Source of the DNA: Flavihumibacter fluminis
GTDB taxonomy: Bacteria; Bacteroidota; Bacteroidia; Chitinophagales; Chitinophagaceae
NCBI RefSeq assembly: GCF_021491375.1
Contig: NZ_JAKEVY010000004.1
Location: forward strand, 1-64,000
Length of the DNA: 64,000 nt
Reading direction: 5' to 3'
Shown: in pieces, positions 1-64,000 of the stretch
How positions within the stretch are numbered: position 1 is the stretch's first letter
How the letters are laid out: each line of letters begins with the position of its first letter
Program-made: the position numbers and the translations under genes
Notes under the pieces: generated by a model
Databases searched by the model: none
The model's input: only the letters and a program-made list of their open reading frames with translations
What the model was told of the DNA's origin: nothing

Positions 1-121
1 GCCGCCAGCTTCCTTCAGATTCTACCTCGCGATAGACACCCTTGCTCTTGGCTAATGGTTGGCGATTACATACCCCCATAACGGACTTGCACCGTCGAGT
101 CTGACGCCATGCATGGCGCAC
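1..121 (-). mobile_element. Group II intron (class C type), 5' end; rest lies off the left edge
   Basis: Read on the minus strand from position 121 leftward, the sequence begins with GTGCG, the canonical group II intron 5' motif, and continues with blocks I recognise from domain I of bacterial class C introns, such as GCAAGGGTGTC and GAATCTGAAGGAAGC. The first base of the intron follows directly after the T-tract of the tRNA-Ser terminator, which is the typical target of class C introns. Only the first 121 nt are inside the window, so the maturase gene and the 3' end cannot be seen. No protein is encoded in this part. The identification is from memory of intron sequences, not from an alignment. 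Confidence 0.88.
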
Positions 122-153
122 AAAAAAAATGCAGCCTTCAAAGAAGACTGCAT
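122..153 (-). terminator. Intrinsic terminator of tRNA-Ser, target of the intron
   Basis: An 11-bp stem (129-139 with 143-153, one G-T pair) closes a 3-nt loop and is followed on the minus strand by eight T residues (122-129). It lies 7 nt downstream of the tRNA 3' end. The intron 5' end abuts the T-tract. Confidence 0.93.
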
Positions 154-160
154 TTCCTGC

Positions 161-250
161 GGTGAGGGAGGGATTCGAACCCTCGGTACAGGTTTAAGCC
201 CGTACAACGGTTTAGCAAACCGGCCCTTTCGGCCACTCAGGCACCTCACC
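161..250 (-). tRNA. tRNA-Ser (anticodon GCU)
   Basis: The 90-nt minus-strand sequence has a 7-bp acceptor stem (GGTGAGG with CCTCACC), a D arm with the serine-type AGTGGCCGAAAGG segment, an anticodon loop TTGCTAA giving anticodon GCU, a long class II variable arm, and a T arm with GGTTCGAATCC. It reads the AGC and AGU serine codons. The 3' CCA is not encoded. It has its own promoter upstream and its own terminator downstream, so it is a single-gene unit lying after dnaA on the same strand. Confidence 0.95.
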
Positions 251-279
251 TACCGACCCCGAATCGCATTCAGGGAGCG

Positions 280-312
280 CAAAAATAGCTATTTCCAGGG
301 TTTCCACCCAAA
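280..312 (-). promoter_or_regulatory. Promoter of tRNA-Ser
   Basis: On the minus strand TTTG (312-309) is followed after 21 bp by TATTTTTG (287-280), a full match to the Bacteroidota -7 consensus TAnnTTTG. The predicted start is about 26 nt before the tRNA. Confidence 0.7.
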
Positions 313-328
313 TATTTCACCCTAAATT

Positions 329-1762
329 TTACAAGCTGGCTAACTGCACTTTCTGCTGCAATTCCATCACATTCTCCCGGAAAATCGTGTCCGTATCCAT
401 CAAATCCTTCACTGTCTGGCAACTGTGGATCACCGTGGTATGATCCCGGCCCCCAAAATGCTCACCGATCGTCTTCAACGAATTCTTGGTAAAGGATTTC
501 GCCAGGTACATCGTGATCTGCCTGGCCTGCACAATCTCCCGCTTCCGGGTCTTCTGCAGCAATTTATCATACGGAACATCAAAATAATCGCAGACCATCT
601 TCTGGATCGCTTCAATAGTGATTTCCTTGGAAGAGGTCTTCACAAAGTTACGGAGTACTTTCTTGGCCAAATCGAGGTCAATTTCCCTACGGTTCAGCGA
701 AGATTGTGCCAAAAGCGATATCAACGCTCCTTCCAGCTCCCGCACGTTATTATTGATATTGTAGGCCAGGTACTTTACTACCTCCTTCGGCATGTCCAAT
801 CCATCGTTCTTCATCTTCCGCTCCAATATCTCAATCCGCGTCTCATAATCCGGCATCTGCAAATCCGCACTCAAGCCCCACCTGAACCGGCTCAACAATC
901 GCTCCTGCACCCCCTCCAGGTCCTTCGGCGCCTTGTCAGAAGTTAAGATCAACTGCTTGCCACTCTGGTGCAAATGGTTGAAGATCGCAAAAAACGCATC
1001 CTGCGATTTCTCCGCCCGATTGAAGAACTGTACGTCATCAATAATCAATACATCAATCAACTGATAAAAATGTATGAAATCATTGATCGCATTGTTCCGG
1101 CTATGATCCACAAACTGGTTGATGAATTTCTCCGAACTCACATACAATACCACTTTGTTCGGATTGATGCGCTTTACCTCATTTCCAATCGCCTGCGCCA
1201 AATGCGTTTTACCCAATCCTACGCCACCATATATGACCAACGGATTGAATGAATTCGCACCCGGTTTCTCCGCCACCGTTTTACCGGCCCGGCGTGCCAC
1301 ACGATTGCAATCACCTTCTATATAAGCATCAAATGTATAAATGGGATTTAACTGCGGATCAATTTGCATCTTCTTCAATCCAGGAATCACAAAAGGATTC
1401 TTTACCGGATTGTTGATCACCAACGGGAAGTCCATTTCATTATTGGAATAGGTCTTGTAACCATGTGCTGGTACATCCACTGTTAATGGCTTGCTTTTAT
1501 GATTACCACTATCCACCATGATACGATATTCCAACTGTGCGTCTTTCCCTAACACCCTGCGCAATGTTTTTGCCAACAGGTTTACATAATGCTCTTCAAG
1601 ATACTCATAAAAAAATTGACTGGGTACCTGAATCACGAGTACGGTGTTCTTGAGTTCAACGGGTTTGATTGGTTCGAACCAGGTTTTGAAATGCTGCCAC
1701 TCCACGATATCCTTGATGATCTCCAGACAACTATTCCAGACTGTATCTAAGGTTTTGGTCAT
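329..1762 (-). CDS. dnaA: Chromosomal replication initiator protein DnaA
   Basis: DnaA binds DnaA boxes at oriC, melts the origin and loads the DnaB helicase. The 477-residue protein has the normal four-domain plan: an N-terminal domain I (about 1-80), a variable linker (about 85-130), the AAA+ ATPase with Walker A GGVGLGKTHL (179-188) and Walker B LIIDDVQF (around 239-246), and the C-terminal helix-turn-helix with the DnaA signature GGRDHTTVIHS near residue 440. Length and motifs are complete. The usual neighbours dnaN, recF and gyrB are absent here, as is common in Bacteroidota, and I saw no cluster of DnaA boxes in the short upstream gap, so dnaA does not mark oriC by itself in this window. 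Confidence 0.98.
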   Translation of the reverse strand: MTKTLDTVWNSCLEIIKDIVEWQHFKTWFEPIKPVELKNTVLVIQVPSQFFYEYLEEHYVNLLAKTLRRVLGKDAQLEYRIMVDSGNHKSKPLTVDVPAHGYKTYSNNEMDFPLVINNPVKNPFVIPGLKKMQIDPQLNPIYTFDAYIEGDCNRVARRAGKTVAEKPGANSFNPLVIYGGVGLGKTHLAQAIGNEVKRINPNKVVLYVSSEKFINQFVDHSRNNAINDFIHFYQLIDVLIIDDVQFFNRAEKSQDAFFAIFNHLHQSGKQLILTSDKAPKDLEGVQERLLSRFRWGLSADLQMPDYETRIEILERKMKNDGLDMPKEVVKYLAYNINNNVRELEGALISLLAQSSLNRREIDLDLAKKVLRNFVKTSSKEITIEAIQKMVCDYFDVPYDKLLQKTRKREIVQARQITMYLAKSFTKNSLKTIGEHFGGRDHTTVIHSCQTVKDLMDTDTIFRENVMELQQKVQLASL

Positions 1763-1855
1763 TTGTGAGCGTGAAGTTTTTTTGTTAGTAGTACGTTGAT
1801 AAAAAATTAACGTAGGGGGACGAATATCAAATTTTTTCGTTGAAAAAAAAATTTT

Positions 1856-2794
1856 TTACTCACTTGTTTTTTTGCCAATAATAACACTGTGAGATCGCTC
1901 CAAATTTTTCTTTTTATTCCGCTGAAACTCAAAGTCCATGCGGCCTAGAACGATTCCAGCCCACCCCACCTGATTCACTATCACATCCGATCCAAATTTA
2001 TTTTTATACACAACAGGTGCATCTAAAAACGTATGTGTATGTCCACCTATAATCACATCAATATGTTCTGTTTCTCGTGCCAGTATTTCATCACTCACTT
2101 TATTCGCTTCCCGATACTTGTATCCCAAATGTGACAAACAGACAACCAGGTCACATCCTTCGTTTCGCTTCAAATGCGCTGCCCACTTGTTTGCTGTTGC
2201 AATCGGATCTAAATAAACTGTGTTTCCAGCCAGGTTGTCAGGCACCAATCCTTTCAACTCAATACCAACACCTGTTAGTCCGATTTTCAATTTTCCTTTC
2301 TTTACAATATGGTAAGGTCTTGTTTTACCTTCCATCGGTGTATGCGTGAAATCATAATTGCCTACCACTATCGGAAATTGCACATGTTGTAACTGTGTTG
2401 CAAAATTTTCCAGTCCCGCATCAAAATCATGATTGCCCATCGTTGCTGCTTCATAACCCATCGCCTGCATGGCTTTCATCTCCGGCTCCCCTTTGTAGAA
2501 ATTGAAATAAGGTGTACCCTGGAAAATATCTCCTGCATCTACTAATAATACATGGTCTGCTTTTTCCCGGATGGCCTTGATCGCTTCCGCTCTTGCTGCT
2601 ACTCCTCCCAATCCCTGGTTTCGGCTGCCATCCATTGGAAAGGGTTCCAGCCGGCTGTGTACATCATTGGTATGTAAGAGGGTCAATTGTTGTACCGGAC
2701 TTTCTTCCAGTCCTTCCTGTCCCAGTACCCGCTGTGTCAGCAAGGCTCCGGTTGCCATTCCTGCCGTTTGTAAAAATTTTCTTCTATTGAGCAT
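1856..2794 (-). CDS. 5'-nucleotidase family metallophosphatase, catalytic domain only
   Basis: This encodes the N-terminal metallophosphatase half of the UshA/5'-nucleotidase family, which hydrolyses nucleotides in the periplasm. The start at 2794 gives a twin-arginine-type signal (NRRKFLQTAG); an in-frame ATG at 2821 would add nine residues. Metal-binding motifs are present: LHTNDVHSR (DxH), DAGDIFQGT, GNHDFD and GGHTHTF. The protein stops after this domain at about 312 residues and lacks the C-terminal nucleotide-binding domain of classical 5'-nucleotidases. That domain is encoded by the gene immediately upstream, whose stop overlaps this start by 11 bp, so the two are probably translationally coupled and act together. 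Confidence 0.88.
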   Translation of the reverse strand: MLNRRKFLQTAGMATGALLTQRVLGQEGLEESPVQQLTLLHTNDVHSRLEPFPMDGSRNQGLGGVAARAEAIKAIREKADHVLLVDAGDIFQGTPYFNFYKGEPEMKAMQAMGYEAATMGNHDFDAGLENFATQLQHVQFPIVVGNYDFTHTPMEGKTRPYHIVKKGKLKIGLTGVGIELKGLVPDNLAGNTVYLDPIATANKWAAHLKRNEGCDLVVCLSHLGYKYREANKVSDEILARETEHIDVIIGGHTHTFLDAPVVYKNKFGSDVIVNQVGWAGIVLGRMDFEFQRNKKKNLERSHSVIIGKKTSE

Positions 2795-3560
2795 AGCGAA
2801 TTCTGTTTTCAAGTGCTGCATTCAGTTTTTTCCCTTGCTTAGTCTGCGCTTCGAAATACTGCAGGAATGCATCCCGCATCAGGATGCCTTTATTGATCTG
2901 TGGCAGCTTTCGCAGCATATCACAATCATCTCCACCATTCGCGATATAATCGGAATTGGCTACCCGATAGGTAACCTGCGGATCCAGTGGCTTGCCTCCT
3001 ACGAGTACATCAATCGCTTTTTTATCCTTTATCACAAATTGTACGCCAGCTACCGGCCAGCCTCCCCGTTCCGCGATTCTGTTCAGGAATTCCTGGAACA
3101 CGCTTCCTTTCAGCTCCTGGATGATCAGCAGGTTATCGAAAGGCATTAGCTCAAATACTTTTCCGATGGTGATCGGTCCGGCTGGTATTTGTGAGATGCG
3201 CACGCCACCATAATTTACGAAAGCCGCATCCACAACACCATAGGCCTTCTTTGCTTCTGCCAGCAGGGCATCTGCTACCAGGTTATTCAGGGTACCTTCC
3301 GGTAATTTTTTCTCCATGGATATAGCCAGCTCGGCAATCACTTTGTTCATGCTGCTGTTCACGCTATCGGCGTAGGGACTTAGTATTGCTTCAAGTTTGG
3401 GATCCCTGGGCGCTTTATCAGTGATTCGCACGGAATCATACTGAACCTGCGAGGGCTGGTAGGAGGTGGCACAGCCTGTTATAGCAAATACAGCTAGCAG
3501 GACTGCCACTCGTATGGAGGCAGACGAATACATGGACATAGACGAAAACTTAAGATACAA
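2784..3560 (-). CDS. 5'-nucleotidase C-terminal domain lipoprotein
   Basis: A 258-residue lipoprotein: the N-terminus has a hydrophobic stretch ending in a lipobox (ITGC, around residue 30). The rest matches the C-terminal substrate-binding domain of 5'-nucleotidases, with NYGGVR, a FNLL-like substrate segment (MPFDNLL) and the ANGGDDCDML loop. It has no metallophosphatase motifs and so should not be catalytic alone. With the downstream gene it makes up a complete nucleotidase split over two chains. Several in-frame ATGs lie near the start (3560, 3539, 3533), so the exact start is uncertain. Confidence 0.87.
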   Translation of the reverse strand: MYLKFSSMSMYSSASIRVAVLLAVFAITGCATSYQPSQVQYDSVRITDKAPRDPKLEAILSPYADSVNSSMNKVIAELAISMEKKLPEGTLNNLVADALLAEAKKAYGVVDAAFVNYGGVRISQIPAGPITIGKVFELMPFDNLLIIQELKGSVFQEFLNRIAERGGWPVAGVQFVIKDKKAIDVLVGGKPLDPQVTYRVANSDYIANGGDDCDMLRKLPQINKGILMRDAFLQYFEAQTKQGKKLNAALENRIRYAQ

Positions 3561-3595
3561 CTTTATTAAGGTGTTGCTACCTCAATAAAGGGGTG

Positions 3596-3603
3596 CAAAT
3601 ATA
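3596..3603 (-). promoter_or_regulatory. -7 promoter box of the nucleotidase operon
   Basis: TATATTTG on the minus strand matches TAnnTTTG and lies 35 nt before the start at 3560. No convincing -33 TTTG is present. Confidence 0.5.
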
Positions 3604-3642
3604 AATGAAGTGTTTTTACGCAGCGGTTAAATTTAGACGAAC

Positions 3643-3650
3643 TACTTTTG
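3643..3650 (+). promoter_or_regulatory. -7 promoter box of the flavoprotein gene
   Basis: TACTTTTG matches TAnnTTTG and lies 26 nt before the ATG at 3677, divergent from the nucleotidase promoter. Confidence 0.5.
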
Positions 3651-3676
3651 CCCTGTTTTAGGACAACTACCTAACC

Positions 3677-5233
3677 ATGCAACAAACCTTCACGATACAG
3701 GTGAGTCCGGCGGAAGCTGCTCATCCCGAGTCCATTCTTGACTACCTGGCCGCTGCCAGTGGTCAATCGCGACATCAACTCACCGGTTTCCATATTCTCA
3801 AAAAATCCATCGATGCCCGTGGCCGGCAGATAAGGATAAACCTTAGCCTGCGTGCCTTTATCAATGAACCTTTTGTGGAACGTCCGCACGAGGTATTTCA
3901 GTTCCCGGATGTACGAAACGCCCAACACCAGGTGATTATAGTGGGCGCGGGGCCCTGTGGCATTTTTGCCGCCCTGCAATTGATTGAGCTGGGCATCCGC
4001 CCGGTGATCCTGGAAAGAGGCAAGGATGTCCGGAGCCGCCGGCGCGATCTGGCTGCGATGAACAAGCAGGGTATTGTCAACCCTGAAAGCAATTATTGTT
4101 TTGGTGAAGGAGGTGCCGGCACCTATAGTGATGGTAAACTCTATACCCGTTCCACCAAGAGAGGCAATATCGACCGCATCCTGCAACTCTTTGTACAGTT
4201 CGGGGCGGATGAGCGGATCCTCTATGAAGCGCATCCCCATATCGGCACCAACAAACTGCCGCATATTATGGTGGCCATGCGGGAGCAGATCCTTCAGAGT
4301 GGTGGTCAATTCCTCTTTGAAGAAAAGATGACTGGTTTTGAGCTGGTCAACAACCAGGTAAAAGCAGTCCTAACAGCCTCGGGCAACCGATTTGAGGGTG
4401 ATGCCGTGATCCTGGCTACCGGCCATTCTGCCCGGGATATTTTTGAATTGCTCCATCGCCAGCAGATCCTCATTGAAGCCAAGCCCTTCGCCCTGGGCGT
4501 GCGCATTGAACACCCGCAGGAACTGATTGATCGGATACAATATCATTGTCCCACCCGCGGAGAATTCCTCCCCCCTGCTTCCTATAGCCTGGTGCAACAG
4601 GTCGAGAACCGAGGGGTATTTTCCTTCTGTATGTGTCCGGGGGGTATCATCGCGCCGGCGGCTACTGCTGCGGGTGAGTTGGTGGTCAATGGCTGGAGTC
4701 CCTCCAAGCGCAACAATCCTTATGCGAATTCAGGCATGGTGGTGAGCATTGAAGAAAAAGACTGGCAACGGTTTACAGGTCCCCTTGGCGCGATGGAGTT
4801 TCAGCGCCAGGTGGAGCAGCGGGCCTTTACAGCAGGAGGTGGAGCCCTGGTGGGTCCGGCTTTGCGCATGACTGATTTTGTACAGAAGAAGGTTTCAGCT
4901 GATTTGCCCGATTGTTCTTATCTGCCCGGGATCAAGGCCGCGCCGCTTTGGGAAGTGCTACCGGACTTTGTGTATAAGAGCCTGGCCGGTGGTTTCCAGG
5001 CATTCGGAAAAAAGATGAAAGGCTATTTTACTCGCGATGCTGTGGTAGTAGCTACCGAGTCGCGCACTTCTTCCCCGGTGAGAATACCCAGAGACCCGGA
5101 GTTGCTGAATCACCCGCAGATAGGAAATTTATACCCTGCTGGTGAGGGCGCTGGTTATGCAGGAGGCATTGTGAGTGCAGCCATGGACGGAGAGCGCATT
5201 GCGCGGGTCCTGGCTGCCATCTACCAACAATAA
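3677..5233 (+). CDS. NAD(P)/FAD-dependent oxidoreductase of the COG2509 type
   Basis: A 518-residue cytosolic flavoprotein. Residues 1-80 form a small N-terminal domain typical of this uncharacterised dehydrogenase family. A Rossmann FAD-binding motif follows (VIVGAGPCG, GAGPCG at 90-95, with the acidic residue in ILERG at its end). Further family segments are CFGEGGAGTYSDGKL, VILATGHSARD and the C-terminal FAD-contacting stretch GNLYPAGEGAGYAGGI. The substrate is not known for the family. It stands alone between a divergent nucleotidase operon and the ABC exporter genes. Confidence 0.87.
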   Translation: MQQTFTIQVSPAEAAHPESILDYLAAASGQSRHQLTGFHILKKSIDARGRQIRINLSLRAFINEPFVERPHEVFQFPDVRNAQHQVIIVGAGPCGIFAALQLIELGIRPVILERGKDVRSRRRDLAAMNKQGIVNPESNYCFGEGGAGTYSDGKLYTRSTKRGNIDRILQLFVQFGADERILYEAHPHIGTNKLPHIMVAMREQILQSGGQFLFEEKMTGFELVNNQVKAVLTASGNRFEGDAVILATGHSARDIFELLHRQQILIEAKPFALGVRIEHPQELIDRIQYHCPTRGEFLPPASYSLVQQVENRGVFSFCMCPGGIIAPAATAAGELVVNGWSPSKRNNPYANSGMVVSIEEKDWQRFTGPLGAMEFQRQVEQRAFTAGGGALVGPALRMTDFVQKKVSADLPDCSYLPGIKAAPLWEVLPDFVYKSLAGGFQAFGKKMKGYFTRDAVVVATESRTSSPVRIPRDPELLNHPQIGNLYPAGEGAGYAGGIVSAAMDGERIARVLAAIYQQ

Positions 5234-5318
5234 TATTATTGGTGGCGCTTGTAATGTTTTGGTTTTTCAGGCATCCAATAGACAGCAACTATAACTTTCT
5301 AAACCAACAACACCAAAT

Positions 5319-6251
5319 ATGCCTTTATTGGAGGTTCACAACCTGAAAAAACATTACGGCGCGCACAAAGCCGTAGATGATATCAGTTTTTCGATTGAGC
5401 GGGGTAGTATTTTCGGTTTACTCGGACCTAACGGTGCCGGTAAAACGACCTTACTGCGCATGATCACAGGGATCTTTTACCCGGATGGCGGACAAATCAG
5501 TTTTGATGGCCGCCCTTTCAAAGCGGAGGACGATATCCTGCACATCGGCTATATGCCCGAAGAACGCGGACTCTACAAGAAAATGAAGATCGGCGAGCAG
5601 GCCATGTACCTGGCCCAGTTAAAGGGACTCTCCAAGGCCGAGGCCCTGGAAAAAGTCAAGACCTGGTTCGAGAAATTCGAAATGCAGAGCTGGTGGAATA
5701 AAAAAGTAGAGGACCTCAGTAAAGGGATGGGACAAAAACTGCAGTTTGTAACTACTGTACTGCACGAGCCCAAGCTGATCATTCTCGATGAGCCCTTCAG
5801 CGGTTTGGATCCCGTAAATGCGAACCTGATAAAGGAAGAGATTTACAACCTCGCGAAAAGAGGCTGTACGGTGATCTTCAGTACCCACCGGATGGAGCAG
5901 GTAGAAGAGATCTGCGACCAGATCATCCTGGTGAACAAGGGACAAAAAATCCTGGATGGTACGGTACATGGTGTGAAACAGGAATACAAGAAGAACCAGT
6001 TCAAGGTGCTGACAGAAGAAGGGATTAAGTTACCGGCTTCTGCACAGTTCCAACTGGTACAACAAAACGGTCATGAATACACGATTCAGTTAGCAGGAGG
6101 TACAAGTACCAATGCCGTACTGGAAGAGTTGATTCGCAACCAGGTACCCGTGCTTGGCTTTACTGAAATCCTGCCATCGCTGAATGATATCTTCATTCGC
6201 CTGGTGGAAGGAACCCATGCAACCACCCGTGCTTTCCAAGCTGCTTCCTAA
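5319..6251 (+). CDS. ABC transporter ATP-binding protein (ABC-2/NatA type)
   Basis: A 310-residue ATPase with Walker A GPNGAGKTT (36-44), signature LSKGM, Walker B LIILDEP and the H-loop STHRMEQ. The C-terminal 80 residues after the ATPase core are the regulatory extension seen in NatA-like exporters. It lies 16 nt before a matching permease gene, so the two form an export system. Sodium or drug export is the usual guess for this subfamily, but the substrate cannot be read from sequence. Confidence 0.93.
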   Translation: MPLLEVHNLKKHYGAHKAVDDISFSIERGSIFGLLGPNGAGKTTLLRMITGIFYPDGGQISFDGRPFKAEDDILHIGYMPEERGLYKKMKIGEQAMYLAQLKGLSKAEALEKVKTWFEKFEMQSWWNKKVEDLSKGMGQKLQFVTTVLHEPKLIILDEPFSGLDPVNANLIKEEIYNLAKRGCTVIFSTHRMEQVEEICDQIILVNKGQKILDGTVHGVKQEYKKNQFKVLTEEGIKLPASAQFQLVQQNGHEYTIQLAGGTSTNAVLEELIRNQVPVLGFTEILPSLNDIFIRLVEGTHATTRAFQAAS

Positions 6252-6267
6252 CCATTAACACAGAACC

Positions 6268-7560
6268 ATGAACAAGACATTTATCATTATAAAACGCGAG
6301 TTTTTAAGTCGCGTGCAGAAAAAAACTTTTTTACTCTCCACCATTCTGTTGCCGATATTAATTTTTGGTCTGTATGGACTGATCATTTATTTCAGTGTAA
6401 AAGGGGAAGAGGATATTCGGGTAGCCATTGTAGATAGTAAGGGTGTATTGGAAAACAAGATCCAGTCTGACAAGACACTGAGCTTTACTTTTCTGAAACA
6501 GGCCGATACCGCACAATTGCAGAAAGACCTGGTGGATAAAAAATATTCCGGTTATATCCTGCTGCCGGATAGCATCAGCCGGCGCGATAGCCTACAGTAT
6601 CATACCCGCAACAACGTGGGACTGATGACACAGGGCAAGATTGAGAGTCGCATTAACAAGGCGCTGGAGAAAAGCAGCCTGCAAACCCTGCTGGCTCCCG
6701 GTGTAACCCTGGAGCAGGTGGAGACCAACAAAACCAAGGTGGATCTGAAAGTATCCAAGTCGGATGGCAAAACAGGCAATGCCGGATTTGCTACTGCGCT
6801 CGGATTTATTTGCGGATTCCTGATTTACATCGTGCTCTTTATTTATGGCTCCATGGTAATGCGTGGTGTGATGGAAGAAAAGACCAACCGCATTGCGGAA
6901 GTAATGGTGAGCAGTGTGAAGCCTTATCAATTGATGATTGGCAAGATTGTAGGTATTGGAGCCGTTGGCTTGGTGCAGTTCCTGATCTGGGGGGTGTTGA
7001 TGTTGTCCTTGCAGTTATTGATTCCGGTGTTATTCCCGCAGGTGATGGAGCAGGCAGGTGCTGCACAGGCAGCGGTGGACCAGGCAGGTGCGGCTAAATC
7101 ATCCATGCTTACTACCATCATGAATAATTTACAGTCGGTGAATATGTTCATGATTGTCGGACTCTTTATCATTTATTTCCTCGGTGGCTACCTCCTGTAT
7201 TCTTCTCTCTTTGCAGCTGTAGGTAGTGCGGTGAATGAAGATCCGCAGGATGCACAGCAGTTGATGTTGCCCATCACGATGCCCATCATCTTTGCCTTTG
7301 TGATTATGACCCAGGCGATCAACAATCCGGATGGCGGACTCGCGATCTTCGGCAGTCTCTTTCCCCTCACCTCTCCTATTGTAATGATGGCCCGGATTCC
7401 CTATGGCGTACCAGCCTGGGAGTTGATCCTCTCCATTGCCCTGTTGATTGGCGGTTTCCTCGGCACCACCTGGTTGGCTGCTAAAATCTATCGTACCGGA
7501 ATTCTGATGTACGGGAAGAAGGTAACGTGGAAGGAGTTGTGGAAGTGGGCACGGATGTGA
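6268..7560 (+). CDS. ABC transporter permease (ABC-2/NatB type)
   Basis: A 430-residue membrane protein. One N-terminal transmembrane segment (about 17-39) is followed by a large extracytoplasmic domain (about 40-175) and then five or more C-terminal membrane segments, the layout of NatB-like ABC-2 permeases. The cytoplasmic stretch MEEKTNRIAEVMVSSV is the family hallmark and contacts the ATPase. An Ala/Gln-rich insertion (QAGAAQAAVDQAGAAKSS) separates two membrane segments. It pairs with the ATPase gene just upstream and is followed by a long inverted repeat that could end the transcript. Confidence 0.92.
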   Translation: MNKTFIIIKREFLSRVQKKTFLLSTILLPILIFGLYGLIIYFSVKGEEDIRVAIVDSKGVLENKIQSDKTLSFTFLKQADTAQLQKDLVDKKYSGYILLPDSISRRDSLQYHTRNNVGLMTQGKIESRINKALEKSSLQTLLAPGVTLEQVETNKTKVDLKVSKSDGKTGNAGFATALGFICGFLIYIVLFIYGSMVMRGVMEEKTNRIAEVMVSSVKPYQLMIGKIVGIGAVGLVQFLIWGVLMLSLQLLIPVLFPQVMEQAGAAQAAVDQAGAAKSSMLTTIMNNLQSVNMFMIVGLFIIYFLGGYLLYSSLFAAVGSAVNEDPQDAQQLMLPITMPIIFAFVIMTQAINNPDGGLAIFGSLFPLTSPIVMMARIPYGVPAWELILSIALLIGGFLGTTWLAAKIYRTGILMYGKKVTWKELWKWARM

Positions 7561-7562
7561 GG

Positions 7563-7674
7563 AAGTGAAAGGTGAAAGGTGAAAGGTGAAAGAGGGTGAA
7601 AGGTATGGAAGGTGAAACGACGGAGCAGTCTTTCACCTTCTCTCTTTTCACAACTTTCACCTTTCACTTTTCAC
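7563..7674 (+). repeat. Tandem GGTGAAA repeats facing inverted TTTCACC repeats
   Basis: Five copies of GGTGAAA (7571-7591 in tandem, then 7595 and 7611) face three TTTCACC-like copies (7631, 7655, 7667) across a short loop. Transcribed, this would fold into a long imperfect hairpin right after the permease stop. It may serve as terminator or transcript-end protection for the ABC operon; it could also be a slippage-derived simple repeat. Confidence 0.75.
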
Positions 7675-7718
7675 CGTCCTGTTAATTCTTCCCCAATCAC
7701 TTGAAATTTCTTGTCTAT

Positions 7719-7756
7719 TACGAAACTAGTCGTACATTTATACGAACAAATTCGTA
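7719..7756. promoter_or_regulatory. Double palindromic operator, possibly BlaI/MecI type
   Basis: Two 16-bp palindromes with the same outer half-sites stand in tandem: TACGA-6-TCGTA at 7719-7734 and TACGAA-4-TTCGTA at 7741-7756. Their centres are 22 bp apart, two helical turns, so two dimers would bind on one face. The second ends 19 bp before the ATG at 7776. That the binder is a BlaI/MecI-family repressor is inference from the downstream protein; no such regulator is in the window. Confidence 0.6.
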
Positions 7757-7775
7757 ATATCTAAAACTTCCTTCT

Positions 7776-8537
7776 ATGAATCAATTCAAAAATTTACTAC
7801 TGGCTGCAGGCTGCATGCTGGCGGTTGGAACAACACAGGCTTTTCCTTTTATTCATTCAGGCGGACTCATGGGTGAGTTGCTGCTGGAGGAACAGCCGGT
7901 GGTGGATACTGTACCGGGATCATTGGACGATCATCTGAAATCACTTGACAAGGCAGAGAAATCACTGACTTTGGAACTCGGCAGTAAGAACTGGGAATCG
8001 GTAGAGAAATCCATGCAGGCGGCACTGGCGAAGCTCAATTCCGGAGAAATTGAACGCGAACTGGCCAAAGCCATGAAAGAAATAGAAGCTTCCAAAAAGC
8101 ATATTGCCGAAGAGTTGAAGGCAGCTTTTAACAAGGAAGAAATGCAGGAGCACCTAAAGGAACTGGATAAGGCATTGGCTCAATTGAAACTCGAGCAGTC
8201 CAGGATGAAAGAGGAGATCGAAGCCCAGCGGGAAGCAATCAAAACAGAACTTAAAACTTCCCTTCCCAATATGGAAAAGGAATTGAAAAACGCAAAGGCA
8301 GAAATCGCGAAAGCAAGAGTGCTGCTAACAGGTTATAAGGAAATGATCGGTAAAATGAAAGCAGAGGGACTGATCAAAGACGAAGCCAATTACCGCATTG
8401 AATATACAGGTGAGGCACTGATCATTGATGGCAACAAACAATCCGAAGCCACCCTTCAAAAATACCGTTCCTATTTCCCGGATAAAAACACAGTGATTGA
8501 AAACAAAAACAATCGCTTCGATATAAAAAAGGACTAA
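7776..8537 (+). CDS. Secreted coiled-coil protein with a BlaR1-tail-like C-terminus
   Basis: A 253-residue protein with a signal peptide (about 1-22, ending TTQA). Residues 50-195 are rich in Lys, Glu, Ala and Leu with heptad spacing and should form a long coiled coil in the periplasm. Residues 198-235 (GLIKDEANYRIEY..LIIDGNKQ..LQKYRSYF) resemble the conserved repeat found at the end of Bacteroidota M56/BlaR1-type membrane peptidases and related secreted proteins. The gene has no peptidase or membrane domain. It stands alone behind the double operator and ends in a strong terminator, so it is a one-gene unit. Function unknown; a role in a BlaI/BlaR-like stress response is inference. Confidence 0.75.
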   Translation: MNQFKNLLLAAGCMLAVGTTQAFPFIHSGGLMGELLLEEQPVVDTVPGSLDDHLKSLDKAEKSLTLELGSKNWESVEKSMQAALAKLNSGEIERELAKAMKEIEASKKHIAEELKAAFNKEEMQEHLKELDKALAQLKLEQSRMKEEIEAQREAIKTELKTSLPNMEKELKNAKAEIAKARVLLTGYKEMIGKMKAEGLIKDEANYRIEYTGEALIIDGNKQSEATLQKYRSYFPDKNTVIENKNNRFDIKKD

Positions 8538-8550
8538 ACCTTGTCCGCAT

Positions 8551-8590
8551 GAAAAAAAAGAGAGCCTGGTCGTTGCCAGGCTCTTTCGTT
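8551..8590 (+). terminator. Intrinsic terminator of the coiled-coil gene
   Basis: A 9-bp perfect stem AGAGCCTGG/CCAGGCTCT (8561-8569, 8576-8584) with a 6-nt loop, preceded by an A-tract and followed by TTT. The symmetric flanks would let it work in both directions. Confidence 0.85.
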
Positions 8591-8674
8591 TATGTACTTT
8601 AATTTAATTATGACTTGTCTTGTAAGCTTTTGTTTTGTTTGTTCTTGCCAACATTGGGACATTTAGCGACAGAT

Positions 8675-8899
8675 TTACTTTTGGTCACTATCATCTGTGC
8701 ATTCATGGTAGGCTGCCTCCAAGTCCTGACCAGTAACCCCCCAGTCGGAACGAAGCGCTTTTAAATCAGCTAAGTTTTCGCTTTTAGATGTAGCAAATTC
8801 AAAATAGCTGCCAGCAATATTCAAAACAGAACCCATTCCTGTTAAAAAATCAGTATCAGGAAATAAGAAGTCAGACCTGAACATTTGCTCTTTTTTCAT
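8675..8899 (-). CDS. Small conserved-looking protein of unknown function
   Basis: A 74-residue protein beginning MKKEQMFRSDFLF; an ATG three codons upstream (8908) is also possible. It is acidic at the end, has a Gly/Phe-rich middle (GMGSVLNIAGSYFEF) and no signal peptide or membrane helix. I have the impression of similar short Bacteroidota proteins but cannot name a family. A full-consensus -7 box lies 40 nt upstream, which supports expression. It sits in an AT-rich island together with an antitoxin-like gene on the other strand. Confidence 0.6.
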   Translation of the reverse strand: MKKEQMFRSDFLFPDTDFLTGMGSVLNIAGSYFEFATSKSENLADLKALRSDWGVTGQDLEAAYHECTDDSDQK

Positions 8900-8939
8900 A
8901 CCATTCAAATTTAGGTTTTAAGCTACCAAATTTGGACTG

Positions 8940-8947
8940 CAAAGGTA
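8940..8947 (-). promoter_or_regulatory. -7 promoter box of the small 74-residue gene
   Basis: TACCTTTG on the minus strand is a full match to TAnnTTTG, with TTTTTG about 16 bp further upstream. It faces the start of the antitoxin-like gene. Confidence 0.55.
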
Positions 8948-8988
8948 ACCCGATTTTTATACGCAAAAATTCTTTGTAATTTCAGACT

Positions 8989-9162
8989 ATGTCTAATAAG
9001 CTACTTACGAACAAGATCTTAGATTCAAACAATAAAACTGGAGTGAACCCTTTTAGACAAGCTCTAAAAAAGATCCGTTCTAAGAGAGCTCAGCTTTCTT
9101 TAGCAGAGATTACAAAAGAAGTAGAAAAAGTTCGGGCGAAACGTTATGGCAAAAAAGCCTGA
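8989..9162 (+). CDS. Antitoxin-like small protein, apparently without its toxin
   Basis: A 57-residue basic protein starting ATG at 8989. Its C-terminal part (AQLSLAEITKEVEKVRAKR) resembles the short VapB-like antitoxins that end in a helix with EITxEVExVR. Such genes are normally followed at once by a PIN-domain toxin. Here an ATG inside its end (9146) opens only a 10-codon frame that closes at 9178, and the next gene is on the opposite strand. So the toxin seems to be lost, or the gene works alone. The base composition is visibly more AT-rich than the neighbours. The family call is tentative. Confidence 0.55.
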   Translation: MSNKLLTNKILDSNNKTGVNPFRQALKKIRSKRAQLSLAEITKEVEKVRAKRYGKKA

Positions 9163-9174
9163 AGATTTGCACTA

Positions 9175-9600
9175 TTAAAATATCCCATCAATCAATCTTA
9201 GCACCGGGTGCTCATATACTGTATCCATTTCTTCTTCGCGTAGGTCGATGGTGAGTTTGGTGACAGTTTTATCTTTCAGTACAAGCGGAGATTTTTTCAG
9301 CATGCGGTAGCCTTTCTTATCGAAATAGATGAGGACTTCCCCTGAAGGCATATCGTCGAGTTTGAAATAACCACTGGCATCGGTGGAAACTTCTTTCTTG
9401 AAATTTTTCTTTTGATGAGAGGCGGAAACCGTTACGCCTGCTACCGGTTTTTTGGTAGTAGCATCTACTACATACCCATGAACCGTGGCATCTTCTTTTG
9501 GTAATTCACTGCCGGGTTTGGGAGTAGTGCCATTATTGGCGAAAGTTGCTCCGGAAGCCAGTAGGCTGGCACTGATAAGCAGCGCGTTGAATAATTTCAT
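9175..9600 (-). CDS. Secreted carboxypeptidase-regulatory-like domain protein
   Basis: A 141-residue exported protein: signal peptide about 1-21 (ending TFA), then a single beta-sandwich of the CarboxypepD_reg type (about 38-120) with the typical VHGYVVDATTKKPVAGVTV opening and TDASGYFKLDDMPSG turn. The fold is usually found at the N-terminus of TonB-linked receptors; here it is free-standing, with no barrel. It starts 13 nt after the stop of the nitronate monooxygenase gene on the same strand. Role unknown, probably binding or structural in the periplasm. Confidence 0.85.
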   Translation of the reverse strand: MKLFNALLISASLLASGATFANNGTTPKPGSELPKEDATVHGYVVDATTKKPVAGVTVSASHQKKNFKKEVSTDASGYFKLDDMPSGEVLIYFDKKGYRMLKKSPLVLKDKTVTKLTIDLREEEMDTVYEHPVLRLIDGIF

Positions 9601-9613
9601 AGTTGCAGTTTTA

Positions 9614-10564
9614 CTAGTAATTGGTCTCCACAGCCGTCCGGAACTCAGTTATCAAATTACGAATTATTTCACTAGCCGGTAATATTTCTTTTATCAGGGA
9701 ACTCACTTGTCCGATCTCCAGTTCACCCTCTTCCAGATCGCCCTCAAACATGCCTTTTTTAGCTCTCGCCCTACCCAGGATCTCCTTCAGTTCAGCGGGA
9801 TCTGCTCCTCGCTGCTCTGCTTCCCAAACGCGCTGATAGAAGGCATTCTTCAGGAGTCGTACCGGTACCAGTTTTTTCATACTGAGTTGGGTATCACCTT
9901 CCTGTGAACTTATCAGGAGTTGCTTGAACGCGGGGTGACTGCTTGCTTCTTCACTCGCTACAAATCGGGTTCCGAGTTGTACCCCATCTGCCCCCAGGAC
10001 CATGGCTGCCAACATCTGCCGGCCGGTAGCAATACCCCCTGCTGCCATCACCGGAATGTTTACAGCTGCCCGTACCGCAGGGATCAATACAAAACTGGTG
10101 GTTTCCTCTCTCCCATTATGTCCGCCTGCTTCAAATCCTTCTGCTACAACGGCATCAACTCCCGCTGCTTCTGCTTTGCGTGCAAACTTGCTACTGCTTA
10201 CCACATGCACCACCGTGATGCCTTGCTCTTTCAGTTTGGCCGTCCAGGTTGCAGGATTACCCGCCGAAGTAAATACAATCTTCACTCCTTCGGCAATAAT
10301 CAAGTCCATCAACTGCTCAATATCCGGATACAGCAAGGGCACATTCACACCAAAGGGTTTGCTGGTGGCCGCTTTCATTTGCTGAATATGTTCTTTCAAT
10401 ACATCCGGATACATACTGCCTGCACCGAGTAATCCGAGTCCGCCTGCATTACTAACGGCACTGGCTAAACGCCATCCGCTTGCCCAGATCATGCCGCCCT
10501 GTATGATGGGATATTGAATCCCGAACAGGCCGCAAATCCGGTTGTTGTCAAATAGTTCCGGCAT
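9614..10564 (-). CDS. Nitronate monooxygenase
   Basis: A 316-residue TIM-barrel FMN enzyme of the nitronate monooxygenase (2-nitropropane dioxygenase) family, which oxidises alkyl nitronates to carbonyl compounds and nitrite; some relatives are enoyl-ACP reductases. Family marks are the N-terminal YPIIQGGM, the EGFEAGGHNGR motif carrying the catalytic-type His, and the phosphate-binding AAGGIATGRQ and LGADGVQLGTRF segments. The gene is 8 nt downstream of the nucleotidyltransferase gene and could share its transcript. The true substrate is not evident. Confidence 0.9.
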   Translation of the reverse strand: MPELFDNNRICGLFGIQYPIIQGGMIWASGWRLASAVSNAGGLGLLGAGSMYPDVLKEHIQQMKAATSKPFGVNVPLLYPDIEQLMDLIIAEGVKIVFTSAGNPATWTAKLKEQGITVVHVVSSSKFARKAEAAGVDAVVAEGFEAGGHNGREETTSFVLIPAVRAAVNIPVMAAGGIATGRQMLAAMVLGADGVQLGTRFVASEEASSHPAFKQLLISSQEGDTQLSMKKLVPVRLLKNAFYQRVWEAEQRGADPAELKEILGRARAKKGMFEGDLEEGELEIGQVSSLIKEILPASEIIRNLITEFRTAVETNY

Positions 10565-10572
10565 AAAAAATA

Positions 10573-11571
10573 TTATCGTTTACCGAGATCGATTTCTGTA
10601 TTGTCGCCAATATTCAAACTGCGACTCTCGCCCCTTACTTCAGTATCGGAGCCGATGAGTGATTGTGTGAGCACGATATCCTTCAGATCGGCAAAGGATC
10701 CGATGATGGAATCTTTAATGATGGAATCACTGATGGTAACACATTCCCCGATGGCTACATTCGGTCCGATGATACTATTGGAAATATCACATCCTGCAGC
10801 GATGCTTACAGGCGGAATGATGATCGTATTTTCAAAGGGCTTGTCTGCCGCGATGCTTTGTCCCATTTTCTTGAGCAGGGTAGCATTACTGGCCAGCAGG
10901 CTTTCCTTTTTACCACAGTCGAACCAGTTCTTCACTTTGTAAGCCCGGATGGTGGCACCTCCGCCGATCATACATTCAAGGGCATCGGTCAGGTTGAATT
11001 CACCATAGGAAGTGACATTCCCCCTGAAATTATTATCCAGGCATTCAAAGAGCAGGCGGGTTTCGCGAATTCTATAAATACCTGTGAGGGCCATATTGCT
11101 TTTAGGAATCTGTGGTTTCTCCACCACCCTGGTTATCAAACCTTCTTCGTTGATTTCTGCCACCCCAAAATCGCGGGGATCATCCACACGCTTCACTGCC
11201 AGCAGGGAGGTTTGGGAATCAACTACTTCTTTTACATCGTATTCGCAGATGCTATCCCCCAATACTACAATGATTTCATCCTCTTTTACAATCTCGCGGG
11301 TCAGGAGAATTGCATGCCCGATTCCCATGCGCTCATGCTGTTGTATAAAATGTGTTTCCAGGTAAGGGTATTTCTCTTCCACAAAGTCCTGGATCTTATC
11401 ACCCAGGTAGCCAATGATGAAAATAAATTCCTTTACACCGGCTTCCACCAGTTGGTCAACAATAATAGAAAGAATGGTTTTCCCTGCCAATGGAATCAGC
11501 GCTTTTGGCTGGGTATATGTATGAGGGCGCAGCTTGGTACCAGCACCGGCTACGGGGATAATCGCTTTCAT
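10573..11571 (-). CDS. Sugar-phosphate nucleotidyltransferase
   Basis: A 332-residue enzyme with the nucleotidyltransferase signature at the N-terminus (PVAGAGTKLRPHT..PKALIPLAGK, about 6-30), the metal-site segment VVLGDSICEYD, and the sugar-pocket segments VVEKPQIP and FDCGKKESLL. The C-terminal 90 residues carry hexapeptide-like repeats of a left-handed beta-helix (SIAAGCDISNSIIGPNVAIG). It should make an NDP-sugar from a sugar 1-phosphate, with glucose-1-phosphate thymidylyl- or uridylyl-type activity most likely. The usual Arg of GTRLRP is Lys here. It is not near polysaccharide genes, so the pathway is open. Confidence 0.87.
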   Translation of the reverse strand: MKAIIPVAGAGTKLRPHTYTQPKALIPLAGKTILSIIVDQLVEAGVKEFIFIIGYLGDKIQDFVEEKYPYLETHFIQQHERMGIGHAILLTREIVKEDEIIVVLGDSICEYDVKEVVDSQTSLLAVKRVDDPRDFGVAEINEEGLITRVVEKPQIPKSNMALTGIYRIRETRLLFECLDNNFRGNVTSYGEFNLTDALECMIGGGATIRAYKVKNWFDCGKKESLLASNATLLKKMGQSIAADKPFENTIIIPPVSIAAGCDISNSIIGPNVAIGECVTISDSIIKDSIIGSFADLKDIVLTQSLIGSDTEVRGESRSLNIGDNTEIDLGKR

Positions 11572-11640
11572 AACTTGGGGGTGAAATTAGGGAAAAATCA
11601 ATCGCAACATTAATAAAGGTGCCAATTGGAAGCGATGCTG

Positions 11641-11648
11641 TATTTTTG
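11641..11648 (+). promoter_or_regulatory. -7 promoter box of glyA
   Basis: TATTTTTG matches TAnnTTTG. It lies inside the upstream extension of the open frame, which shows that the start is at 11667/11670 and not at 11619. Confidence 0.6.
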
Positions 11649-11666
11649 CGGCAAATTTTAGATTTC

Positions 11667-12947
11667 ATGATGCATGATTCACTGGTTTTCGACCTGATCA
11701 ATAAAGAACTGGAGCGCCAACGCCATGGTATTGAGCTGATCGCTTCTGAAAACTTCACCTCCCTGCAGGTAATGCAGGCCATGGGAAGTGTGTTAACCAA
11801 CAAATACGCGGAAGGATATCCTGGTCGCAGGTATTATGGTGGTTGTGAAATTGTGGATCAGGTAGAACAACTGGCGATTGATCGCATCAAACAGGTTTTC
11901 AATTGTGAGTATGCGAACGTGCAGCCGCACAGTGGTGCACAGGCAAACGCTGCCCTGATGCTGGCTATTTTGCAACCGGGAGATAAAATCCTGGGACTCG
12001 ACCTCAGCATGGGTGGTCACCTTACCCATGGTTCCAGTGTGAACTTCAGCGGAAAGATTTACCAGCCCCTGTTTTATGGTGTGGAGAAAGAAACCGGACT
12101 GGTGGATTATGCCATGCTGGAAAAAGTGGCGCGCGAAGAAAAACCCAAACTGATCATCTGTGGTGCATCTGCTTATAGCCGCGATTGGGATTATGCCCGC
12201 ATCCGCAAAGTAGCAGATGAAGTAGGTGCTTTTGTATTGTGTGATATGGCACACCCTGCCGGATTGATTGCGAAAGGATTGTTGTCCTCTCCTTTTGAAC
12301 ATTGTCATTTTGTAACTTCTACTACGCATAAGACCTTACGCGGTCCCCGTGGTGGTATTATCCTGATGAAAAAAGATTTTGAAAATCCCTTCGGTTTGAA
12401 AGATCCCAAGGGTAATATCAGAATGATGAGCAACCTGCTGGACATGGCAGTATTCCCTGGTACGCAGGGTGGTCCGTTGGAGCATGTGATCGCTGCGAAA
12501 GCAGTAGCTTTTGGTGAATTGCTGAGTGATGAGTTCACAGTTTATGCAAAACAGGTAATTGAAAACGCACAGGCCATGTCTGCTGCGCTGGTAAGCAGAG
12601 GCTACCAGATAATCAGTAATGGAACCGATAACCACCTGATGCTGATTGATCTTCGCAATAAAAATATCAGTGGTAAAAAAGCCGAGCAGGTATTGGGCAA
12701 GGCGGATATCACCCTGAATAAAAACATGGTTCCTTTTGATGATAAATCAGCTTTTGTTACTTCGGGTATCCGGGTAGGTGTACCTGCGATTACCAGTCGG
12801 GGTATGAAGGCATCGGATATGGAATTTGTGGTGGATGCAATTGACACGGTGTTGATGAATGCGGATGATGAAGCCAAACTGGAATCGGTTCGCAAGAAAG
12901 TAAATGAATTCATGGCGCAGTTCCCCCTTTATCCGGAATTAGGATAA
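11667..12947 (+). CDS. glyA: Serine hydroxymethyltransferase
   Basis: GlyA converts serine and tetrahydrofolate to glycine and 5,10-methylene-tetrahydrofolate with pyridoxal phosphate. From ATG 11667 (a second ATG follows at once) the protein has 426 residues, the normal length. Motifs are complete: ELIASENF near the N-terminus, [12 protein letters not shown], the PLP lysine in [14 protein letters not shown] (Lys near residue 222) and the C-terminal [14 protein letters not shown] -7 box lies 18 nt before the start and a strong terminator follows the stop, so it is transcribed alone. Confidence 0.97.
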
Positions 12948-12967
12948 TACCATGCAACGAAACTTTG

Positions 12968-12997
12968 AAAAAGCGACTCACTGAGTCGCTTTTTTTG
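12968..12997 (+). terminator. Intrinsic terminator of glyA
   Basis: An 8-bp GC-rich stem AGCGACTC/GAGTCGCT with loop ACT, flanked by AAAA and followed by seven or more T residues. Confidence 0.9.
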
Positions 12998-13039
12998 TTG
13001 TAAATTCAGAGTACTTCATCACCCTAATAATACACCCAA

Positions 13040-13984
13040 ATGAACCCGATCTTATTACTGATTTGGAGTTTCCTCTTCGTGCCGGAATTCCAGACAGAAA
13101 AAAAACTCTTCACCCTGCAGGAAGGCGAAAGCATCGTTTACAATGAATCCCGTTTGCTGGTTGGCGCCGGTGGTGGCGGTTACAGCATCATTACCAAGAT
13201 CAAAGGGAAGTTTTTCATCAATACCGAGAAAGGCAGAACCGGTCCGTTAGATAAGTTGCCGGAAGATGTTTTGCCCAAAGGCGGATTGAAATCCAATTCC
13301 ATGCAGGAGTTCCAGGAAACCAAAGTACAACCTGAAATGGGTTTCACCTCCGATGGTAAAATGCAAATCAAGCTGGGCGGTAAAGTGGTAGGCACCCTGG
13401 AACCCGGTGAAATGCCCGCTGCCGCGGCAGAGGATCCGGTTAAAAAAAGAGTGGCATTTGTATCCATGACCGCCGATGAAAATACAGGCGCCATGAACAG
13501 CACTGCCCATTTACCCGGTGGTAAAAAAATCAAAATGCCCGGCGTGATGATGAGTAAAATTTTGGTAAATCCTTCTACCGGTACCTTTCTGATTGAAGCC
13601 ATGGATGCTTCGATGCAGAAAGTATATTACACGGAATCCGGAGCTAAGTATGGTCCTTACAGCAACAACTCCAAAGCTTTCGACCTCAATGGCAGTTCAG
13701 TAATTGTAATGGATCCCGATCAGCAGGGCAATGGACAGAAAGTGTCCCGCGATGGCAAATCCCTCTATACCCTGCAGCGACTCAATTCCAGCTCTACCTA
13801 TATCTTCAATGCAGATGCCAGCAAATATGCGGAGATCAATTACAAAGGCATCACGTTTTCAGATGGTAAATTGATTGAACGCGCTTTTGTTCCGACCGTG
13901 GAAAACAAAGGCAGTTCCAGCACCCTGCATTACCTGCAGGTGAATGCAACAAAAGATGTACTGCTAACCAGCATGCCTTGGTAA
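13040..13984 (+). CDS. Exported protein of unknown function
   Basis: I do not recognise this 314-residue protein. A short hydrophobic N-terminus (PILLLIWSFLFVP) suggests export. The rest is Gly, Ser and Lys-rich and reads as beta-strands with turns (KLGGKVVGTL, HLPGGKKIKMPG, TESGAKYGPYSNNSK), perhaps a WD- or propeller-like repeat, with no catalytic motif. Its stop overlaps by 7 bp the TTG start of the next gene, a lysozyme-like protein, so they are probably translated together and may share a cell-wall task. Confidence 0.7.
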   Translation: MNPILLLIWSFLFVPEFQTEKKLFTLQEGESIVYNESRLLVGAGGGGYSIITKIKGKFFINTEKGRTGPLDKLPEDVLPKGGLKSNSMQEFQETKVQPEMGFTSDGKMQIKLGGKVVGTLEPGEMPAAAAEDPVKKRVAFVSMTADENTGAMNSTAHLPGGKKIKMPGVMMSKILVNPSTGTFLIEAMDASMQKVYYTESGAKYGPYSNNSKAFDLNGSSVIVMDPDQQGNGQKVSRDGKSLYTLQRLNSSSTYIFNADASKYAEINYKGITFSDGKLIERAFVPTVENKGSSSTLHYLQVNATKDVLLTSMPW

Positions 13985-14619
13985 AGCTGGTTACCATACT
14001 GATGCTCTTACCTTTCTGCCTGTTTGCACAAAGCAAGGCAGATCCTGAATTGCAGGAGGCAACTGCAAAGGCAAAGCAATGGATGCAGCAGGAAGCACAA
14101 CGCTGGGAAGCATTACGCAAACAGGGGCATGATCCGCTGTTTGCCAAGGCAATTATTTATCCCGAGTTGCTCCGGTATTCGCAGTTCCGGGATCAGTTCG
14201 AAACGATTGCCTTGCAGGTATTGTATATCCAGTTTGGTTCGGCCTATGCAGATTTCTCGATCGGGCCTTTTCAGATGAAGCCCAGTTTTGCATCCAGGCT
14301 GGATGCCTTACCTGAAACAGAATTGGATCGCAAGAAAAGAATCGCGGCATTGACTACTATAGACGGACAGTTTGATTACCTCAGCCATTTTCTAGCTGCC
14401 ATGGACAAACGCTGTGCTAAAATGCGATGGGCTTCTGCAGCAGAGAAACTCCGCTTTTATGCAGCTGCTTACAATGCAGGCTTTCATCGCAGTACTGCAG
14501 GTATTGTTGAAATAGCAGGCCGGGCGAAATTCAAACTAAGTGAATGGAGCAATCGCAGTTATAAGTATACGGATCTGGCACTGGCCTTTTATCAGCAGGA
14601 GCTGCAAGCCGGCAATTAG
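13978..14619 (+). CDS. Putative secreted lysozyme-like / lytic transglycosylase-like protein
   Basis: A 213-residue protein starting with TTG at 13978 inside the end of the preceding gene. A signal peptide covers about 1-20 (ending FAQSKA). Three spaced motifs follow the order of SLT-type transglycosylases: a Glu after a hydrophobic strand (AIIYPELLRYS, Glu 63), a GPFQMKP motif (96-102) like GLMQIxP, and AAYNAGF (163-169) like AYNAG. This suggests cleavage of the glycan strand of peptidoglycan. The similarity is by motif only and the overall sequence is divergent. It is translationally coupled to the upstream exported protein. Confidence 0.65.
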   Translation: MVKLVTILMLLPFCLFAQSKADPELQEATAKAKQWMQQEAQRWEALRKQGHDPLFAKAIIYPELLRYSQFRDQFETIALQVLYIQFGSAYADFSIGPFQMKPSFASRLDALPETELDRKKRIAALTTIDGQFDYLSHFLAAMDKRCAKMRWASAAEKLRFYAAAYNAGFHRSTAGIVEIAGRAKFKLSEWSNRSYKYTDLALAFYQQELQAGN

Positions 14620-14658
14620 CAATTTCTATATCTTTACGCTACTCAATCAGACAATCAT

Positions 14659-15084
14659 ATGATTCAACGTATACAATCGGTTTGGCTGGCACTGGCTGCC
14701 ATTTGTGGCTTTGCGATGGCGAAAGTTCCTTTGTTTGCAGCAACCCTGCCAGATGGTACAGTTCGACATTTCCTGGCAACAGAAAGCCTGCTGTCCTTTG
14801 CATTGGCAGTTGGTATTGCAACGCTGGCAACGATTACCATTTTCCTGTTTAAAAACCGGAAGACCCAGTTGCAACTGGTTTGGTTAGGCATATTAGCATC
14901 GGCGGTGGTAATTGGCTTGCAGGTCTATTCTGTTGAAGGCTTCAAGACTTCCACCAATATGACCCAGGGTACGTATCAGTGGGGTGGTTTATTGCCCATT
15001 GCGATGCTGATTTTCCTGATACTCGCGGCCAGGGGTATCCGAAAAGATGAGAAACTCATTAAAAGCCTGGACCGGCTCAGGTAA
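14659..15084 (+). CDS. DUF4293 family membrane protein
   Basis: A 141-residue integral membrane protein with four predicted transmembrane helices (about 6-25, 45-65, 72-92 and 112-130) and the family start MIQRIQSVWL. DUF4293 is widespread in Bacteroidota and has no known function. It is often found next to rho, which is not seen here. Its last 8 bp overlap the 3' end of uvrA on the other strand. Confidence 0.87.
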   Translation: MIQRIQSVWLALAAICGFAMAKVPLFAATLPDGTVRHFLATESLLSFALAVGIATLATITIFLFKNRKTQLQLVWLGILASAVVIGLQVYSVEGFKTSTNMTQGTYQWGGLLPIAMLIFLILAARGIRKDEKLIKSLDRLR

Positions 15085-17881
15085 GAAACCTGGCCGTCCA
15101 GCTTTTTTTATTCTTTTTAAGTCCGGATGGCAGTCCGGCATATACCAAGTCTCCTCCTTCATCACCGGCTTCCGGACCCAGATCAATCACCCAATCGGCT
15201 GATTTGATCACATCGGTATTGTGTTCAATTACGAGGATGGTATGTCCCTGTTCTACCAATGCATTGAAGGAAGCCAGCAGTTTTTTGATATCGTGAAAAT
15301 GCAGGCCGGTAGTGGGCTCATCAAAGATGAAGAAGATATGTCCCTGTGAGCGCCCGCGCCCCAGGAAGGAAGCCAGCTTTACGCGTTGTGCTTCTCCGCC
15401 GGAAAGGGTATCCGAAGACTGGCCGAGTTTTACATAACCGAGACCCACATCACTCAGTGCCTTGATTTTATTCACCACATCTTTTTCTTTGGCAAAAAAT
15501 TCCATGGCCTGGTCTACACTCATTTCGAGTACATCGTGGATGTTTTTTTCCTGGTAGGTAACTTCCAGCACTTCTTCTTTAAACCGTTTACCGCCGCATA
15601 CATCACAGGTGAGGTGTACATCCGCTAGGAATTGCATTTCTACAATCTGTTCGCCTTCCCCTTTACAGGCATCACATCGGCCTCCATCCACATTGAAGGA
15701 AAAATGTTTGGGTTGGAAACCGCGCATTTTGCTCAGGGGTTGAGAAGCATAGAGATCGCGGATTTCATCATAGGCTTTGATATAGGTAACCGGGTTGGAG
15801 CGGGAGGATTTACCAATTGGATTCTGATCCACCAGTTCAATCTGTGTGATAAAATCAAGATCGCCTTCAATGGATTTGTGCATGCCTACTTTAGGTGAGG
15901 ACTCTCCTTTCAGTTTTTGCAGGGCGGGATAGAGAATTTGTTTTACCAGGGTGGTTTTACCGGAACCACTCACGCCACTAACGGCGGTGAATACCCCAAG
16001 TGGAAATTCGACATCAATATTTTTGAGGTTGTGTTGTCGCGCACCTTTTACAGTAATGGAGCGCATCCATTTTCTTGGTTTCTCGGGAGCATCAATTGTG
16101 AGAGCACCACTGAGGTATTTTCCGGTTAAACTTTTTTTGTTGGCGATCAGTTCATCATAATTGCCGGCTGCCACTACTTCGCCACCGAGATGAGAAGCAA
16201 GGGGTCCCATGTCGATGATATAATCCGCCTCGCGCATCATCATTTCATCATGCTCTACTACTACCACCGTGTTGCCGAGATCGCGTAAGTTTTTTAACAC
16301 ACCGATCAAACGTTCCGTATCCCGTGAATGCAAACCAATAGAAGGTTCATCCAGGATGTATAAGGAGTTGGTGAGATTGGAACCCAAACTGCGGGTGAGC
16401 TGGATCCTTTGGCTTTCACCACCACTGAGAGAGTTGGCCAGGCGTGATAAGGTAAGATAACCCAATCCCACATCCATCAGGGTGCCGATCCTGGTTTCAA
16501 TTTCAAGTAAAATACGTTTAGCGATCTGGCGATCATTGTCTGACAATTTCAGTTCTGCAAACCATTGTTGCAGATCGCGCACCGGCATTTCGCAGAGTTC
16601 ACCAATATGTTTGCCACCCACTTTCACATAGAGGGCTTCCTTGCGCAGGCGATAGCCTTCACAATCGGGACAGGTAGTACGTCCCCGGTACCGTGATAAC
16701 AACACACGATACTGTACCTTGTATAAATTGGATTCCACTTCCTGGAAGAAATCATCAATGCCCAGTGCTGGCGAGATGCCTTTCCAGAGTTGGCGGTATT
16801 GTTCTTTGGTAAGATCTGCAATTGCCTTGTGAATCGGGAAGCCGGTAGCTTTGGAAGCTTTTACAAACTGTTCTTTCCACCAGCCGAGTTTTTCTCCTTT
16901 CCAGGGAGCTACTGCACCTTCGTATACACTTAACCGTTTGTCGGGTATAACCAGGTCTTCATCAATACCGAGTACCTGGCTGAAACCCTCGCAAGTGGGG
17001 CAGGCACCAAAGGGGTTATTAAAAGAAAAGAGATTGGGAACCGGCTCTTCAAAAGTGATGCCATCCAGTTCAAAGCGATTGGAAAAATGCAGGTGTTGGT
17101 TGCCATCTACCTGGAGTTCAACAGCGCCTTCTCCTTCATAGAAGGCAGTGCCAATGGAATCGGCGATGCGATGTAAATCATCTTCATCAAATGCTTTTAC
17201 CACGAGCCGGTCAACTAATAAGTATACCGGTTTTTTGGGAGAAGGTTTCCAGGGTTTGCCACCGCCTTCCTGGAAAGAATCGAGCAGGTCTTCAATGCGC
17301 AGGAGTTCTCCATCGTAGAGGCGACTGAAACCTTTCTGCAATAATATATTGAGTTCTTCCGGAACCGAGCGATTGGCATGTAAATGAAAAGGAACCAGTA
17401 CCAGTACTTTGGCACCTTCTTTCAGCTTTTTAATGGCATCCACTACATCAGCCACATCATCTTTGCGAACACGTTTACCGGATACAGGAGAAATGGTATG
17501 TCCGACACGCGCAAAGAGGAGTCGCAGGTAATCATAGATTTCTGTCATACTGCCTACTGTGGAGCGTGGGGTGCGGGTAATCACTTTTTGTTCGATGGCA
17601 ATAGCCGGGCAAAGCCCTTTAATAAAATCAACATCGGGTTTGTTCATGCGCATCAGGAACTGGCGGGCATAAGCGGATAAACTTTCCGCGTAGCGACGCT
17701 GGCCTTCTGCAAATAAGGTATCGATGGTGAGGGAACTTTTACCAGAGCCGGAAACACCTGTAACCACTACCAGTTTGTTGCGGGGAATGGTAACATCAAT
17801 ATTCTTCAGGTTGTGGACGCGAGCACCTTTTATATAGATATCCTGCATCAGGGTAGACGCGGGTTTGGTAGCTGATTTCAT
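15077..17881 (-). CDS. uvrA: Excinuclease ABC subunit UvrA
   Basis: UvrA recognises bulky DNA lesions with UvrB and starts nucleotide excision repair. The 934-residue protein has two ABC ATPase modules: N-terminal Walker [11 protein letters not shown] with signature LSGGESQR, C-terminal Walker [11 protein letters not shown] with signature LSGGEAQR. Zinc-finger cysteines are present in [20 protein letters not shown] and CDVCGGKRF. The family usually begins at the equivalent of [17 protein letters not shown], and an in-frame ATG there (17848) is the better start by homology; the longer start at 17881 lies only 7 nt from a -7 box and would be leaderless. Confidence 0.97.
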
Positions 17882-17888
17882 AGATATG

Positions 17889-17896
17889 CAAAGCTA
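17889..17896 (-). promoter_or_regulatory. -7 promoter box of uvrA
   Basis: TAGCTTTG on the minus strand fits TAnnTTTG; a TTTG lies 14 bp upstream, shorter than the usual 19. If used, transcription starts close to 17883, favouring the ATG at 17848. Confidence 0.5.
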
Positions 17897-18177
17897 CGAT
17901 AACGTGGTGCCAAAAAAATAGTTGGGAAAACAAACTGCTTTTTATCTCTTTTCGTATGTAGCTAGGTAAATTCCTTTAGACTATTGACCGATAATTTTCG
18001 ATAACTGGAAAATAATTTTAACAACCTCTTGTTTTTTCGAATAAATTATTATTTTTAGTTAACCAAACGTCCAAAACAAAAACCATAAATACTTCGCCTA
18101 TCGTAGAATTACTAATACACTCGTAATTTTCCCACAAATCCAAGTAACCAATATCCCATTTAATACTAAAACCGTAG

Positions 18178-18765
18178 ATGTTTATGAAATCACATTGCGT
18201 CAAAACAGACAATGAACTCATCCATTTGTTCATGGATGGAGACATGGCAGCCCTTGAAACCCTTATCCTCCGCCACAAAGACAAGTTGTACACGTCCATT
18301 CTTTTCCTCGTGAAAGACAAGTATCTCGCAGAAGATATTTTCCAGGACGTACTCATTAAAATTATTGACACGCTGCGCGCGGGCCGCTACACAGAAGAAG
18401 GTAAATTCCTTCCCTGGGCGATGCGGATTGCACACAACCTCTGTGTTGACCACTTTAGAAAAGTGAAGCGTTCTCCTGCAATTAAAACCAGTGATGATCG
18501 CGACATCTTTGAAGTGATCAATTTCACAGAAGAAGGTGCGGATGCAAAAATGATGAAGCGTCAGAGTCATGACCGGGTGCGCCAGATGCTGGATCGTTTA
18601 CCGGAAGACCAGCGCGAAGTAATCATTCTGCGTCATTATGCTGAGTTGAGTTTTAAAGAAATCGCGGCGCTTACCAACTGCAGCATCAATACTGCGCTTG
18701 GCCGTATGCGTTATGGTTTGATCAACCTGCGTAAGATGATGACAGAGAAAAATATTGCGCTCTAG
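18178..18765 (+). CDS. ECF RNA polymerase sigma factor
   Basis: A 195-residue sigma-70-family factor with region 2 (about 25-95, including the DxxQDxxLK-like segment LAEDIFQDVLIKI and LPWAMRIAHNLCVDHFRK) and region 4 (about 130-185, LPEDQREVIILRHYAELSFKEIA and a helix-turn-helix INTALGRMRYGL). No anti-sigma gene follows: the next gene downstream is susC after a 500-bp gap with a terminator. So its control is not local. ECF factors of this kind serve envelope stress or nutrient responses; the target is unknown. Confidence 0.93.
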   Translation: MFMKSHCVKTDNELIHLFMDGDMAALETLILRHKDKLYTSILFLVKDKYLAEDIFQDVLIKIIDTLRAGRYTEEGKFLPWAMRIAHNLCVDHFRKVKRSPAIKTSDDRDIFEVINFTEEGADAKMMKRQSHDRVRQMLDRLPEDQREVIILRHYAELSFKEIAALTNCSINTALGRMRYGLINLRKMMTEKNIAL

Positions 18766-18858
18766 TTTTAATGATTTTTTAAATAATAAAAAAGAACGGA
18801 AACAATTTTACACTGTAATATTGCTATAGTAAAAAAACGATTAGCAAATCAAAATAAT

Positions 18859-18926
18859 GTCATTCTGTAGCTCCCTCTGACATTTCCAATGTTCGCTTGC
18901 CAGCCAGAAGGCTGTTACAGAATGAC
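18859..18926. repeat. 68-bp imperfect palindromic element (REP/MITE-like)
   Basis: An 11-bp perfect inverted repeat GTCATTCTGTA / TACAGAATGAC (18859-18869 and 18916-18926) encloses an inner hairpin CAGCC-AGAA-GGCTG (18901-18914). Such hairpin elements are commonly dispersed in Bacteroidota intergenic DNA. Only one copy is in the window. Confidence 0.6.
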
Positions 18927-18936
18927 GCCAAACTGA

Positions 18937-18960
18937 AGCCCCCACCCAGGGGGCTTTTTT
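18937..18960 (+). terminator. Intrinsic terminator downstream of the sigma gene
   Basis: A 7-bp stem AGCCCCC/GGGGGCT with loop ACCCA, followed by six T residues. It lies between the sigma gene and susC. Confidence 0.85.
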
Positions 18961-19289
18961 ATTACCCCTCTTCCTTTCCTCCTTTCCTCCATTCCCCCCT
19001 TTCCATTCCCGCATTTTCCCTCAACTCCCTCCTCATTACTGCCCTGATAATGAAAGTTTTAGCAAGATTAGATAAGTTGAACTGAGAATTTCTGCAATTA
19101 TTTGCTGGTTTTTGCAACAATTTAATAGAAATAATAGTTAATTTCAGGTGCTGCTAAAAACTGAGAGAACTGTACTGCCCTACCTCCACCCGTATTCCTA
19201 TTCTGAGGATACCTAAGGTGCATGCCTGTATTCCGGTTATTCGCAGCAGGTTTTGAAATCATCATTCATTTTAACTAAACACTGCTTTT
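18961..19289 (+). other. Gene-free leader region of susC with a polypyrimidine tract
   Basis: No gene is supported here. 18961-19042 is almost wholly C and T on the plus strand (repeats of TTTCCTCC and similar). 19043-19289 is ordinary AT-rich DNA that must hold the susC promoter, but I see no full TAnnTTTG match. Confidence 0.5.
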
Positions 19290-22200
19290 ATGAACTCAAG
19301 AACAAGTGCAAAACGAAGGAGTTGGAAGGTGCTGTTGCTTGGCCTGCCGCTTCAGTTGTTTGCCCTGGCAGTCATTGGACAGGTCAGCATTTCCGGAAAA
19401 GTTACTGACGAAAACGGACTGCCCCTTCCTTCCATTTCTGTGCAGGTAAGAACCACCACTGCTGGTGCCACTACTGATGAAACCGGTAGCTATACCATCA
19501 CCAGCGATCTGAAACCCGGACGTTATGTACTGGAGTTTTCAGGAATTGCTTTTAAAACCATTACCCAGTCGCTGACTATTTCAGCAGGTGTTAGCTCCTA
19601 TACCCTGGATGCCAGCCTGAAGTCAGACGCCACCAGCATGGATGAAGTAATCGTAACAGGTACTTCCCTGGGTACTACGCGTCGCCAGTTGGGTAACTTT
19701 GTTGCCACTGTTAAAGGTGATGAACTCACCAAGGGTGCAACCGGTAACGTACTGGCCGCCATGCAGGGTAAAACACCAGGTGCCCAGATCATCCAGAACA
19801 GTGGTGACCCCGGAGGAAGTATTTCTGTACGCCTGCGCGGTACCAGCACCATCAATGGTTCCAGTGAGCCGCTATATATTGTGGATGGTGTAATCGTAAG
19901 CAACAGTGCCCGCCGGGTTACCAATACCCAGGATGCTTATGACGGATTAATTTCTCCTGCCCCTAACCGCCTGGTGGATATCAACCCCGCCGATATTGAG
20001 CGCGTGGAAATCCTGAATGGTGCAGCTGCTGCAGCTATTTATGGTAGTCGCGCGAACGCCGGGGTTGTACAGATCTTCACCAAAAGAGGTAGCTCAGGCG
20101 CTCCTGTGGTTAGTTTCAATACATCGGTTAACATGAACCAGTTGAGAAAAGATGTGGGTTATAACAAAGCGCCTACCAAATTCGGCGGACCAGCTGATGG
20201 TCCGGGTGCTGTTACACAGGACATCCTTTTAACCGGATTAACCAACACCACTCCTGTTACACGTTACAATTACTGGGATTATATCTTCCGCACAGGTATC
20301 GGTACTGATAATAACATCTCTGTACGCGGAGGGAAAGACAAGACCAAATATTTCATGTCTGCTTCTCACCTGTACAACCAGGGTATTATCAAGAATACTG
20401 ATTTCCAGCGTTTCAGTTTCAGAGTAAACCTCGACCAGGAAATCACCAAGTGGGCCAGTGTGAATGCCGGCCTGAACTATGTGAACAGCATGGCCAATGA
20501 GAAGCCGGATGGCAACTCTTTCTTCTCCCCCATCAACAGTGTGACCATCATTGGTAATTTCCATGATATCTGGCAGAGAGATGCCAATGGCAACCTGCAG
20601 GCAGTAGGTGAACGCGGTCGGATCAACCCGGTTAGCATTATTGAAGACATCAAACAGCGCAACCAGACCAACCGCATCATCAGTTCCCTTGGGTTAAAAT
20701 TGAAACCCATGAAGGATCTGACCATTGATTATACCATGGGTATTGATAATATCTCGCAGGTAGGTACAACCTATATTCCTCCTTATACCTACAATGCCAG
20801 TCCGGGTTTCTGGGGTGGTGGTCCCTCTCTTGACCCAACCCAAAATGGATATGCATCTGTTGGTAACAACCAGCAGTTCCTGATCAACCATGAGATCAAT
20901 GCTACGTTGAACAAGAACATTACAGAAGATTTTATTTCCACTACCCAGGTTGGTTATTCGCTGCAATATGAAAGATCCAATTTCTCTGTAGCACAGGGTC
21001 GTGGTCTGGCTCCCTTTGTACAAACAGTAGGAGGCGCCAGTACGGTACTTCCGGGATCAGATGCACGTTCTGAAATCTCTATTTCAGGTGGTTACCTGCA
21101 GCAAAACTTCAAGTTTAAAAATCGCTACTTCTTAACAGCTGCCGGAAGGATCGATGGTTCTTCTGTGTTCGGTGAAGATCAGCGCAACCAGTTCTATCTC
21201 AAGCTGAGTGGCTCTTATGTGATGAGTGATGAAAACTTCTGGGAGAAACTGGGACTCGCAAAAACCTGGAATTACTTCAAGCTCCGCGCAGCTTATGGCG
21301 AAAGTGGTAACCTGACTGGTATTGGTGCCTATGATCGCTTCAATATCTACAATGCTTCTCCCCTGGTGGGAAGAACAGCCCTGTTATCACCCGGACAACT
21401 GGCCAATACCAATATGCGTCCGGAAGTACAAAAAGAGATTGAGATCGGAACCGATATGGCCTTCTTCAACAGCCGGCTGAATGTAACCTTCAACTGGTAC
21501 AATAAAAAAGTGACCGACCTGTTGATTTCGCGCTTTATTGCTCCAAGTACCGGTTACAGCAGCCTGCTGGATAACGTAGGTGTGGTTCGTAACAAGGGTA
21601 TTGAACTGATGATTGGTGGTTCACCCATCCGCACTAAAAATTTCCGCTGGGATGTGGATGTAATCTTCAACCGCAACAGAAACGTAGTGGAAGAAATCCC
21701 GCAGGGATTGATCCAGTTTAACCTGCCTGCAGGATCTGTATCGCTGCTGCGTGGTGCACCCATTGGTGTGTTCTATGGATTCTTCTTTGCGAGAGACGAA
21801 AATGGTGGAGAAATCAAAAATGCAAATGGCATCCCTGTTCAGGAAAGAGGAACGCAGAACAGTCCGCTTTCGTATACGCCTCAAAGAGGAGCAGACGGAT
21901 TGCCAACCGGAACACCTTTGCGTAAGATTGTTGGAGATCCTAACCCCGACTGGACAGGAACCCTCGTGAACACCTTTGAATACAAGAATCTGTCTTTGCG
22001 TGTACAACTGGATGCGGTACAGGGCGTAGATGTATTCAATGCTGATTTCCGTACCCGCCAGGGCGTAGGAAACGGGGCTGAATTTGCAGAAAAAGAACAC
22101 CGTGGTGAATTGCCAAGAGGTTATATCAGTGGCATCTATGCCATTGAAGAGTGGAGAATTGATGATGGAAGTTTTGTAAAACTGCGGGAAGTATCACTGA

Positions 22201-22403
22201 GCTATGGATTGGGTAAAGTTGGTAAAGCCATCAGTGATCTGCGTATAGGCCTTTCCGGTAGAAACCTGATCAGCTGGGATAATTACAAAGGATTTGATCC
22301 GGAAACCAATGCCGGTGGTGGAAGTAATATTGCCCGTGGTATTGACTTTGGTAATGTGCCCATTCCGAGAACATTCGCCTTCAACATCAGTGCAAGATTC
22401 TAG
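19290..22403 (+). CDS. SusC/RagA-family TonB-linked outer-membrane receptor
   Basis: A 1037-residue outer-membrane transporter that would import a large ligand, often a glycan, with the SusD-like partner encoded 24 nt downstream. It has a signal peptide (about 1-33), a CarboxypepD_reg domain (about 35-115), the conserved DEVIVTGTSLGTTRRQ segment before the plug, the SusC signature VRLRGTSTINGSSEPLYIVDG in the plug (about 180-205) and a long beta-barrel ending in Phe. No glycoside hydrolases, sulfatases or a SusR/HTCS regulator are nearby, so this is a stand-alone susCD pair and the substrate is unknown. Confidence 0.96.
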   Translation: MNSRTSAKRRSWKVLLLGLPLQLFALAVIGQVSISGKVTDENGLPLPSISVQVRTTTAGATTDETGSYTITSDLKPGRYVLEFSGIAFKTITQSLTISAGVSSYTLDASLKSDATSMDEVIVTGTSLGTTRRQLGNFVATVKGDELTKGATGNVLAAMQGKTPGAQIIQNSGDPGGSISVRLRGTSTINGSSEPLYIVDGVIVSNSARRVTNTQDAYDGLISPAPNRLVDINPADIERVEILNGAAAAAIYGSRANAGVVQIFTKRGSSGAPVVSFNTSVNMNQLRKDVGYNKAPTKFGGPADGPGAVTQDILLTGLTNTTPVTRYNYWDYIFRTGIGTDNNISVRGGKDKTKYFMSASHLYNQGIIKNTDFQRFSFRVNLDQEITKWASVNAGLNYVNSMANEKPDGNSFFSPINSVTIIGNFHDIWQRDANGNLQAVGERGRINPVSIIEDIKQRNQTNRIISSLGLKLKPMKDLTIDYTMGIDNISQVGTTYIPPYTYNASPGFWGGGPSLDPTQNGYASVGNNQQFLINHEINATLNKNITEDFISTTQVGYSLQYERSNFSVAQGRGLAPFVQTVGGASTVLPGSDARSEISISGGYLQQNFKFKNRYFLTAAGRIDGSSVFGEDQRNQFYLKLSGSYVMSDENFWEKLGLAKTWNYFKLRAAYGESGNLTGIGAYDRFNIYNASPLVGRTALLSPGQLANTNMRPEVQKEIEIGTDMAFFNSRLNVTFNWYNKKVTDLLISRFIAPSTGYSSLLDNVGVVRNKGIELMIGGSPIRTKNFRWDVDVIFNRNRNVVEEIPQGLIQFNLPAGSVSLLRGAPIGVFYGFFFARDENGGEIKNANGIPVQERGTQNSPLSYTPQRGADGLPTGTPLRKIVGDPNPDWTGTLVNTFEYKNLSLRVQLDAVQGVDVFNADFRTRQGVGNGAEFAEKEHRGELPRGYISGIYAIEEWRIDDGSFVKLREVSLSYGLGKVGKAISDLRIGLSGRNLISWDNYKGFDPETNAGGGSNIARGIDFGNVPIPRTFAFNISARF

Positions 22404-22426
22404 TACCTAACCTCCAATTAAAACGT

Positions 22427-23734
22427 ATGAAAAGAATTATTTATAAAGGATTCCTGCTCACTTCCCTGGCGTTCAGCCTGGTAGCCTGCAGCAAGAATTT
22501 CACTAACCCGGGTGCTACCCCGGTAGAGGATGCGCTGTCGAATTCAACCGGACTTACCGGTGTGGCAGTAGGCGTGCAGAAACAATACAGTGTGGGTCGC
22601 CAGTCGGCTTTGTACAACCTGGTAACCGCCAATGGCTTCTCCTCCTTTGAACTGAGTTTAAGAAATGAAGGAAACGTGGATGAGTTTAACTTATGGCGGG
22701 GTGGTATCAATGTGGATGGCAACAACAATATCCTGGGCAACCTGTGGACCAGCAGTTTGAAAGTCATCTTTGATGCCAACAATGTAATTGACAATGCTGC
22801 CAACCTGGGTGATAGAGGATATGCAGCCGGACTGATTGGTTATGCGTCCATCTTCAAGGCCATGGCATTGGGCAACCTGTCGATGTATTGGGAACAAATC
22901 CCTGCATCTATTGGAACCAATGTGAGTTTTAAGAGTCGCGCTGAAGGATTTGCAGAAGCGATTGCAACATTGGATGCAGCTTTGGCCGCGATTGCTGCCA
23001 ATCCTATCAGTGCGCAGTTTTTAACCAACCTTCCCGCCGGCATTGAAATCCCGAATACCCTGCAGGCACTGAAGGCCAGGTACTCCCTGTTCAGTGGCAA
23101 TTATGCAGCTGCGCTGGCTGCCGCCAATGCGGTTGACCTGACCAAGAAGAGCACCATGAATTTTGATGCGGTATCACCCAACCCTATTTTCAATGTGTCT
23201 ACTGCCACCAATAACGTGTTCCAGGTAATTGATTCCACTTTTGGTTTACCGGAAGCGTTGAGACCTGATATGACAGATGGCCGGATTGGATTCTACATGA
23301 GTGTGAACCCAACCATAGCTCCCCGCTGGCGCATAAAAGGTTTTGGTGCAGAGCTGGCAACTCCCTGGGCGATTTATGTTCCGGGTGAGATGACCCTCAT
23401 CAAAGCTGAAGCCCTTGCAAGAGCAGGTGGTGCTTCCCTGAACGATGCTGTTACAGAACTCAATAAGATCCTTACCAAAACCAGTGCAGCTGATCCCTTT
23501 GGTATTGGTGCCAATCAACCGGTATATGGTGGTGCGGTTACACAGGAAGCAGTGCTAACAGAAATTTATCGTCAGCGTTGTATTGAGTTGTACATGCAGG
23601 GCTTCAAAATGGAAGACATGAGGAGGTTCAATCGTTCCAATGATCCCAATGTAGAGAAGAAAAGAAACTTCTTCCCTTATCCTTTCCGTGAGCGGGATAA
23701 TAATCCGAATACGCCTACGGATCCTACCTTCTAG
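22427..23734 (+). CDS. SusD/RagB-family outer-membrane lipoprotein
   Basis: A 435-residue lipoprotein with lipobox LVAC (Cys about 21). SusD proteins form the lid of the SusC transporter and bind the ligand at the cell surface. It has the helical TPR-like build of the family and the C-terminal segment IYRQRCIELYMQGFKMEDMRR, which matches the usual ER..EL..EG.R..DL.R motif. It is short for a SusD (usual range about 450-550). It follows susC closely and ends at a strong terminator. Confidence 0.93.
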   Translation: MKRIIYKGFLLTSLAFSLVACSKNFTNPGATPVEDALSNSTGLTGVAVGVQKQYSVGRQSALYNLVTANGFSSFELSLRNEGNVDEFNLWRGGINVDGNNNILGNLWTSSLKVIFDANNVIDNAANLGDRGYAAGLIGYASIFKAMALGNLSMYWEQIPASIGTNVSFKSRAEGFAEAIATLDAALAAIAANPISAQFLTNLPAGIEIPNTLQALKARYSLFSGNYAAALAAANAVDLTKKSTMNFDAVSPNPIFNVSTATNNVFQVIDSTFGLPEALRPDMTDGRIGFYMSVNPTIAPRWRIKGFGAELATPWAIYVPGEMTLIKAEALARAGGASLNDAVTELNKILTKTSAADPFGIGANQPVYGGAVTQEAVLTEIYRQRCIELYMQGFKMEDMRRFNRSNDPNVEKKRNFFPYPFRERDNNPNTPTDPTF

Positions 23735-23782
23735 CAGTTAGTTTGGTTTTAATTATAAAGGTTAGGCTGTTAGCAGTAAGCA

Positions 23783-23815
23783 AAGAGGCTGTCGAAATCG
23801 ACAGCCTCTTCTTTT
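23783..23815 (+). terminator. Terminator between susD and dsbD
   Basis: A 12-bp stem AAGAGGCTGTCG/CGACAGCCTCTT (23783-23794, 23799-23810) with a 4-nt loop and a downstream T-rich run. The two genes converge here, and the hairpin may serve both. Confidence 0.88.
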
Positions 23816-25772
23816 ATTTCTTTTCAAATGCATCCAGTCCGCATTGCAGCCAGTCGGCATAGGCTTGCTTGTCCGGCGTATACCCCACGGGGTTATTCAT
23901 CAGTTTTTCTTCCGGTGAAAGAATCACATACCAGGGCTGAGAAGCATTTTTAAAATTCTCGGTCTGGAAGGTGACGAATTTATCACCGATGGTTTTAATT
24001 TCTTTTTGCACTCCTTTTTCATTGGTGTAGATAAACTGTTCCGCATCAGGCAGAAGTTTTCGATCATCCACATAAAGTGAAACCAGGATAAATTTTTCCA
24101 TCAGGGCTTTGACATTCGCATCCGGCCAAACATTCTCTTCCATTCTGCGACAGTTCACACAGGCCCATCCGGTAAAGTCGATCAGCAGGGGCTTATTCAA
24201 CTCTTTGGAAAGTTTCAGCGCCTTTTCGTAATCATTTACAATGATGGTTTCTTCGTGATGATACACACTATAGGTCAGGGGTGGAGGAAATCCACTCAGC
24301 AATTTCAGATTGGCGTAGGGAGTATTGGTCAAGCCGGGAATCAGGTACAAGGTGAACAAGGCAAACAGGGTTCCAAAGACTTTGCGGGTAGTGCCCAGTT
24401 TTTTAACCGGACCTTCATGCGGGAAGCGGATCAGTCCAAATAGGTAGAGACTGGTAACAAGTCCGATTACAATCCAGATACCGAAGAATACTTCTCTTTT
24501 AAGGATACCCCAGTGCATTACGAGATCTGCATTGCTCAGGAATTTAATCGCCAATGCCAGTTCTACAAATCCGAGCACCACTTTAACGGTGGTAAGCCAT
24601 CCTCCTGATTTCGGGATCGCATTCAGCCAGTTGGGGAAGAGGGCAAACAAGGCAAAGGGTAATGCCAGTGCGAGACCAAATCCACCCATGCCGGCAGTAA
24701 GCTGCATAGCTCCACCATTGGAGGAAAGAGATCCTGCCAGCAGGGAACCCAGGATGGGACCTGTACAGGAAAACGATACCAGGGCCAGGGTCAGGGCCAT
24801 AAAGAAAATACCCACGCTGCCACCTACACCGGTTTTGGAATCCACCGAGTTGGAGATACTACTGGGCAAGGTGATTTCAAACAAGCCGAAAAACGAAAGG
24901 GCAAACACTACGAAAATCACAAAGAAGAGCAGGTTGAGCCAAACGTTGGTCGAGATATTATTCAGTATTTCCGGGTTCAGTGTATCCAGGAAATGGAAGG
25001 GCGCAGATAAGAGGATATAAATCAGGAAAATGAAAAAGCCATACAACATCGCATTGCCGATTCCCTTTTTGCGATCCTGTGATTTTTTGGTGAAAAAGGA
25101 AACGGTAAGAGGAATCATTGGGAATACACAGGGAGTGAAGAGGGCAATCAACCCACCCAGGAAACCGAGCACGAAAATATTTAGGAGTCCGCCTTCACCT
25201 TCTTTCACCAGTCCGGTTCCTCCGCAATCGGCGGCAGGCTGATCCAATTGAATGGCAGCTCTTTTAATGATACCCTGGGTGCCATCTACTGTTTTCAGCG
25301 TAGCAACAGCAAGCGATCCATCGGCTTCCAGTTCAAAGCGGAAAGGAACTTCCTCTGGCCCGATGATCTCCTCCCCTTTCAGGGCCATGTAATTGATACT
25401 GCCCTTGAGCAGTTGCTGGCCACTCAGGTTCTGAAGCGGGATACGAATTTCCAGTTCATTTTGGAAATAGGGAATCCGGTCGTTTTCAAACAGGGGTTCG
25501 GGCTGATTTTCCAGCTTTCCTGTTTCCACTGGGGTTCCCATTTGGGCAGCCCAGGAGGAGTCCGCAACAATCCGGGTATTGGGTTGCTCATCGGTGGCGG
25601 TGATGGAATACAATTTCCAACCGGGAGCAATTTTTGCTTTTAGTATTATTTCAGGAGTTCCGGAACTGTTGGAACCGGTAAAGGTCCATTCAACGGGCTT
25701 CGGAGTTTCCTGCGCATGCAGGGGCAACTGGAGTACCAGTAAAATTAGGGGTAGTAAAATTCGATTGAGCAT
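23814..25772 (-). CDS. DsbD-family thiol:disulfide interchange protein
   Basis: DsbD carries reducing equivalents from cytoplasmic thioredoxin across the inner membrane to periplasmic proteins. The 652-residue protein has a signal peptide (1-20), an N-terminal DsbD-alpha-like domain (about 25-160), eight or nine transmembrane helices with the redox cysteines in FTPCVFPMIP (Cys 215) and FSCTGP (Cys 336), and a C-terminal thioredoxin domain with WACVNC (Cys 538 and 541). The N-terminal domain here lacks the paired cysteines of DsbD-alpha; the gene just upstream encodes a domain that has them. Confidence 0.93.
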   Translation of the reverse strand: MLNRILLPLILLVLQLPLHAQETPKPVEWTFTGSNSSGTPEIILKAKIAPGWKLYSITATDEQPNTRIVADSSWAAQMGTPVETGKLENQPEPLFENDRIPYFQNELEIRIPLQNLSGQQLLKGSINYMALKGEEIIGPEEVPFRFELEADGSLAVATLKTVDGTQGIIKRAAIQLDQPAADCGGTGLVKEGEGGLLNIFVLGFLGGLIALFTPCVFPMIPLTVSFFTKKSQDRKKGIGNAMLYGFFIFLIYILLSAPFHFLDTLNPEILNNISTNVWLNLLFFVIFVVFALSFFGLFEITLPSSISNSVDSKTGVGGSVGIFFMALTLALVSFSCTGPILGSLLAGSLSSNGGAMQLTAGMGGFGLALALPFALFALFPNWLNAIPKSGGWLTTVKVVLGFVELALAIKFLSNADLVMHWGILKREVFFGIWIVIGLVTSLYLFGLIRFPHEGPVKKLGTTRKVFGTLFALFTLYLIPGLTNTPYANLKLLSGFPPPLTYSVYHHEETIIVNDYEKALKLSKELNKPLLIDFTGWACVNCRRMEENVWPDANVKALMEKFILVSLYVDDRKLLPDAEQFIYTNEKGVQKEIKTIGDKFVTFQTENFKNASQPWYVILSPEEKLMNNPVGYTPDKQAYADWLQCGLDAFEKK

Positions 25773-25787
25773 ACCAATCAGGGTTTA

Positions 25788-26240
25788 TTAACCACCGAGC
25801 GCTACCTTGAAATTGACGGTGGAGGGGGGAAGGCATTCTTTATCGTTGCAGACCATGAATTCAACTTTGCCTGCGAGGGTAGGTTTGGCCTTTCCTTTCA
25901 CTTTGACAACCTGAATAAAATCTACTTTTTTCTCGTAATAACGAACTTCAGAGCTGAATGCTTCTTCGTACACTTTTTTGAGTTTGCCTTGCTCTTTTAC
26001 CTGGCCATCGAAGCTGATCAGGGGGTTTTTGGTAAAATCAAAAGTGGTTGAAACCGGACCATCGCCTCCATCCTGTGCGTACATATGAAAATTACCGCCG
26101 ATATCAGCAGTCATGCGTACCTCATAGGTATTTTCAGCAATTTTTTTGGATTGAAAGGTCCAGCGAACCTGTTTTTCGCTTTGGGCAAAAGCACCTGTAG
26201 CAAGTACCAGTACCAGAAAAGAGAGTAACATTTTTTTCAT
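25788..26240 (-). CDS. Secreted DsbD N-terminal (alpha) domain protein
   Basis: A 150-residue periplasmic protein: signal peptide 1-19 (ending AFAQ), then a single DsbD-alpha immunoglobulin-like domain. It ends with VCNDKECLPP, whose two cysteines match the redox pair of the E. coli alpha domain. It is 15 nt upstream of dsbD and in the same operon. It may be the exchanged-out redox domain that receives electrons from the membrane part of DsbD, since the downstream protein's own alpha-like domain lacks the cysteines. A 7/8 match to the -7 box lies 4 nt before its ATG. Confidence 0.9.
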   Translation of the reverse strand: MKKMLLSFLVLVLATGAFAQSEKQVRWTFQSKKIAENTYEVRMTADIGGNFHMYAQDGGDGPVSTTFDFTKNPLISFDGQVKEQGKLKKVYEEAFSSEVRYYEKKVDFIQVVKVKGKAKPTLAGKVEFMVCNDKECLPPSTVNFKVALGG

Positions 26241-26244
26241 GGCT

Positions 26245-26252
26245 CAAAATTC
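26245..26252 (-). promoter_or_regulatory. -7-like box of the dsbD operon, leaderless spacing
   Basis: GAATTTTG on the minus strand (7 of 8 to TAnnTTTG) is followed by AGCC and the ATG at 26240. Confidence 0.4.
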
Positions 26253-26308
26253 AGCGAAAAAAATCAAATGTTATGTTAACCAAGTCACACAAGGTCCCAG
26301 ATTAACAG

Positions 26309-26974
26309 TTATCTGACACCTAACAGGGAGGCAAAAACAGTGCGGCCATCCAGGTTACCGAGGGCTTCTGAAGTAGCTCTTTCGGGGTGGGGCATCATTC
26401 CGAATACATTTCCGGCGGCATTCCGGATACCGGCAATATTTCTAAGTGCCCCATTTGGGTTGGCTTTGGTGTCAATGGAACCACCGGCATCACAGTAGCG
26501 ATAGATCACCTGGTTATTGGCTTCCAGTTGATCCAGGGTAGCTTCATCTGCGAAAAAGCGTCCTTCACCATGGGCGATAGGAATTTTCAGGGCCTGGTTG
26601 GAATCGCCTCCTTTCAGGTACACATTTTTGCAGATAAACTGCTGGTTGGCATTTCTTAATAATACACCGGGAAGAAGGTGAGCTTCACATAAAATCTGGA
26701 AACCGTTACAAACGCCCAGCACTTTTCCTCCTTTATTGGCAAATTCAATCACGCTTTGCATCATCGGGCTAAAGCGGGCTACTGCACCACAGCGCAGGTA
26801 ATCGCCATAAGAAAATCCTCCGGGTAAAACAATGCAGTCGTTGGTGTTGAAGGCGGACAGGTCCTTGTCTTTATGCCAGAGCATGATGACTTCCTGCCCC
26901 AGGTCATTTTGCAGGGCTTCCTGCATATCGCGGTCACAGTTGGATCCGGGGAAAACGACTACACCAAACTTCAT
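26309..26974 (-). CDS. purQ: Phosphoribosylformylglycinamidine synthase subunit PurQ
   Basis: PurQ is the glutaminase subunit that feeds ammonia to PurL in purine synthesis. From ATG 26974 ([16 protein letters not shown]) it has 221 residues, the normal size for the small-subunit form. The class I glutamine amidotransferase triad is visible: nucleophile Cys 89 in GVCNGFQ and the His-x-Glu pair in MMPHPERA near the C-terminus. A longer frame to 26995 is not used, since a full promoter lies there. PurL and PurS are not in the window. Confidence 0.95.
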
Positions 26975-26984
26975 GTAGGAGAAT

Positions 26985-27974
26985 TTAAGGCGCAAAAGTA
27001 ATGAAATTGATGGCCATCACAAAGGCAAAGAGCAGCCAATGTAAAATCAGCGGAAACAATTTCTTATCGGGGTAAAAATAGGCTGCCGCATGAAAACAGG
27101 CGATGGGAATGACACTCAGCATCCAGTGCTGGTAGTTATCACCCGGATTTACGAGGATGACGATGAGTCCGACCAGCAGTATCAACAACAGCAAACTCCA
27201 GTTCTTCCGCACCTGGATCAGCATTTTATTCAGGTTATCCTGTACAAAAAAGGCGCCTACCAGGAATGGTATGACCAGCAATAAAATTCCTCCTGTAGTC
27301 CAGAGCGATTCCGGCAATTTCGGCAGGTGGAACTGGATGGAAGGGATCAGTTCTTCAGGGTGCCAGTTATCGGTCAGGTACATGATCACCAGCAGAAAAT
27401 AAAAGGGTGCCATATAACCGATCAGGGCTACCACGAATTCTCCTATCCGGAGGGGTCGGGTAATAAAAATGCCCAGGATTACCATTACCACAAATCCAAT
27501 GGAGGGGGTATATAATAAAGGCAGGATACCTGCCAGCAGGGTAGTATTAAAAATGGCTCCCATGGCCCGCGGATTATTGTACCAGCGCACCATACCATAC
27601 CAGATCCAGATCAGGGCAAAGTTCACCAGCAAGGTACTGGAGAACTGGTTCCATTCCGACAGCAGGCTGCTGACCAACAAGAACGCCATCCCAAAAAGGT
27701 AATTGGGCTTGGGCAGGAGTTTGATGGTATTGGCGATCCGGTTCAGGAGGCTGGCCTGCAGGTAGAGCAGCAAAAAAGCAAGCAGGGGATAAAAAAACCC
27801 TTGCTCACCGAAGAAAGGAGCAAGGGTATTGAGTAATAATTTATAGAGATAATTATCATCCTCCTGCTTCAACGGAGCAGTGGCATGCAGAAATACCGGG
27901 AATTTTAGTACAAAGGCATAAATCAGCAGGATGAGGGCATTGCCTGGATTTTTCTGCCTGAAAACTCCTATCAC
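26985..27974 (-). CDS. DUF6427-like multi-pass membrane protein
   Basis: A 329-residue inner-membrane protein with about nine to ten hydrophobic helices and few charged loops, starting [18 protein letters not shown] assign it to the DUF6427 family by its start and pattern, with moderate certainty; function unknown. It lies 12 nt after the exported protein gene upstream and ends 10 nt before purQ. Because purQ has its own promoter in its 3' end, the two need not be co-regulated. Confidence 0.72.
26993..27023 (-). promoter_or_regulatory. Full-consensus promoter of purQ inside the upstream gene
   Basis: On the minus strand TTTG (27023-27020), 19 bp, TACTTTTG (27000-26993): an exact match to the Bacteroidota housekeeping promoter TTTG-N19-TAnnTTTG. 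It overlaps the last codons of the upstream membrane-protein gene and leaves an 18-nt gap to the purQ ATG. Confidence 0.8.
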
Positions 27975-27986
27975 GTTGGCTGGGTT

Positions 27987-29522
27987 TTAAAAATCGACCC
28001 TGGCGAAGCACAGGTAATTCCTGTACAGGCAGGGTATGATGATCTGCCTGCCACTAACCTGCTTCGCGAATCTAGGCATGAAATCGTATCCCTTATCCAG
28101 GTTTTTCAAAGTTGGATAGCGGGTAATCTTACCCGTTGGATCCAGGCTTTGGTCGGTCAATACAAAAGTTCTTCTTTCGAAAGTATTAAAAAGAAAGTGA
28201 ACTTCCCCGCCTGTATTCATGATTCCATAAGAAATCAGGTTATCGCTTTCATCGTCGAACTGATTTTTGGTAATCACATTGCTCCATTCCCTGGTACCAT
28301 CCTGGCTGAAGGAAATCACCAGAACGTTTTCAGCAAAATAGCGGTTCATAGGGTTGTTGTTCCAGCCATACCGGTTCCAGGGCATGCCAAAAGGAGAATA
28401 AATCGGCGACCAATAACCGTAATTCATGGGACCGAACCAGGGATTGCCCCAGCCCATATAATCCCACCGGTTGAAACCATTATTGCGAGAAGTGGTATAA
28501 AGAGACTCACTCACGATAGCAAAACCACCATCCTTCCGGGTAAAGATATTTTTGATGAAGAAATCATTGAAGGCTGATTTTTTGTTGGCATCGGTACCTT
28601 TGGCCATCACCCGCAGATCATCAGTAAATACAATAGCCGTATCCATCACTTTGGCATTATTGCCTTTATCCCAGTTCACCAGGTAGAGTCCTTCTATATT
28701 TCCTCTTTTCTGCCGGGAGAAAAAGGAAGCCAGAATCACCCGGTTGTTACTGTTATCGATTTTCATGAGCAGGTTGTCGAGAATCTGTTTACCGATTTCG
28801 ACATTTCGGATACTAAAACCCAGGGAATCCGGGTGTTTGATTAACATATTCACCCCGGATATGAAGTCAGAGTTACCTGCTCTTGAGAAGCGGGCTACCA
28901 CCAGTTCTCCGGAATTGCTCAGGTGAAAGTCTGAGAAATAATCACCTTTTTCATCCATGTCAACCTGGCTGAAATTGCGGGTGATCAGGGCCAGATTCTC
29001 ATCATAAAGGAAAGAAGTGATGAAGAATTTACGCGGATTACTACTGTTAACCTTAAACAACATGATCTTTTGTTTGTCGTCACTGTTGATGACGGTATAG
29101 ATCTTATTGCTGGATGTATAACCGATTTCGGTGGTATCCAGGGTTACCGGGTTGCCCAGGGGTTTACCATTGGCACCGATGGCGATATAATCACAATACA
29201 CCACCCGCTTGCGCTGGTACTGGTAAAAGAAAAGGATTTTTTCAGGATAGGTGATATAATCCACATTGATCACACGGTCGGGCATAAAGTCCATAAGCAC
29301 CCTGTCCTGCGACTTCATTTCATCATCATAGATGGAAATCGCATGTTCTGTCCGGTTATTTTTATAGATCAGGATGTTGCCGTCTATTTTTCCCAGGATC
29401 TCAAAAGAGGTACGGCGCGAGTCTTCCTTTTCAGGCTCCGTATATACTATCCGGGGAGCCTGGGCGTTTACATTAATAAGGGCCAATAAAAAAATGCCAA
29501 ACAATACGAGTTTGATTTTCAT
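27987..29522 (-). CDS. Exported protein of unknown function
   Basis: A 511-residue protein from ATG 29522 (MKIKLVLFGIFLLALINVNAQ is a clear signal peptide; the longer frame to 29573 adds an unlikely extension). The body is rich in beta-strand patterns and Asp/Asn, like periplasmic propeller-type proteins. A striking aromatic patch (WDYMGWGNPWFGPMNYGYW, about residues 353-371) sits in the second half. I recognise no catalytic motif. The downstream neighbour is the multi-pass membrane gene, 12 nt away, so they are probably one operon. Confidence 0.75.
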   Translation of the reverse strand: MKIKLVLFGIFLLALINVNAQAPRIVYTEPEKEDSRRTSFEILGKIDGNILIYKNNRTEHAISIYDDEMKSQDRVLMDFMPDRVINVDYITYPEKILFFYQYQRKRVVYCDYIAIGANGKPLGNPVTLDTTEIGYTSSNKIYTVINSDDKQKIMLFKVNSSNPRKFFITSFLYDENLALITRNFSQVDMDEKGDYFSDFHLSNSGELVVARFSRAGNSDFISGVNMLIKHPDSLGFSIRNVEIGKQILDNLLMKIDNSNNRVILASFFSRQKRGNIEGLYLVNWDKGNNAKVMDTAIVFTDDLRVMAKGTDANKKSAFNDFFIKNIFTRKDGGFAIVSESLYTTSRNNGFNRWDYMGWGNPWFGPMNYGYWSPIYSPFGMPWNRYGWNNNPMNRYFAENVLVISFSQDGTREWSNVITKNQFDDESDNLISYGIMNTGGEVHFLFNTFERRTFVLTDQSLDPTGKITRYPTLKNLDKGYDFMPRFAKQVSGRQIIIPCLYRNYLCFARVDF

Positions 29523-29636
29523 TTCGTACGCTTTAGTTAAAGGTAATATCCATTGCAGATATTTATAGGACAATTTTACGCACCAGTCGGTTGTTTATGT
29601 TCACAACATATGCATAAGGTATGATTATTTTAACTA

Positions 29637-29644
29637 TACCTTTG
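29637..29644 (+). promoter_or_regulatory. -7 promoter box of kup
   Basis: TACCTTTG matches TAnnTTTG; no clear -33 box. The start codon lies 74 nt further, so the mRNA has a leader of about 70 nt. Confidence 0.5.
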
Positions 29645-29718
29645 CAAGACGACCATCCATATAGCTGGTCTATTCTGAATACCAGTCGGCAGTTGAATGC
29701 CGGCGCAATAGTCTAACA

Positions 29719-31701
29719 GTGGGAAAAAATTTAGACAAAGTCTCATTAGGAGGCCTCTTAATTGCTTTAGGAATTATTTACGGTGATATTGGAACTTCTC
29801 CTCTCTATGTATTTAACGCGATTATATCCGGCAGGACTGTCACGGAGGATTTGATTGTTGGAGCTTTGTCCTGTATTATCTGGACCCTCACCCTGGTAAC
29901 CACGGTTAAGTATGTATGGTTGGTATTGCGGGCAGATAACCGGGGGGAAGGCGGAACCTTTGCCCTGTATGCATTGGTACGGCGAAGAAAAAAATGGCTG
30001 GTAGTACCGGCCATGATTGGGGGGGCTTCCCTGATGGCAGATGGTATCATCACCCCTCCCATGACCATTACTTCTTCCATTGAAGGATTAAGAGAGTTGC
30101 CGGTATTTCATGAATTGCAGACTTCCACCATTGTATATATTGTATTGGCGATTATATCGCTGTTCTTTTTTATGCAGCAGTTTGGGACTGCTTCCATTGG
30201 AAAGATGTTCGGTCCCATTATGATGGTCTGGTTTACCATGCTGGGTATTTTGGGGGTATTGCATATTACAGATGATCTATCCATTTTAAAGGCGATCAAT
30301 CCTTATTACGCGGTCAACTTTTTGGCTACCTATCCCAAGGCGATCTGGTTGCTGGGTGCGGTATTCCTTTGTACAACGGGTGCGGAAGCGCTGTATAGTG
30401 ACCTGGGACATTGCGGTCGGGATAATATACGTTTCTCCTGGATTTATGTAAAAACCTGCCTGTTGCTGAATTATTTCGGACAGGGCGCGTTTTTGCTGGC
30501 CAATCGTACCGGCATTGAAGTTACCCCTGCGGCAAAAGCAGAGCTGGGTATTAATGCTTTTTACGACCTGATGCCACAATGGTTTATTATACCGGGGGTG
30601 ATTATCGCCACCACTGCTGCCATTATCGCCAGCCAGGCAATGATCTCCGGTGCCTACACCCTGATCAGTGAAGCCATGCGCCTCAATTTGTGGCCCAGGC
30701 TGAAGATTCGATATCCTTCTGAGGAAAAAGGCCAGTTGTTTATACCGGGTATCAACACCATGATGTTTATAGGTTGCGTGGGCATTGTATTATACTTTAA
30801 GGAATCTTCCCGTATGGAAGCTGCCTATGGTTTGGCGATTATAGTTACCCTGATTACTACCACGATCCTGTTTTCAAATTATATGGTGGCACGCAGGATT
30901 AATTCGGGACTGATCTACCTGTTTCTGATTACCTTCCTGGTGATTGAAATAACCTTCCTGGTAGCCTTGCTGGAAAAGTTTACCCATGGGGGTTATATCA
31001 CCCTGATTATTGGGCTGGGTATGTTCATCATCATGTATGTATCCTACCGGAGTCGCAAGATCAAAAACCGCTATGTGGAATTTGTTCGGCTGGAGCATTA
31101 TGTGCCCATGATCCAGGAACTCAGTAATGACAAAACAGTTCCGAAACATGCTACCCACCTGGTGTATATGACCAGTGCGAACAACCCCAAAGAGATTGAA
31201 CACAAGATCATTTATTCCATCCTGAACAAGAAACCCAAGCGGGCAGACATCTACTGGTTTGTGCATGTGGATACGCTGGATGATCCTTATACCTGTGAGT
31301 ATGTGGTAGACCATATCATTCCCAATGATATTATCCGGGTGGAATTCAGGCTGGGCTTCCGGATGGAACCAAAAATCAACCTGTTGTTCCGCAAAGTGGT
31401 GGAAGAGTTGGTGAACAATAAGGAAGTGAATATTTACAGCCGGTACGAAAGCCTGGAGCGAAACAATGTGGTGGGTGATTTCCAGTTTATCGTAATGGAA
31501 AAATACTTGAGCCAGGATAATGAACTGCCATTCTTTGAGCGCATCATCATGAAGATTTATTTCTGGCTGAAAGAAATCAGTCTCTCTGAAGAAAGAGGTT
31601 TTGGTCTCGACCCCTCCAATGTCGTGGTGGAGAAATTCCCGCTTATTGTTGCACCCGTAACCACGATACGGTTGAAGCGGGTGTATCATGAGGAGGAATA
31701 A
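29719..31701 (+). CDS. kup: KUP-family potassium transporter
   Basis: KUP proteins import potassium, probably with protons. The 660-residue protein begins with GTG at 29719 and has the family start (GGLLIALGIIYGDIGTSPLYV), twelve predicted membrane helices to about residue 450, and a C-terminal cytoplasmic domain. Conserved segments include WTLTLVTTVKYV, RADNRGEGGTFALYALV and GTSPLY with its Asp/Gly pair. I looked for a c-di-AMP riboswitch in the leader and did not find one. The gene is followed directly by a purine-rich repeat. Confidence 0.95.
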   Translation: MGKNLDKVSLGGLLIALGIIYGDIGTSPLYVFNAIISGRTVTEDLIVGALSCIIWTLTLVTTVKYVWLVLRADNRGEGGTFALYALVRRRKKWLVVPAMIGGASLMADGIITPPMTITSSIEGLRELPVFHELQTSTIVYIVLAIISLFFFMQQFGTASIGKMFGPIMMVWFTMLGILGVLHITDDLSILKAINPYYAVNFLATYPKAIWLLGAVFLCTTGAEALYSDLGHCGRDNIRFSWIYVKTCLLLNYFGQGAFLLANRTGIEVTPAAKAELGINAFYDLMPQWFIIPGVIIATTAAIIASQAMISGAYTLISEAMRLNLWPRLKIRYPSEEKGQLFIPGINTMMFIGCVGIVLYFKESSRMEAAYGLAIIVTLITTTILFSNYMVARRINSGLIYLFLITFLVIEITFLVALLEKFTHGGYITLIIGLGMFIIMYVSYRSRKIKNRYVEFVRLEHYVPMIQELSNDKTVPKHATHLVYMTSANNPKEIEHKIIYSILNKKPKRADIYWFVHVDTLDDPYTCEYVVDHIIPNDIIRVEFRLGFRMEPKINLLFRKVVEELVNNKEVNIYSRYESLERNNVVGDFQFIVMEKYLSQDNELPFFERIIMKIYFWLKEISLSEERGFGLDPSNVVVEKFPLIVAPVTTIRLKRVYHEEE

Positions 31702-31895
31702 GGAAGAGGAGACAAAGGAGAAGGGAGACGGGAGGAATGGAAGAGGAAACAAAGGAGAAGGGAGACGGGAGACGGGAAGCAGGAGACAAAGGAGGCATGG
31801 AAGAGGATACAAAGGAGACAGGATACAGAGGAAACAAAGGAGACAGGATACAGAGGAGACGGGAGAATGGGAATACCGAGGAATGGGAAAAGTGC
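31702..31895. repeat. Purine-rich imperfect tandem repeat after kup
   Basis: Nearly all bases on the plus strand are A or G over about 190 bp. Two unit types recur: ACAAAGGAGAAGGGAGACGG (twice) and ACAAAGGAGACAGGATACAG (twice), with many GGAGACGGGAG variants. Open frames through it are low-complexity and not credible genes. Confidence 0.8.
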
Positions 31896-31925
31896 ACTAA
31901 TTGGGGGTAAACCCGACGGGTAGAA

Positions 31926-31988
31926 ATTCACCATTCACTTTATTCACCTCATTGACCTTATTCACCTCATTCACTCGATTCACCTCCT
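31926..31988. repeat. ATTCACCTC direct repeats upstream of a hydrolase gene
   Basis: About seven imperfect copies of ATTCACC / ATTCACTT / ATTGACC spaced 11-12 bp apart. They precede the hydrolase start at 32012 and, like the GGTGAAA repeat at 7563-7674, are built on the TTCACC core. Confidence 0.65.
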
Positions 31989-32011
31989 TCCAATGTATTA
32001 TCTTCCATACC

Positions 32012-32794
32012 ATGATCCTCCTCTACATCTTCCTTGCCATATTGCTCCTGAGCGTGCTGGGATATTTCCTGCAGGAAAAACTGATTTTCAAACCGGAGAA
32101 ACTGGCGGCTGATTTTGAGTTTAAATATGATAGTCCATTTCGGGAATTGTTCTTTCATCCGGAGCCGGGGGTCAGTATCAATGGACTGCATTTTTACCGC
32201 GACAAACCGGAAGGATTAATCCTCTACCTGCATGGCAATAGTCGCAGTATTAAGGGCTGGGCCAAATATGCCCGGGATTTTTACCGGTACAACTATGACG
32301 TAGTGCTTATTGATTACCGGGGCTTTGGAAAAAGTACCGGCAAAAGAAGCGAGAAACAGTTGCTTTCAGATATCCAGTTTGTTTACGCTGAACTTACCCA
32401 CCAGTACCCTGAACATCATATCATTGTTTATGGCAGAAGTATAGGTAGTGGATTTGCTGCCAAGCTGGCTTCGGATAATCGTCCCCGTTACCTGATCCTG
32501 GACGCGCCTTATTATAGTTTCAAAAAAGTAGTGGAACGATTTCTGCCCATCCTGCCGGTGTCTGTGGTATTGCGTTATCACCTCCGAACAGACAAATGGA
32601 TCCGGCATGTGAATTGTCATACCTATATCCTGCATGGCACGCGCGACTGGTTGATTCCCATCCGGCACAGTGAAAAATTGCAGGCAATCAATCGTTCCAA
32701 AATCACCTTAATACGGATCGAAGGTGGAGGGCATAATAACCTGCCCTCCTATCCGGAGTACCATAATTTTCTGAGAGATATTCTGAAGTATTGA
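32012..32794 (+). CDS. Membrane-anchored alpha/beta hydrolase (BEM46-like)
   Basis: A 260-residue protein. The ATG at 32012 starts a single N-terminal transmembrane anchor (about 2-20); the frame open to 31901 is translated repeat and is rejected. The alpha/beta-hydrolase triad is clear: Ser 144 in GRSIGSG, Asp 212 in HGTRDWLIP and His 241 in GGGHNN, with oxyanion motif LYLHGNSRS. This BEM46/ABHD13-like group is found widely as membrane-bound serine hydrolases of unknown substrate. A paralogue with the same layout lies at 39388-40203. Confidence 0.87.
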   Translation: MILLYIFLAILLLSVLGYFLQEKLIFKPEKLAADFEFKYDSPFRELFFHPEPGVSINGLHFYRDKPEGLILYLHGNSRSIKGWAKYARDFYRYNYDVVLIDYRGFGKSTGKRSEKQLLSDIQFVYAELTHQYPEHHIIVYGRSIGSGFAAKLASDNRPRYLILDAPYYSFKKVVERFLPILPVSVVLRYHLRTDKWIRHVNCHTYILHGTRDWLIPIRHSEKLQAINRSKITLIRIEGGGHNNLPSYPEYHNFLRDILKY

Positions 32795-32804
32795 TCCAAC
32801 CGGA

Positions 32805-33416
32805 TTATTCATTTGTTGTCAACTGCTGCTCTACCTCTTTCAGCTCATCAATGATCGATTGAAGGCGCCCTTTCTCTTTACGTATACTTCTCTTACCCAG
32901 GTAAAAATAGGCGAAGAGAATCCAGGCTGCTGTAACCACCACCGCTATCGATGCCTGGAGCATTTTCATAAAAGAGAGTACTTCAATATAATAGATGCCA
33001 ATAGCCAATGTAAGCAGGATGGCAAAGACTGGTGCCTGGAATTGAATCATGCGCATCCGCATGGCATAATACTCCTCCCATTGCCGTAGATGAGCCGAAG
33101 GAGCAGCCGCATCATCAATGGCATTGATTTTTGAGTAGGTATAGAACATGATTCCCATCTGCATAAGGGATAACAATACAATCAGTCCCATTGAAAAATA
33201 GGTGTACCAGTATTTGAAACCGAAATTTCCATAGAAGATCATCCAGGTGATAAAGGCCGCAGTAAAAATCTGGCCGATGGCACCAATCAGTTGGGTATTC
33301 TTCAACCACTTGCGGTTACGCTGGGAGGTACTGCTGAGTTCAGCAGGTGTAGAAATCTGCCTGGCTGTACCTGGCTCCTCCTGCCAGATTTTTTTCAGTG
33401 CATCAAAGTCTTGCAT
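32805..33416 (-). CDS. Membrane protein partnered with an ECF sigma factor, putative anti-sigma factor
   Basis: A 203-residue protein with a short cytosolic N-terminus (MQDFDALKKIWQEE), four predicted membrane helices (about 45-65, 70-92, 128-146, 150-170) and a charged C-terminal tail. Its start overlaps the end of the ECF sigma gene by 14 bp, so the two are translationally coupled. This position and the N-terminal FDALKKIWQ segment, common in Bacteroidota proteins next to ECF genes, suggest that it binds and holds the sigma factor. No zinc-binding anti-sigma motif is visible. Confidence 0.72.
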   Translation of the reverse strand: MQDFDALKKIWQEEPGTARQISTPAELSSTSQRNRKWLKNTQLIGAIGQIFTAAFITWMIFYGNFGFKYWYTYFSMGLIVLLSLMQMGIMFYTYSKINAIDDAAAPSAHLRQWEEYYAMRMRMIQFQAPVFAILLTLAIGIYYIEVLSFMKMLQASIAVVVTAAWILFAYFYLGKRSIRKEKGRLQSIIDELKEVEQQLTTNE

Positions 33417-33894
33417 ATTGATTATAGATTTCTGTCAATTGTTTTTTAATACGATGAATTTTCACGCGCAGGTTGTTCACACTGATATCAACTACTGCAG
33501 CAATTTCCTCATAGGACTGATCTTCCAGCACCATGGAAATAAGGAGACGATCGGCTTCCGGAAGTTTGCTGATGCAGGTGTACAATAACTGTACTTCCTG
33601 CTCCCGGTTTGATTTTTCCTCCTGTAACTGTGCAACCGGGTGTTCATCAATATCCACGGTTTTCAACTTACGCTTCCGCAAATAGGTGAGGCAGGTATTC
33701 ACCGCGATTCTGTAAATCCAGGTTTTCCAGGAAGCTTCCTGCCGAAACTTGTGCATATTGTTCCAGACCGATAGAAAGACTTCCTGCAACAGGTCCTCCG
33801 CCTGCGTACGGTCTCCGGTATAACCCATACAGAGTTTTAGTATACCGGGAGCGTACTGCTCGTAGAGATCCGTAAATTCTTTGTGTTGCTTCAC
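33403..33894 (-). CDS. ECF RNA polymerase sigma factor
   Basis: A 163-residue sigma factor with region 2 (YTGDRTQAEDLLQEVFLSVW and WIYRIAVNTCLTYLRKRK) and region 4 (LPEADRLLISMVLEDQSYEEIA, then the helix-turn-helix SVNNLRVKIHRIKKQL). It is the middle gene of a three-gene minus-strand operon: a secreted hydrolase 4 nt upstream and a membrane protein overlapping downstream. The gene order suggests that the membrane protein controls it. Confidence 0.93.
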   Translation of the reverse strand: MKQHKEFTDLYEQYAPGILKLCMGYTGDRTQAEDLLQEVFLSVWNNMHKFRQEASWKTWIYRIAVNTCLTYLRKRKLKTVDIDEHPVAQLQEEKSNREQEVQLLYTCISKLPEADRLLISMVLEDQSYEEIAAVVDISVNNLRVKIHRIKKQLTEIYNQYARL

Positions 33895-33898
33895 CTGC

Positions 33899-34750
33899 TT
33901 ATTTGTTTAAAAATGCAGTTAATTCAGTTATAAACCAATTCGGCTGATCGTACATGATGAAATGTTTACTATCAGCAACTTTAATTACCAGGTCAGGTGT
34001 TTGCTCATATTGCTGCTTCAGCCAACGTTCAGATTGCTCTTTTGTCTGATAAATACTACCCATCACCAATACAGGTTGAGGAATTTTCTTTAATGCTGCG
34101 CGAAGATCGGTGGTAGACATTTCCAGCAATGTGGTAGCAAGTGTTTTGCGGTCGCTGTTGTATTGCCAGATTGCGATCTGCCTTGCTCTTGCAGTATCCT
34201 GTACCTGCCAGCGCATAGCCATGGCTGTTTGATCAACAAACCCTTTATCGGGAAGGTTTTGAAAATTACGAATCACCAGTTCCGGATTGAATGCCGGATT
34301 TTTCTTCACTGAATCAACCGTGATTTGAGGTCTGCCTAATGCTGAAATAAATGGCACACCATCCACACAGACAATTTTTCCAAAGAGTCCCGGTGCTTCG
34401 CTTGCCACCCAGATGCTCATAAAAGCTCCGAGGCTATGCCCCACCAGAATTGGTTTATTTAGTTTTTTATCTTTTACATAGCGAATGATATCTCCTTTTA
34501 CTGTTTTCAGTACCGGTGTATCTATAGCCGGTTGGCCTGCATACCCGGCCAGGGTCAACACATGACACTCGTAGTTTGCGCTAAGGATTGCAACCGTTTC
34601 CTTCCAGACATCACCACTGCAGCTATAGCCGGGAATCAGCAGCAGGGCTGGCCCCTTTCCGCTTACTTCTGTTTTAAATGCATATTGAGCCTGGGATTTC
34701 AATACTATTCCCAGATAAAATACCATACAAAAAAGGATTCGAAGGTTCAT
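33899..34750 (-). CDS. Secreted alpha/beta hydrolase
   Basis: A 283-residue exported hydrolase with signal peptide 1-21 (ending KSQA). The nucleophile elbow is GHSLGAFMS (Ser about 105), with LLIPGYSCSG as the oxyanion-hole strand and a C-terminal His in SKHFIMYD; the acid is probably an Asp/Glu after VLVMGSIY. It belongs to the large esterase/lipase-like group with unknown substrate. It is the first gene of the ECF operon, which suggests the hydrolase may be expressed with the sigma factor. Confidence 0.85.
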   Translation of the reverse strand: MNLRILFCMVFYLGIVLKSQAQYAFKTEVSGKGPALLLIPGYSCSGDVWKETVAILSANYECHVLTLAGYAGQPAIDTPVLKTVKGDIIRYVKDKKLNKPILVGHSLGAFMSIWVASEAPGLFGKIVCVDGVPFISALGRPQITVDSVKKNPAFNPELVIRNFQNLPDKGFVDQTAMAMRWQVQDTARARQIAIWQYNSDRKTLATTLLEMSTTDLRAALKKIPQPVLVMGSIYQTKEQSERWLKQQYEQTPDLVIKVADSKHFIMYDQPNWFITELTAFLNK

Positions 34751-34844
34751 ATTTTCAGGTTTTATACTTCTATAGATGCAGGATCGAACGCTGCATTACA
34801 GAATTCCCGGAATTTTTTTCAGTCCCCTGCTGTACCTTTCTGTA

Positions 34845-35996
34845 ATGAAAAGAAATCCTGTTCAGATTCTGTTTTTTCAGTTGATAACTGCCTGTTTTAC
34901 CCTGACAAGTTTTGCGCAGCAAGGGTACTATCCCGACAGTAACTGGATCCGGCAACCGGCCGCCAAACTGGGCATGAAACAAGAACTGGTGGACAGTGCC
35001 GTAGCATTGGCAAAACGATCCGAAATTGAACTGGATACCGACCTTAGAATTGCTGCCTATAAATCCTATCAGCGAGAACCGGGTTACCAGATCCTGGGGC
35101 CCATGAAGGACAGGGGTAAGCCAGCCGGACTGATTATCAGAAAGGGATATATTGTTGCCAGTTGGGGGGATATCGAGCGGGTGGACATGACCTTCAGTGT
35201 TACAAAAAGTTATTTATCAACCATAGCCGGACTGGCAGTAGACCAGGGACTGATTCGTTCTACCAATGACAAACTGAATAAATACGTATGGGATGGATCT
35301 TTTGATAGTCCGCATAACAGCAAGATTACCTGGGAACATTTATTAAACCAGAGTTCAGACTGGTCGGGTGAATTATTCGGTCAGCAGGACTGGGCCGACA
35401 GGCCTCCCCGCGAAGGGACTATCGACGATTGGAAAAACAGGAAATTAAATGAACCCGGTACTTTTTTTAAATACAATGATATCCGGGTAAACCTGCTGGC
35501 ATATTCTCTCTTGCAGGTTTGGCGAAAGCCACTGCCACAGGTTTTGAAAGAACAGATACAGGATCCCATTGGAGCTTCCACTACATGGAGATGGTATGGC
35601 TATTCAAATTCATGGGTAACGATGGATGGATTGCAGGTACAATCAGTAAGCGGAGGTGGGCATTTTGGTGGAGGGATGTTTATCAACACAGTGGACCAGG
35701 CACGATATGGATTGCTCTTTCTCCGAAAAGGAAAATGGAAAAACAAACAACTGCTCTCAGAAAACTGGATACGGCAGGCACTTGCACCATCGCCTGCAAA
35801 TAAAGCCTATGGATATCTATGGTGGAACAACAGTGATCAGTCATTGAAAGGAGCCCCGCGTGAACTCTATTATGCAGCAGGATACGGTGGTAATTATATC
35901 ATAATTGATTATAAAAATGAACTGGTTGTTGTAACAAGATGGACGAATCAACAAGTTGGAGAAATAATGCAGTTGATAATTCAAGCATGTGAATAA
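34845..35996 (+). CDS. Secreted class C beta-lactamase-fold serine hydrolase
   Basis: A 383-residue exported protein from ATG 34845 with signal peptide 1-24 (ending SFA). The active-site SxxK is SVTK (Ser 118, Lys 121); the Tyr-x-Asn element is seen as KYND, and a GYGGNYI segment stands where KTG lies in true class C enzymes. This points to an esterase or 6-aminohexanoate-dimer-hydrolase-like enzyme rather than a proven beta-lactamase. It starts about 95 nt divergent from the ECF/hydrolase operon and leads a row of plus-strand hydrolase genes. Confidence 0.87.
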   Translation: MKRNPVQILFFQLITACFTLTSFAQQGYYPDSNWIRQPAAKLGMKQELVDSAVALAKRSEIELDTDLRIAAYKSYQREPGYQILGPMKDRGKPAGLIIRKGYIVASWGDIERVDMTFSVTKSYLSTIAGLAVDQGLIRSTNDKLNKYVWDGSFDSPHNSKITWEHLLNQSSDWSGELFGQQDWADRPPREGTIDDWKNRKLNEPGTFFKYNDIRVNLLAYSLLQVWRKPLPQVLKEQIQDPIGASTTWRWYGYSNSWVTMDGLQVQSVSGGGHFGGGMFINTVDQARYGLLFLRKGKWKNKQLLSENWIRQALAPSPANKAYGYLWWNNSDQSLKGAPRELYYAAGYGGNYIIIDYKNELVVVTRWTNQQVGEIMQLIIQACE

Positions 35997-36095
35997 CTGC
36001 TTACCATTTACATCCTTACAAAGCCGTTGCTGTAGTATATTGCGGGCGGTTGATGAAACTGACCGAAATTTCCGTACCCCAAAGCAAGATCCGAT

Positions 36096-36956
36096 ATGAA
36101 AATCCAGGAAGGCTTTATTGAAAGAAATGGCTTTAAGCTCCACTATTTAAAAGAAGGAAAAGGAGAACCAGTATTCGTAATTGGAAGCAGGCTTTTTTAC
36201 CAGCGTCTGTTCTCTGCATCCTTAAAAGAAAAACTGGATTTTGTATTTGCTGACCACCGTGGCTTTAGCATTCCTCCAGATAGCACAGAACCAGTAGAAG
36301 AACTGTATGCGTTGGAGGAGATCATTGAGGATATGGAAGCGCTTCGAAAGGAACTTGGATGGAAGCGGTGCTGGATTGTTGGTCACAGTGGACATGGGTA
36401 TATGGCATTGGAATATGCAAAAAAATATGCCGACCATGTTAAGGGAGTAATACTGACCGGCATGGCCACATCCCTTTCTACGGGAAATCATGCGCTGGCT
36501 GATCTGCATTTTGAAACACTGGCGGAGCCTGAACGTATCAATGCCTTTCGTGCCAATATGGAAGCATTACCTGCAGCCATTGAAGCTGAACCGGACAAAT
36601 CCTTCCTCTTGTATAACCTGGCACTGGCACCCAAGAGCTGGCTGAATCTTGAAATAGATGCTGGCGCTTTCTGGAAAGATGTTTATACCAATATGCCGGC
36701 GATAGACTATTTGTGGGGAATTGTTTTCAGAGATATTGATATAACCCAGGGACTGACTGATTTCTATGTGCCGGTTTGGCTTGCACATGGAAAATTCGAC
36801 TACCTTGCTGGCCCCGCAGATCAATGGACTGGCATTATGAAACAATTCTCAGACATCACACTTGAATTATTTGAACACAGTGCACATAACCCTCCATATG
36901 AAGAAACTCCCCTGTTTGAAGAAAAACTCCTTGCCTGGATGGATCTGTATCGGTAA
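36096..36956 (+). CDS. Cytosolic alpha/beta hydrolase
   Basis: A 286-residue hydrolase without signal peptide. The nucleophile elbow is GHSGHGYM (Ser 98), the acid is in AHGKFDYLAG and the His in HSAHNPPYE, the order of the proline-iminopeptidase/epoxide-hydrolase-like group. The 3' end overlaps in another frame with the possible signal peptide of the metallo-beta-lactamase gene, so the two are co-transcribed and probably translationally linked. Substrate unknown. Confidence 0.87.
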   Translation: MKIQEGFIERNGFKLHYLKEGKGEPVFVIGSRLFYQRLFSASLKEKLDFVFADHRGFSIPPDSTEPVEELYALEEIIEDMEALRKELGWKRCWIVGHSGHGYMALEYAKKYADHVKGVILTGMATSLSTGNHALADLHFETLAEPERINAFRANMEALPAAIEAEPDKSFLLYNLALAPKSWLNLEIDAGAFWKDVYTNMPAIDYLWGIVFRDIDITQGLTDFYVPVWLAHGKFDYLAGPADQWTGIMKQFSDITLELFEHSAHNPPYEETPLFEEKLLAWMDLYR

Positions 36957-38094
36957 GATATTAATGATAGTGTTATGCCTTGCAACCGGATATAACCTGC
37001 AGGCACAATCGAAATCCTATGCGTCTTCGCATTTGAAGATTACTCCCATTCAGCCTAATCTGTATGTACATGAATCTTATCTGCAAACCGACAACTGGGG
37101 TAAAGTTGGTTGTAATGGCATGATCTATATCAGTGGAGATTCTGCTGTTGTGTTTGACACGCCCGCATCGGATACGGCGAGTATTGAGTTGATCCGGGTG
37201 TTGAGAAAAAAATGGAAGCTGAAGGTGAAGGCTGTTGTTATTAATCATTTTCATAATGATTGCCTGGCTGGATTGGCGGAGTTTCATAAAGCGGGTATTC
37301 ATTCCATTTCAAATGAACTGACAAGAGAGTTGGCAGAAGCTGCAGGCAGTCCTTTGCCCAGGCAGGTTTTCAAAGGAGAACAGCAGCTCTTCCTGAATGG
37401 CAAACCAATCATTAACCGATATTTCGGAGAAGGACATACGAAAGACAATATAGTAAGTTATGTACCGGAGTATAAGGCCCTGTTTGGAGGATGCCTTGTT
37501 AAGTCACTGGATGCCGGGTTCGGATTTGTAGGAGATGCCAATATCACCAGCTGGAGTACCACCATTCAGGCTGTGCAAGCTGCTTATCCGGAGGTAGCAA
37601 CCGTAGTACCCGGACATGGTCCTTACGGAGATGGAGCCTTGCTTGCATTTACCGCCACCCTGTTTGCTGTACCTGAGATCGCTAAATCTGGTACAGCTAC
37701 TAACCGGGATAGTTTATATTACCAGATCCAGGCATTGGACAGTGCCTTTTTTGATGCGTTTAACCGACGCCAGTTAGATGAAGTCATGGCTTACTTTTCT
37801 CCTGATCTTGAATTCTATCATGATAAAGGAGGAATGGACAATTATGAACAAACCCGAACAAAATCAAAACAGCTGTTTGAGAGAAACACGGAATCCGGTT
37901 TCCGTCGGGATATGGAACCTGGTACATTAGAAGTATATCCTGTTCCGGGTTCGGGTGCAATCCAGATCAACCGCCATCGTTTCTGCCATATAGAGAATAA
38001 CAAAATGGATTGCGGCAGTTTTAAAAACATAATGGTGTGGAAAAAAGAGGGTGACCGTTGGCTGATCACCCGTGTTATAAGTATAGATCATTAA
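36898..38094 (+). CDS. Subclass B1 metallo-beta-lactamase fused to an NTF2-like domain
   Basis: A secreted zinc hydrolase. From ATG 36898 the protein has 398 residues with a good signal peptide (n-region MKKLPCLKK, cut after LQA); ATG 36964 is the alternative and gives a signal without charges. All B1 zinc ligands are present: HFHND (His 117, His 119, Asp 121), His 180 in GEGHTKDN, Cys 199 in GGCLVK and His 240 in VPGHGP; Lys 202 and Asn 215 fit the substrate-binding positions. Residues about 268-395 form a second domain of the SnoaL/DUF4440 NTF2-like type (FFDAFNRRQLDEVMAYFSPD), absent from known B1 enzymes I recall. Actual beta-lactam cleavage is not shown by sequence. Confidence 0.87.
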   Translation: MKKLPCLKKNSLPGWICIGKILMIVLCLATGYNLQAQSKSYASSHLKITPIQPNLYVHESYLQTDNWGKVGCNGMIYISGDSAVVFDTPASDTASIELIRVLRKKWKLKVKAVVINHFHNDCLAGLAEFHKAGIHSISNELTRELAEAAGSPLPRQVFKGEQQLFLNGKPIINRYFGEGHTKDNIVSYVPEYKALFGGCLVKSLDAGFGFVGDANITSWSTTIQAVQAAYPEVATVVPGHGPYGDGALLAFTATLFAVPEIAKSGTATNRDSLYYQIQALDSAFFDAFNRRQLDEVMAYFSPDLEFYHDKGGMDNYEQTRTKSKQLFERNTESGFRRDMEPGTLEVYPVPGSGAIQINRHRFCHIENNKMDCGSFKNIMVWKKEGDRWLITRVISIDH

Positions 38095-39308
38095 TTTCCG
38101 CCACCCGGTTTTTTAACCGGGCGTGTTGCCGGTTTAGGTGCCGGACGAGCAGCCGGAGCCGGTTTCACTGCTGGGCGTGTGGAAGGTGCCGGGCGTGTTG
38201 ATGGTGCCGGACGAGTAGACGGGGCAGGCCTGCTAACCGGGTTTGTTGGTCGGGTAGTTGGTTTTTGCGGAGTAGGTCTTGCAACAGGGCGTTCCACCCC
38301 AGGTTTTGCGGGAGCTGGTTTGGAAGGAGCAGGTCTTGTTGTTCCTGGTCTTTCAGGAGCAGGCCTGGTTACTGTAGGCTTGCTGGGTGTAGGTCGGGGT
38401 GCAGGTCGGTTTACACCAGGTTTCAGCACCGGCCGGTCGGGATGCTTTTGGGTGTACATCGCCATCCCATCCCTTCTCAATTCAGGCCTGGAATAAGTAG
38501 ACCGGTAATAGCCGGATCTGCGTCTGTTGGTGACTGTTATTGAAACAGATCTGCGGTTGCTGTAATAAAAAACAGACCAGCCGGGATAGTAGTGATAATA
38601 ACTTCTTCTGTAGAACCCATAGTAATGGTGATACCAGTTGTAATGGTATCCATAGTACTGGTGCCAGTACCAGGGGCGCCAGGGCCTCCACCAGGGCGGA
38701 TAATATCCATAGTAATAGGGAGAACGCCATACCACATAGGTTGGCTGGTACATATAAACCACCACCGGCCAGGTGGCAATTTCAGTTTGAGGGACTGAAT
38801 TGGCTACAATGAGCTTGTCCTCGATTTTTTGTGTTTTGCCTGTATAACCCGGATTGGGTCTCCCATTGGAAGCGCCTTCTGTCATATTGGGCTCAATAAT
38901 ATAATCCTTGCCATACAGTTCTTCGTCCCCTGTTAACTGGATCCGCACCTGGCCATCCTTGATTTTTTCCACTGTGAATACGGCTACGTCCTGCTTCTCC
39001 TTATCATTCAGGGACACCTGCAGAATAATATTGTGAACATCCCCATCCACTTCATCGAGGACCTTGATATAATCGATTTCATCATCCCCATTCAGATCCA
39101 GGTTATTGATCCGGTTATCTTCTTCGTTAAGTTTTTTTTCAAAAATTTCCAGGGTCTCCGATTCCTGGAACATCTTCATAACAGCATAGAGGTTCAGGTT
39201 ATCTCCCGGCAGGTTTAGTTTCTCCTCCTGCCCTTCTGTTTGAGCAGAAAGCTGTAACACTGAGAACAGGGCTATAACAAGCATCATCAATGAAAATCCA
39301 CTTTTCAT
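38091..39308 (-). CDS. Secreted protein with aromatic patch and Pro/Arg-rich repeat tail
   Basis: A 405-residue exported protein of unknown function. Signal peptide 1-22 (ending LSAQ). Residues about 30-180 are an acidic domain with Asp-rich turns (LNGDDEIDYIKV). A dense Tyr/Trp/His patch follows (about 195-250, runs such as YYGYYPPWWRPWYW). The C-terminal 110 residues are low-complexity Pro, Arg, Ala, Thr and Lys with repeated RPAPST units, probably extended and basic, perhaps wall- or polyanion-binding. It converges with the metallo-beta-lactamase gene, the stops overlapping by 4 bp. Confidence 0.75.
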   Translation of the reverse strand: MKSGFSLMMLVIALFSVLQLSAQTEGQEEKLNLPGDNLNLYAVMKMFQESETLEIFEKKLNEEDNRINNLDLNGDDEIDYIKVLDEVDGDVHNIILQVSLNDKEKQDVAVFTVEKIKDGQVRIQLTGDEELYGKDYIIEPNMTEGASNGRPNPGYTGKTQKIEDKLIVANSVPQTEIATWPVVVYMYQPTYVVWRSPYYYGYYPPWWRPWRPWYWHQYYGYHYNWYHHYYGFYRRSYYHYYPGWSVFYYSNRRSVSITVTNRRRSGYYRSTYSRPELRRDGMAMYTQKHPDRPVLKPGVNRPAPRPTPSKPTVTRPAPERPGTTRPAPSKPAPAKPGVERPVARPTPQKPTTRPTNPVSRPAPSTRPAPSTRPAPSTRPAVKPAPAARPAPKPATRPVKKPGGGN

Positions 39309-39375
39309 ATATTACTATTTACATATTCAATATAGTATTAATTTATTTACCTGCAAGTGGAGCAGGCTGCTTTCT

Positions 39376-39383
39376 TATTTTTG
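39376..39383 (+). promoter_or_regulatory. -7 box with leaderless spacing
   Basis: TATTTTTG, then TCGG, then the ATG at 39388. No -33 TTTG is visible. Confidence 0.5.
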
Positions 39384-39387
39384 TCGG

Positions 39388-40203
39388 ATGAAATGGCTGA
39401 GCCGACTTCAAATTGCAGTGGTATTGTATGCGGTTATTGGAATCGCAGTTTTTTATTTACAGGATTATTTTTTGTTTCACCCCGAGCCGCTTACCAAATC
39501 GAGTCCCTATAAATTTGAGCAACCCTTTAAGGAAATGAATATCCCCATTAAAGAAGGGGTTAACATGAATGTAGTATGTTTTTTACCTGCTTCAGACAGC
39601 AGCAAACCGGCTTCAGGCGCTGTTCTTTATTTCCATGGCAACAAAAAAAATATTTCGCATTATGCGAAATATGCCGGCTATTTTACCAGCAGGGGATTTG
39701 AAGTTTGGATGCCCGATTATCCGGGCTTTGGCAAAAGCACCGGGGAACTGACGGAAGAACAACTTCACCAGTTTGCCAGGCAAACCTACAAGCTGGTTAG
39801 GGCCAGGTATGCTGCTGACAGTATTTTTATCTATGGTAAGAGCCTGGGTACCGGAATCGCGACCCGACTGGCAACCGAATCGGCTACGCAAACACTGATT
39901 CTTGAAACGCCCTATTACAGCATTACTTCCCTGTTCAGTCGCTACCTTCCCATTTACCCGGTAAGCCGGATGATAAAAATGAAATTCCCAACCTACCAGT
40001 ACATCCAACAGGTCAAAGCTCCCATTCTGATACTACAGGGCACAGATGATGGTGTTGTTCCTTATTCCAATGCGAGCAGGTTGAAACCGCTATTAAAAGC
40101 AGCCGATAAATTTGAAACGATAGAAGAAGGAAGTCATAATGATCTTACAACATTCCCTGCATATCAAGCCGCGATCGATTCTGTTTTAAAATACAAGAAC
40201 TAA
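39388..40203 (+). CDS. Membrane-anchored alpha/beta hydrolase (BEM46-like), paralogue
   Basis: A 271-residue protein with an N-terminal membrane anchor (about 7-24) and the same triad layout as the protein at 32012: Ser 152 in GKSLGTG, an Asp in GTDDGVVP and a His in GSHNDL, with YFHGNKKN as oxyanion motif. The two share the pattern FLFHPEPL / LIFKPEKL after the anchor and are paralogues. A -7 box 4 nt before the ATG suggests a leaderless mRNA. The AsmA-like gene starts 16 nt downstream. Confidence 0.88.
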   Translation: MKWLSRLQIAVVLYAVIGIAVFYLQDYFLFHPEPLTKSSPYKFEQPFKEMNIPIKEGVNMNVVCFLPASDSSKPASGAVLYFHGNKKNISHYAKYAGYFTSRGFEVWMPDYPGFGKSTGELTEEQLHQFARQTYKLVRARYAADSIFIYGKSLGTGIATRLATESATQTLILETPYYSITSLFSRYLPIYPVSRMIKMKFPTYQYIQQVKAPILILQGTDDGVVPYSNASRLKPLLKAADKFETIEEGSHNDLTTFPAYQAAIDSVLKYKN

Positions 40204-40219
40204 TTATATCCAGACCAGT

Positions 40220-43200
40220 ATGAGTGTTAGAATCAGAAGAGTGGCAAAAATAATTGGTATTTTATTAGGCAGCATATTGGCATTACTATACCTGCTTCCC
40301 TTGCTTTTTGCAGATCGGATTGAACAGTCAATCAAAACCTGGATCAACCAAACGGTGGAAAGCCAGGTCGATTTTAAAAAAGTCCAGATTGGCTTTTTCA
40401 GTCATTTTCCAAGGCTGACACTTACACTAAAAGACTTCTCCTTAACAGGGGCAAAACCTTTTGAAAAAGACACCCTGATGGCAGGCGAAAGCCTGAGTTT
40501 TGGGATTAATCTGGCCTCCCTCTTTCAAGACGATCTCGAAGTAGATCAGTTTTTCATAGAAGGGGCCAACGTGAAAGTTTTAGTTGACAAAGATGGAAAA
40601 GCCAATTATGCAATCTATAAAGCAAAGAATAAAACTGACACTGCTGCAGTGAAAAAGTCCGGAGGAACGAGTTTACAAATACAGGGAATATATTTTTCGG
40701 ATTGTTCGTTGTACTATGAGGATGCGTCCATTCCCTTGTTAATAGAATCCAATGAATTTTCATATGAAGGAAGAGGCATGCTAGATCAGGAAGAGTTTGA
40801 TCTCACCTCCTCGCTTCATGCAAAATCCATGAGTGTTGAATACAATGGCACCCGATACCTGGATCAACGCAGTGTGGATGCTGATTTAATTACCGGCGTA
40901 AATACCTATTCACTGGCCTTACGCTTTCAAAAAAATGATATCCTGATCAATCAATTACCGGTTGATTTTTCCGGAACACTATTTTTCGTGCGGGATGGCT
41001 ATGATATTGATCTAAGTCTTGTATCTGGTTCGACAGACTTTAAAAACATATTCTCTGTTTTACCGCCAGGGTATGACAGCTGGTTCAAGGATACCCGCAT
41101 CACCGGAAAAAGTAAAGTAACCCTGGATCTGAAAGGCGCGTACAGAGCCGGTACCGGCGAAGCACCCGACATGCATATTTCCTGCCTGATTAACGAGGGA
41201 AGCATACAACATAAAAATGCGCCTAAGCCTTTACGTAACGTTCAATTGAAGGCTGACCTCTACCTGCCCCGGCTGGAACCCGACAGCATGCTGGTGAAAA
41301 TAGATTGCTTGTATTTCACACTGGATGAAGATAGCTCCCAAATCAAAGGACAGGTACAGGGATTCGACAACCCAATCATTCAGGCGGATATCAACAGCAG
41401 AATAGAACTGCAGTTATTAGACCAGGCACTTGGCCTGAGTGATGTTGACATCGCTGGTAAATTAGCTATTCGGGCAAACATAGATGGTCAACTGAAAAGA
41501 GGACAGAATCCTTCCAATTTTCGGCCAGATACCATTTTATTGTCTGTCCCCTCCTATCAACTTAATGCGCGCCTTGAACAAGGCAAGATTAAATTCCAAC
41601 AGTTACCATTGGCGGTTGCTGAAATCTCTGCCAGCATTGAATCCAGCCTTACAGGGTCCAATTGGGAGGACATTCATTTAAAAATTCAGGAATTCAAAGC
41701 AAAACCAGGTTCTGGTCAGATGGAAATGACAGCAGAGCTGGATGGACTGTTTCCCTCAAACATGAAAATCTCCGGAAAGGCAACCCTTCCTATGAAGGAA
41801 ATCAACCAGGTATTTCCACTTGAGGGTTACCGTTATGAAGGGGACCTTCACATGCAAATCGATGCGGCGGGTGAGCTAAATACGGAGAATAATGCGTTCC
41901 CAGTAACGGCTGCTCAGCTCCAATGGAAAGCAGGACGAATTCAAACCCCTTTTTCAGCAAGCTCCCTTGATAATATCTTTATTGAATCATCCATTGAATC
42001 CAATACAGGGAATTCCAAAGACCTCAGGATTTCGATTCCAACAGCCAAATTCCAATTCAATAATCAGCCTTTTGAATTGACCGGAAAACTGGAAAACCTG
42101 CAAGACATCCATTACCAGATTGCAGCAAATGGAACGCTGAACCTGGACAGCCTTTACCAGCTCCTGGCGATTGATGATTTCCGGGTTGGCGGAAATCTTG
42201 AAATGAATCTGGATCTGGGCGGGCGCGTATCTGATATAGAGCAAAAACGATACAGAAACCTCCGGCAAAAAGGATACCTGCAGGCAGAACAATTACAACT
42301 GCGCAGCAATGCCTATCCTGCACCCTTTGTATTTCCTTCGTTGCGATTGGAATTCAACCAGGAACATGCCTGGCTGAAAAACACCACCCTACAGTATAAA
42401 AGGAATCAACTGAATTTGGAGGGAGATGTGCAGCAAATAGTCGGGTATCTTATGAATCAATCCGAACTCAAAGGGATCTTATCCATAAGAGGAAAACATT
42501 TGCAGTTGGATGATTTCACAGCTTTTGAAGCAACAACTGTGTCAGACAGTACTTCAACTGGCAAAGAAGGTTCAGGGGTTTTATTATTCCCTGATGGAAT
42601 AAATTTTATACTGAAAGCCGCCATTGATACTGTTCAGTTTGGAGAAAGCAGCCTGCATCAGCTGGCCGGCCAATTGCAAATACAAAAAGGAGTAGCCAAA
42701 CTTAGTCAAACAACCGCCCGGATTGCAGGTGCCCGGGTGTTCCTGGAAGCCGACTACCAGCCTGAAAACCCCTACTCCGCAAAGTTTTCAATTAAAACCC
42801 GCGCTGATTCTTTTGATGTCAAAAAAGCGTACGAGGAAATCAGTCTGTTCAGAGAAATGGCGCCATCTGCTGCCTATACCAAAGGGCTGATTTCAATGGA
42901 TTACTTTTTATCCGGACGAATCAATGAACAAATGGATCCGGTAAATCCATCTCTGAAAGGAAAAGGAAAACTGGTCCTGGAAAATGTTGAAGTAAAAGGA
43001 TTGAAACTGTTCAATGCGGTCAGTAAAGCAAGCGGCAAGGACAGCATCAATAATCCTCAACTGAAAGCAGTTGTTATTAATTCTTCCATAAACAACAACC
43101 TGATAACAATTGAGAGAACGAGAATGCGCATATTCGGATTCCGGCCAAGGGTAGAAGGACAGGTTTCCCTGGACGGACAATTGAATTTGCGCTTCCGCCT

Positions 43201-43348
43201 GGGTCTGCCTCCCCTGGGCATTATTGGGATACCCATGACCGTTACCGGCACCTCAGAAAATCCGGTTGTACGTGTCCGCAGAGGAAAAGACTCCGAAGAA
43301 CTGGAGGAAACAGTAGACGAAGCAGTTACCCCTCCTGAACAGGAATAA
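40220..43348 (+). CDS. AsmA-like inner-membrane protein with large periplasmic domain
   Basis: A 1042-residue protein with one N-terminal transmembrane helix (about 8-30) and a long periplasmic body of beta-strand repeats. The start matches the AsmA family (LPLLFADRIEQSIKTWINQTVES, FPRLTLTLKDFSLTG). The C-terminal region (VEVKGLKLFNAVSK, INNNLITIERTRMRIFGF, MTVTGTSENPVVRVRRG) is the AsmA C-terminal domain. Related proteins help move phospholipids or assemble the outer membrane; that role here is inference. The end overlaps oxyR's 3' end by 23 bp, convergent. A second AsmA-like gene lies at the right edge. Confidence 0.87.
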   Translation: MSVRIRRVAKIIGILLGSILALLYLLPLLFADRIEQSIKTWINQTVESQVDFKKVQIGFFSHFPRLTLTLKDFSLTGAKPFEKDTLMAGESLSFGINLASLFQDDLEVDQFFIEGANVKVLVDKDGKANYAIYKAKNKTDTAAVKKSGGTSLQIQGIYFSDCSLYYEDASIPLLIESNEFSYEGRGMLDQEEFDLTSSLHAKSMSVEYNGTRYLDQRSVDADLITGVNTYSLALRFQKNDILINQLPVDFSGTLFFVRDGYDIDLSLVSGSTDFKNIFSVLPPGYDSWFKDTRITGKSKVTLDLKGAYRAGTGEAPDMHISCLINEGSIQHKNAPKPLRNVQLKADLYLPRLEPDSMLVKIDCLYFTLDEDSSQIKGQVQGFDNPIIQADINSRIELQLLDQALGLSDVDIAGKLAIRANIDGQLKRGQNPSNFRPDTILLSVPSYQLNARLEQGKIKFQQLPLAVAEISASIESSLTGSNWEDIHLKIQEFKAKPGSGQMEMTAELDGLFPSNMKISGKATLPMKEINQVFPLEGYRYEGDLHMQIDAAGELNTENNAFPVTAAQLQWKAGRIQTPFSASSLDNIFIESSIESNTGNSKDLRISIPTAKFQFNNQPFELTGKLENLQDIHYQIAANGTLNLDSLYQLLAIDDFRVGGNLEMNLDLGGRVSDIEQKRYRNLRQKGYLQAEQLQLRSNAYPAPFVFPSLRLEFNQEHAWLKNTTLQYKRNQLNLEGDVQQIVGYLMNQSELKGILSIRGKHLQLDDFTAFEATTVSDSTSTGKEGSGVLLFPDGINFILKAAIDTVQFGESSLHQLAGQLQIQKGVAKLSQTTARIAGARVFLEADYQPENPYSAKFSIKTRADSFDVKKAYEEISLFREMAPSAAYTKGLISMDYFLSGRINEQMDPVNPSLKGKGKLVLENVEVKGLKLFNAVSKASGKDSINNPQLKAVVINSSINNNLITIERTRMRIFGFRPRVEGQVSLDGQLNLRFRLGLPPLGIIGIPMTVTGTSENPVVRVRRGKDSEELEETVDEAVTPPEQE

Positions 43349-44270
43349 CATTTCGGGGTTTATTCTTCCGGATTTTTTCAGGCAAACTGGACAGTACACA
43401 TTCCTTCAGCGCCTCGAGTAATTTCTCCTTCACAAAGGTTTTGCTGGCAATCAGGCTAACCTCCCGCATGGGTGCAGGTGTTTTAAAGTGTCGTAACATT
43501 CTTTGCTGGGAAGCAGTCAGGTCATAGGTGGCCAACTCTGGTAAAATGGTAATACCACGATTGGTTTCCACCATTTTCTTAAGTGTTTCCAGGCTCCCGG
43601 CCTCGTATTCGAATAAGAGCAGGTCTTTGTGTGCCTGCTGCAATTCACAAAGGTTCAGTATCTGATCCCGAAAACAATGCCCTTCTTCCAGCAACCAGAG
43701 ATCATGTACATCAATGTCCTTAGCCAGCATGTAGGTTTTTTTATACGCCGCATGCTTGCGCGATACATAGGCCATCATCTCTTCGTAAAAAAGAGGATAT
43801 TCTTCTATTCCTTTATGATTCAGTGGAGTTACCACCAGTGCCATATCCAATCGTCCTTTAGCAACTGCTTCAACCAGATTATCGGTTGTCATCTCCTTCA
43901 CCTTTAATTGCAATTCCGGATATTTCTCCAGAAAGGAGGGCAGAAATATGGGCAGCAGGTAGGGAGCCAGCGTAGGGATGATCCCAAGGCGCAACTCTCC
44001 ATGTATCAGTCCCTGCTTTTCCTTAATCACATCTTCCAGCAGTTTTACTTCCCGCATCACCCGCCTGGCATGCTCCAGCACCAACTCACCCAAAGGGGTC
44101 GGTATTACCGGTTGCCTGCTGCGATCAAAGATTTTCAACCCCATTTCCTCTTCCATTTTCTGTATCTGCATACTGAGAGTTGGCTGGGTCACATAACAAT
44201 GCGCAGCTGCCGTAGCAAAATGCCGGTGCTCATCTACCGCTAGTATATATTCAAGCTGAGTAAGTGTCAT
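43326..44270 (-). CDS. oxyR: Hydrogen peroxide sensor OxyR (LysR family)
   Basis: OxyR activates peroxide defence genes when its sensing cysteine forms a disulfide. The 314-residue protein has the LysR winged helix-turn-helix (1-60, AAAHCYVTQPTLSMQIQKME) and a substrate-binding-type sensor domain. The two redox cysteines fall at exactly the E. coli positions, Cys 199 in LLEEGHCFRDQ and Cys 208 in LNLCEL. A perfect OxyR recognition motif lies 4 bp upstream of its start codon, which suggests autoregulation. No catalase or ahpC gene is in the window. Confidence 0.94.
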   Translation of the reverse strand: MTLTQLEYILAVDEHRHFATAAAHCYVTQPTLSMQIQKMEEEMGLKIFDRSRQPVIPTPLGELVLEHARRVMREVKLLEDVIKEKQGLIHGELRLGIIPTLAPYLLPIFLPSFLEKYPELQLKVKEMTTDNLVEAVAKGRLDMALVVTPLNHKGIEEYPLFYEEMMAYVSRKHAAYKKTYMLAKDIDVHDLWLLEEGHCFRDQILNLCELQQAHKDLLLFEYEAGSLETLKKMVETNRGITILPELATYDLTASQQRMLRHFKTPAPMREVSLIASKTFVKEKLLEALKECVLSSLPEKIRKNKPRNVIPVQEG

Positions 44271-44273
44271 CTG

Positions 44274-44288
44274 ATAGATAGAATCTAT
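44274..44288. promoter_or_regulatory. OxyR binding motif between oxyR and a divergent transcript
   Basis: ATAGATAGAATCTAT matches every defined position of the OxyR motif ATAGntnnnanCTAT. Its centre is about 64 bp upstream of the predicted divergent start (near 44345), the usual LysR recognition-site place, and just downstream of the predicted oxyR start, where binding would repress. The second motif of a full OxyR site (expected from 44296) is not recognisable. Confidence 0.72.
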
Positions 44289-44295
44289 GTATCTA

Positions 44296-44326
44296 TAAAA
44301 TTAATCAATCTTTTCACTATTTGAAA
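44296..44326 (-). promoter_or_regulatory. Probable oxyR promoter
   Basis: Minus-strand TTTC, 19 bp, TAATTTTA: one mismatch in each box of TTTG-N19-TAnnTTTG, with ideal spacing. The start would be near 44292. Confidence 0.45.
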
Positions 44327-44340
44327 AAAGGATAAATTTG
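44311..44340 (+). promoter_or_regulatory. Promoter divergent from oxyR
   Basis: TTTT (44311-44314), 18 bp, TAAATTTG (44333-44340), a full -7 consensus. It would start a transcript near 44345 toward the NlpE-like gene. Confidence 0.6.
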
Positions 44341-44344
44341 AATC

Positions 44345-44427
44345 ATAACAATCATAAAATTTTTGCTTAAGTCACTGGTTGGTAGTAAGCACACTAAAGC
44401 CACTCGTCCATACGGGTGGCTTTTTTC
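44345..44427 (+). ncRNA. Candidate small RNA or leader attenuator divergent from oxyR
   Basis: Between the promoter above and a strong terminator lies an approximately 82-nt stretch without any ATG. It can fold into two hairpins: a 6-bp stem TGCTTA/TAAGCA (44364-44369 with 44386-44391), then the terminator stem (44396-44407 with 44412-44423, one G-T pair) followed by a run of T residues. This is the usual build of a trans-acting small RNA. The place and the OxyR site recall oxyS, divergent from oxyR in E. coli, but there is no claim of sequence homology. It could instead be an attenuator for the gene 26 nt further on. Confidence 0.5.
44396..44427 (+). terminator. Intrinsic terminator of the oxyR-divergent transcript
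   Basis: A 12-bp stem AAAGCCACTCGT/ACGGGTGGCTTT with loop CCAT and a T-run to 44426. It lies upstream of the start at 44453, so it cannot be the end of that gene. Confidence 0.85.
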
Positions 44428-44452
44428 ATTATATTGGGTCAAATTTCCTCCA

Positions 44453-45151
44453 ATGCAACGAACCCACTTTATGGCCCTGCTTGCCCTGGGCTGGCTGGCC
44501 TGTAATGATGGTATTGAAGTAACAACAGATATAACAGTTCCGGAAACCCGAACCGCCCTTTCACTGAATGAACTGGCTTCCTACTATGCAGATACATTAC
44601 CCTGCGCCAGTTGTGAAGGGATCTTCACCGAATTGGCTATACTGGATGACAGCACCTATTTTCTATCCGAATCATATATCGGAGAACAAAGCCAGCCCCT
44701 GGGTTCTATCGGCAGATTCAGCCGGGAAGGCGATGTTCTTACCCTGGGGTCTGCTGATGACAGCGCCCGCAGATTCAAGATCATGGAAGACCGTGTTGTG
44801 CAATTGGACAAAGATGGCTCTGAGATGATAACCGGACTGGATTACAGTCTTGAACAAACAACCCAACCAGTCAACCTGATCACCCGCCCTTTTTTGACGA
44901 ATGGATTCCTGAAAATTGAAAACAACCAGGGGAATTTTCAACCCTGCGGAATTGCACAAAGCTGGGAACTTATGAATGATGCAGGAATTAAAGAAGCCAA
45001 TCGGTTTTTTGCAAAACAGGCAGCCAAACTTGCTGAAGGAGTATATGTTCGTGCTTCCATTGAATTGCAGCCGGCAAACGATAGTACAGGCTTAGCTTTC
45101 CATGTTAAACTGAATACCGTTTCGGAACAGCTTGCAACTGGCTGCCAGTAA
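44453..45151 (+). CDS. NlpE N-terminal-domain-like lipoprotein
   Basis: A 232-residue lipoprotein from ATG 44453: lipobox LGWLAC (Cys about 17); the upstream extension of the frame runs through the terminator and is rejected. Residues about 40-130 resemble the NlpE/copper-resistance N-terminal domain, with the CxxC-bearing segment YADTLPCASCEGIFTEL and the strand order TYFLSESYIGE. NlpE of E. coli signals envelope and surface stress to Cpx; the role here is unknown. The C-terminal half is unfamiliar. Its position after the OxyR-linked promoter and terminator suggests oxidative-stress control by read-through, as inference. Confidence 0.75.
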   Translation: MQRTHFMALLALGWLACNDGIEVTTDITVPETRTALSLNELASYYADTLPCASCEGIFTELAILDDSTYFLSESYIGEQSQPLGSIGRFSREGDVLTLGSADDSARRFKIMEDRVVQLDKDGSEMITGLDYSLEQTTQPVNLITRPFLTNGFLKIENNQGNFQPCGIAQSWELMNDAGIKEANRFFAKQAAKLAEGVYVRASIELQPANDSTGLAFHVKLNTVSEQLATGCQ

Positions 45152-46063
45152 TCAGCCTTTATCTACCAGTCGAACTTCTGATGGAGAAACCAGTAACTGA
45201 TACCTCGCACCAACTTTCAGGGCGTAATTTTCTTTTTCATGACTGACCGGAAAACCAAAGCAAACCGGGTAATCACGATCCTTAACCAGGTGATGCAGGA
45301 TTTCTTCCACGGTTTGACCAAAAGGGCGTTCTGTATCTTTATTATCCGTAAACCCACCTAATACAAGTCCGGCTAATCCATCCAGCAGACCAGCTCTTTT
45401 TAACTGGTAAAACATGCGGTCTACATTGTATAATAGTTCTCCCACATCTTCAAGGAACAGTATTTTCCCCTTTGTTTTATAGGCAGAGTTTGTTCCGACC
45501 AGGTGTGCAATCAAACTCAGGTTGCCACCTACCAGTCGCCCCTGTGCAGTTCCAGCAATATTAAAGGGATGAGGTGTAGCCTGGTATTCCGATTTTTCAC
45601 CGAGCAACATTGCTTTGAGTGAATGAACATAGGGATTTTCATCGCCACCTTCATTAAAGGCTGCAGCCATGGGTCCATGAATGCTTGCAATTCCGCATAC
45701 CCTGTTAAGATGTGCATGCAGTACTGTGATATCGCTAAAACCAATAATCCATTTGGGGCGACGTTCGAATTTTTTAAAATCAAGCTGATCTATGATACGC
45801 CCCATCCCATATCCGCCTCTTCCGCAAAGGATGGCCTTGATTTTTTTATCATCCAGCATGCGTTGCAGATCCAGTTTGCGCTCCTCATCCGTCCCTGAGA
45901 AATAGGTAGTTGAGGCACTATTCATAGTAGCACCCAGCTCCACATTAAATCCCCAGTCCTGCAGGGTTTGCACGCAGGTTTGCCATTTTTCAGGTGCCAT
46001 AAAACCAGCCGGACAAACCATTCCAATGGTATCGCCTTTTTGTAAGTAGGGAGGATAAATCAT
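45152..46063 (-). CDS. LD-carboxypeptidase (peptidase S66)
   Basis: A 303-residue enzyme of the S66 family, which removes the terminal D-amino acid from tetrapeptide murein fragments during cell-wall recycling. The catalytic triad is visible: Ser 110 in IIGFSDITVLH, Glu 205 in LFLEDVGE and His 275 in GFPVSHEKEN. It has no signal peptide and so is cytosolic like LdcA. Its stop abuts that of the NlpE-like gene. A near-consensus -7 box is 4 nt from the ATG. A secreted paralogue is at 58630-59664. Confidence 0.93.
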   Translation of the reverse strand: MIYPPYLQKGDTIGMVCPAGFMAPEKWQTCVQTLQDWGFNVELGATMNSASTTYFSGTDEERKLDLQRMLDDKKIKAILCGRGGYGMGRIIDQLDFKKFERRPKWIIGFSDITVLHAHLNRVCGIASIHGPMAAAFNEGGDENPYVHSLKAMLLGEKSEYQATPHPFNIAGTAQGRLVGGNLSLIAHLVGTNSAYKTKGKILFLEDVGELLYNVDRMFYQLKRAGLLDGLAGLVLGGFTDNKDTERPFGQTVEEILHHLVKDRDYPVCFGFPVSHEKENYALKVGARYQLLVSPSEVRLVDKG

Positions 46064-46067
46064 ACTT

Positions 46068-46075
46068 CAAATATC
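46068..46075 (-). promoter_or_regulatory. -7-like box with leaderless spacing before the LD-carboxypeptidase
   Basis: GATATTTG on the minus strand (7 of 8 to TAnnTTTG), then AAGT, then the ATG at 46063. Confidence 0.4.
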
Positions 46076-46102
46076 GGTTTCCTTCCTTATTCCCTTTTAA
46101 CT

Positions 46103-46121
46103 TGTGTATTTTTAATACACA
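46103..46121. promoter_or_regulatory. 19-bp perfect palindrome touching a start codon
   Basis: TGTGTATT-TTT-AATACACA ends on the A of the ATG at 46121. It could be an operator for a dimeric repressor or an mRNA hairpin (8-bp stem, 3-nt loop) that blocks initiation of the transporter gene. Confidence 0.55.
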
Positions 46122-47440
46122 TGAAAGGCTTAGAACAAAAATGGAAGGCACCCGAACAAGCCCGGATTTCCTGGTTCCTGATTCGGTGGACCATTTTGGC
46201 AATCCCTCTTGCGATTTTGGTTGGAAGCCTGGTGGCCTTTTTTCTCTGGTCCTTGGATGAAGTCACCAACCTGCGACTTCGAAATCCCTGGTTACTGGCT
46301 TTTTTACCAGCCGCCGGCGTACTTATTTATTTTTTATATGACCTGGCTGGCAAAAGAACCGAAAAAGGGAACAACCTGATCCTGGACGAAATTCATGAAC
46401 CCAGTACCGGCATTCCACTAAGGCTGGCCCCACTGGTATTGATAGCGACCCTGATCACCCATTTGTTTGGCGGATCAGCCGGGCGAGAAGGCACAGCAGT
46501 TCAGATGGGAGGCAGCCTTGCCGATGCACTGGCAAAACCTTTCCGGCTGGATCAGGAAGATCGCAAAACCCTACTCCTCTGCGGAATGGCTGCCGGATTT
46601 GGGGCAGTATTTGGCACCCCGGTAACCGGTGCTCTGTTTGCTGTGGAGGTATTATTTCTTGGACAGATCCTGCATACCGCGCTACTCCCCTGCCTGATCG
46701 CCAGTTTGCTGGCTGATATCACCTGCCAGTTCTGGGGCGTTGGGCATGTGAGTTATTCCATTCTATCTGAGGCGATAACACTCACGGTGCCGGAAAACTG
46801 GTGGAACTCAGGCATGTTGCTGGTTAAAGTAATTCTCCTCGGAGCCTGCGCGGGATTGGTTAGTGCCTGTTTCAGTATGCTAACCAACCAGGTTAAATAC
46901 ATCTCCAATATGCTGATTCCCAGGCCCTGGCTGGTACCAATTGCAGGGGGATTAATCATAATTGGACTCAGTATGATACCAGGCAACCAGGACTATCTGG
47001 GGCTGGGAGTCTGGAATGCCGATCCATCAGTAGTCACCATCAGCTCTGCTTTCAGTACGGGAGGAGCGGAAACTTTCAGTTGGGTCTGGAAACTGTTATT
47101 TACAGCCATCACTATAGGGATGGGATTCAAAGGAGGCGAGGTTACCCCCCTGTTTTTTATCGGTGCTACGCTTGGCAACGTTCTGGCTGTATGGATGGGG
47201 GCTCCGGTAGACCTGATGGCAGGACTTGGTTTTATTGCCATGTTTGCTGCAGCCACCAACACACCTATTGCCTGCACTATTATGGGAATTGAATTATTTG
47301 GCGGAGAGCATTTTCTGTTTTTCGCAATTGCCTGTTTTACTGCCTATTATTTCAGTGGCCATACCGGTATCTATAGTTCCCAGCGCAGCGGTATCCCTAA
47401 AACGGGCAGGCTTTTAAAAAAGATTGAGGATGAGCCGTAG
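46121..47440 (+). CDS. CLC-family anion transporter, probably CLC-F type (fluoride/proton)
   Basis: A 439-residue membrane protein with ten or more helices. The gating-glutamate motif is GREGT (Glu 123), not GREGP. The inner-gate region that reads GSGIP in chloride channels is GNNLILDEI (83-91), lacking the conserved Ser, and the GKxxGP motif is replaced by GGEVTPLF (Val 341, Thr 342). These are features I associate with CLC-F fluoride/proton antiporters such as Pseudomonas EriC-F. I found no fluoride riboswitch upstream, only the palindrome at the start codon. Chloride transport remains possible. Confidence 0.78.
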   Translation: MKGLEQKWKAPEQARISWFLIRWTILAIPLAILVGSLVAFFLWSLDEVTNLRLRNPWLLAFLPAAGVLIYFLYDLAGKRTEKGNNLILDEIHEPSTGIPLRLAPLVLIATLITHLFGGSAGREGTAVQMGGSLADALAKPFRLDQEDRKTLLLCGMAAGFGAVFGTPVTGALFAVEVLFLGQILHTALLPCLIASLLADITCQFWGVGHVSYSILSEAITLTVPENWWNSGMLLVKVILLGACAGLVSACFSMLTNQVKYISNMLIPRPWLVPIAGGLIIIGLSMIPGNQDYLGLGVWNADPSVVTISSAFSTGGAETFSWVWKLLFTAITIGMGFKGGEVTPLFFIGATLGNVLAVWMGAPVDLMAGLGFIAMFAAATNTPIACTIMGIELFGGEHFLFFAIACFTAYYFSGHTGIYSSQRSGIPKTGRLLKKIEDEP

Positions 47441-47485
47441 GTTTTTATAAGAATCAGCGTCCAATACTTCACAGACCTATATTAT

Positions 47486-50332
47486 ATGAAGTATTTCCTT
47501 GGACTCGTGCTGGTTTTGGTTTCAGTTTTACCTTCCTATGCACAAAACCGGATTACCGGAAAGATTGAAGACAGTACCGCCAAAGCTCCCTTAACAGGCG
47601 CCACTGTACAACTCCGGAACAGTAATTTCAGTAGAAATGCAGTAACGGATAAGACCGGCTCCTTTAGTTTTTCAGAGATTCCTAATGGATCTTACAAAGT
47701 TGCTATCTCCTTTGTTGGTTTTGCCCCCTTTGAAAAACTGGTAACCCTGCGGGGTGGTGAAACCAGTTTGGGTACCATCCGGCTGGCAAAAGGCGAAGAT
47801 GCCCTGGAAGAAGTAGTAGTAAAAGCAACTACCCCTCCTGCCCAGCAGAAAGGCGATACTGTTCAGTTCAATGCCAGCCAGTTCAAAGTGAATCCCGATG
47901 CAAATGTGGAAGACCTGGTTAAAAAAATGCCGGGTGTATCCATAGAAAACGGTCAGGTCAAAGCCCAGGGAGAACAGGTTCGAAAAGTAACTGTGGATGG
48001 CCGTGAGTTCTTTGGAGATGATGCCACGGCCGCGTTGCGTAATCTGCCTGCCGATGTAGTAGATAAAATCCAGGTATTTGATCGTTTGAGCGACCAGGCA
48101 CAACTTACCGGTTTTGATGATGGTCAGGGGTATAAAGCTATCAACATTGTAACAAAAGAAGATCGCAGGGCCGGGCAGTTCGGCAGAGTATATGCCGGTT
48201 ATGGAACCAATGATCGCTACCAGGGCGGAGGCTCTGTCAATTTCTTTAACAAGGAACGCCGCATATCGGTGGTTGGGCTTTTCAATAATATCAATCAGCA
48301 AAACTTCTCAAGCTCTGATTTATTGGGACTTTCAGGTGGTGGAAGTGGCCGTGGTGGTGGTGCTGGCAGAGGCGGTGGAGGCAACTTCCAGGTACCCGGA
48401 TCCAATGGGATTACTACCACCAATGCATTGGGCATCAACTTCAGTGATCTCTGGGGCAAGAATTTCAATGTAAGCGGCAGTTATTTCTTTAACAATGCCA
48501 ACAATGAGAATGATTCCAGATCAACCCGCGAACAATTCATCCGCCCGGATTCCAGCACTTTCTACAACGAAGAATCACTGAGTGAAAACAAGAATTTCAA
48601 CCACCGCGTCAACATGCGGATGGAATACAAGATTGATTCTAACAATACGCTTTTGATCATACCCAGCTTCAGCTACCAGAAGAATGATATACAGAACACG
48701 ATCAGCGGTATTCAGACACAACAAAATGGTGACCTGATCAGCGAAACCGAAAACCGAAACCGCACCACCGGAAATGGTTACAACTTCAATAATACCCTGT
48801 TGTATCGCCATTCCTTCGGCAAAAGAGGAAGATCCATTTCAGTTGGAATTACAACAGGTATCAATGACCGAAACAGCCAGAAGGATGTTTCAGCGATTTC
48901 AACTTTCTACAAAGCCGGTATACCAACCAATGATTCTTTGTTACAGCAACAATTGGCCGACACCAAGGGATATAATTTATCAGGAAATATTTCTTACACC
49001 GAACCTATTGGTAAACGCGGACAATTGCAATTCAGCTACAACCCTTCCTTTACCAAAAGCGATGCAGATCAACGTACCTGGGCATTTGACAATACAACGG
49101 ACAAGTTCAGCATCCTCGATACCAGTTTATCCAATGTGTTTGTAAATGAGGTGACCACACATCGTGGTGGCGTTACCTATAGGATCGGGGATCGTAACAT
49201 GAACCTCAATATCGGACTGGATGCACAGCATACCACGCTGGATAACAACCAAACCTATCCGCAAACCGGCAACCTGAAAAAGACATTCAGCAATTTGTTA
49301 CCAAACGCTTTCTTTCGCAAGAAACTCAGCGACAGGAGTAATATCCGCATCTTTTACAGAAGCAGTACTAACAATCCTTCCGTAAATCAGTTGCAGAATG
49401 TGATCAACAACACCAATCCTTTGTTCCTGAATACTGGTAATCCGGAGCTCGAACAGACCGTGAGTAACCGCGTTGGTGGCCGCTACACGTATACCAATAG
49501 CAGGAAAGGAAACAGTTTCTTTGTGAACTTCTTTGCAACGCAATCGGACAATTTTATCACCAATGCAACTTATACTGCTTTTTCGGATTCCGTACTAACA
49601 CCAACGGTTACCCTAAGAGAAGGAGCACAGTTGTCCAAACCGGTCAATCTGAATGGATATTGGTCGGCCAATACCATGTTCACCTATTCCTTTCCATTTA
49701 AAGCAATAAAATCGAACCTGACTTTTAATGCGGGGGGAAATTTCAGTAAAACACCTGGCATTATCAACAGTGTATCTAACATTGCACGCAATACAACCTG
49801 GAGTGGAGGAATGGTCATCGCCAGCAATATCAGTGAGTATGTCGATTTTAACCTGAATTACAATGCGAATTACAGTACGGTTAAAAACAGTTTCCAGCAA
49901 TCGCTGAACAATAATTATTTCAGTCAGTCTGCCGGCCTGGGTGTAAACCTGTTGAGTAAAAATGGATGGATCTTTAATACCGATATCAACAATCAATTGT
50001 TCCGTGGTTTGACAGCTGCATTCAATCAGAACTTCTGGTTGTGGAATATGGGTGTTGGGAAAAAATTCCTGAAGGACCAGAAAGGTGAACTACACTTAAG
50101 CGTATTTGACTTACTAAAGCAGAACCGAAGCATTAGCAGAACCATTCAACCGAACTATATTGAAGACAACCAGACGCAAGTGCTGACACAATATTTCATG
50201 CTGACCTTCTCTTACCGGATCAAGAATTTTGGTAAGGCTCCTGCCCCGCAACGTCGTCAGGGGCCCTGGGGGCCTGGTGGCGGTCCCGGAGGATTTGGTG
50301 GTCCGGGTGGTTTTGGCGGAACAATGAATTAA
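47486..50332 (+). CDS. TonB-dependent-receptor-like outer-membrane beta-barrel protein
   Basis: A 948-residue outer-membrane protein with signal peptide 1-19 (ending SYAQ), a CarboxypepD_reg domain (about 22-105), a plug-like domain that contains DANVEDLVKKMPGVSIENGQV (about 140-160) and a large barrel. This is the outer membrane beta-barrel family typical of Bacteroidota, without the SusC signature and without a SusD partner. Gly-rich loops occur at about 285-300 and at the C-terminus (runs of GGPGGFGG), an unusual end for a barrel. A sigma, anti-sigma-like and Spy-like gene set follows on the same strand. Confidence 0.9.
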   Translation: MKYFLGLVLVLVSVLPSYAQNRITGKIEDSTAKAPLTGATVQLRNSNFSRNAVTDKTGSFSFSEIPNGSYKVAISFVGFAPFEKLVTLRGGETSLGTIRLAKGEDALEEVVVKATTPPAQQKGDTVQFNASQFKVNPDANVEDLVKKMPGVSIENGQVKAQGEQVRKVTVDGREFFGDDATAALRNLPADVVDKIQVFDRLSDQAQLTGFDDGQGYKAINIVTKEDRRAGQFGRVYAGYGTNDRYQGGGSVNFFNKERRISVVGLFNNINQQNFSSSDLLGLSGGGSGRGGGAGRGGGGNFQVPGSNGITTTNALGINFSDLWGKNFNVSGSYFFNNANNENDSRSTREQFIRPDSSTFYNEESLSENKNFNHRVNMRMEYKIDSNNTLLIIPSFSYQKNDIQNTISGIQTQQNGDLISETENRNRTTGNGYNFNNTLLYRHSFGKRGRSISVGITTGINDRNSQKDVSAISTFYKAGIPTNDSLLQQQLADTKGYNLSGNISYTEPIGKRGQLQFSYNPSFTKSDADQRTWAFDNTTDKFSILDTSLSNVFVNEVTTHRGGVTYRIGDRNMNLNIGLDAQHTTLDNNQTYPQTGNLKKTFSNLLPNAFFRKKLSDRSNIRIFYRSSTNNPSVNQLQNVINNTNPLFLNTGNPELEQTVSNRVGGRYTYTNSRKGNSFFVNFFATQSDNFITNATYTAFSDSVLTPTVTLREGAQLSKPVNLNGYWSANTMFTYSFPFKAIKSNLTFNAGGNFSKTPGIINSVSNIARNTTWSGGMVIASNISEYVDFNLNYNANYSTVKNSFQQSLNNNYFSQSAGLGVNLLSKNGWIFNTDINNQLFRGLTAAFNQNFWLWNMGVGKKFLKDQKGELHLSVFDLLKQNRSISRTIQPNYIEDNQTQVLTQYFMLTFSYRIKNFGKAPAPQRRQGPWGPGGGPGGFGGPGGFGGTMN

Positions 50333-50371
50333 CCTGTAAATTGGGGCTGAAACAGGCAATCAGAAAAAAAA

Positions 50372-50950
50372 GTGACCGATCCCCAATTTATAGAACTGCT
50401 TCGCAAGGGAGATGAAACAGCTTTTCATCAACTGGTGGAGGATTGGAAAGACAGGATATACAATACAGCACTTGGATTGGTGCAGCAGGCAGAGGATGCA
50501 GAGGAAATAACACAGGATGTTTTTATTATCGCCTGGAAATCGGTACAACAGTTCAGAGGCGAATCCAGTATCCAGACCTGGCTGTATAAAATAGCGGTAC
50601 ACCAGTCGCTCGATTGCATCAGAAGAAGAAAACGCAAGAAACGATTTGGCTTCCTGGTGCCGCTTTTTGGATCGGAAGAAGAACAGGAGCAGGAACCCGG
50701 AAATTTTCTGCATCCGGGTGTGCAATTGGAGAAAAAGCAGGAAGCGCAGGTTTTGTTTAAAGCGATTCGTAAATTACCGGAACAGCAGCGTGTGGCATAC
50801 AGCTTGCAGAAAATTGAAGGATTGGCCATTAAAGAAATAGCACAGGTATTGGAAACAACGGACGGAGCTGTGGAAGCATTGTTGAACCGGGCAAAAACCA
50901 ATTTGCAAAAAATATTGAGTAGCTATTATCAAACACACAGAGATGACTAA
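50372..50950 (+). CDS. ECF RNA polymerase sigma factor
   Basis: A 192-residue factor starting with GTG at 50372, 39 nt after the barrel gene. Region 2 includes EDAEEITQDVFIIAWKSV and IQTWLYKIAVHQSLD; region 4 includes LPEQQRVAYSLQKIEGLAIKEIA and the helix-turn-helix VEALLNRAKTNL. A basic insertion and a linker with Glu/Gln (about 90-120) separate the regions. Its end overlaps the next gene, a small single-helix membrane protein that may restrain it. With the Spy-like gene this forms a candidate envelope-stress unit. Confidence 0.93.
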   Translation: MTDPQFIELLRKGDETAFHQLVEDWKDRIYNTALGLVQQAEDAEEITQDVFIIAWKSVQQFRGESSIQTWLYKIAVHQSLDCIRRRKRKKRFGFLVPLFGSEEEQEQEPGNFLHPGVQLEKKQEAQVLFKAIRKLPEQQRVAYSLQKIEGLAIKEIAQVLETTDGAVEALLNRAKTNLQKILSSYYQTHRDD

Positions 50951-51272
50951 TAAAAATCAGGTACAGGATCAGGTCGCGAAAGCGATGAGCAGTTTGGACG
51001 GCATTCAGCCGGCCACCGCTAACCCTCATCTGTACACGCGCATCAAAGCGAAGCTGGAGCAGGAGAAAAGCAGTTGGGGATGGCTGGCTGCATTTCTCTC
51101 AAGACCTATTGTGGCCGTTGCGCTGGTGGCTACCGTCATCCTGATAAACATTTTAACCATCACCGCCAATCGGTCGGTTCCGGAAGAAACGACTGATCAA
51201 CTGGTAAGTTTGGCACAGGACTACAGCTTCCAGCCTTCCAATATCCTGGAGAATGGTTTTAATCAACCCTGA
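50943..51272 (+). CDS. Small single-helix membrane protein, putative anti-sigma factor
   Basis: A 109-residue protein overlapping the sigma gene by 8 bp. A soluble N-terminal part (1-55, LYTRIKAKLEQEK) is followed by one transmembrane helix (about 57-75, RPIVAVALVATVILINIL) and a short periplasmic tail. Size, topology and coupling to the sigma gene fit an anti-sigma factor, but no conserved anti-sigma domain is recognisable. The next gene begins 5 nt after its stop. Confidence 0.75.
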   Translation: MTNKNQVQDQVAKAMSSLDGIQPATANPHLYTRIKAKLEQEKSSWGWLAAFLSRPIVAVALVATVILINILTITANRSVPEETTDQLVSLAQDYSFQPSNILENGFNQP

Positions 51273-51277
51273 TTCGT

Positions 51278-51730
51278 ATGCAGAATAAAACATTAATCAT
51301 AGTCATAGCAGCCCTGCTGATCAGCAACCTGGTATTGCTGGGTGCTTATTTCTGGGGGCGGGAGAAAAAAACACCCCAGACCAACCGGAATGACCGGTCT
51401 CCCGTGGAATACATGACAAGAGAAATTGGTTTTGACAGTACCCAAAAGCAACAGTTTCGGGAACTCTGGGAAACAGTATCTAACAACAACCGGGGATTAT
51501 ATGATTCGATTCGTCAGAATCGGGAGGCATTGTATGCTAATTTAAAACTGGAACCTCAGCCGGAAACATTGATCGACTCATTAGCTGGGAAAATAGCCGG
51601 TTTTGAAAAGCAGATCAGTATGAATAATTACCGGCATTTCAGAAAAGTTCGGGCTATTTGCAGCAATGAACAGCAGGTAAAACTGGATACGGTCATCAAC
51701 CGATTGGCCAAAAAAACCAGGAGGCGTTAA
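51278..51730 (+). CDS. Spy/CpxP-like periplasmic protein (heavy-metal-resistance family)
   Basis: A 150-residue protein with an N-terminal membrane anchor (about 5-25) and a helical periplasmic body. The layout and segments such as LGFDSTQKQQF-like IGFDSTQKQQFRELW and a second repeat near the C-terminus resemble the Spy/CpxP or metal-sensing chaperone family. Together with the sigma and anti-sigma-like genes it fits a periplasmic stress sensor or effector. It ends 4 bp into the 3' end of map on the other strand. Confidence 0.75.
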   Translation: MQNKTLIIVIAALLISNLVLLGAYFWGREKKTPQTNRNDRSPVEYMTREIGFDSTQKQQFRELWETVSNNNRGLYDSIRQNREALYANLKLEPQPETLIDSLAGKIAGFEKQISMNNYRHFRKVRAICSNEQQVKLDTVINRLAKKTRRR

Positions 51731-52485
51731 ATTTCATTGGCCGCAGTTAAAATGAGCGGCTCTTTTTCAGTAACCATGATGGTATGTTCATGCTGGGCAA
51801 CATAACTTCCATCTCCGGTAACCAGTGTCCATCCATCTTTCAATTCTTTCGCCCGCTGACCGCCTGTTGAGATAAAGGTTTCAATAGCCACTACCATATT
51901 TTTCCGGAAACGGTCCTTGTTGAAGGGATCAAAATAATTAGCAATGGAATGTGGGTATTCGTGCAGGCTTCTTCCAATACCATGCCCTGTAAGATTCCGG
52001 ATAACGCGAAAGCCTTCTTTTTTTGCAGACAGCTCAATCATTCTTCCCATTTCAGCGATTTTCATACCGGGCCGGATGGCTGCAATAGTTTTAAGGAGAA
52101 TATCGCGGGAAGTATTCACCAGTTTAGCATGACCATGAAGATCAGCACCCAATACAAACGAGCCTCCATTATCACCCCAATAGCCGTTTAATTCAGCAGA
52201 GACATCAATATTGACCAGGTCACCTTCTGCAAGAATTTTGTCCTTACCGGGAATTCCGTGTGCCACTTCCTGGTTCACGCTGATACAAGTATATCCGGGA
52301 AACCCATAAGTGAGTTTAGGAGCAGGCCGTGCTCCGAAGTCAGCTAGTATCTCTGCTCCATATTCATCCAGCTCGGCACAGTTCATACCGGGTTTGGCAA
52401 ATTCCCTCATTTTTTTAAGCGTAATGGCAACGGCTGTGCTAACAGCCTGCATTCCCAATAAATCTGCTGTTGAACTAATTGACAT
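51727..52485 (-). CDS. map: Type I methionine aminopeptidase
   Basis: Map removes the initiator methionine from new proteins. The 252-residue enzyme has all five metal ligands: Asp 94 in VNIDVSAE, Asp 105 in YWGDNGGSF, His 168 in TGHGIGRSLH, a Glu near 202 in VVAIETF and a Glu in AQHEHTIMVT; His 76 of the substrate pocket is in VAHGIPG. A promoter lies 4 nt before the ATG, so the mRNA is probably leaderless. It is not in the usual secY-map-infA cluster. Confidence 0.97.
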   Translation of the reverse strand: MSISSTADLLGMQAVSTAVAITLKKMREFAKPGMNCAELDEYGAEILADFGARPAPKLTYGFPGYTCISVNQEVAHGIPGKDKILAEGDLVNIDVSAELNGYWGDNGGSFVLGADLHGHAKLVNTSRDILLKTIAAIRPGMKIAEMGRMIELSAKKEGFRVIRNLTGHGIGRSLHEYPHSIANYFDPFNKDRFRKNMVVAIETFISTGGQRAKELKDGWTLVTGDGSYVAQHEHTIMVTEKEPLILTAANEI

Positions 52486-52489
52486 AAGT

Positions 52490-52520
52490 CAAAGGTAGGG
52501 AAGACTAAAGTCAACTCAAC
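52490..52520 (-). promoter_or_regulatory. Promoter of map, leaderless spacing
   Basis: Minus-strand GTTG (52520-52517), 19 bp, TACCTTTG (52497-52490), then ACTT and the ATG at 52485. The -7 box is a full match and the spacer is ideal. Confidence 0.7.
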
Positions 52521-52616
52521 ATTAAATACTTTATCTTATAATTGTATATCGTTAAGGCATAAAGAACAGGCAATTGATTCTTACCCTGGAAGCTCAACAT
52601 TGAGTCAATAAGTTAT

Positions 52617-53687
52617 ATGCCTTTTATTCATCGAACATTACGGTGGGTGACAGCTGGCTTCCTGCTGTCAGTTTGCAGTCCGGTCTTTTCGCAAGACAGC
52701 CTGGAGGATCACTCTGAAAAAAAACAGGGTTATATAGCCAGCATGAATGAGTATATAACATTCAAACTGGCCCAAACTACCGATCAGGAAAACTTCTCTG
52801 TTTTTACGAATGGTACCAAATCCCGTATTGATCCTAATGCCTCATCCGTCTCAACGCTCAGCGTCAATTATTCTTTTATCTCCCTATCCGTTCGGTTCGT
52901 TCCTCATTTCCTTCCAGGCAACCGCGATACAAAAGAGAAAGGAAAAACCAGGAGTGGTGGACTTGCTTTGAATTTTTATTTGGATCATTGGCTCCAGGAA
53001 TTATCCTACCAGCGTACCCGCGGTTATTACCTGGAAAACACAGCCGATTTCAGGCCGGGTTGGCAGGACGGTGACCCCTACATTCAGTTTCCAGATCTGC
53101 AGTACCGGAGTTTCCAGGGTATGACAGGCTACAAATTCAACCGAAACTTCTCTTTAAATGCCCTGGCTACGCAGTCGGAGCGACAGCTCAAAAGTGCCGG
53201 CAGTTTTATTCCACAATTGTTATACCGGTATTACACCATAGATGACAAGACTAAATTGGTAAATCCAGGCCAGACATCCCAACGATCCAACAACCTGGAA
53301 TTAGTATTGGGGGCCGGCTATTATCACAACTTCGTTCTGAAGGGCAACTTTTATTTCGCACTGGGTGTAACCCCCGGTGCAGGTATATTATTCATGAATC
53401 TCACTACCCGTAGTGGTAATGGAGAAAGGATCAAAACCCGTCAGCAGGATTTTATATTTCGACTGGATAGCAGAGCCGGTATTGGCTACAATGGCGAACG
53501 TTTTTTTGGTGGCCTGTATGCAACTGCTTTTACATCGTCCTACCGGCAGGAGAACACCCAGGTCGTGAATGGGAATGCCCGTATTGTTTTTAAACTGTTT
53601 GCAGGCTACCGGATTCCTGCACCTCGAGTCATAAAAGAACGTGTTTCAACTATTAAAACCAAATTAACGAACAAGCTTAAAAAGTAA
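52617..53687 (+). CDS. DUF4421-like outer-membrane beta-barrel protein
   Basis: A 356-residue exported protein: signal peptide about 1-25 (ending VFSQ), then alternating polar and aromatic strands consistent with a 12- to 14-strand barrel. The pattern, including KTRSGGLALNFYLDHWLQELSYQRTRGYY-type strands near residues 105-135, resembles the DUF4421 family, known from Bacteroidota and of unknown function. The C-terminus is a basic tail. It is the first gene of a tight four-gene operon: the next ATG is 3 nt after its stop. Confidence 0.72.
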   Translation: MPFIHRTLRWVTAGFLLSVCSPVFSQDSLEDHSEKKQGYIASMNEYITFKLAQTTDQENFSVFTNGTKSRIDPNASSVSTLSVNYSFISLSVRFVPHFLPGNRDTKEKGKTRSGGLALNFYLDHWLQELSYQRTRGYYLENTADFRPGWQDGDPYIQFPDLQYRSFQGMTGYKFNRNFSLNALATQSERQLKSAGSFIPQLLYRYYTIDDKTKLVNPGQTSQRSNNLELVLGAGYYHNFVLKGNFYFALGVTPGAGILFMNLTTRSGNGERIKTRQQDFIFRLDSRAGIGYNGERFFGGLYATAFTSSYRQENTQVVNGNARIVFKLFAGYRIPAPRVIKERVSTIKTKLTNKLKK

Positions 53688-53690
53688 ACA

Positions 53691-54551
53691 ATGAAAAAGC
53701 TACTTATTGGAATTTTATTAATTTTCTTCAGTTCAATATTGTTGGCCCAGACAGATACAAAAAATGATGTTATTCTAAAACTCAACGGAGATGAGTTGGT
53801 TGGGAAGGTTATGGAAATTGATGACAATGAAATCAAATTTACCTACAAAGGGGAGTCGCTTGTTTACAAAATCAAAAAAACGGATGTCCTGAAAATAACT
53901 TATAGCAGCGGCAGAATTGAAATGTTCTCGAAACCAGCATTGCCATCTGAAGCGAGTTCAAAATCTGCTTCAACGGCAGCAATGAGTGGCCCCGGACTGG
54001 CTGACCACCATAATAAGGTAGCCATCCTCCCCTATGCGTTTTTGAAAGACGGGGAAACTGCATCTGACGATATCAGTTTCAAGGTGCAAAACGAAACCTT
54101 TGCCTTTCTGAACCGTCATGCGGGTGTAATGAGCATAGTAGACCCAAGAACAAGCAATGCTTTATTAATTAAAGCAGGAATCAACAGGGAAACAATTAAA
54201 GGATATACCATGGACGATCTTTGTAATATTCTGGGAGTTGAATATGTAATTGATGGAATCGTCTCAGTAAATAAAGGTAATCAGACAAATATTACGACCG
54301 GTAATTCGAACACTACCTACAGCAGTGGTAATAACAATAAAAACAATCAGTACAAGAGCAGAGAAAAGAGTTCCGGATCGGTTGTTTCAACCAGTACCCA
54401 GAATTTCGAAACCAGTTTAACGCTCAGTATTTACAATGATAAAGGAGTTAGTATATACAGTCAGGAAAGGAGATCCTTCTGGAATACACAGGATGCTTAT
54501 AAAATTACACTGGAATACCTTTTAAAAAGATGCCCGCTTTATTCAAAGTAA
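53691..54551 (+). CDS. Secreted protein with a CsgG/FlgO-like domain
   Basis: A 286-residue exported protein: signal peptide 1-19 (ending LLAQ), a small beta-rich N-terminal domain (about 24-75, LNGDELVGKVMEIDDNEIKFTYKG), a Ser/Ala linker, then a domain (about 105-280) with VAILPYAF and LGVEYVIDGIVSV, which echo the CsgG/FlgO fold of periplasmic secretion or assembly proteins. A Ser/Asn-rich loop (about 200-235) interrupts it. Family call is moderate. It lies between the DUF4421-like barrel and the MscS gene in the operon, with gaps of 3 and 7 nt. Confidence 0.65.
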   Translation: MKKLLIGILLIFFSSILLAQTDTKNDVILKLNGDELVGKVMEIDDNEIKFTYKGESLVYKIKKTDVLKITYSSGRIEMFSKPALPSEASSKSASTAAMSGPGLADHHNKVAILPYAFLKDGETASDDISFKVQNETFAFLNRHAGVMSIVDPRTSNALLIKAGINRETIKGYTMDDLCNILGVEYVIDGIVSVNKGNQTNITTGNSNTTYSSGNNNKNNQYKSREKSSGSVVSTSTQNFETSLTLSIYNDKGVSIYSQERRSFWNTQDAYKITLEYLLKRCPLYSK

Positions 54552-54558
54552 TCATTTT

Positions 54559-57045
54559 ATGAAAATCAACCGTTTCGTTTTTCTTCGGCTTACTATTTTT
54601 TTTGTTTTTTGCTACAATTGTTTTGAAGCTGTTGGCCAAAAAACCGACACCCTTCATACGATGGCAGCATCAGACAGTTCTGCTTTTATGAAAATGGTTA
54701 AGAAAATCGGCATAAAAGAAGAATTGAGCAGTATTGCCAAGTTTGAAAAGGGCAGAATAGAAGCAAGGCAGCGTAAAGTATTGGAGGCCGTACGCCAGGA
54801 AATTCAAAAAGCGGGACTTTTTCTCAAGCAATCAGTTGACACCATCAATATCATTCGGGATCTTAAGAGCAGCAAAGCTTCCTTTGCTATTGTTGGTGAT
54901 GGTGTATTCCGGAACCAGGGAACTCATCATACACAGCGAAACCTGTTTGTTTCTGATGCCATACTCGAACAGGTTGCTTTTACGCTCGAAAGTCACAGAT
55001 CCAAACTTGACACTTACTATCAGACACTTTCAGGTTACCGTTACAGAATCGACTCCTTGTCCAGTGATTCTATTATATATCAATTTCCAAGTGATTCAAG
55101 CGAGGTGGTAAACTATTTCAAAACAATGCTTTCCATCCTTAAGGAAGTTGCCCCACTTGATAGTTCCATAACTAACGCAGTTTCTTCTATTCAGCACTTA
55201 CTCCAGGATGTTGACATGTTTTTATTCGAGGTTCATACAGCAAGAAATGAGATTGAAAAAATCAATGCCAACCTAGCAGCAAATTTGGGAAATCGGGAAT
55301 TCCCCAACCTTTGGGAAAAGCCAAAAAACAAACGGCCATTACCTGAAATCCTGAACATTTCAGAAAAAAAAGAATCGCTGGCGTTAAAATTTTATTTGAA
55401 AGACAATATCACAAGATTGCTGCTGCTCGCAATTATAATAATGATTTGCACCTATTTTTTAAACACTCTTAAAAGTCACCTTAAAGAAAACAAGGCCCTT
55501 CATACAAATTATGAAGGCCAGCTGGTAGTCAGATATCCTGTATTGTCTGCCATCATCATCAGTAGTTCCATTTTCCAATTCATGTTCCTGGATCCTCCCT
55601 TCATTTTCAGTTTTATATTATGGATAGCTGCTGCCGTTTTCCTTGGTGTATTGTTTAACAGGTACATCACTCCATTCTGGATGCGATTCTGGATTATTAT
55701 AGTAGCAGCTTTCGCTCTATCAGGATTAAGTAATCTTATACTGCAAGCTTCCCGTATTGAAAGATGGGGAATGTTAGCCTTGCAGGTTTTTGGAATTGTC
55801 TATGGAATATATATTCTTCAAAACAAGCAAAAAGCTCAACTGAGAGAACGAAAAATTCTCTATTTCATTGGTATTTTTACTATTATAGAATTGCTGGCAG
55901 CCGGATTCAATTCATTCGGTAGGTATAACCTCTCCAAGACGTTTATGATTATTGGATACAGCGGGTTAATAATCGCTATTCTGTTTCTTTGGACCGTTCG
56001 ACTTTTAAATGAAGGTCTTGTGATTGCCTCCCAGATTTATCAGCATCCGGATAAAAAACTCTTCTATATAAATTTTGAAAAAGTTGGAAACAGGGTACCT
56101 GTCCTATTTTATATTTTTCTTATAGTTGGCTGGGCAATTTTAATGGGCCGTCATCTCTTTGTCTTTCGGCAATTGGCAGGACCATTCAATCTATTTTTGA
56201 CGACAGAACGTACAATAGGTGACTACAGTTTCAGTATCAATGGCATTTTTATTTTTGTGTTGATCCTTTTCGGTTCACTTTTTCTTTCCAGGCTTATCTC
56301 TTTTTTTGCGGCCGAACCGGATGCAACTTCACCACATCAACAAAAAATAGGCAAAGTATCTGTAGGGAGCTGGTTATTACTGATTCGAATTATCATCATC
56401 AGCACGGGACTTTTTCTTGCCATTGCGGCAGCAGGCATTCCCCTTGACCGGATAACACTGATTATTGGAGCACTGGGAGTTGGTATTGGATTAGGCCTGC
56501 AGGGGCTGGTAAATAACCTGGTAAGCGGACTTATCATCGCCTTTGAAAAACCGGTGAATGTGGGAGATATCATTGAAGTTGATGGCAAATCCGGAACCAT
56601 GAAGTCCATCGGGTTTCGTTCAAGCGTAGTTGTTACATCCGATGGATCCAGCCTTATTATTCCGAATGGTGATTTACTTAGTCAACACCTGGTAAACTGG
56701 ACCATGAGCAAAAACAGAAAGCGGATCAGCCTGGTAGTTGGTGTTGCTTATGGAACAACTATTTCGCAGGCTAAAGAAGTAATTACCGGAATACTTCAGG
56801 CGGATACCAGGATTTCAACCATTCCGCCACCGGTGGTACTTGCTCGTGATTTCGCACCCAGCAGTATTGAACTGGAAGTATTTTTCTGGCTCAGTGATTT
56901 GAGAATGGCAGGAGAGGTTAAAAGCCAGGTTATTCAGCAGATCCAGGAACAATTTGAAGCTGCGGGTATACAAATTCCAATTCCTCAACAGGAAGTATTG
57001 CTTAGAACACCTACACCCCATTCGCCTAATAATAAAACCAAATAA
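54559..57045 (+). CDS. MscS-family mechanosensitive channel with large periplasmic domain
   Basis: An 828-residue channel that would open under membrane tension to release solutes. A signal or first helix (about 8-28) is followed by a long helical periplasmic domain (about 30-285), then around eleven membrane helices (about 290-640) and the MscS core: pore helix ALGVGIGLGLQGLVNNLVSGL (about 642-662), beta domain VGDIIEVDGKSGTMKSIGFRSS and a C-terminal cytoplasmic domain. The extended build recalls MscK/YbdG-type proteins. It follows the CsgG-like gene by 7 nt and is followed by a lipoprotein gene after 1 nt. Confidence 0.92.
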   Translation: MKINRFVFLRLTIFFVFCYNCFEAVGQKTDTLHTMAASDSSAFMKMVKKIGIKEELSSIAKFEKGRIEARQRKVLEAVRQEIQKAGLFLKQSVDTINIIRDLKSSKASFAIVGDGVFRNQGTHHTQRNLFVSDAILEQVAFTLESHRSKLDTYYQTLSGYRYRIDSLSSDSIIYQFPSDSSEVVNYFKTMLSILKEVAPLDSSITNAVSSIQHLLQDVDMFLFEVHTARNEIEKINANLAANLGNREFPNLWEKPKNKRPLPEILNISEKKESLALKFYLKDNITRLLLLAIIIMICTYFLNTLKSHLKENKALHTNYEGQLVVRYPVLSAIIISSSIFQFMFLDPPFIFSFILWIAAAVFLGVLFNRYITPFWMRFWIIIVAAFALSGLSNLILQASRIERWGMLALQVFGIVYGIYILQNKQKAQLRERKILYFIGIFTIIELLAAGFNSFGRYNLSKTFMIIGYSGLIIAILFLWTVRLLNEGLVIASQIYQHPDKKLFYINFEKVGNRVPVLFYIFLIVGWAILMGRHLFVFRQLAGPFNLFLTTERTIGDYSFSINGIFIFVLILFGSLFLSRLISFFAAEPDATSPHQQKIGKVSVGSWLLLIRIIIISTGLFLAIAAAGIPLDRITLIIGALGVGIGLGLQGLVNNLVSGLIIAFEKPVNVGDIIEVDGKSGTMKSIGFRSSVVVTSDGSSLIIPNGDLLSQHLVNWTMSKNRKRISLVVGVAYGTTISQAKEVITGILQADTRISTIPPPVVLARDFAPSSIELEVFFWLSDLRMAGEVKSQVIQQIQEQFEAAGIQIPIPQQEVLLRTPTPHSPNNKTK

Positions 57046-57046
57046 A

Positions 57047-57628
57047 ATGTCTCCTAAACAACAATTGCTCTGTTTGATGGTAATTGGCCTAAGTATTACA
57101 GCCTGCCAGAATACTTCTACTACCAGCCTTGAAACAGCGGTAGCAGATAGCAGCTTAAGCTACGGTCCTGATACCCACCGACCGGAAACCGCCAAACTGG
57201 TAATTAATACCTTAGCCACTCTTTACAAATCCGATATTGAAAAAAATCTGATTGATTCCTTTAGCAGAACCTTTGTTTTTTTTGAATATGATCTTAATGA
57301 AGATGGCAGAAAAGAAATTTTTGTCAGCCATACCGGCTCCTATTTTTGCGGCACTGGGGGTTGCAACTTACTGCTTCTTTCTCCCGATGGAAAACAGATT
57401 ACCCAATTCACCGTTAGCCGAACACCGGTAATTGTGCTTAAAGAGCGTTCAAAAGGATGGAATGACTTACTCATTGAAAGCGCAGGAAAATTACACCTGC
57501 TAAAGTATGATGGGAACTCCTATCCTTCCAACCCAAGTGTTGCACCGGTATTCACGATGATACCTGGTGATGAATTACCCCGGCTGTTAGATACAGAACA
57601 TGAACCTTTTCCTAAATTCTCTTTTTAA
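57047..57628 (+). CDS. Lipoprotein of unknown function
   Basis: A 193-residue lipoprotein from ATG 57047: lipobox LSITAC (Cys about 20), 1 nt after the stop of the channel gene. The body has a calcium-loop-like stretch DLNEDGRKEIFV (about 95-106) and the segment GTGGCNLLLLSPDGK, reminiscent of FG-GAP or EF-hand-containing periplasmic proteins. Function unknown. It closes the four-gene envelope operon and converges with the DUF2167 gene. Confidence 0.75.
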   Translation: MSPKQQLLCLMVIGLSITACQNTSTTSLETAVADSSLSYGPDTHRPETAKLVINTLATLYKSDIEKNLIDSFSRTFVFFEYDLNEDGRKEIFVSHTGSYFCGTGGCNLLLLSPDGKQITQFTVSRTPVIVLKERSKGWNDLLIESAGKLHLLKYDGNSYPSNPSVAPVFTMIPGDELPRLLDTEHEPFPKFSF

Positions 57629-57652
57629 TAAATCGAAATTACACAACGCGTA

Positions 57653-58552
57653 TTATACTGGTTCATTTCCGGCTGGCACACCTGTATCCTCTTTTTTCCT
57701 GCTGATAAACCGCCAGAGTGCTGTACCACCTCCTATCAATGCAAATGCTATGATTTTCCAGAATTTCAAGAGTACCGCAAAAAATCCGGCCTTGGCCAAT
57801 ACCTTACCGGCAACCAGTCCGCCTACGGTCCAGGCTGCCACTTCATCAACATTTGAATCATAATCTGCATACCGGTGGCCATCTTTAAAAGATACACTGG
57901 CCAATACAGGTTCAATAGAAGTTTTGACCTGCGGCAGGTCTTCCATTCCTGCAACTGCATTGATCAGAAAAATACCTTTTCTACCAAGGATCCGTAGATT
58001 ATAATTTAGTGTATGGATACTGTCGCCATCAAACTCCAACTCTTTCGCCCAGTGAAGGGTTTTCTTCGACTTGTCATAATAAGGACTAGAGGCCCAGCCA
58101 ACTAATTCTACTGTAGAATAACCCGCTGCTGCACGTTCTGCATTGGCAGCCTTAGCATCCGCCTGCTGCTCCTTTAACAAGTCATCGTAATTGATATCTT
58201 CTGCATCACTATCTTTTACATAGCCCATCTGATCAAAACTGATAGTAAATGCCCAGGAGTTGGGGCCTACCACCCCTGCATTCTCAGGAACCAGCATACC
58301 CAGGATGCTGGTATCTTCCGGGTTACCCCAAAGATCTTCCAAAACATAGCGGCTTTCGGTACGGTCCAGGAATTTAAATCCCGCTGGTACTTTCAGGCTG
58401 GCATTTCCGGATTCCAGTTCGATGGTCCCCTGCTGGTAATGCAGGGATTGATTGATAGAATCTAATTTGAATTGAATACTGTCGGCCATCTGTGCAAAAC
58501 CAACAAAAGAAAGGAGCAGCATCGAAACAACTGCCAAAAGGCATCTTTTCAT
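57653..58552 (-). CDS. DUF2167 family membrane-anchored protein
   Basis: A 299-residue protein with signal peptide 1-20 (ending GFAQ), the DUF2167 periplasmic domain (about 35-215, with LHYQQGTIELESGNASLKVPAGFKF-type start and GWASSPYYDKSKKTLHWAKEL), and one or two C-terminal membrane helices (about 240-282). The family is found in many Gram-negative bacteria and has no known biochemical role. It is encoded alone; an ATG with an 18-nt gap to a near-consensus -7 element (TTATTTTG) starts it. Confidence 0.87.
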   Translation of the reverse strand: MKRCLLAVVSMLLLSFVGFAQMADSIQFKLDSINQSLHYQQGTIELESGNASLKVPAGFKFLDRTESRYVLEDLWGNPEDTSILGMLVPENAGVVGPNSWAFTISFDQMGYVKDSDAEDINYDDLLKEQQADAKAANAERAAAGYSTVELVGWASSPYYDKSKKTLHWAKELEFDGDSIHTLNYNLRILGRKGIFLINAVAGMEDLPQVKTSIEPVLASVSFKDGHRYADYDSNVDEVAAWTVGGLVAGKVLAKAGFFAVLLKFWKIIAFALIGGGTALWRFISRKKEDTGVPAGNEPV

Positions 58553-58629
58553 GAATAAAGTTTAGAGCGCCAAAATAATAGCCGAACCTCATATTTACAA
58601 GCAAATTGTTAAAATCATTTTAACAATTC

Positions 58630-59664
58630 TCACTTTAGTGAAGTTAATTCGGTTAACCGAACACTGGATCCGGTTACCTCCAGGCGTACCAAGGCTCCGC
58701 ATTTCAGCGCGAAATTATTTTTCTGATGACCGACAGGAAAATCAAAACAAACCGGGTACCTGCAATCATCCAGTTTTTCCAGGACAATCTGCTGCAGGTT
58801 TTTACCAAATTCTTCTTCCAGCTTTTCTGCCGGCTTGTGTTTGAATCCTCCGATGATGAGTCCGGCCAGGTGTTCCAGTTTGCCGCTTCTCTTAATATTC
58901 CAGAGCATCCGGTCAATACTGTAGAGGTATTCACCGGTATCTTCCAGGAATAAAATTTTACCTCTGGTATGCAGATCGGAGGCAGATCCGGCCAGCGATT
59001 CGATGGTCTTACAGTTTCCACCAACCAATTGCCCCACACCAGTTCCCAATTGGTTATAAGGGCCCGCAGCATATTCAAACTTCATGGGTTCACCAAACAG
59101 CAAATCTCTTATGGAAAGTATGGTGGCTTTTTGCAACTCATCCGCCTTTGACCAGTCGTCCGGAAAACTGTTGCACATTTTGGAATGAATCGAAGCCAGT
59201 CCGGTTTTTCGAAACAGGTGCGCATGCAGCACGGTTACATCACTGAAGCCTATCAGCCATTTGGGGTGCTTGCGAAGCGGACGGAAATCAATCCCGTCAA
59301 TAATACGAATCAATCCATACCCCCCTCTTGCACAGAGGATCGCTTTTACCGAAGGATCGTTGATAAGCTGTTGCAAGTCGGCCGTCCTTTCCTGATCGGT
59401 GCCTCCAAAGGTTCCATCCCGTTTTCCGATGGTATCACCAATGCGAACGGTCAAGCCCCAGGACTGCAATTGCTGAACAGCGGGGTTTATTTCTTCCCGG
59501 GTTATATAACCAGCCGGTGAACTGATGGCGATGGTATCACCTGCCTTCAAAAAAGGCGGCTGAAATACAGCATTGTCTTCCGGTTCCATTGAAAAACTTT
59601 CATAAGGCAAACCGGCACCCAGTGTAAGTGCACCCAGCTGCTGTAGAAAATGATGGCGTTTCAT
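58630..59664 (-). CDS. Secreted LD-carboxypeptidase (peptidase S66)
   Basis: A 344-residue S66 enzyme with an N-terminal export signal (about 1-25, KRHHFLQQLGALTLGAG), unlike the cytosolic paralogue at 45152. The triad is Ser 141 in LIGFSDVTVLH, Glu 241 in LFLEDTGE and His 313 in DFPVGHQKNN. It would trim murein tetrapeptides in the periplasm. It starts divergently to metG, with the two start codons 43 bp apart. Confidence 0.92.
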   Translation of the reverse strand: MKRHHFLQQLGALTLGAGLPYESFSMEPEDNAVFQPPFLKAGDTIAISSPAGYITREEINPAVQQLQSWGLTVRIGDTIGKRDGTFGGTDQERTADLQQLINDPSVKAILCARGGYGLIRIIDGIDFRPLRKHPKWLIGFSDVTVLHAHLFRKTGLASIHSKMCNSFPDDWSKADELQKATILSIRDLLFGEPMKFEYAAGPYNQLGTGVGQLVGGNCKTIESLAGSASDLHTRGKILFLEDTGEYLYSIDRMLWNIKRSGKLEHLAGLIIGGFKHKPAEKLEEEFGKNLQQIVLEKLDDCRYPVCFDFPVGHQKNNFALKCGALVRLEVTGSSVRLTELTSLK

Positions 59665-59694
59665 AGGCTAAAGATAAGGTTGCCTGCCTTTTCG

Positions 59695-59702
59695 TATTTT
59701 TG
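59695..59702 (+). promoter_or_regulatory. -7 box of metG, leaderless spacing
   Basis: TATTTTTG, then CGCC, then the ATG at 59707. The -33 region has only a weak GGTTG. Confidence 0.6.
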
Positions 59703-59706
59703 CGCC

Positions 59707-61812
59707 ATGCAAGAACCAAAAAGATACCTGATCACTGCAGCACTACCCTATGCAAATGGTCTGAAACATATTGGCCACCTGGCAGGCGCCTACCTGCCAG
59801 CGGATATCTATGTCCGTTATCTCCGGGCACAAAAAAGAGATGTTGTCTTTGTTTGCGGAAGTGATGAACACGGTACTGCCATTCCCATCCAGGCAATGAA
59901 AGAAGGCACCACGCCCCAGGCGATCATTGATAAATACCACGAGATCATCAAACAGAATTTTGCCGACCTGAGTATCTCCTTTGATATTTATGACCGTACC
60001 AGTGCCCCGATCCATCATGAAACTTCGCAGGAGTTTTTTACCGCGCTGCAGGAAGCCGGTGAACTGGAAACCCGCGAAACCGAACAATATTTTGATGAGC
60101 AGGCAGCTACCTTCCTGGCCGACCGGTATATCAAAGGCACCTGCCCGAATTGTGGATTCGACGGAGCATTTGGCGATCAGTGCGAAAAATGCGGTACGGC
60201 ATTAAGTCCGGATGAACTCATCAACCCGGTTAGCACCCTAAGCGGATCTGCCCCTGTCAAGAAAAAAACTACCCATTGGTACCTGCCACTGAACCGGCAT
60301 GAAGACTTCTTACGGCAATGGATACTTGAAGAACATAAAGACGACTGGAGAGCCAATGTACTGGGACAATGCAAGAGCTGGATTGATGGTGGCCTGCAGC
60401 CCAGGGCAGTAACCCGCGACCTCGACTGGGGGATCGCTGTGCCGCTGGAAGAAGCCAAAGGAAAAGTATTGTATGTATGGTTCGATGCGCCCATTGGCTA
60501 TATCAGTGCCACCCGAACCTGGGCAAAACAAAACGATAAAGACTGGAAACCTTATTGGTATGATAAGGATACCAAGCTGGTGCATTTCATAGGGAAAGAT
60601 AATATCGTGTTTCACGCCATCATCTTCCCGGTGATGCTGAAACTGCATGGCAATATCCTGCCAGATAATGTACCAAGCAATGAATTCCTGAACCTCGAAG
60701 GAGATAAAATGAGTACCAGCAGAAACTGGAAGCTGGATATGCAGGATTTTATCGACGATTTTGTAAAAAAGGAAAATGGCGGGCCGCAACTGGTAGATGC
60801 GCTGCGGTATTACCTGACACAGATCGCTCCGGAAACCAAGGACAGCGAGTTTACCTGGAAAGGATTCCAGGATGCAGTGAACAGTGAACTGGTAGCGATT
60901 TTTGGAAATTTCGTCAACCGGACATTTGTGTTGATGCACAAGCTCACCAATGGCAAGGTGCCGCCTGTTCATGCAGACATACTTGATGATAAAGACCGGG
61001 AACTGGCAGCTGCCATTCAGGCGGCCAAAGTAAAAATAGAAGCCCTGCTGGAGGGTTATAAGTTCCGGGAAGCCCAGTTTGAACTGATCGACCTGGCCAG
61101 AAAAGGTAACCGTTACATGCAGGAAAAAGAGCCCTGGATAAAAGCAAAGGCGGGAGCATCAGCACAACCTGAAATTGACAACTGTCTTCATTATTGTTTG
61201 CAGTTGTGCGCGAACCTGGCTATACTATCAAATCCTTTCCTTCCGAACACATCCAGGAAAATGTTACACCAGATGAAAGTGGTGGATCGTATGCTGGATT
61301 GGGAAAATGCCGGCTCACTGAAACTACTGAGTGTTGGTTATAGTTTGAGAGCACCGGAATTATTATTCAGAAAAATTGAAGACATGGAAATACAACAACA
61401 GATTGAAAAATTAAAGAGTAACAGTCAGCCTGCGCCGGAAGCACCAGCAGCAGTGCCTGCAGAGCAACCGGCCCCACCTGCAAAAGCCACCATTCAATTC
61501 GACGACTTTGCAAAAATAGAATTGAAAGTAGGTACTATAGTAACTGCTGAAAAAGTGGAGAAAGCAGATAAACTATTGAAATTGTCGGTTGATATGGGAA
61601 CTGAAACCAGGACAATCGTAAGCGGCATCGCCCTGCATTTCAAACCGGAAGACATCATCGGGCAACAGGTGGTAGTAGTGGCCAACCTGGCACCGCGTAA
61701 AATGCGTGGTATCGAAAGCAATGGCATGATCCTGATGGCAGAGGACAAGGAAGGTAAATTACATTTTGTACAACCGGGCACACAAATTAACCCGGGTGCA
61801 GGGGTAAGTTAA
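59707..61812 (+). CDS. metG: Methionyl-tRNA synthetase
   Basis: MetG charges tRNA-Met with methionine. From ATG 59707 the protein has 701 residues; the frame to 59650 is rejected because the -7 box lies inside it. The catalytic core has HIGH (21-24), the zinc knuckle cysteines at 146, 149, 159 and 162 (CPNC and CEKC) and KMSTS (334-338) for KMSKS. An anticodon-binding helical domain follows, then a Pro/Ala-rich linker (about 585-605) and a C-terminal EMAP-like tRNA-binding domain (about 610-701), the long dimeric form. A strong terminator follows. Confidence 0.97.
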   Translation: MQEPKRYLITAALPYANGLKHIGHLAGAYLPADIYVRYLRAQKRDVVFVCGSDEHGTAIPIQAMKEGTTPQAIIDKYHEIIKQNFADLSISFDIYDRTSAPIHHETSQEFFTALQEAGELETRETEQYFDEQAATFLADRYIKGTCPNCGFDGAFGDQCEKCGTALSPDELINPVSTLSGSAPVKKKTTHWYLPLNRHEDFLRQWILEEHKDDWRANVLGQCKSWIDGGLQPRAVTRDLDWGIAVPLEEAKGKVLYVWFDAPIGYISATRTWAKQNDKDWKPYWYDKDTKLVHFIGKDNIVFHAIIFPVMLKLHGNILPDNVPSNEFLNLEGDKMSTSRNWKLDMQDFIDDFVKKENGGPQLVDALRYYLTQIAPETKDSEFTWKGFQDAVNSELVAIFGNFVNRTFVLMHKLTNGKVPPVHADILDDKDRELAAAIQAAKVKIEALLEGYKFREAQFELIDLARKGNRYMQEKEPWIKAKAGASAQPEIDNCLHYCLQLCANLAILSNPFLPNTSRKMLHQMKVVDRMLDWENAGSLKLLSVGYSLRAPELLFRKIEDMEIQQQIEKLKSNSQPAPEAPAAVPAEQPAPPAKATIQFDDFAKIELKVGTIVTAEKVEKADKLLKLSVDMGTETRTIVSGIALHFKPEDIIGQQVVVVANLAPRKMRGIESNGMILMAEDKEGKLHFVQPGTQINPGAGVS

Positions 61813-61832
61813 GCAGTCAGAAAATACATTGT

Positions 61833-61875
61833 AAAAAGAGGTTGTTCGGGTACACTTGAACAACCTCTTTTTTTT
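61833..61875 (+). terminator. Intrinsic terminator of metG
   Basis: A 13-bp stem AAAGAGGTTGTTC/GAACAACCTCTTT with a 10-nt loop and a run of T residues to 61875. Confidence 0.92.
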
Positions 61876-61891
61876 GTTTAACTTGTATCTT

Positions 61892-64000
61892 ATGGGCAGG
61901 ATTTTGCGTAAACACTGGATAATGATGGGAGCCGGGATCACGTTGTTGGTACTTGGATTGGTGCTGGGGTATTTGCTACGGTACCGTTCGGTGGAAGCAG
62001 TGGAACAATTGGTGAATAATTTATCAGGCGGGCAGTATAAATTAACCGCCACCAGTTTCCGGTTTAACCTCTTTAAATTCCAGATCAATGCAAGAAATCT
62101 CCATGTAGCGCCTACTATTGATAATGACGACAACAGTCTGTTTGAATTCAAAGCCGATTCGGTTTCGATACAGATTAACAATCCCATCCAACTTTTACTG
62201 TTTAAGCGGCTGGCGGTAAACAAACTGATATTAAAAGCTCCCTACCTGGAATTAAAAAGGGCTTCGAAGGACAGCACCAGGAACCGATCACTACGACCCC
62301 TGCATGTTGAAATTGCAGCTGTCCAGGATGTGTTTTTTAATGTCTTGTCCTCCCTGGAAGTACAGCAGTTCAGGATGAGCGACGGCAGTGTTTCCATTTA
62401 TCCGGAAACCAGCATTCACCAGCGACGTTTTTTTCTGAATCATATTTACCTGGCACTGGATGATCTGCACCTGCTGAGAAAAATCAAACAATGGGATAAT
62501 ACCAACCGGGTAGCGGTAGATTTTCGATTGTTGAAACCGACCATTGAATATCCGGATTCTACACTGCAGGTGGTACTTGATAAACTGGTCTGGCAATCCA
62601 AAACAAGACGATTTGAGCTAAGCGGACTTGATTTTCATAAACGAATGGAAGACTATAAAGAAAAATCAGGTTTTCGGTTGGAAAATATTGAACTGGATTC
62701 TTTAAACTGGAACAAATTATTGACAGAAGGAAGAATTGAACTTGGATTATTGAAAGCGGCAAAGGGATATTTTACCAGTAATAATATTCGGTTCCGCAAG
62801 GCCAGGAATAAAGATTCAGTACGCATAGAAAACAGTTTCATGGATGTAATGGGGGCAATTAAAATAAAAACCGTCCAGATTGACAGCATTCAATTTAAGG
62901 GCAGCACTATTACCCGAAGGGGTAATGAGAGTCTTGAAATATTGGGTGATAATTTTTATGTTTCCAATCTGGTGGTTGACAATTCCTTACCAAATAAAAT
63001 CGAGCTGGATGATCTTGAATTTGCAGTACGCGGCTTCCTCGAATCAGACAGCAACAAGACCTTTCAGACCGGGTTTGACGGCATGCGCATCAAAAAGAAT
63101 CAGTTAACCCTTCAAAATTATTTTCTCCGCGCGTCTAACCGAAACAAAACAGCCAATACCAGTATTTCCACCAGTCAATTGATTTTGAACAACCTCTCTA
63201 TTCCCGCTTTGCTGAGCGGTCAGTTAAAAGCAGATGAGCTGGATCTGATCAGTCCCAATGTAAGACTCCAACTGGCAGGTAAGACTGCTGGCAAAAAACT
63301 AAACCCATTGCGCGAAATTCAACGAACCATTCGCCGCAAACTCCAGATTGAAACCATCCGTGTGTTTGATGCCGACCTTCAGATATCTGCAAGGGGAGCC
63401 AAAAAACCGCTGGTCAGCTCAACCTCTTTTTCTGCCATCATCTCAAGTAACAGTGTATTAAGGGCAGGTACGCTCGAGGAATTATTTGATGGCAAGAACC
63501 GGTTGGAAATGCCTCAACTGGCACTTCGTCTTAAGAATTTCAATGTAGATTTAACAAATGCAGTTTACGAAGACAATGACCTTCGTGCCAGCCAGGCTAT
63601 TGGCAACACCAGTGAAAACAAAATCCGTTTTGAGCTTCGTAATATTCATGTACAGGATATCAACGCTGCCGGTATCATTGAGGGGAAGGATACCAACTGG
63701 GTGCGATTGATTGAATTGGGAACTGGCAAGGTATTCCTAGGTCATCTATCAGGGAAAAATAATTCCTCCTCAAAAACGAAAATTCCCCAGGAAATGATCC
63801 GGAATATAAGAACCGGTAAAATTGAGCTTGTACTTGACCAACCCGGACTATCCATAAATACTTCCATTGATAGCATTGCAGTTGATAGTCTACGGTATCA
63901 GAACCAGCAATGGACCTGGTTTCATTATTACCTGACGGGACAAAAACTGAAACTAAATCAGGATAAGCTGGCCCTCAGTATTGGACCTTATCTGATTTCA
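61892..64000 (+). CDS. AsmA-like large envelope protein, C-terminus off the right edge
   Basis: An open frame runs from ATG 61892 to the window end without a stop: 703 codons are visible. The N-terminus has a membrane helix after basic residues (MGRILRKHWIM, helix about 10-30), then a long periplasmic body of beta-strand repeats with Asn/Asp-rich turns (FNLFKFQINARNLHVAP, FEFKADSVSIQIN, KLILKAPYLELKR). This is the pattern of AsmA/TamB-like inner-membrane proteins for lipid or outer-membrane traffic. It is paralogous in build to the protein at 40220. It starts 17 nt after the metG terminator. Confidence 0.78.
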   Translation, partial: MGRILRKHWIMMGAGITLLVLGLVLGYLLRYRSVEAVEQLVNNLSGGQYKLTATSFRFNLFKFQINARNLHVAPTIDNDDNSLFEFKADSVSIQINNPIQLLLFKRLAVNKLILKAPYLELKRASKDSTRNRSLRPLHVEIAAVQDVFFNVLSSLEVQQFRMSDGSVSIYPETSIHQRRFFLNHIYLALDDLHLLRKIKQWDNTNRVAVDFRLLKPTIEYPDSTLQVVLDKLVWQSKTRRFELSGLDFHKRMEDYKEKSGFRLENIELDSLNWNKLLTEGRIELGLLKAAKGYFTSNNIRFRKARNKDSVRIENSFMDVMGAIKIKTVQIDSIQFKGSTITRRGNESLEILGDNFYVSNLVVDNSLPNKIELDDLEFAVRGFLESDSNKTFQTGFDGMRIKKNQLTLQNYFLRASNRNKTANTSISTSQLILNNLSIPALLSGQLKADELDLISPNVRLQLAGKTAGKKLNPLREIQRTIRRKLQIETIRVFDADLQISARGAKKPLVSSTSFSAIISSNSVLRAGTLEELFDGKNRLEMPQLALRLKNFNVDLTNAVYEDNDLRASQAIGNTSENKIRFELRNIHVQDINAAGIIEGKDTNWVRLIELGTGKVFLGHLSGKNNSSSKTKIPQEMIRNIRTGKIELVLDQPGLSINTSIDSIAVDSLRYQNQQWTWFHYYLTGQKLKLNQDKLALSIGPYLIS

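Follow-up and report, generated by a model that had tools for sequence, protein, structure and literature searches.

The gap between oxyR and an NlpE-like lipoprotein gene in the window (the whole 64 kb stretch of DNA that was analysed, part of the 4.71 Mb genome of Flavihumibacter fluminis, G000) probably carries an OxyR-activated, OxyS-like small RNA, which would act in trans in the peroxide response and be transcribed from a divergent OxyR control region. In the proposed mechanism, OxyR would occupy a site whose centre is at position -64 of a plus-strand promoter of the sigma-A type, oxidation of OxyR by peroxide would activate this promoter, and the same binding would cover the oxyR start and should thereby repress oxyR. 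The plus-strand promoter is predicted to give rise to a short RNA of about 44345-44426, which would end at an intrinsic terminator ahead of the NlpE-like gene (Table 1). Most likely, this RNA would regulate other transcripts in trans under peroxide stress, much as OxyS does in enterobacteria; that it acts by base pairing, possibly via 44370-44392, is the least certain part of the proposal. Comparison of related sequences shows the operator, the -7 box and its fixed spacing, the terminator, the co-occurrence of box and terminator and a similar geometry at katG.

Table 1. Features of the oxyR-NlpE region in window coordinates; in the operator frame the first A of ATAG is base 0.
Feature	Position	Strand	Remarks
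oxyR	43326..44270	-	314 aa LysR-type regulator; Cys199 and Cys208 present
OxyR-type site ATAG-N7-CTAT	44274..44288	.	3 bp ahead of the oxyR start codon; centre at -64 of the predicted divergent start
Second operator part, ATAAAATTAATCAAT type	44295..44310	.	conserved; overlaps the possible oxyR -7 box
Possible oxyR -7 box TAATTTTA	44296..44303	-	one mismatch to TAnnTTTG
Divergent -7 box TAAATTTG	44333..44340	+	perfect TAnnTTTG; last G is base 66 of the operator frame
Predicted small RNA, ~80 nt	44345..44426	+	predicted start to end of T-run
Weak 5' hairpin	44364..44391	+	structure not conserved; partners change in relatives
23 nt AGTCACTGGTTGGTAGTAAGCAC	44370..44392	+	identical in L002, L003, L005 and L006
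Intrinsic terminator	44396..44426	+	12-pair stem 44396-44423, T-run to 44426
Possible NlpE promoter element TATATTGGG	44430..44438	+	TATMTTGRG in 5/5 NlpE loci
NlpE-like lipoprotein gene	44453..45151	+	Pfam NlpE, 9.5e-20

OxyR operator and divergent promoter

The closest solved relative of the regulator encoded in the window is the OxyR chain 3ho7_A (3.5e-46), and its top NCBIfam model is likewise OxyR, with 225 bits, which is under the equivalog cut-off of 329. The two cysteines listed in Table 1 correspond to the redox cysteines by E. coli OxyR numbering. The protein is 99% identical to OxyR of Flavihumibacter cheonanensis (L256); the Flavihumibacter group as used here (genus group g1) includes MAGs filed under other names. 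Beyond the divergent side of oxyR, an LD-carboxypeptidase gene (Pfam Peptidase_S66) is found on the minus strand.

A preliminary description of this DNA had placed an OxyR-type site directly upstream of oxyR and, with the site centred at about -64, a full -7 box facing away from it; ATAG-N7-CTAT is present at 44274-44288 and TAAATTTG at 44333-44340, so that both elements stand. The operator was modelled over 40 bases (bases 0-39), and the model scored above 12 in 108 of 165 oxyR loci compared with 1 of 165 mononucleotide-shuffled sequences, having been trained on the same 165 loci that it scored. These loci are part of the relatives matched, and matches beyond them exist. The 57 loci with a score of 12 or less do not enter the counts of box positions and terminators; some of them (L007, L013, L024, L026) have a site that can be seen but is displaced. 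The operator consensus over the loci is ATAGaTtttaTCTATnnaantATAAAAtTAATcaATTtga, and its first base lies no more than about 25 bases from the oxyR start in the scored loci, with L066 (98 bases) as the exception. On this comparison, the operator at oxyR is judged to be a genuine conserved element. Within the window, ATAG-N7-CTAT occurs at two places (44274 and 5278), the second of which (5278-5292) lies in a gap before an ORF that by eye resembles an ABC-transporter ATPase.

It had also been suggested that the oxyR promoter lies next to the site, fitting autorepression. This is plausible, and the overlap of the operator with the oxyR start would fit autorepression, but the box TAATTTTA is imperfect. 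A minus-strand TAnnTTT[AG] is found in the second operator half in 60 of the 108 loci, a perfect TAnnTTTG in 14, and because this oxyR -7-like box sits there, the conservation of the second half may in part reflect the oxyR promoter beside OxyR binding. The overlap with the oxyR start and the position of the -7-like box inside the second half-site would equally suit a plus-strand promoter that only tunes oxyR, by divergent promoter competition or polymerase traffic, with the RNA as a by-product. This is considered improbable, as such tuning needs neither a terminator nor conservation of the RNA body within the genus.

In Flavobacterium the -7 box is placed at -12 to -5 of the start, according to the available part of PMC9723704; the predicted start at 44345 and the site centre at -64 follow from setting the box at these positions. 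The sequence at 44333-44340 has the TAnnTTTG -7 box that serves as the criterion for Bacteroidota sigma-A promoters. A TTTG at about -33 was described for Bacteroides and was not identifiable in F. johnsoniae, as far as the available part of PMC7366714 goes. The distance between operator and box recurs in relatives: of the 108 loci, 41 have a divergent TTTG whose last base is 66 and 8 have one whose last base is 65, over a TTTG background in bases 80-190 of 0.49 per position on average and 3 at most. As the operator model spans only bases 0-39, the box was not selected for and is independent of the model. When the count is restricted to the 80 loci that have neither catalase nor katG opposite oxyR, 24 have the box at 66 and 5 have it at 65, and the background in bases 80-190 averages 0.42. 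TAnnTTTG is common in the window (21 on the plus and 19 on the minus strand), as a chance arrangement of AT-rich motifs would have it, but the fixed spacing in 49 of the 108 loci and the same spacing at katG contradict it, which leaves this reading very improbable. The divergent promoter facing away from oxyR is thus judged, from the spacing across loci, to be genuine. By eye, the box carries one change in L005 and several in L006, and the RNA is kept in both.

Peroxidase genes under the same control region

In 28 of the 108 operator loci the gene opposite oxyR is a catalase or katG, and in 20 of these the box ends at 65 or 66. The genes that face the promoter in relatives include a catalase (Pfam Catalase, L019), a KatG-type gene (L082) and a Dps/ferritin-like gene (L088, family f19, with the same operator and box), and in four further families of this order (L080-L083) KatG lies opposite oxyR. 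In L104 (family f16), an ORF of about 33 aa with a hydrophobic stretch, translated by eye, follows the OxyR-type promoter in place of a peroxidase gene.

A search of the genome that holds the window found no PF00199 catalase. Its katG is located at G000:C32:361417-363573 and is preceded by the operator ATAGATTTTATCTAT (ATAG-N7-CTAT), which begins 104 bases before the ATG, and by the box TAATTTCG, which has one mismatch and, on reading the sequence, has its last base at 66; katG is likely a second OxyR target in this genome. Among the katG loci, 10 of the 14 found were examined, with an operator score above 20 in 9 of the 10 and an exact TTTG at 66 in 4. The tenth locus (L248) is from G001, a genome of the same genus: its katG has no operator and the genome gave no OxyR match at 1e-60, a pattern that would fit a joint loss of regulator and site.

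A further model (R1), which joins operator and box, was trained solely on loci whose TTTG ends at 66; of 3088 candidates, 150 were scored with it. In the genome of the window the oxyR site is its sole strong match (38.4 bits, E 5.5e-9), followed by a match of 17.0 bits; the katG site reaches 8.8 bits (E 9.0), since its second half differs. A weak R1 match at the same model positions recurs in five same-genus genomes (L203, L223, L225, L226, L228) beside a gene that in L203 resembles MreB by eye, and probably reflects no more than an AT-rich promoter.

The predicted RNA and its terminator

Terminators were counted on the plus strand with a score of at least 18 within about 260 bases of the box. 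Such a terminator is found in 18 of 29 box loci compared with 6 of 51 box-less loci among the 80 non-peroxidase loci (p 5.6e-6), and two of these six are L005 and L006, in which the RNA is kept with an altered box. The class without catalase or katG includes loci with other divergent ORFs, namely NlpE, the Dps/ferritin-like gene of L088, the short ORF of L104 and unnamed clusters; L088 and L104 are among the 11 of 29 box loci without a terminator. In the first peroxidase filing, a terminator was found in 1 of 29 loci. There, L110 had been counted as peroxidase on a spurious ORF of 57 aa and was later refiled as non-peroxidase; the genus draws, the strand test and the minus-strand counts use the filing before this move (p 4.3e-6, with a terminator in 18 of its 28 box loci). 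On the minus strand, terminators follow this trend to a lesser degree (10/28 versus 5/51, p 0.007), and box loci with a terminator on a single strand have it on the plus strand in nine cases and on the minus strand in one (sign test p 0.02). To allow for kinship, each genus was represented by a single locus per draw, which in 1000 draws gave a median p of 5.6e-4 and a 95th percentile of 0.007; 120 of the 165 loci hold only the oxyR start. Box and terminator are both present in 12 genera, with a predicted RNA length to the stem end of 61-184 nt in the 18 loci that have both.

In the window, the preliminary description had noted an ATG-free stretch with two hairpins and a T-run terminator and had proposed to look for conservation beside oxyR and to run a covariance search over relatives. 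The stretch 44345-44427 is indeed without ATG and folds at -22.7 kcal/mol (z -4.06, with 0 of 200 shuffles equally stable), and extended to 44452 it gives z -2.63 with 3 of 200 shuffles as stable. The terminator hairpin is conserved, with both sides of its loop-closing pair changed between species, and the site beside oxyR is kept as well; the first hairpin is weak, its partners vary and it is not kept. The identical 23 nt of Table 1 form a candidate pairing or binding region. A target search in four same-genus genomes with TACTACCAACCAG, the complement of part of this stretch, at one mismatch or less, gave 66 matches, 4 of which are the RNA's own locus, versus 20 for the reversed control.

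A covariance model (R2) was made from the 3' 66 bases of the RNA and searched in a sample of 394 genomes of the family that did not include those of L005 and L006. It scored 90.5 in the genome of the window, 90.5 in G004 and 70.2 in G012 (the genome of L009), and at most 41.8 elsewhere among the matches listed. With these 66 bases and 394 genomes, the RNA was thus found within the genus and not beyond it. In 313 of the 394 genomes R2 has some match with E up to 0.05, and many of the weaker ones fall on the terminator part; terminators like that of the window are common in the family. Because the covariance search finds the RNA only in the genus, what recurs across the family is the arrangement and not the sequence. 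When 15 RNAs of foreign genera were compared with the RNA of the window or of L006, the shuffle p was low for L018 and L111 and marginal for L107 and L112; the alignments of L107 and L112 fall on the terminator, and homology between genera is not claimed. Within other genera, stretches ahead of the terminator look alike between species by eye (L107/L111/L112 and L127/L131). Two species of genus g126 (L132 and L143) have very similar RNA-like stretches with a terminator beside oxyR, L143 being without an exact box.

Within the genus, the RNA is carried by 5 of the 13 genomes with an OxyR match and is absent or eroded in 8. As the main alternative to a small RNA, a leader or attenuator of the NlpE-like gene had been named, in which transcription from 44345 would be terminated or read through on a signal. 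The T-run ends 26 nt ahead of the NlpE ATG and the gene order is the same in L002, L003, L005 and L006, but RNA and NlpE also occur apart: L009 has a longer, diverged RNA with its terminator, followed by a convergent LD-carboxypeptidase gene and with no NlpE in the stretch examined, and L004, whose OxyR is 97% identical, keeps NlpE with the RNA reduced to the terminator region, its 5' part missing. Moreover, in the folds obtained nothing pairs in competition with the terminator (a statement on folds and not on a systematic antiterminator search), and TATATTGGG, conserved among NlpE loci, is a possible promoter element of the gene's own. Since RNA and NlpE occur apart, the attenuator is now disfavoured and deemed improbable, and the NlpE-like gene is probably a neighbour of the RNA unit that lies outside it.

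The OxyR promoter may also be a relic of a divergent peroxidase gene that has since gone or changed its place, and would then drive a short terminated transcript without function. KatG opposite oxyR in other families of the order, the genome's own katG that lies elsewhere with its own operator, the variation of the RNA sequence between genera and the many same-genus genomes without box and RNA would all fit this. On the other side stand the joint presence of box and terminator in a dozen genera, the similar pre-terminator stretches seen by eye within other genera, and the 23 nt that are identical between species whose NlpE proteins are merely 57-59% identical (L005 59% and L006 57% to the protein of the window, as compared with 88% for L003), and a relic is considered rather unlikely. 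An OxyS-like, OxyR-activated RNA remains the preferred reading of the gap.

Relation to OxyS and possible origin

In enterobacteria, OxyS is a peroxide-induced RNA that is divergent from oxyR and regulates in trans; its Rfam family is RF00035. The predicted RNA of the window is likewise encoded divergently from oxyR, and the proposed layout like that of oxyS is borne out by the presence of the site at oxyR in 108 of 165 loci, by the fixed box spacing in 49 of 108 and by the succession of box and terminator where no peroxidase gene is found. The OxyR motif starts at -74 of E. coli K-12 oxyS and at -71 of the predicted start in the window, and the RNA start lies 96 bases from the oxyR start codon in K-12 oxyS compared with 75 in the window. 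Both RNAs are short and end in a terminator, the one of the window being shorter than OxyS (117 nt annotated), whereas its promoter is of another type.

The OxyS covariance model has no match in the window at the gathering threshold, nor in six loci, L002 among them, at a limit of E 5, and an Rfam scan of the window returned only a tRNA. Sub-threshold Rfam matches near the locus (Qrr in L002; RcsR1 and Hrs13 in L005/L006) fall well short of the gathering scores and look like chance. A 10-mer ACTAAAGCCA and a 9-mer AAGTCACTG are common to window positions 44369-44401 and E. coli OxyS (L322). By shuffling this similarity is weak, and homology to OxyS was dropped on the shuffle p of 0.023 for the window and of 0.17 and 0.19 for the relatives L005 and L006, the values for L107 and L112 being 0.56 and 1.0. 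The RNA of the window would therefore work, if it works, like OxyS, while membership in the OxyS family is not supported by its sequence.

Small RNAs of Bacteroides and Flavobacterium were described in hosts that also use promoters with the TAnnTTTG box, and the term OxyR is absent from the main texts of these papers in a term search, as far as their available parts go (PMC7366714, PMC10994844, PMC9723704). Bacteroides is without an obvious Hfq homologue according to the available part of PMC7366714. In the full-text literature, which leaves most subscription papers outside its scope and is thus weak evidence of absence, no OxyR-linked small RNA was found for Bacteroidetes or Flavihumibacter. 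Divergent oxyR-katG pairs were described in Rhizobiales, as stated in the available part of PMC11975290. The pairs of oxyR with katG or catalase in the order of the window have the same operator and promoter geometry as the window, with the difference that they drive a protein gene and the promoter of the window is predicted to drive an RNA.

As KatG faces oxyR in four other families, this layout is probably the older one and the RNA layout derived, and the OxyS-like RNA may have an independent origin, at loci from which a divergent peroxidase gene disappeared or was relocated. A study by Krieger et al. 2022 in Mol Biol Evol (msac020) reportedly states in its title that OxyS 'evolved from a peroxidase mRNA'; this origin concerns another phylum than that of the window. 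A derivation of the window RNA from katG mRNA was considered and set aside, as the best similarity to 10 katG flanks of the genus reaches only E 0.36. It is tentatively proposed, at less than even confidence, that Bacteroidota evolved RNAs of the OxyS type independently, possibly on several occasions: a dozen genera of Chitinophagaceae may have kept the OxyR promoter of a former divergent catalase or katG after the loss or move of that gene, and this promoter would now drive lineage-specific small RNAs, in parallel to the origin proposed for enterobacterial OxyS.

The analysis also yields a model of the OxyR operator that can be used for this family. If the reading is true, Bacteroidota have an OxyR-controlled small RNA that parallels OxyS in another phylum, and related genomes, which under one conserved promoter have a divergent peroxidase gene, a short terminated unit or neither, would make the path from a peroxidase mRNA to a small RNA testable.
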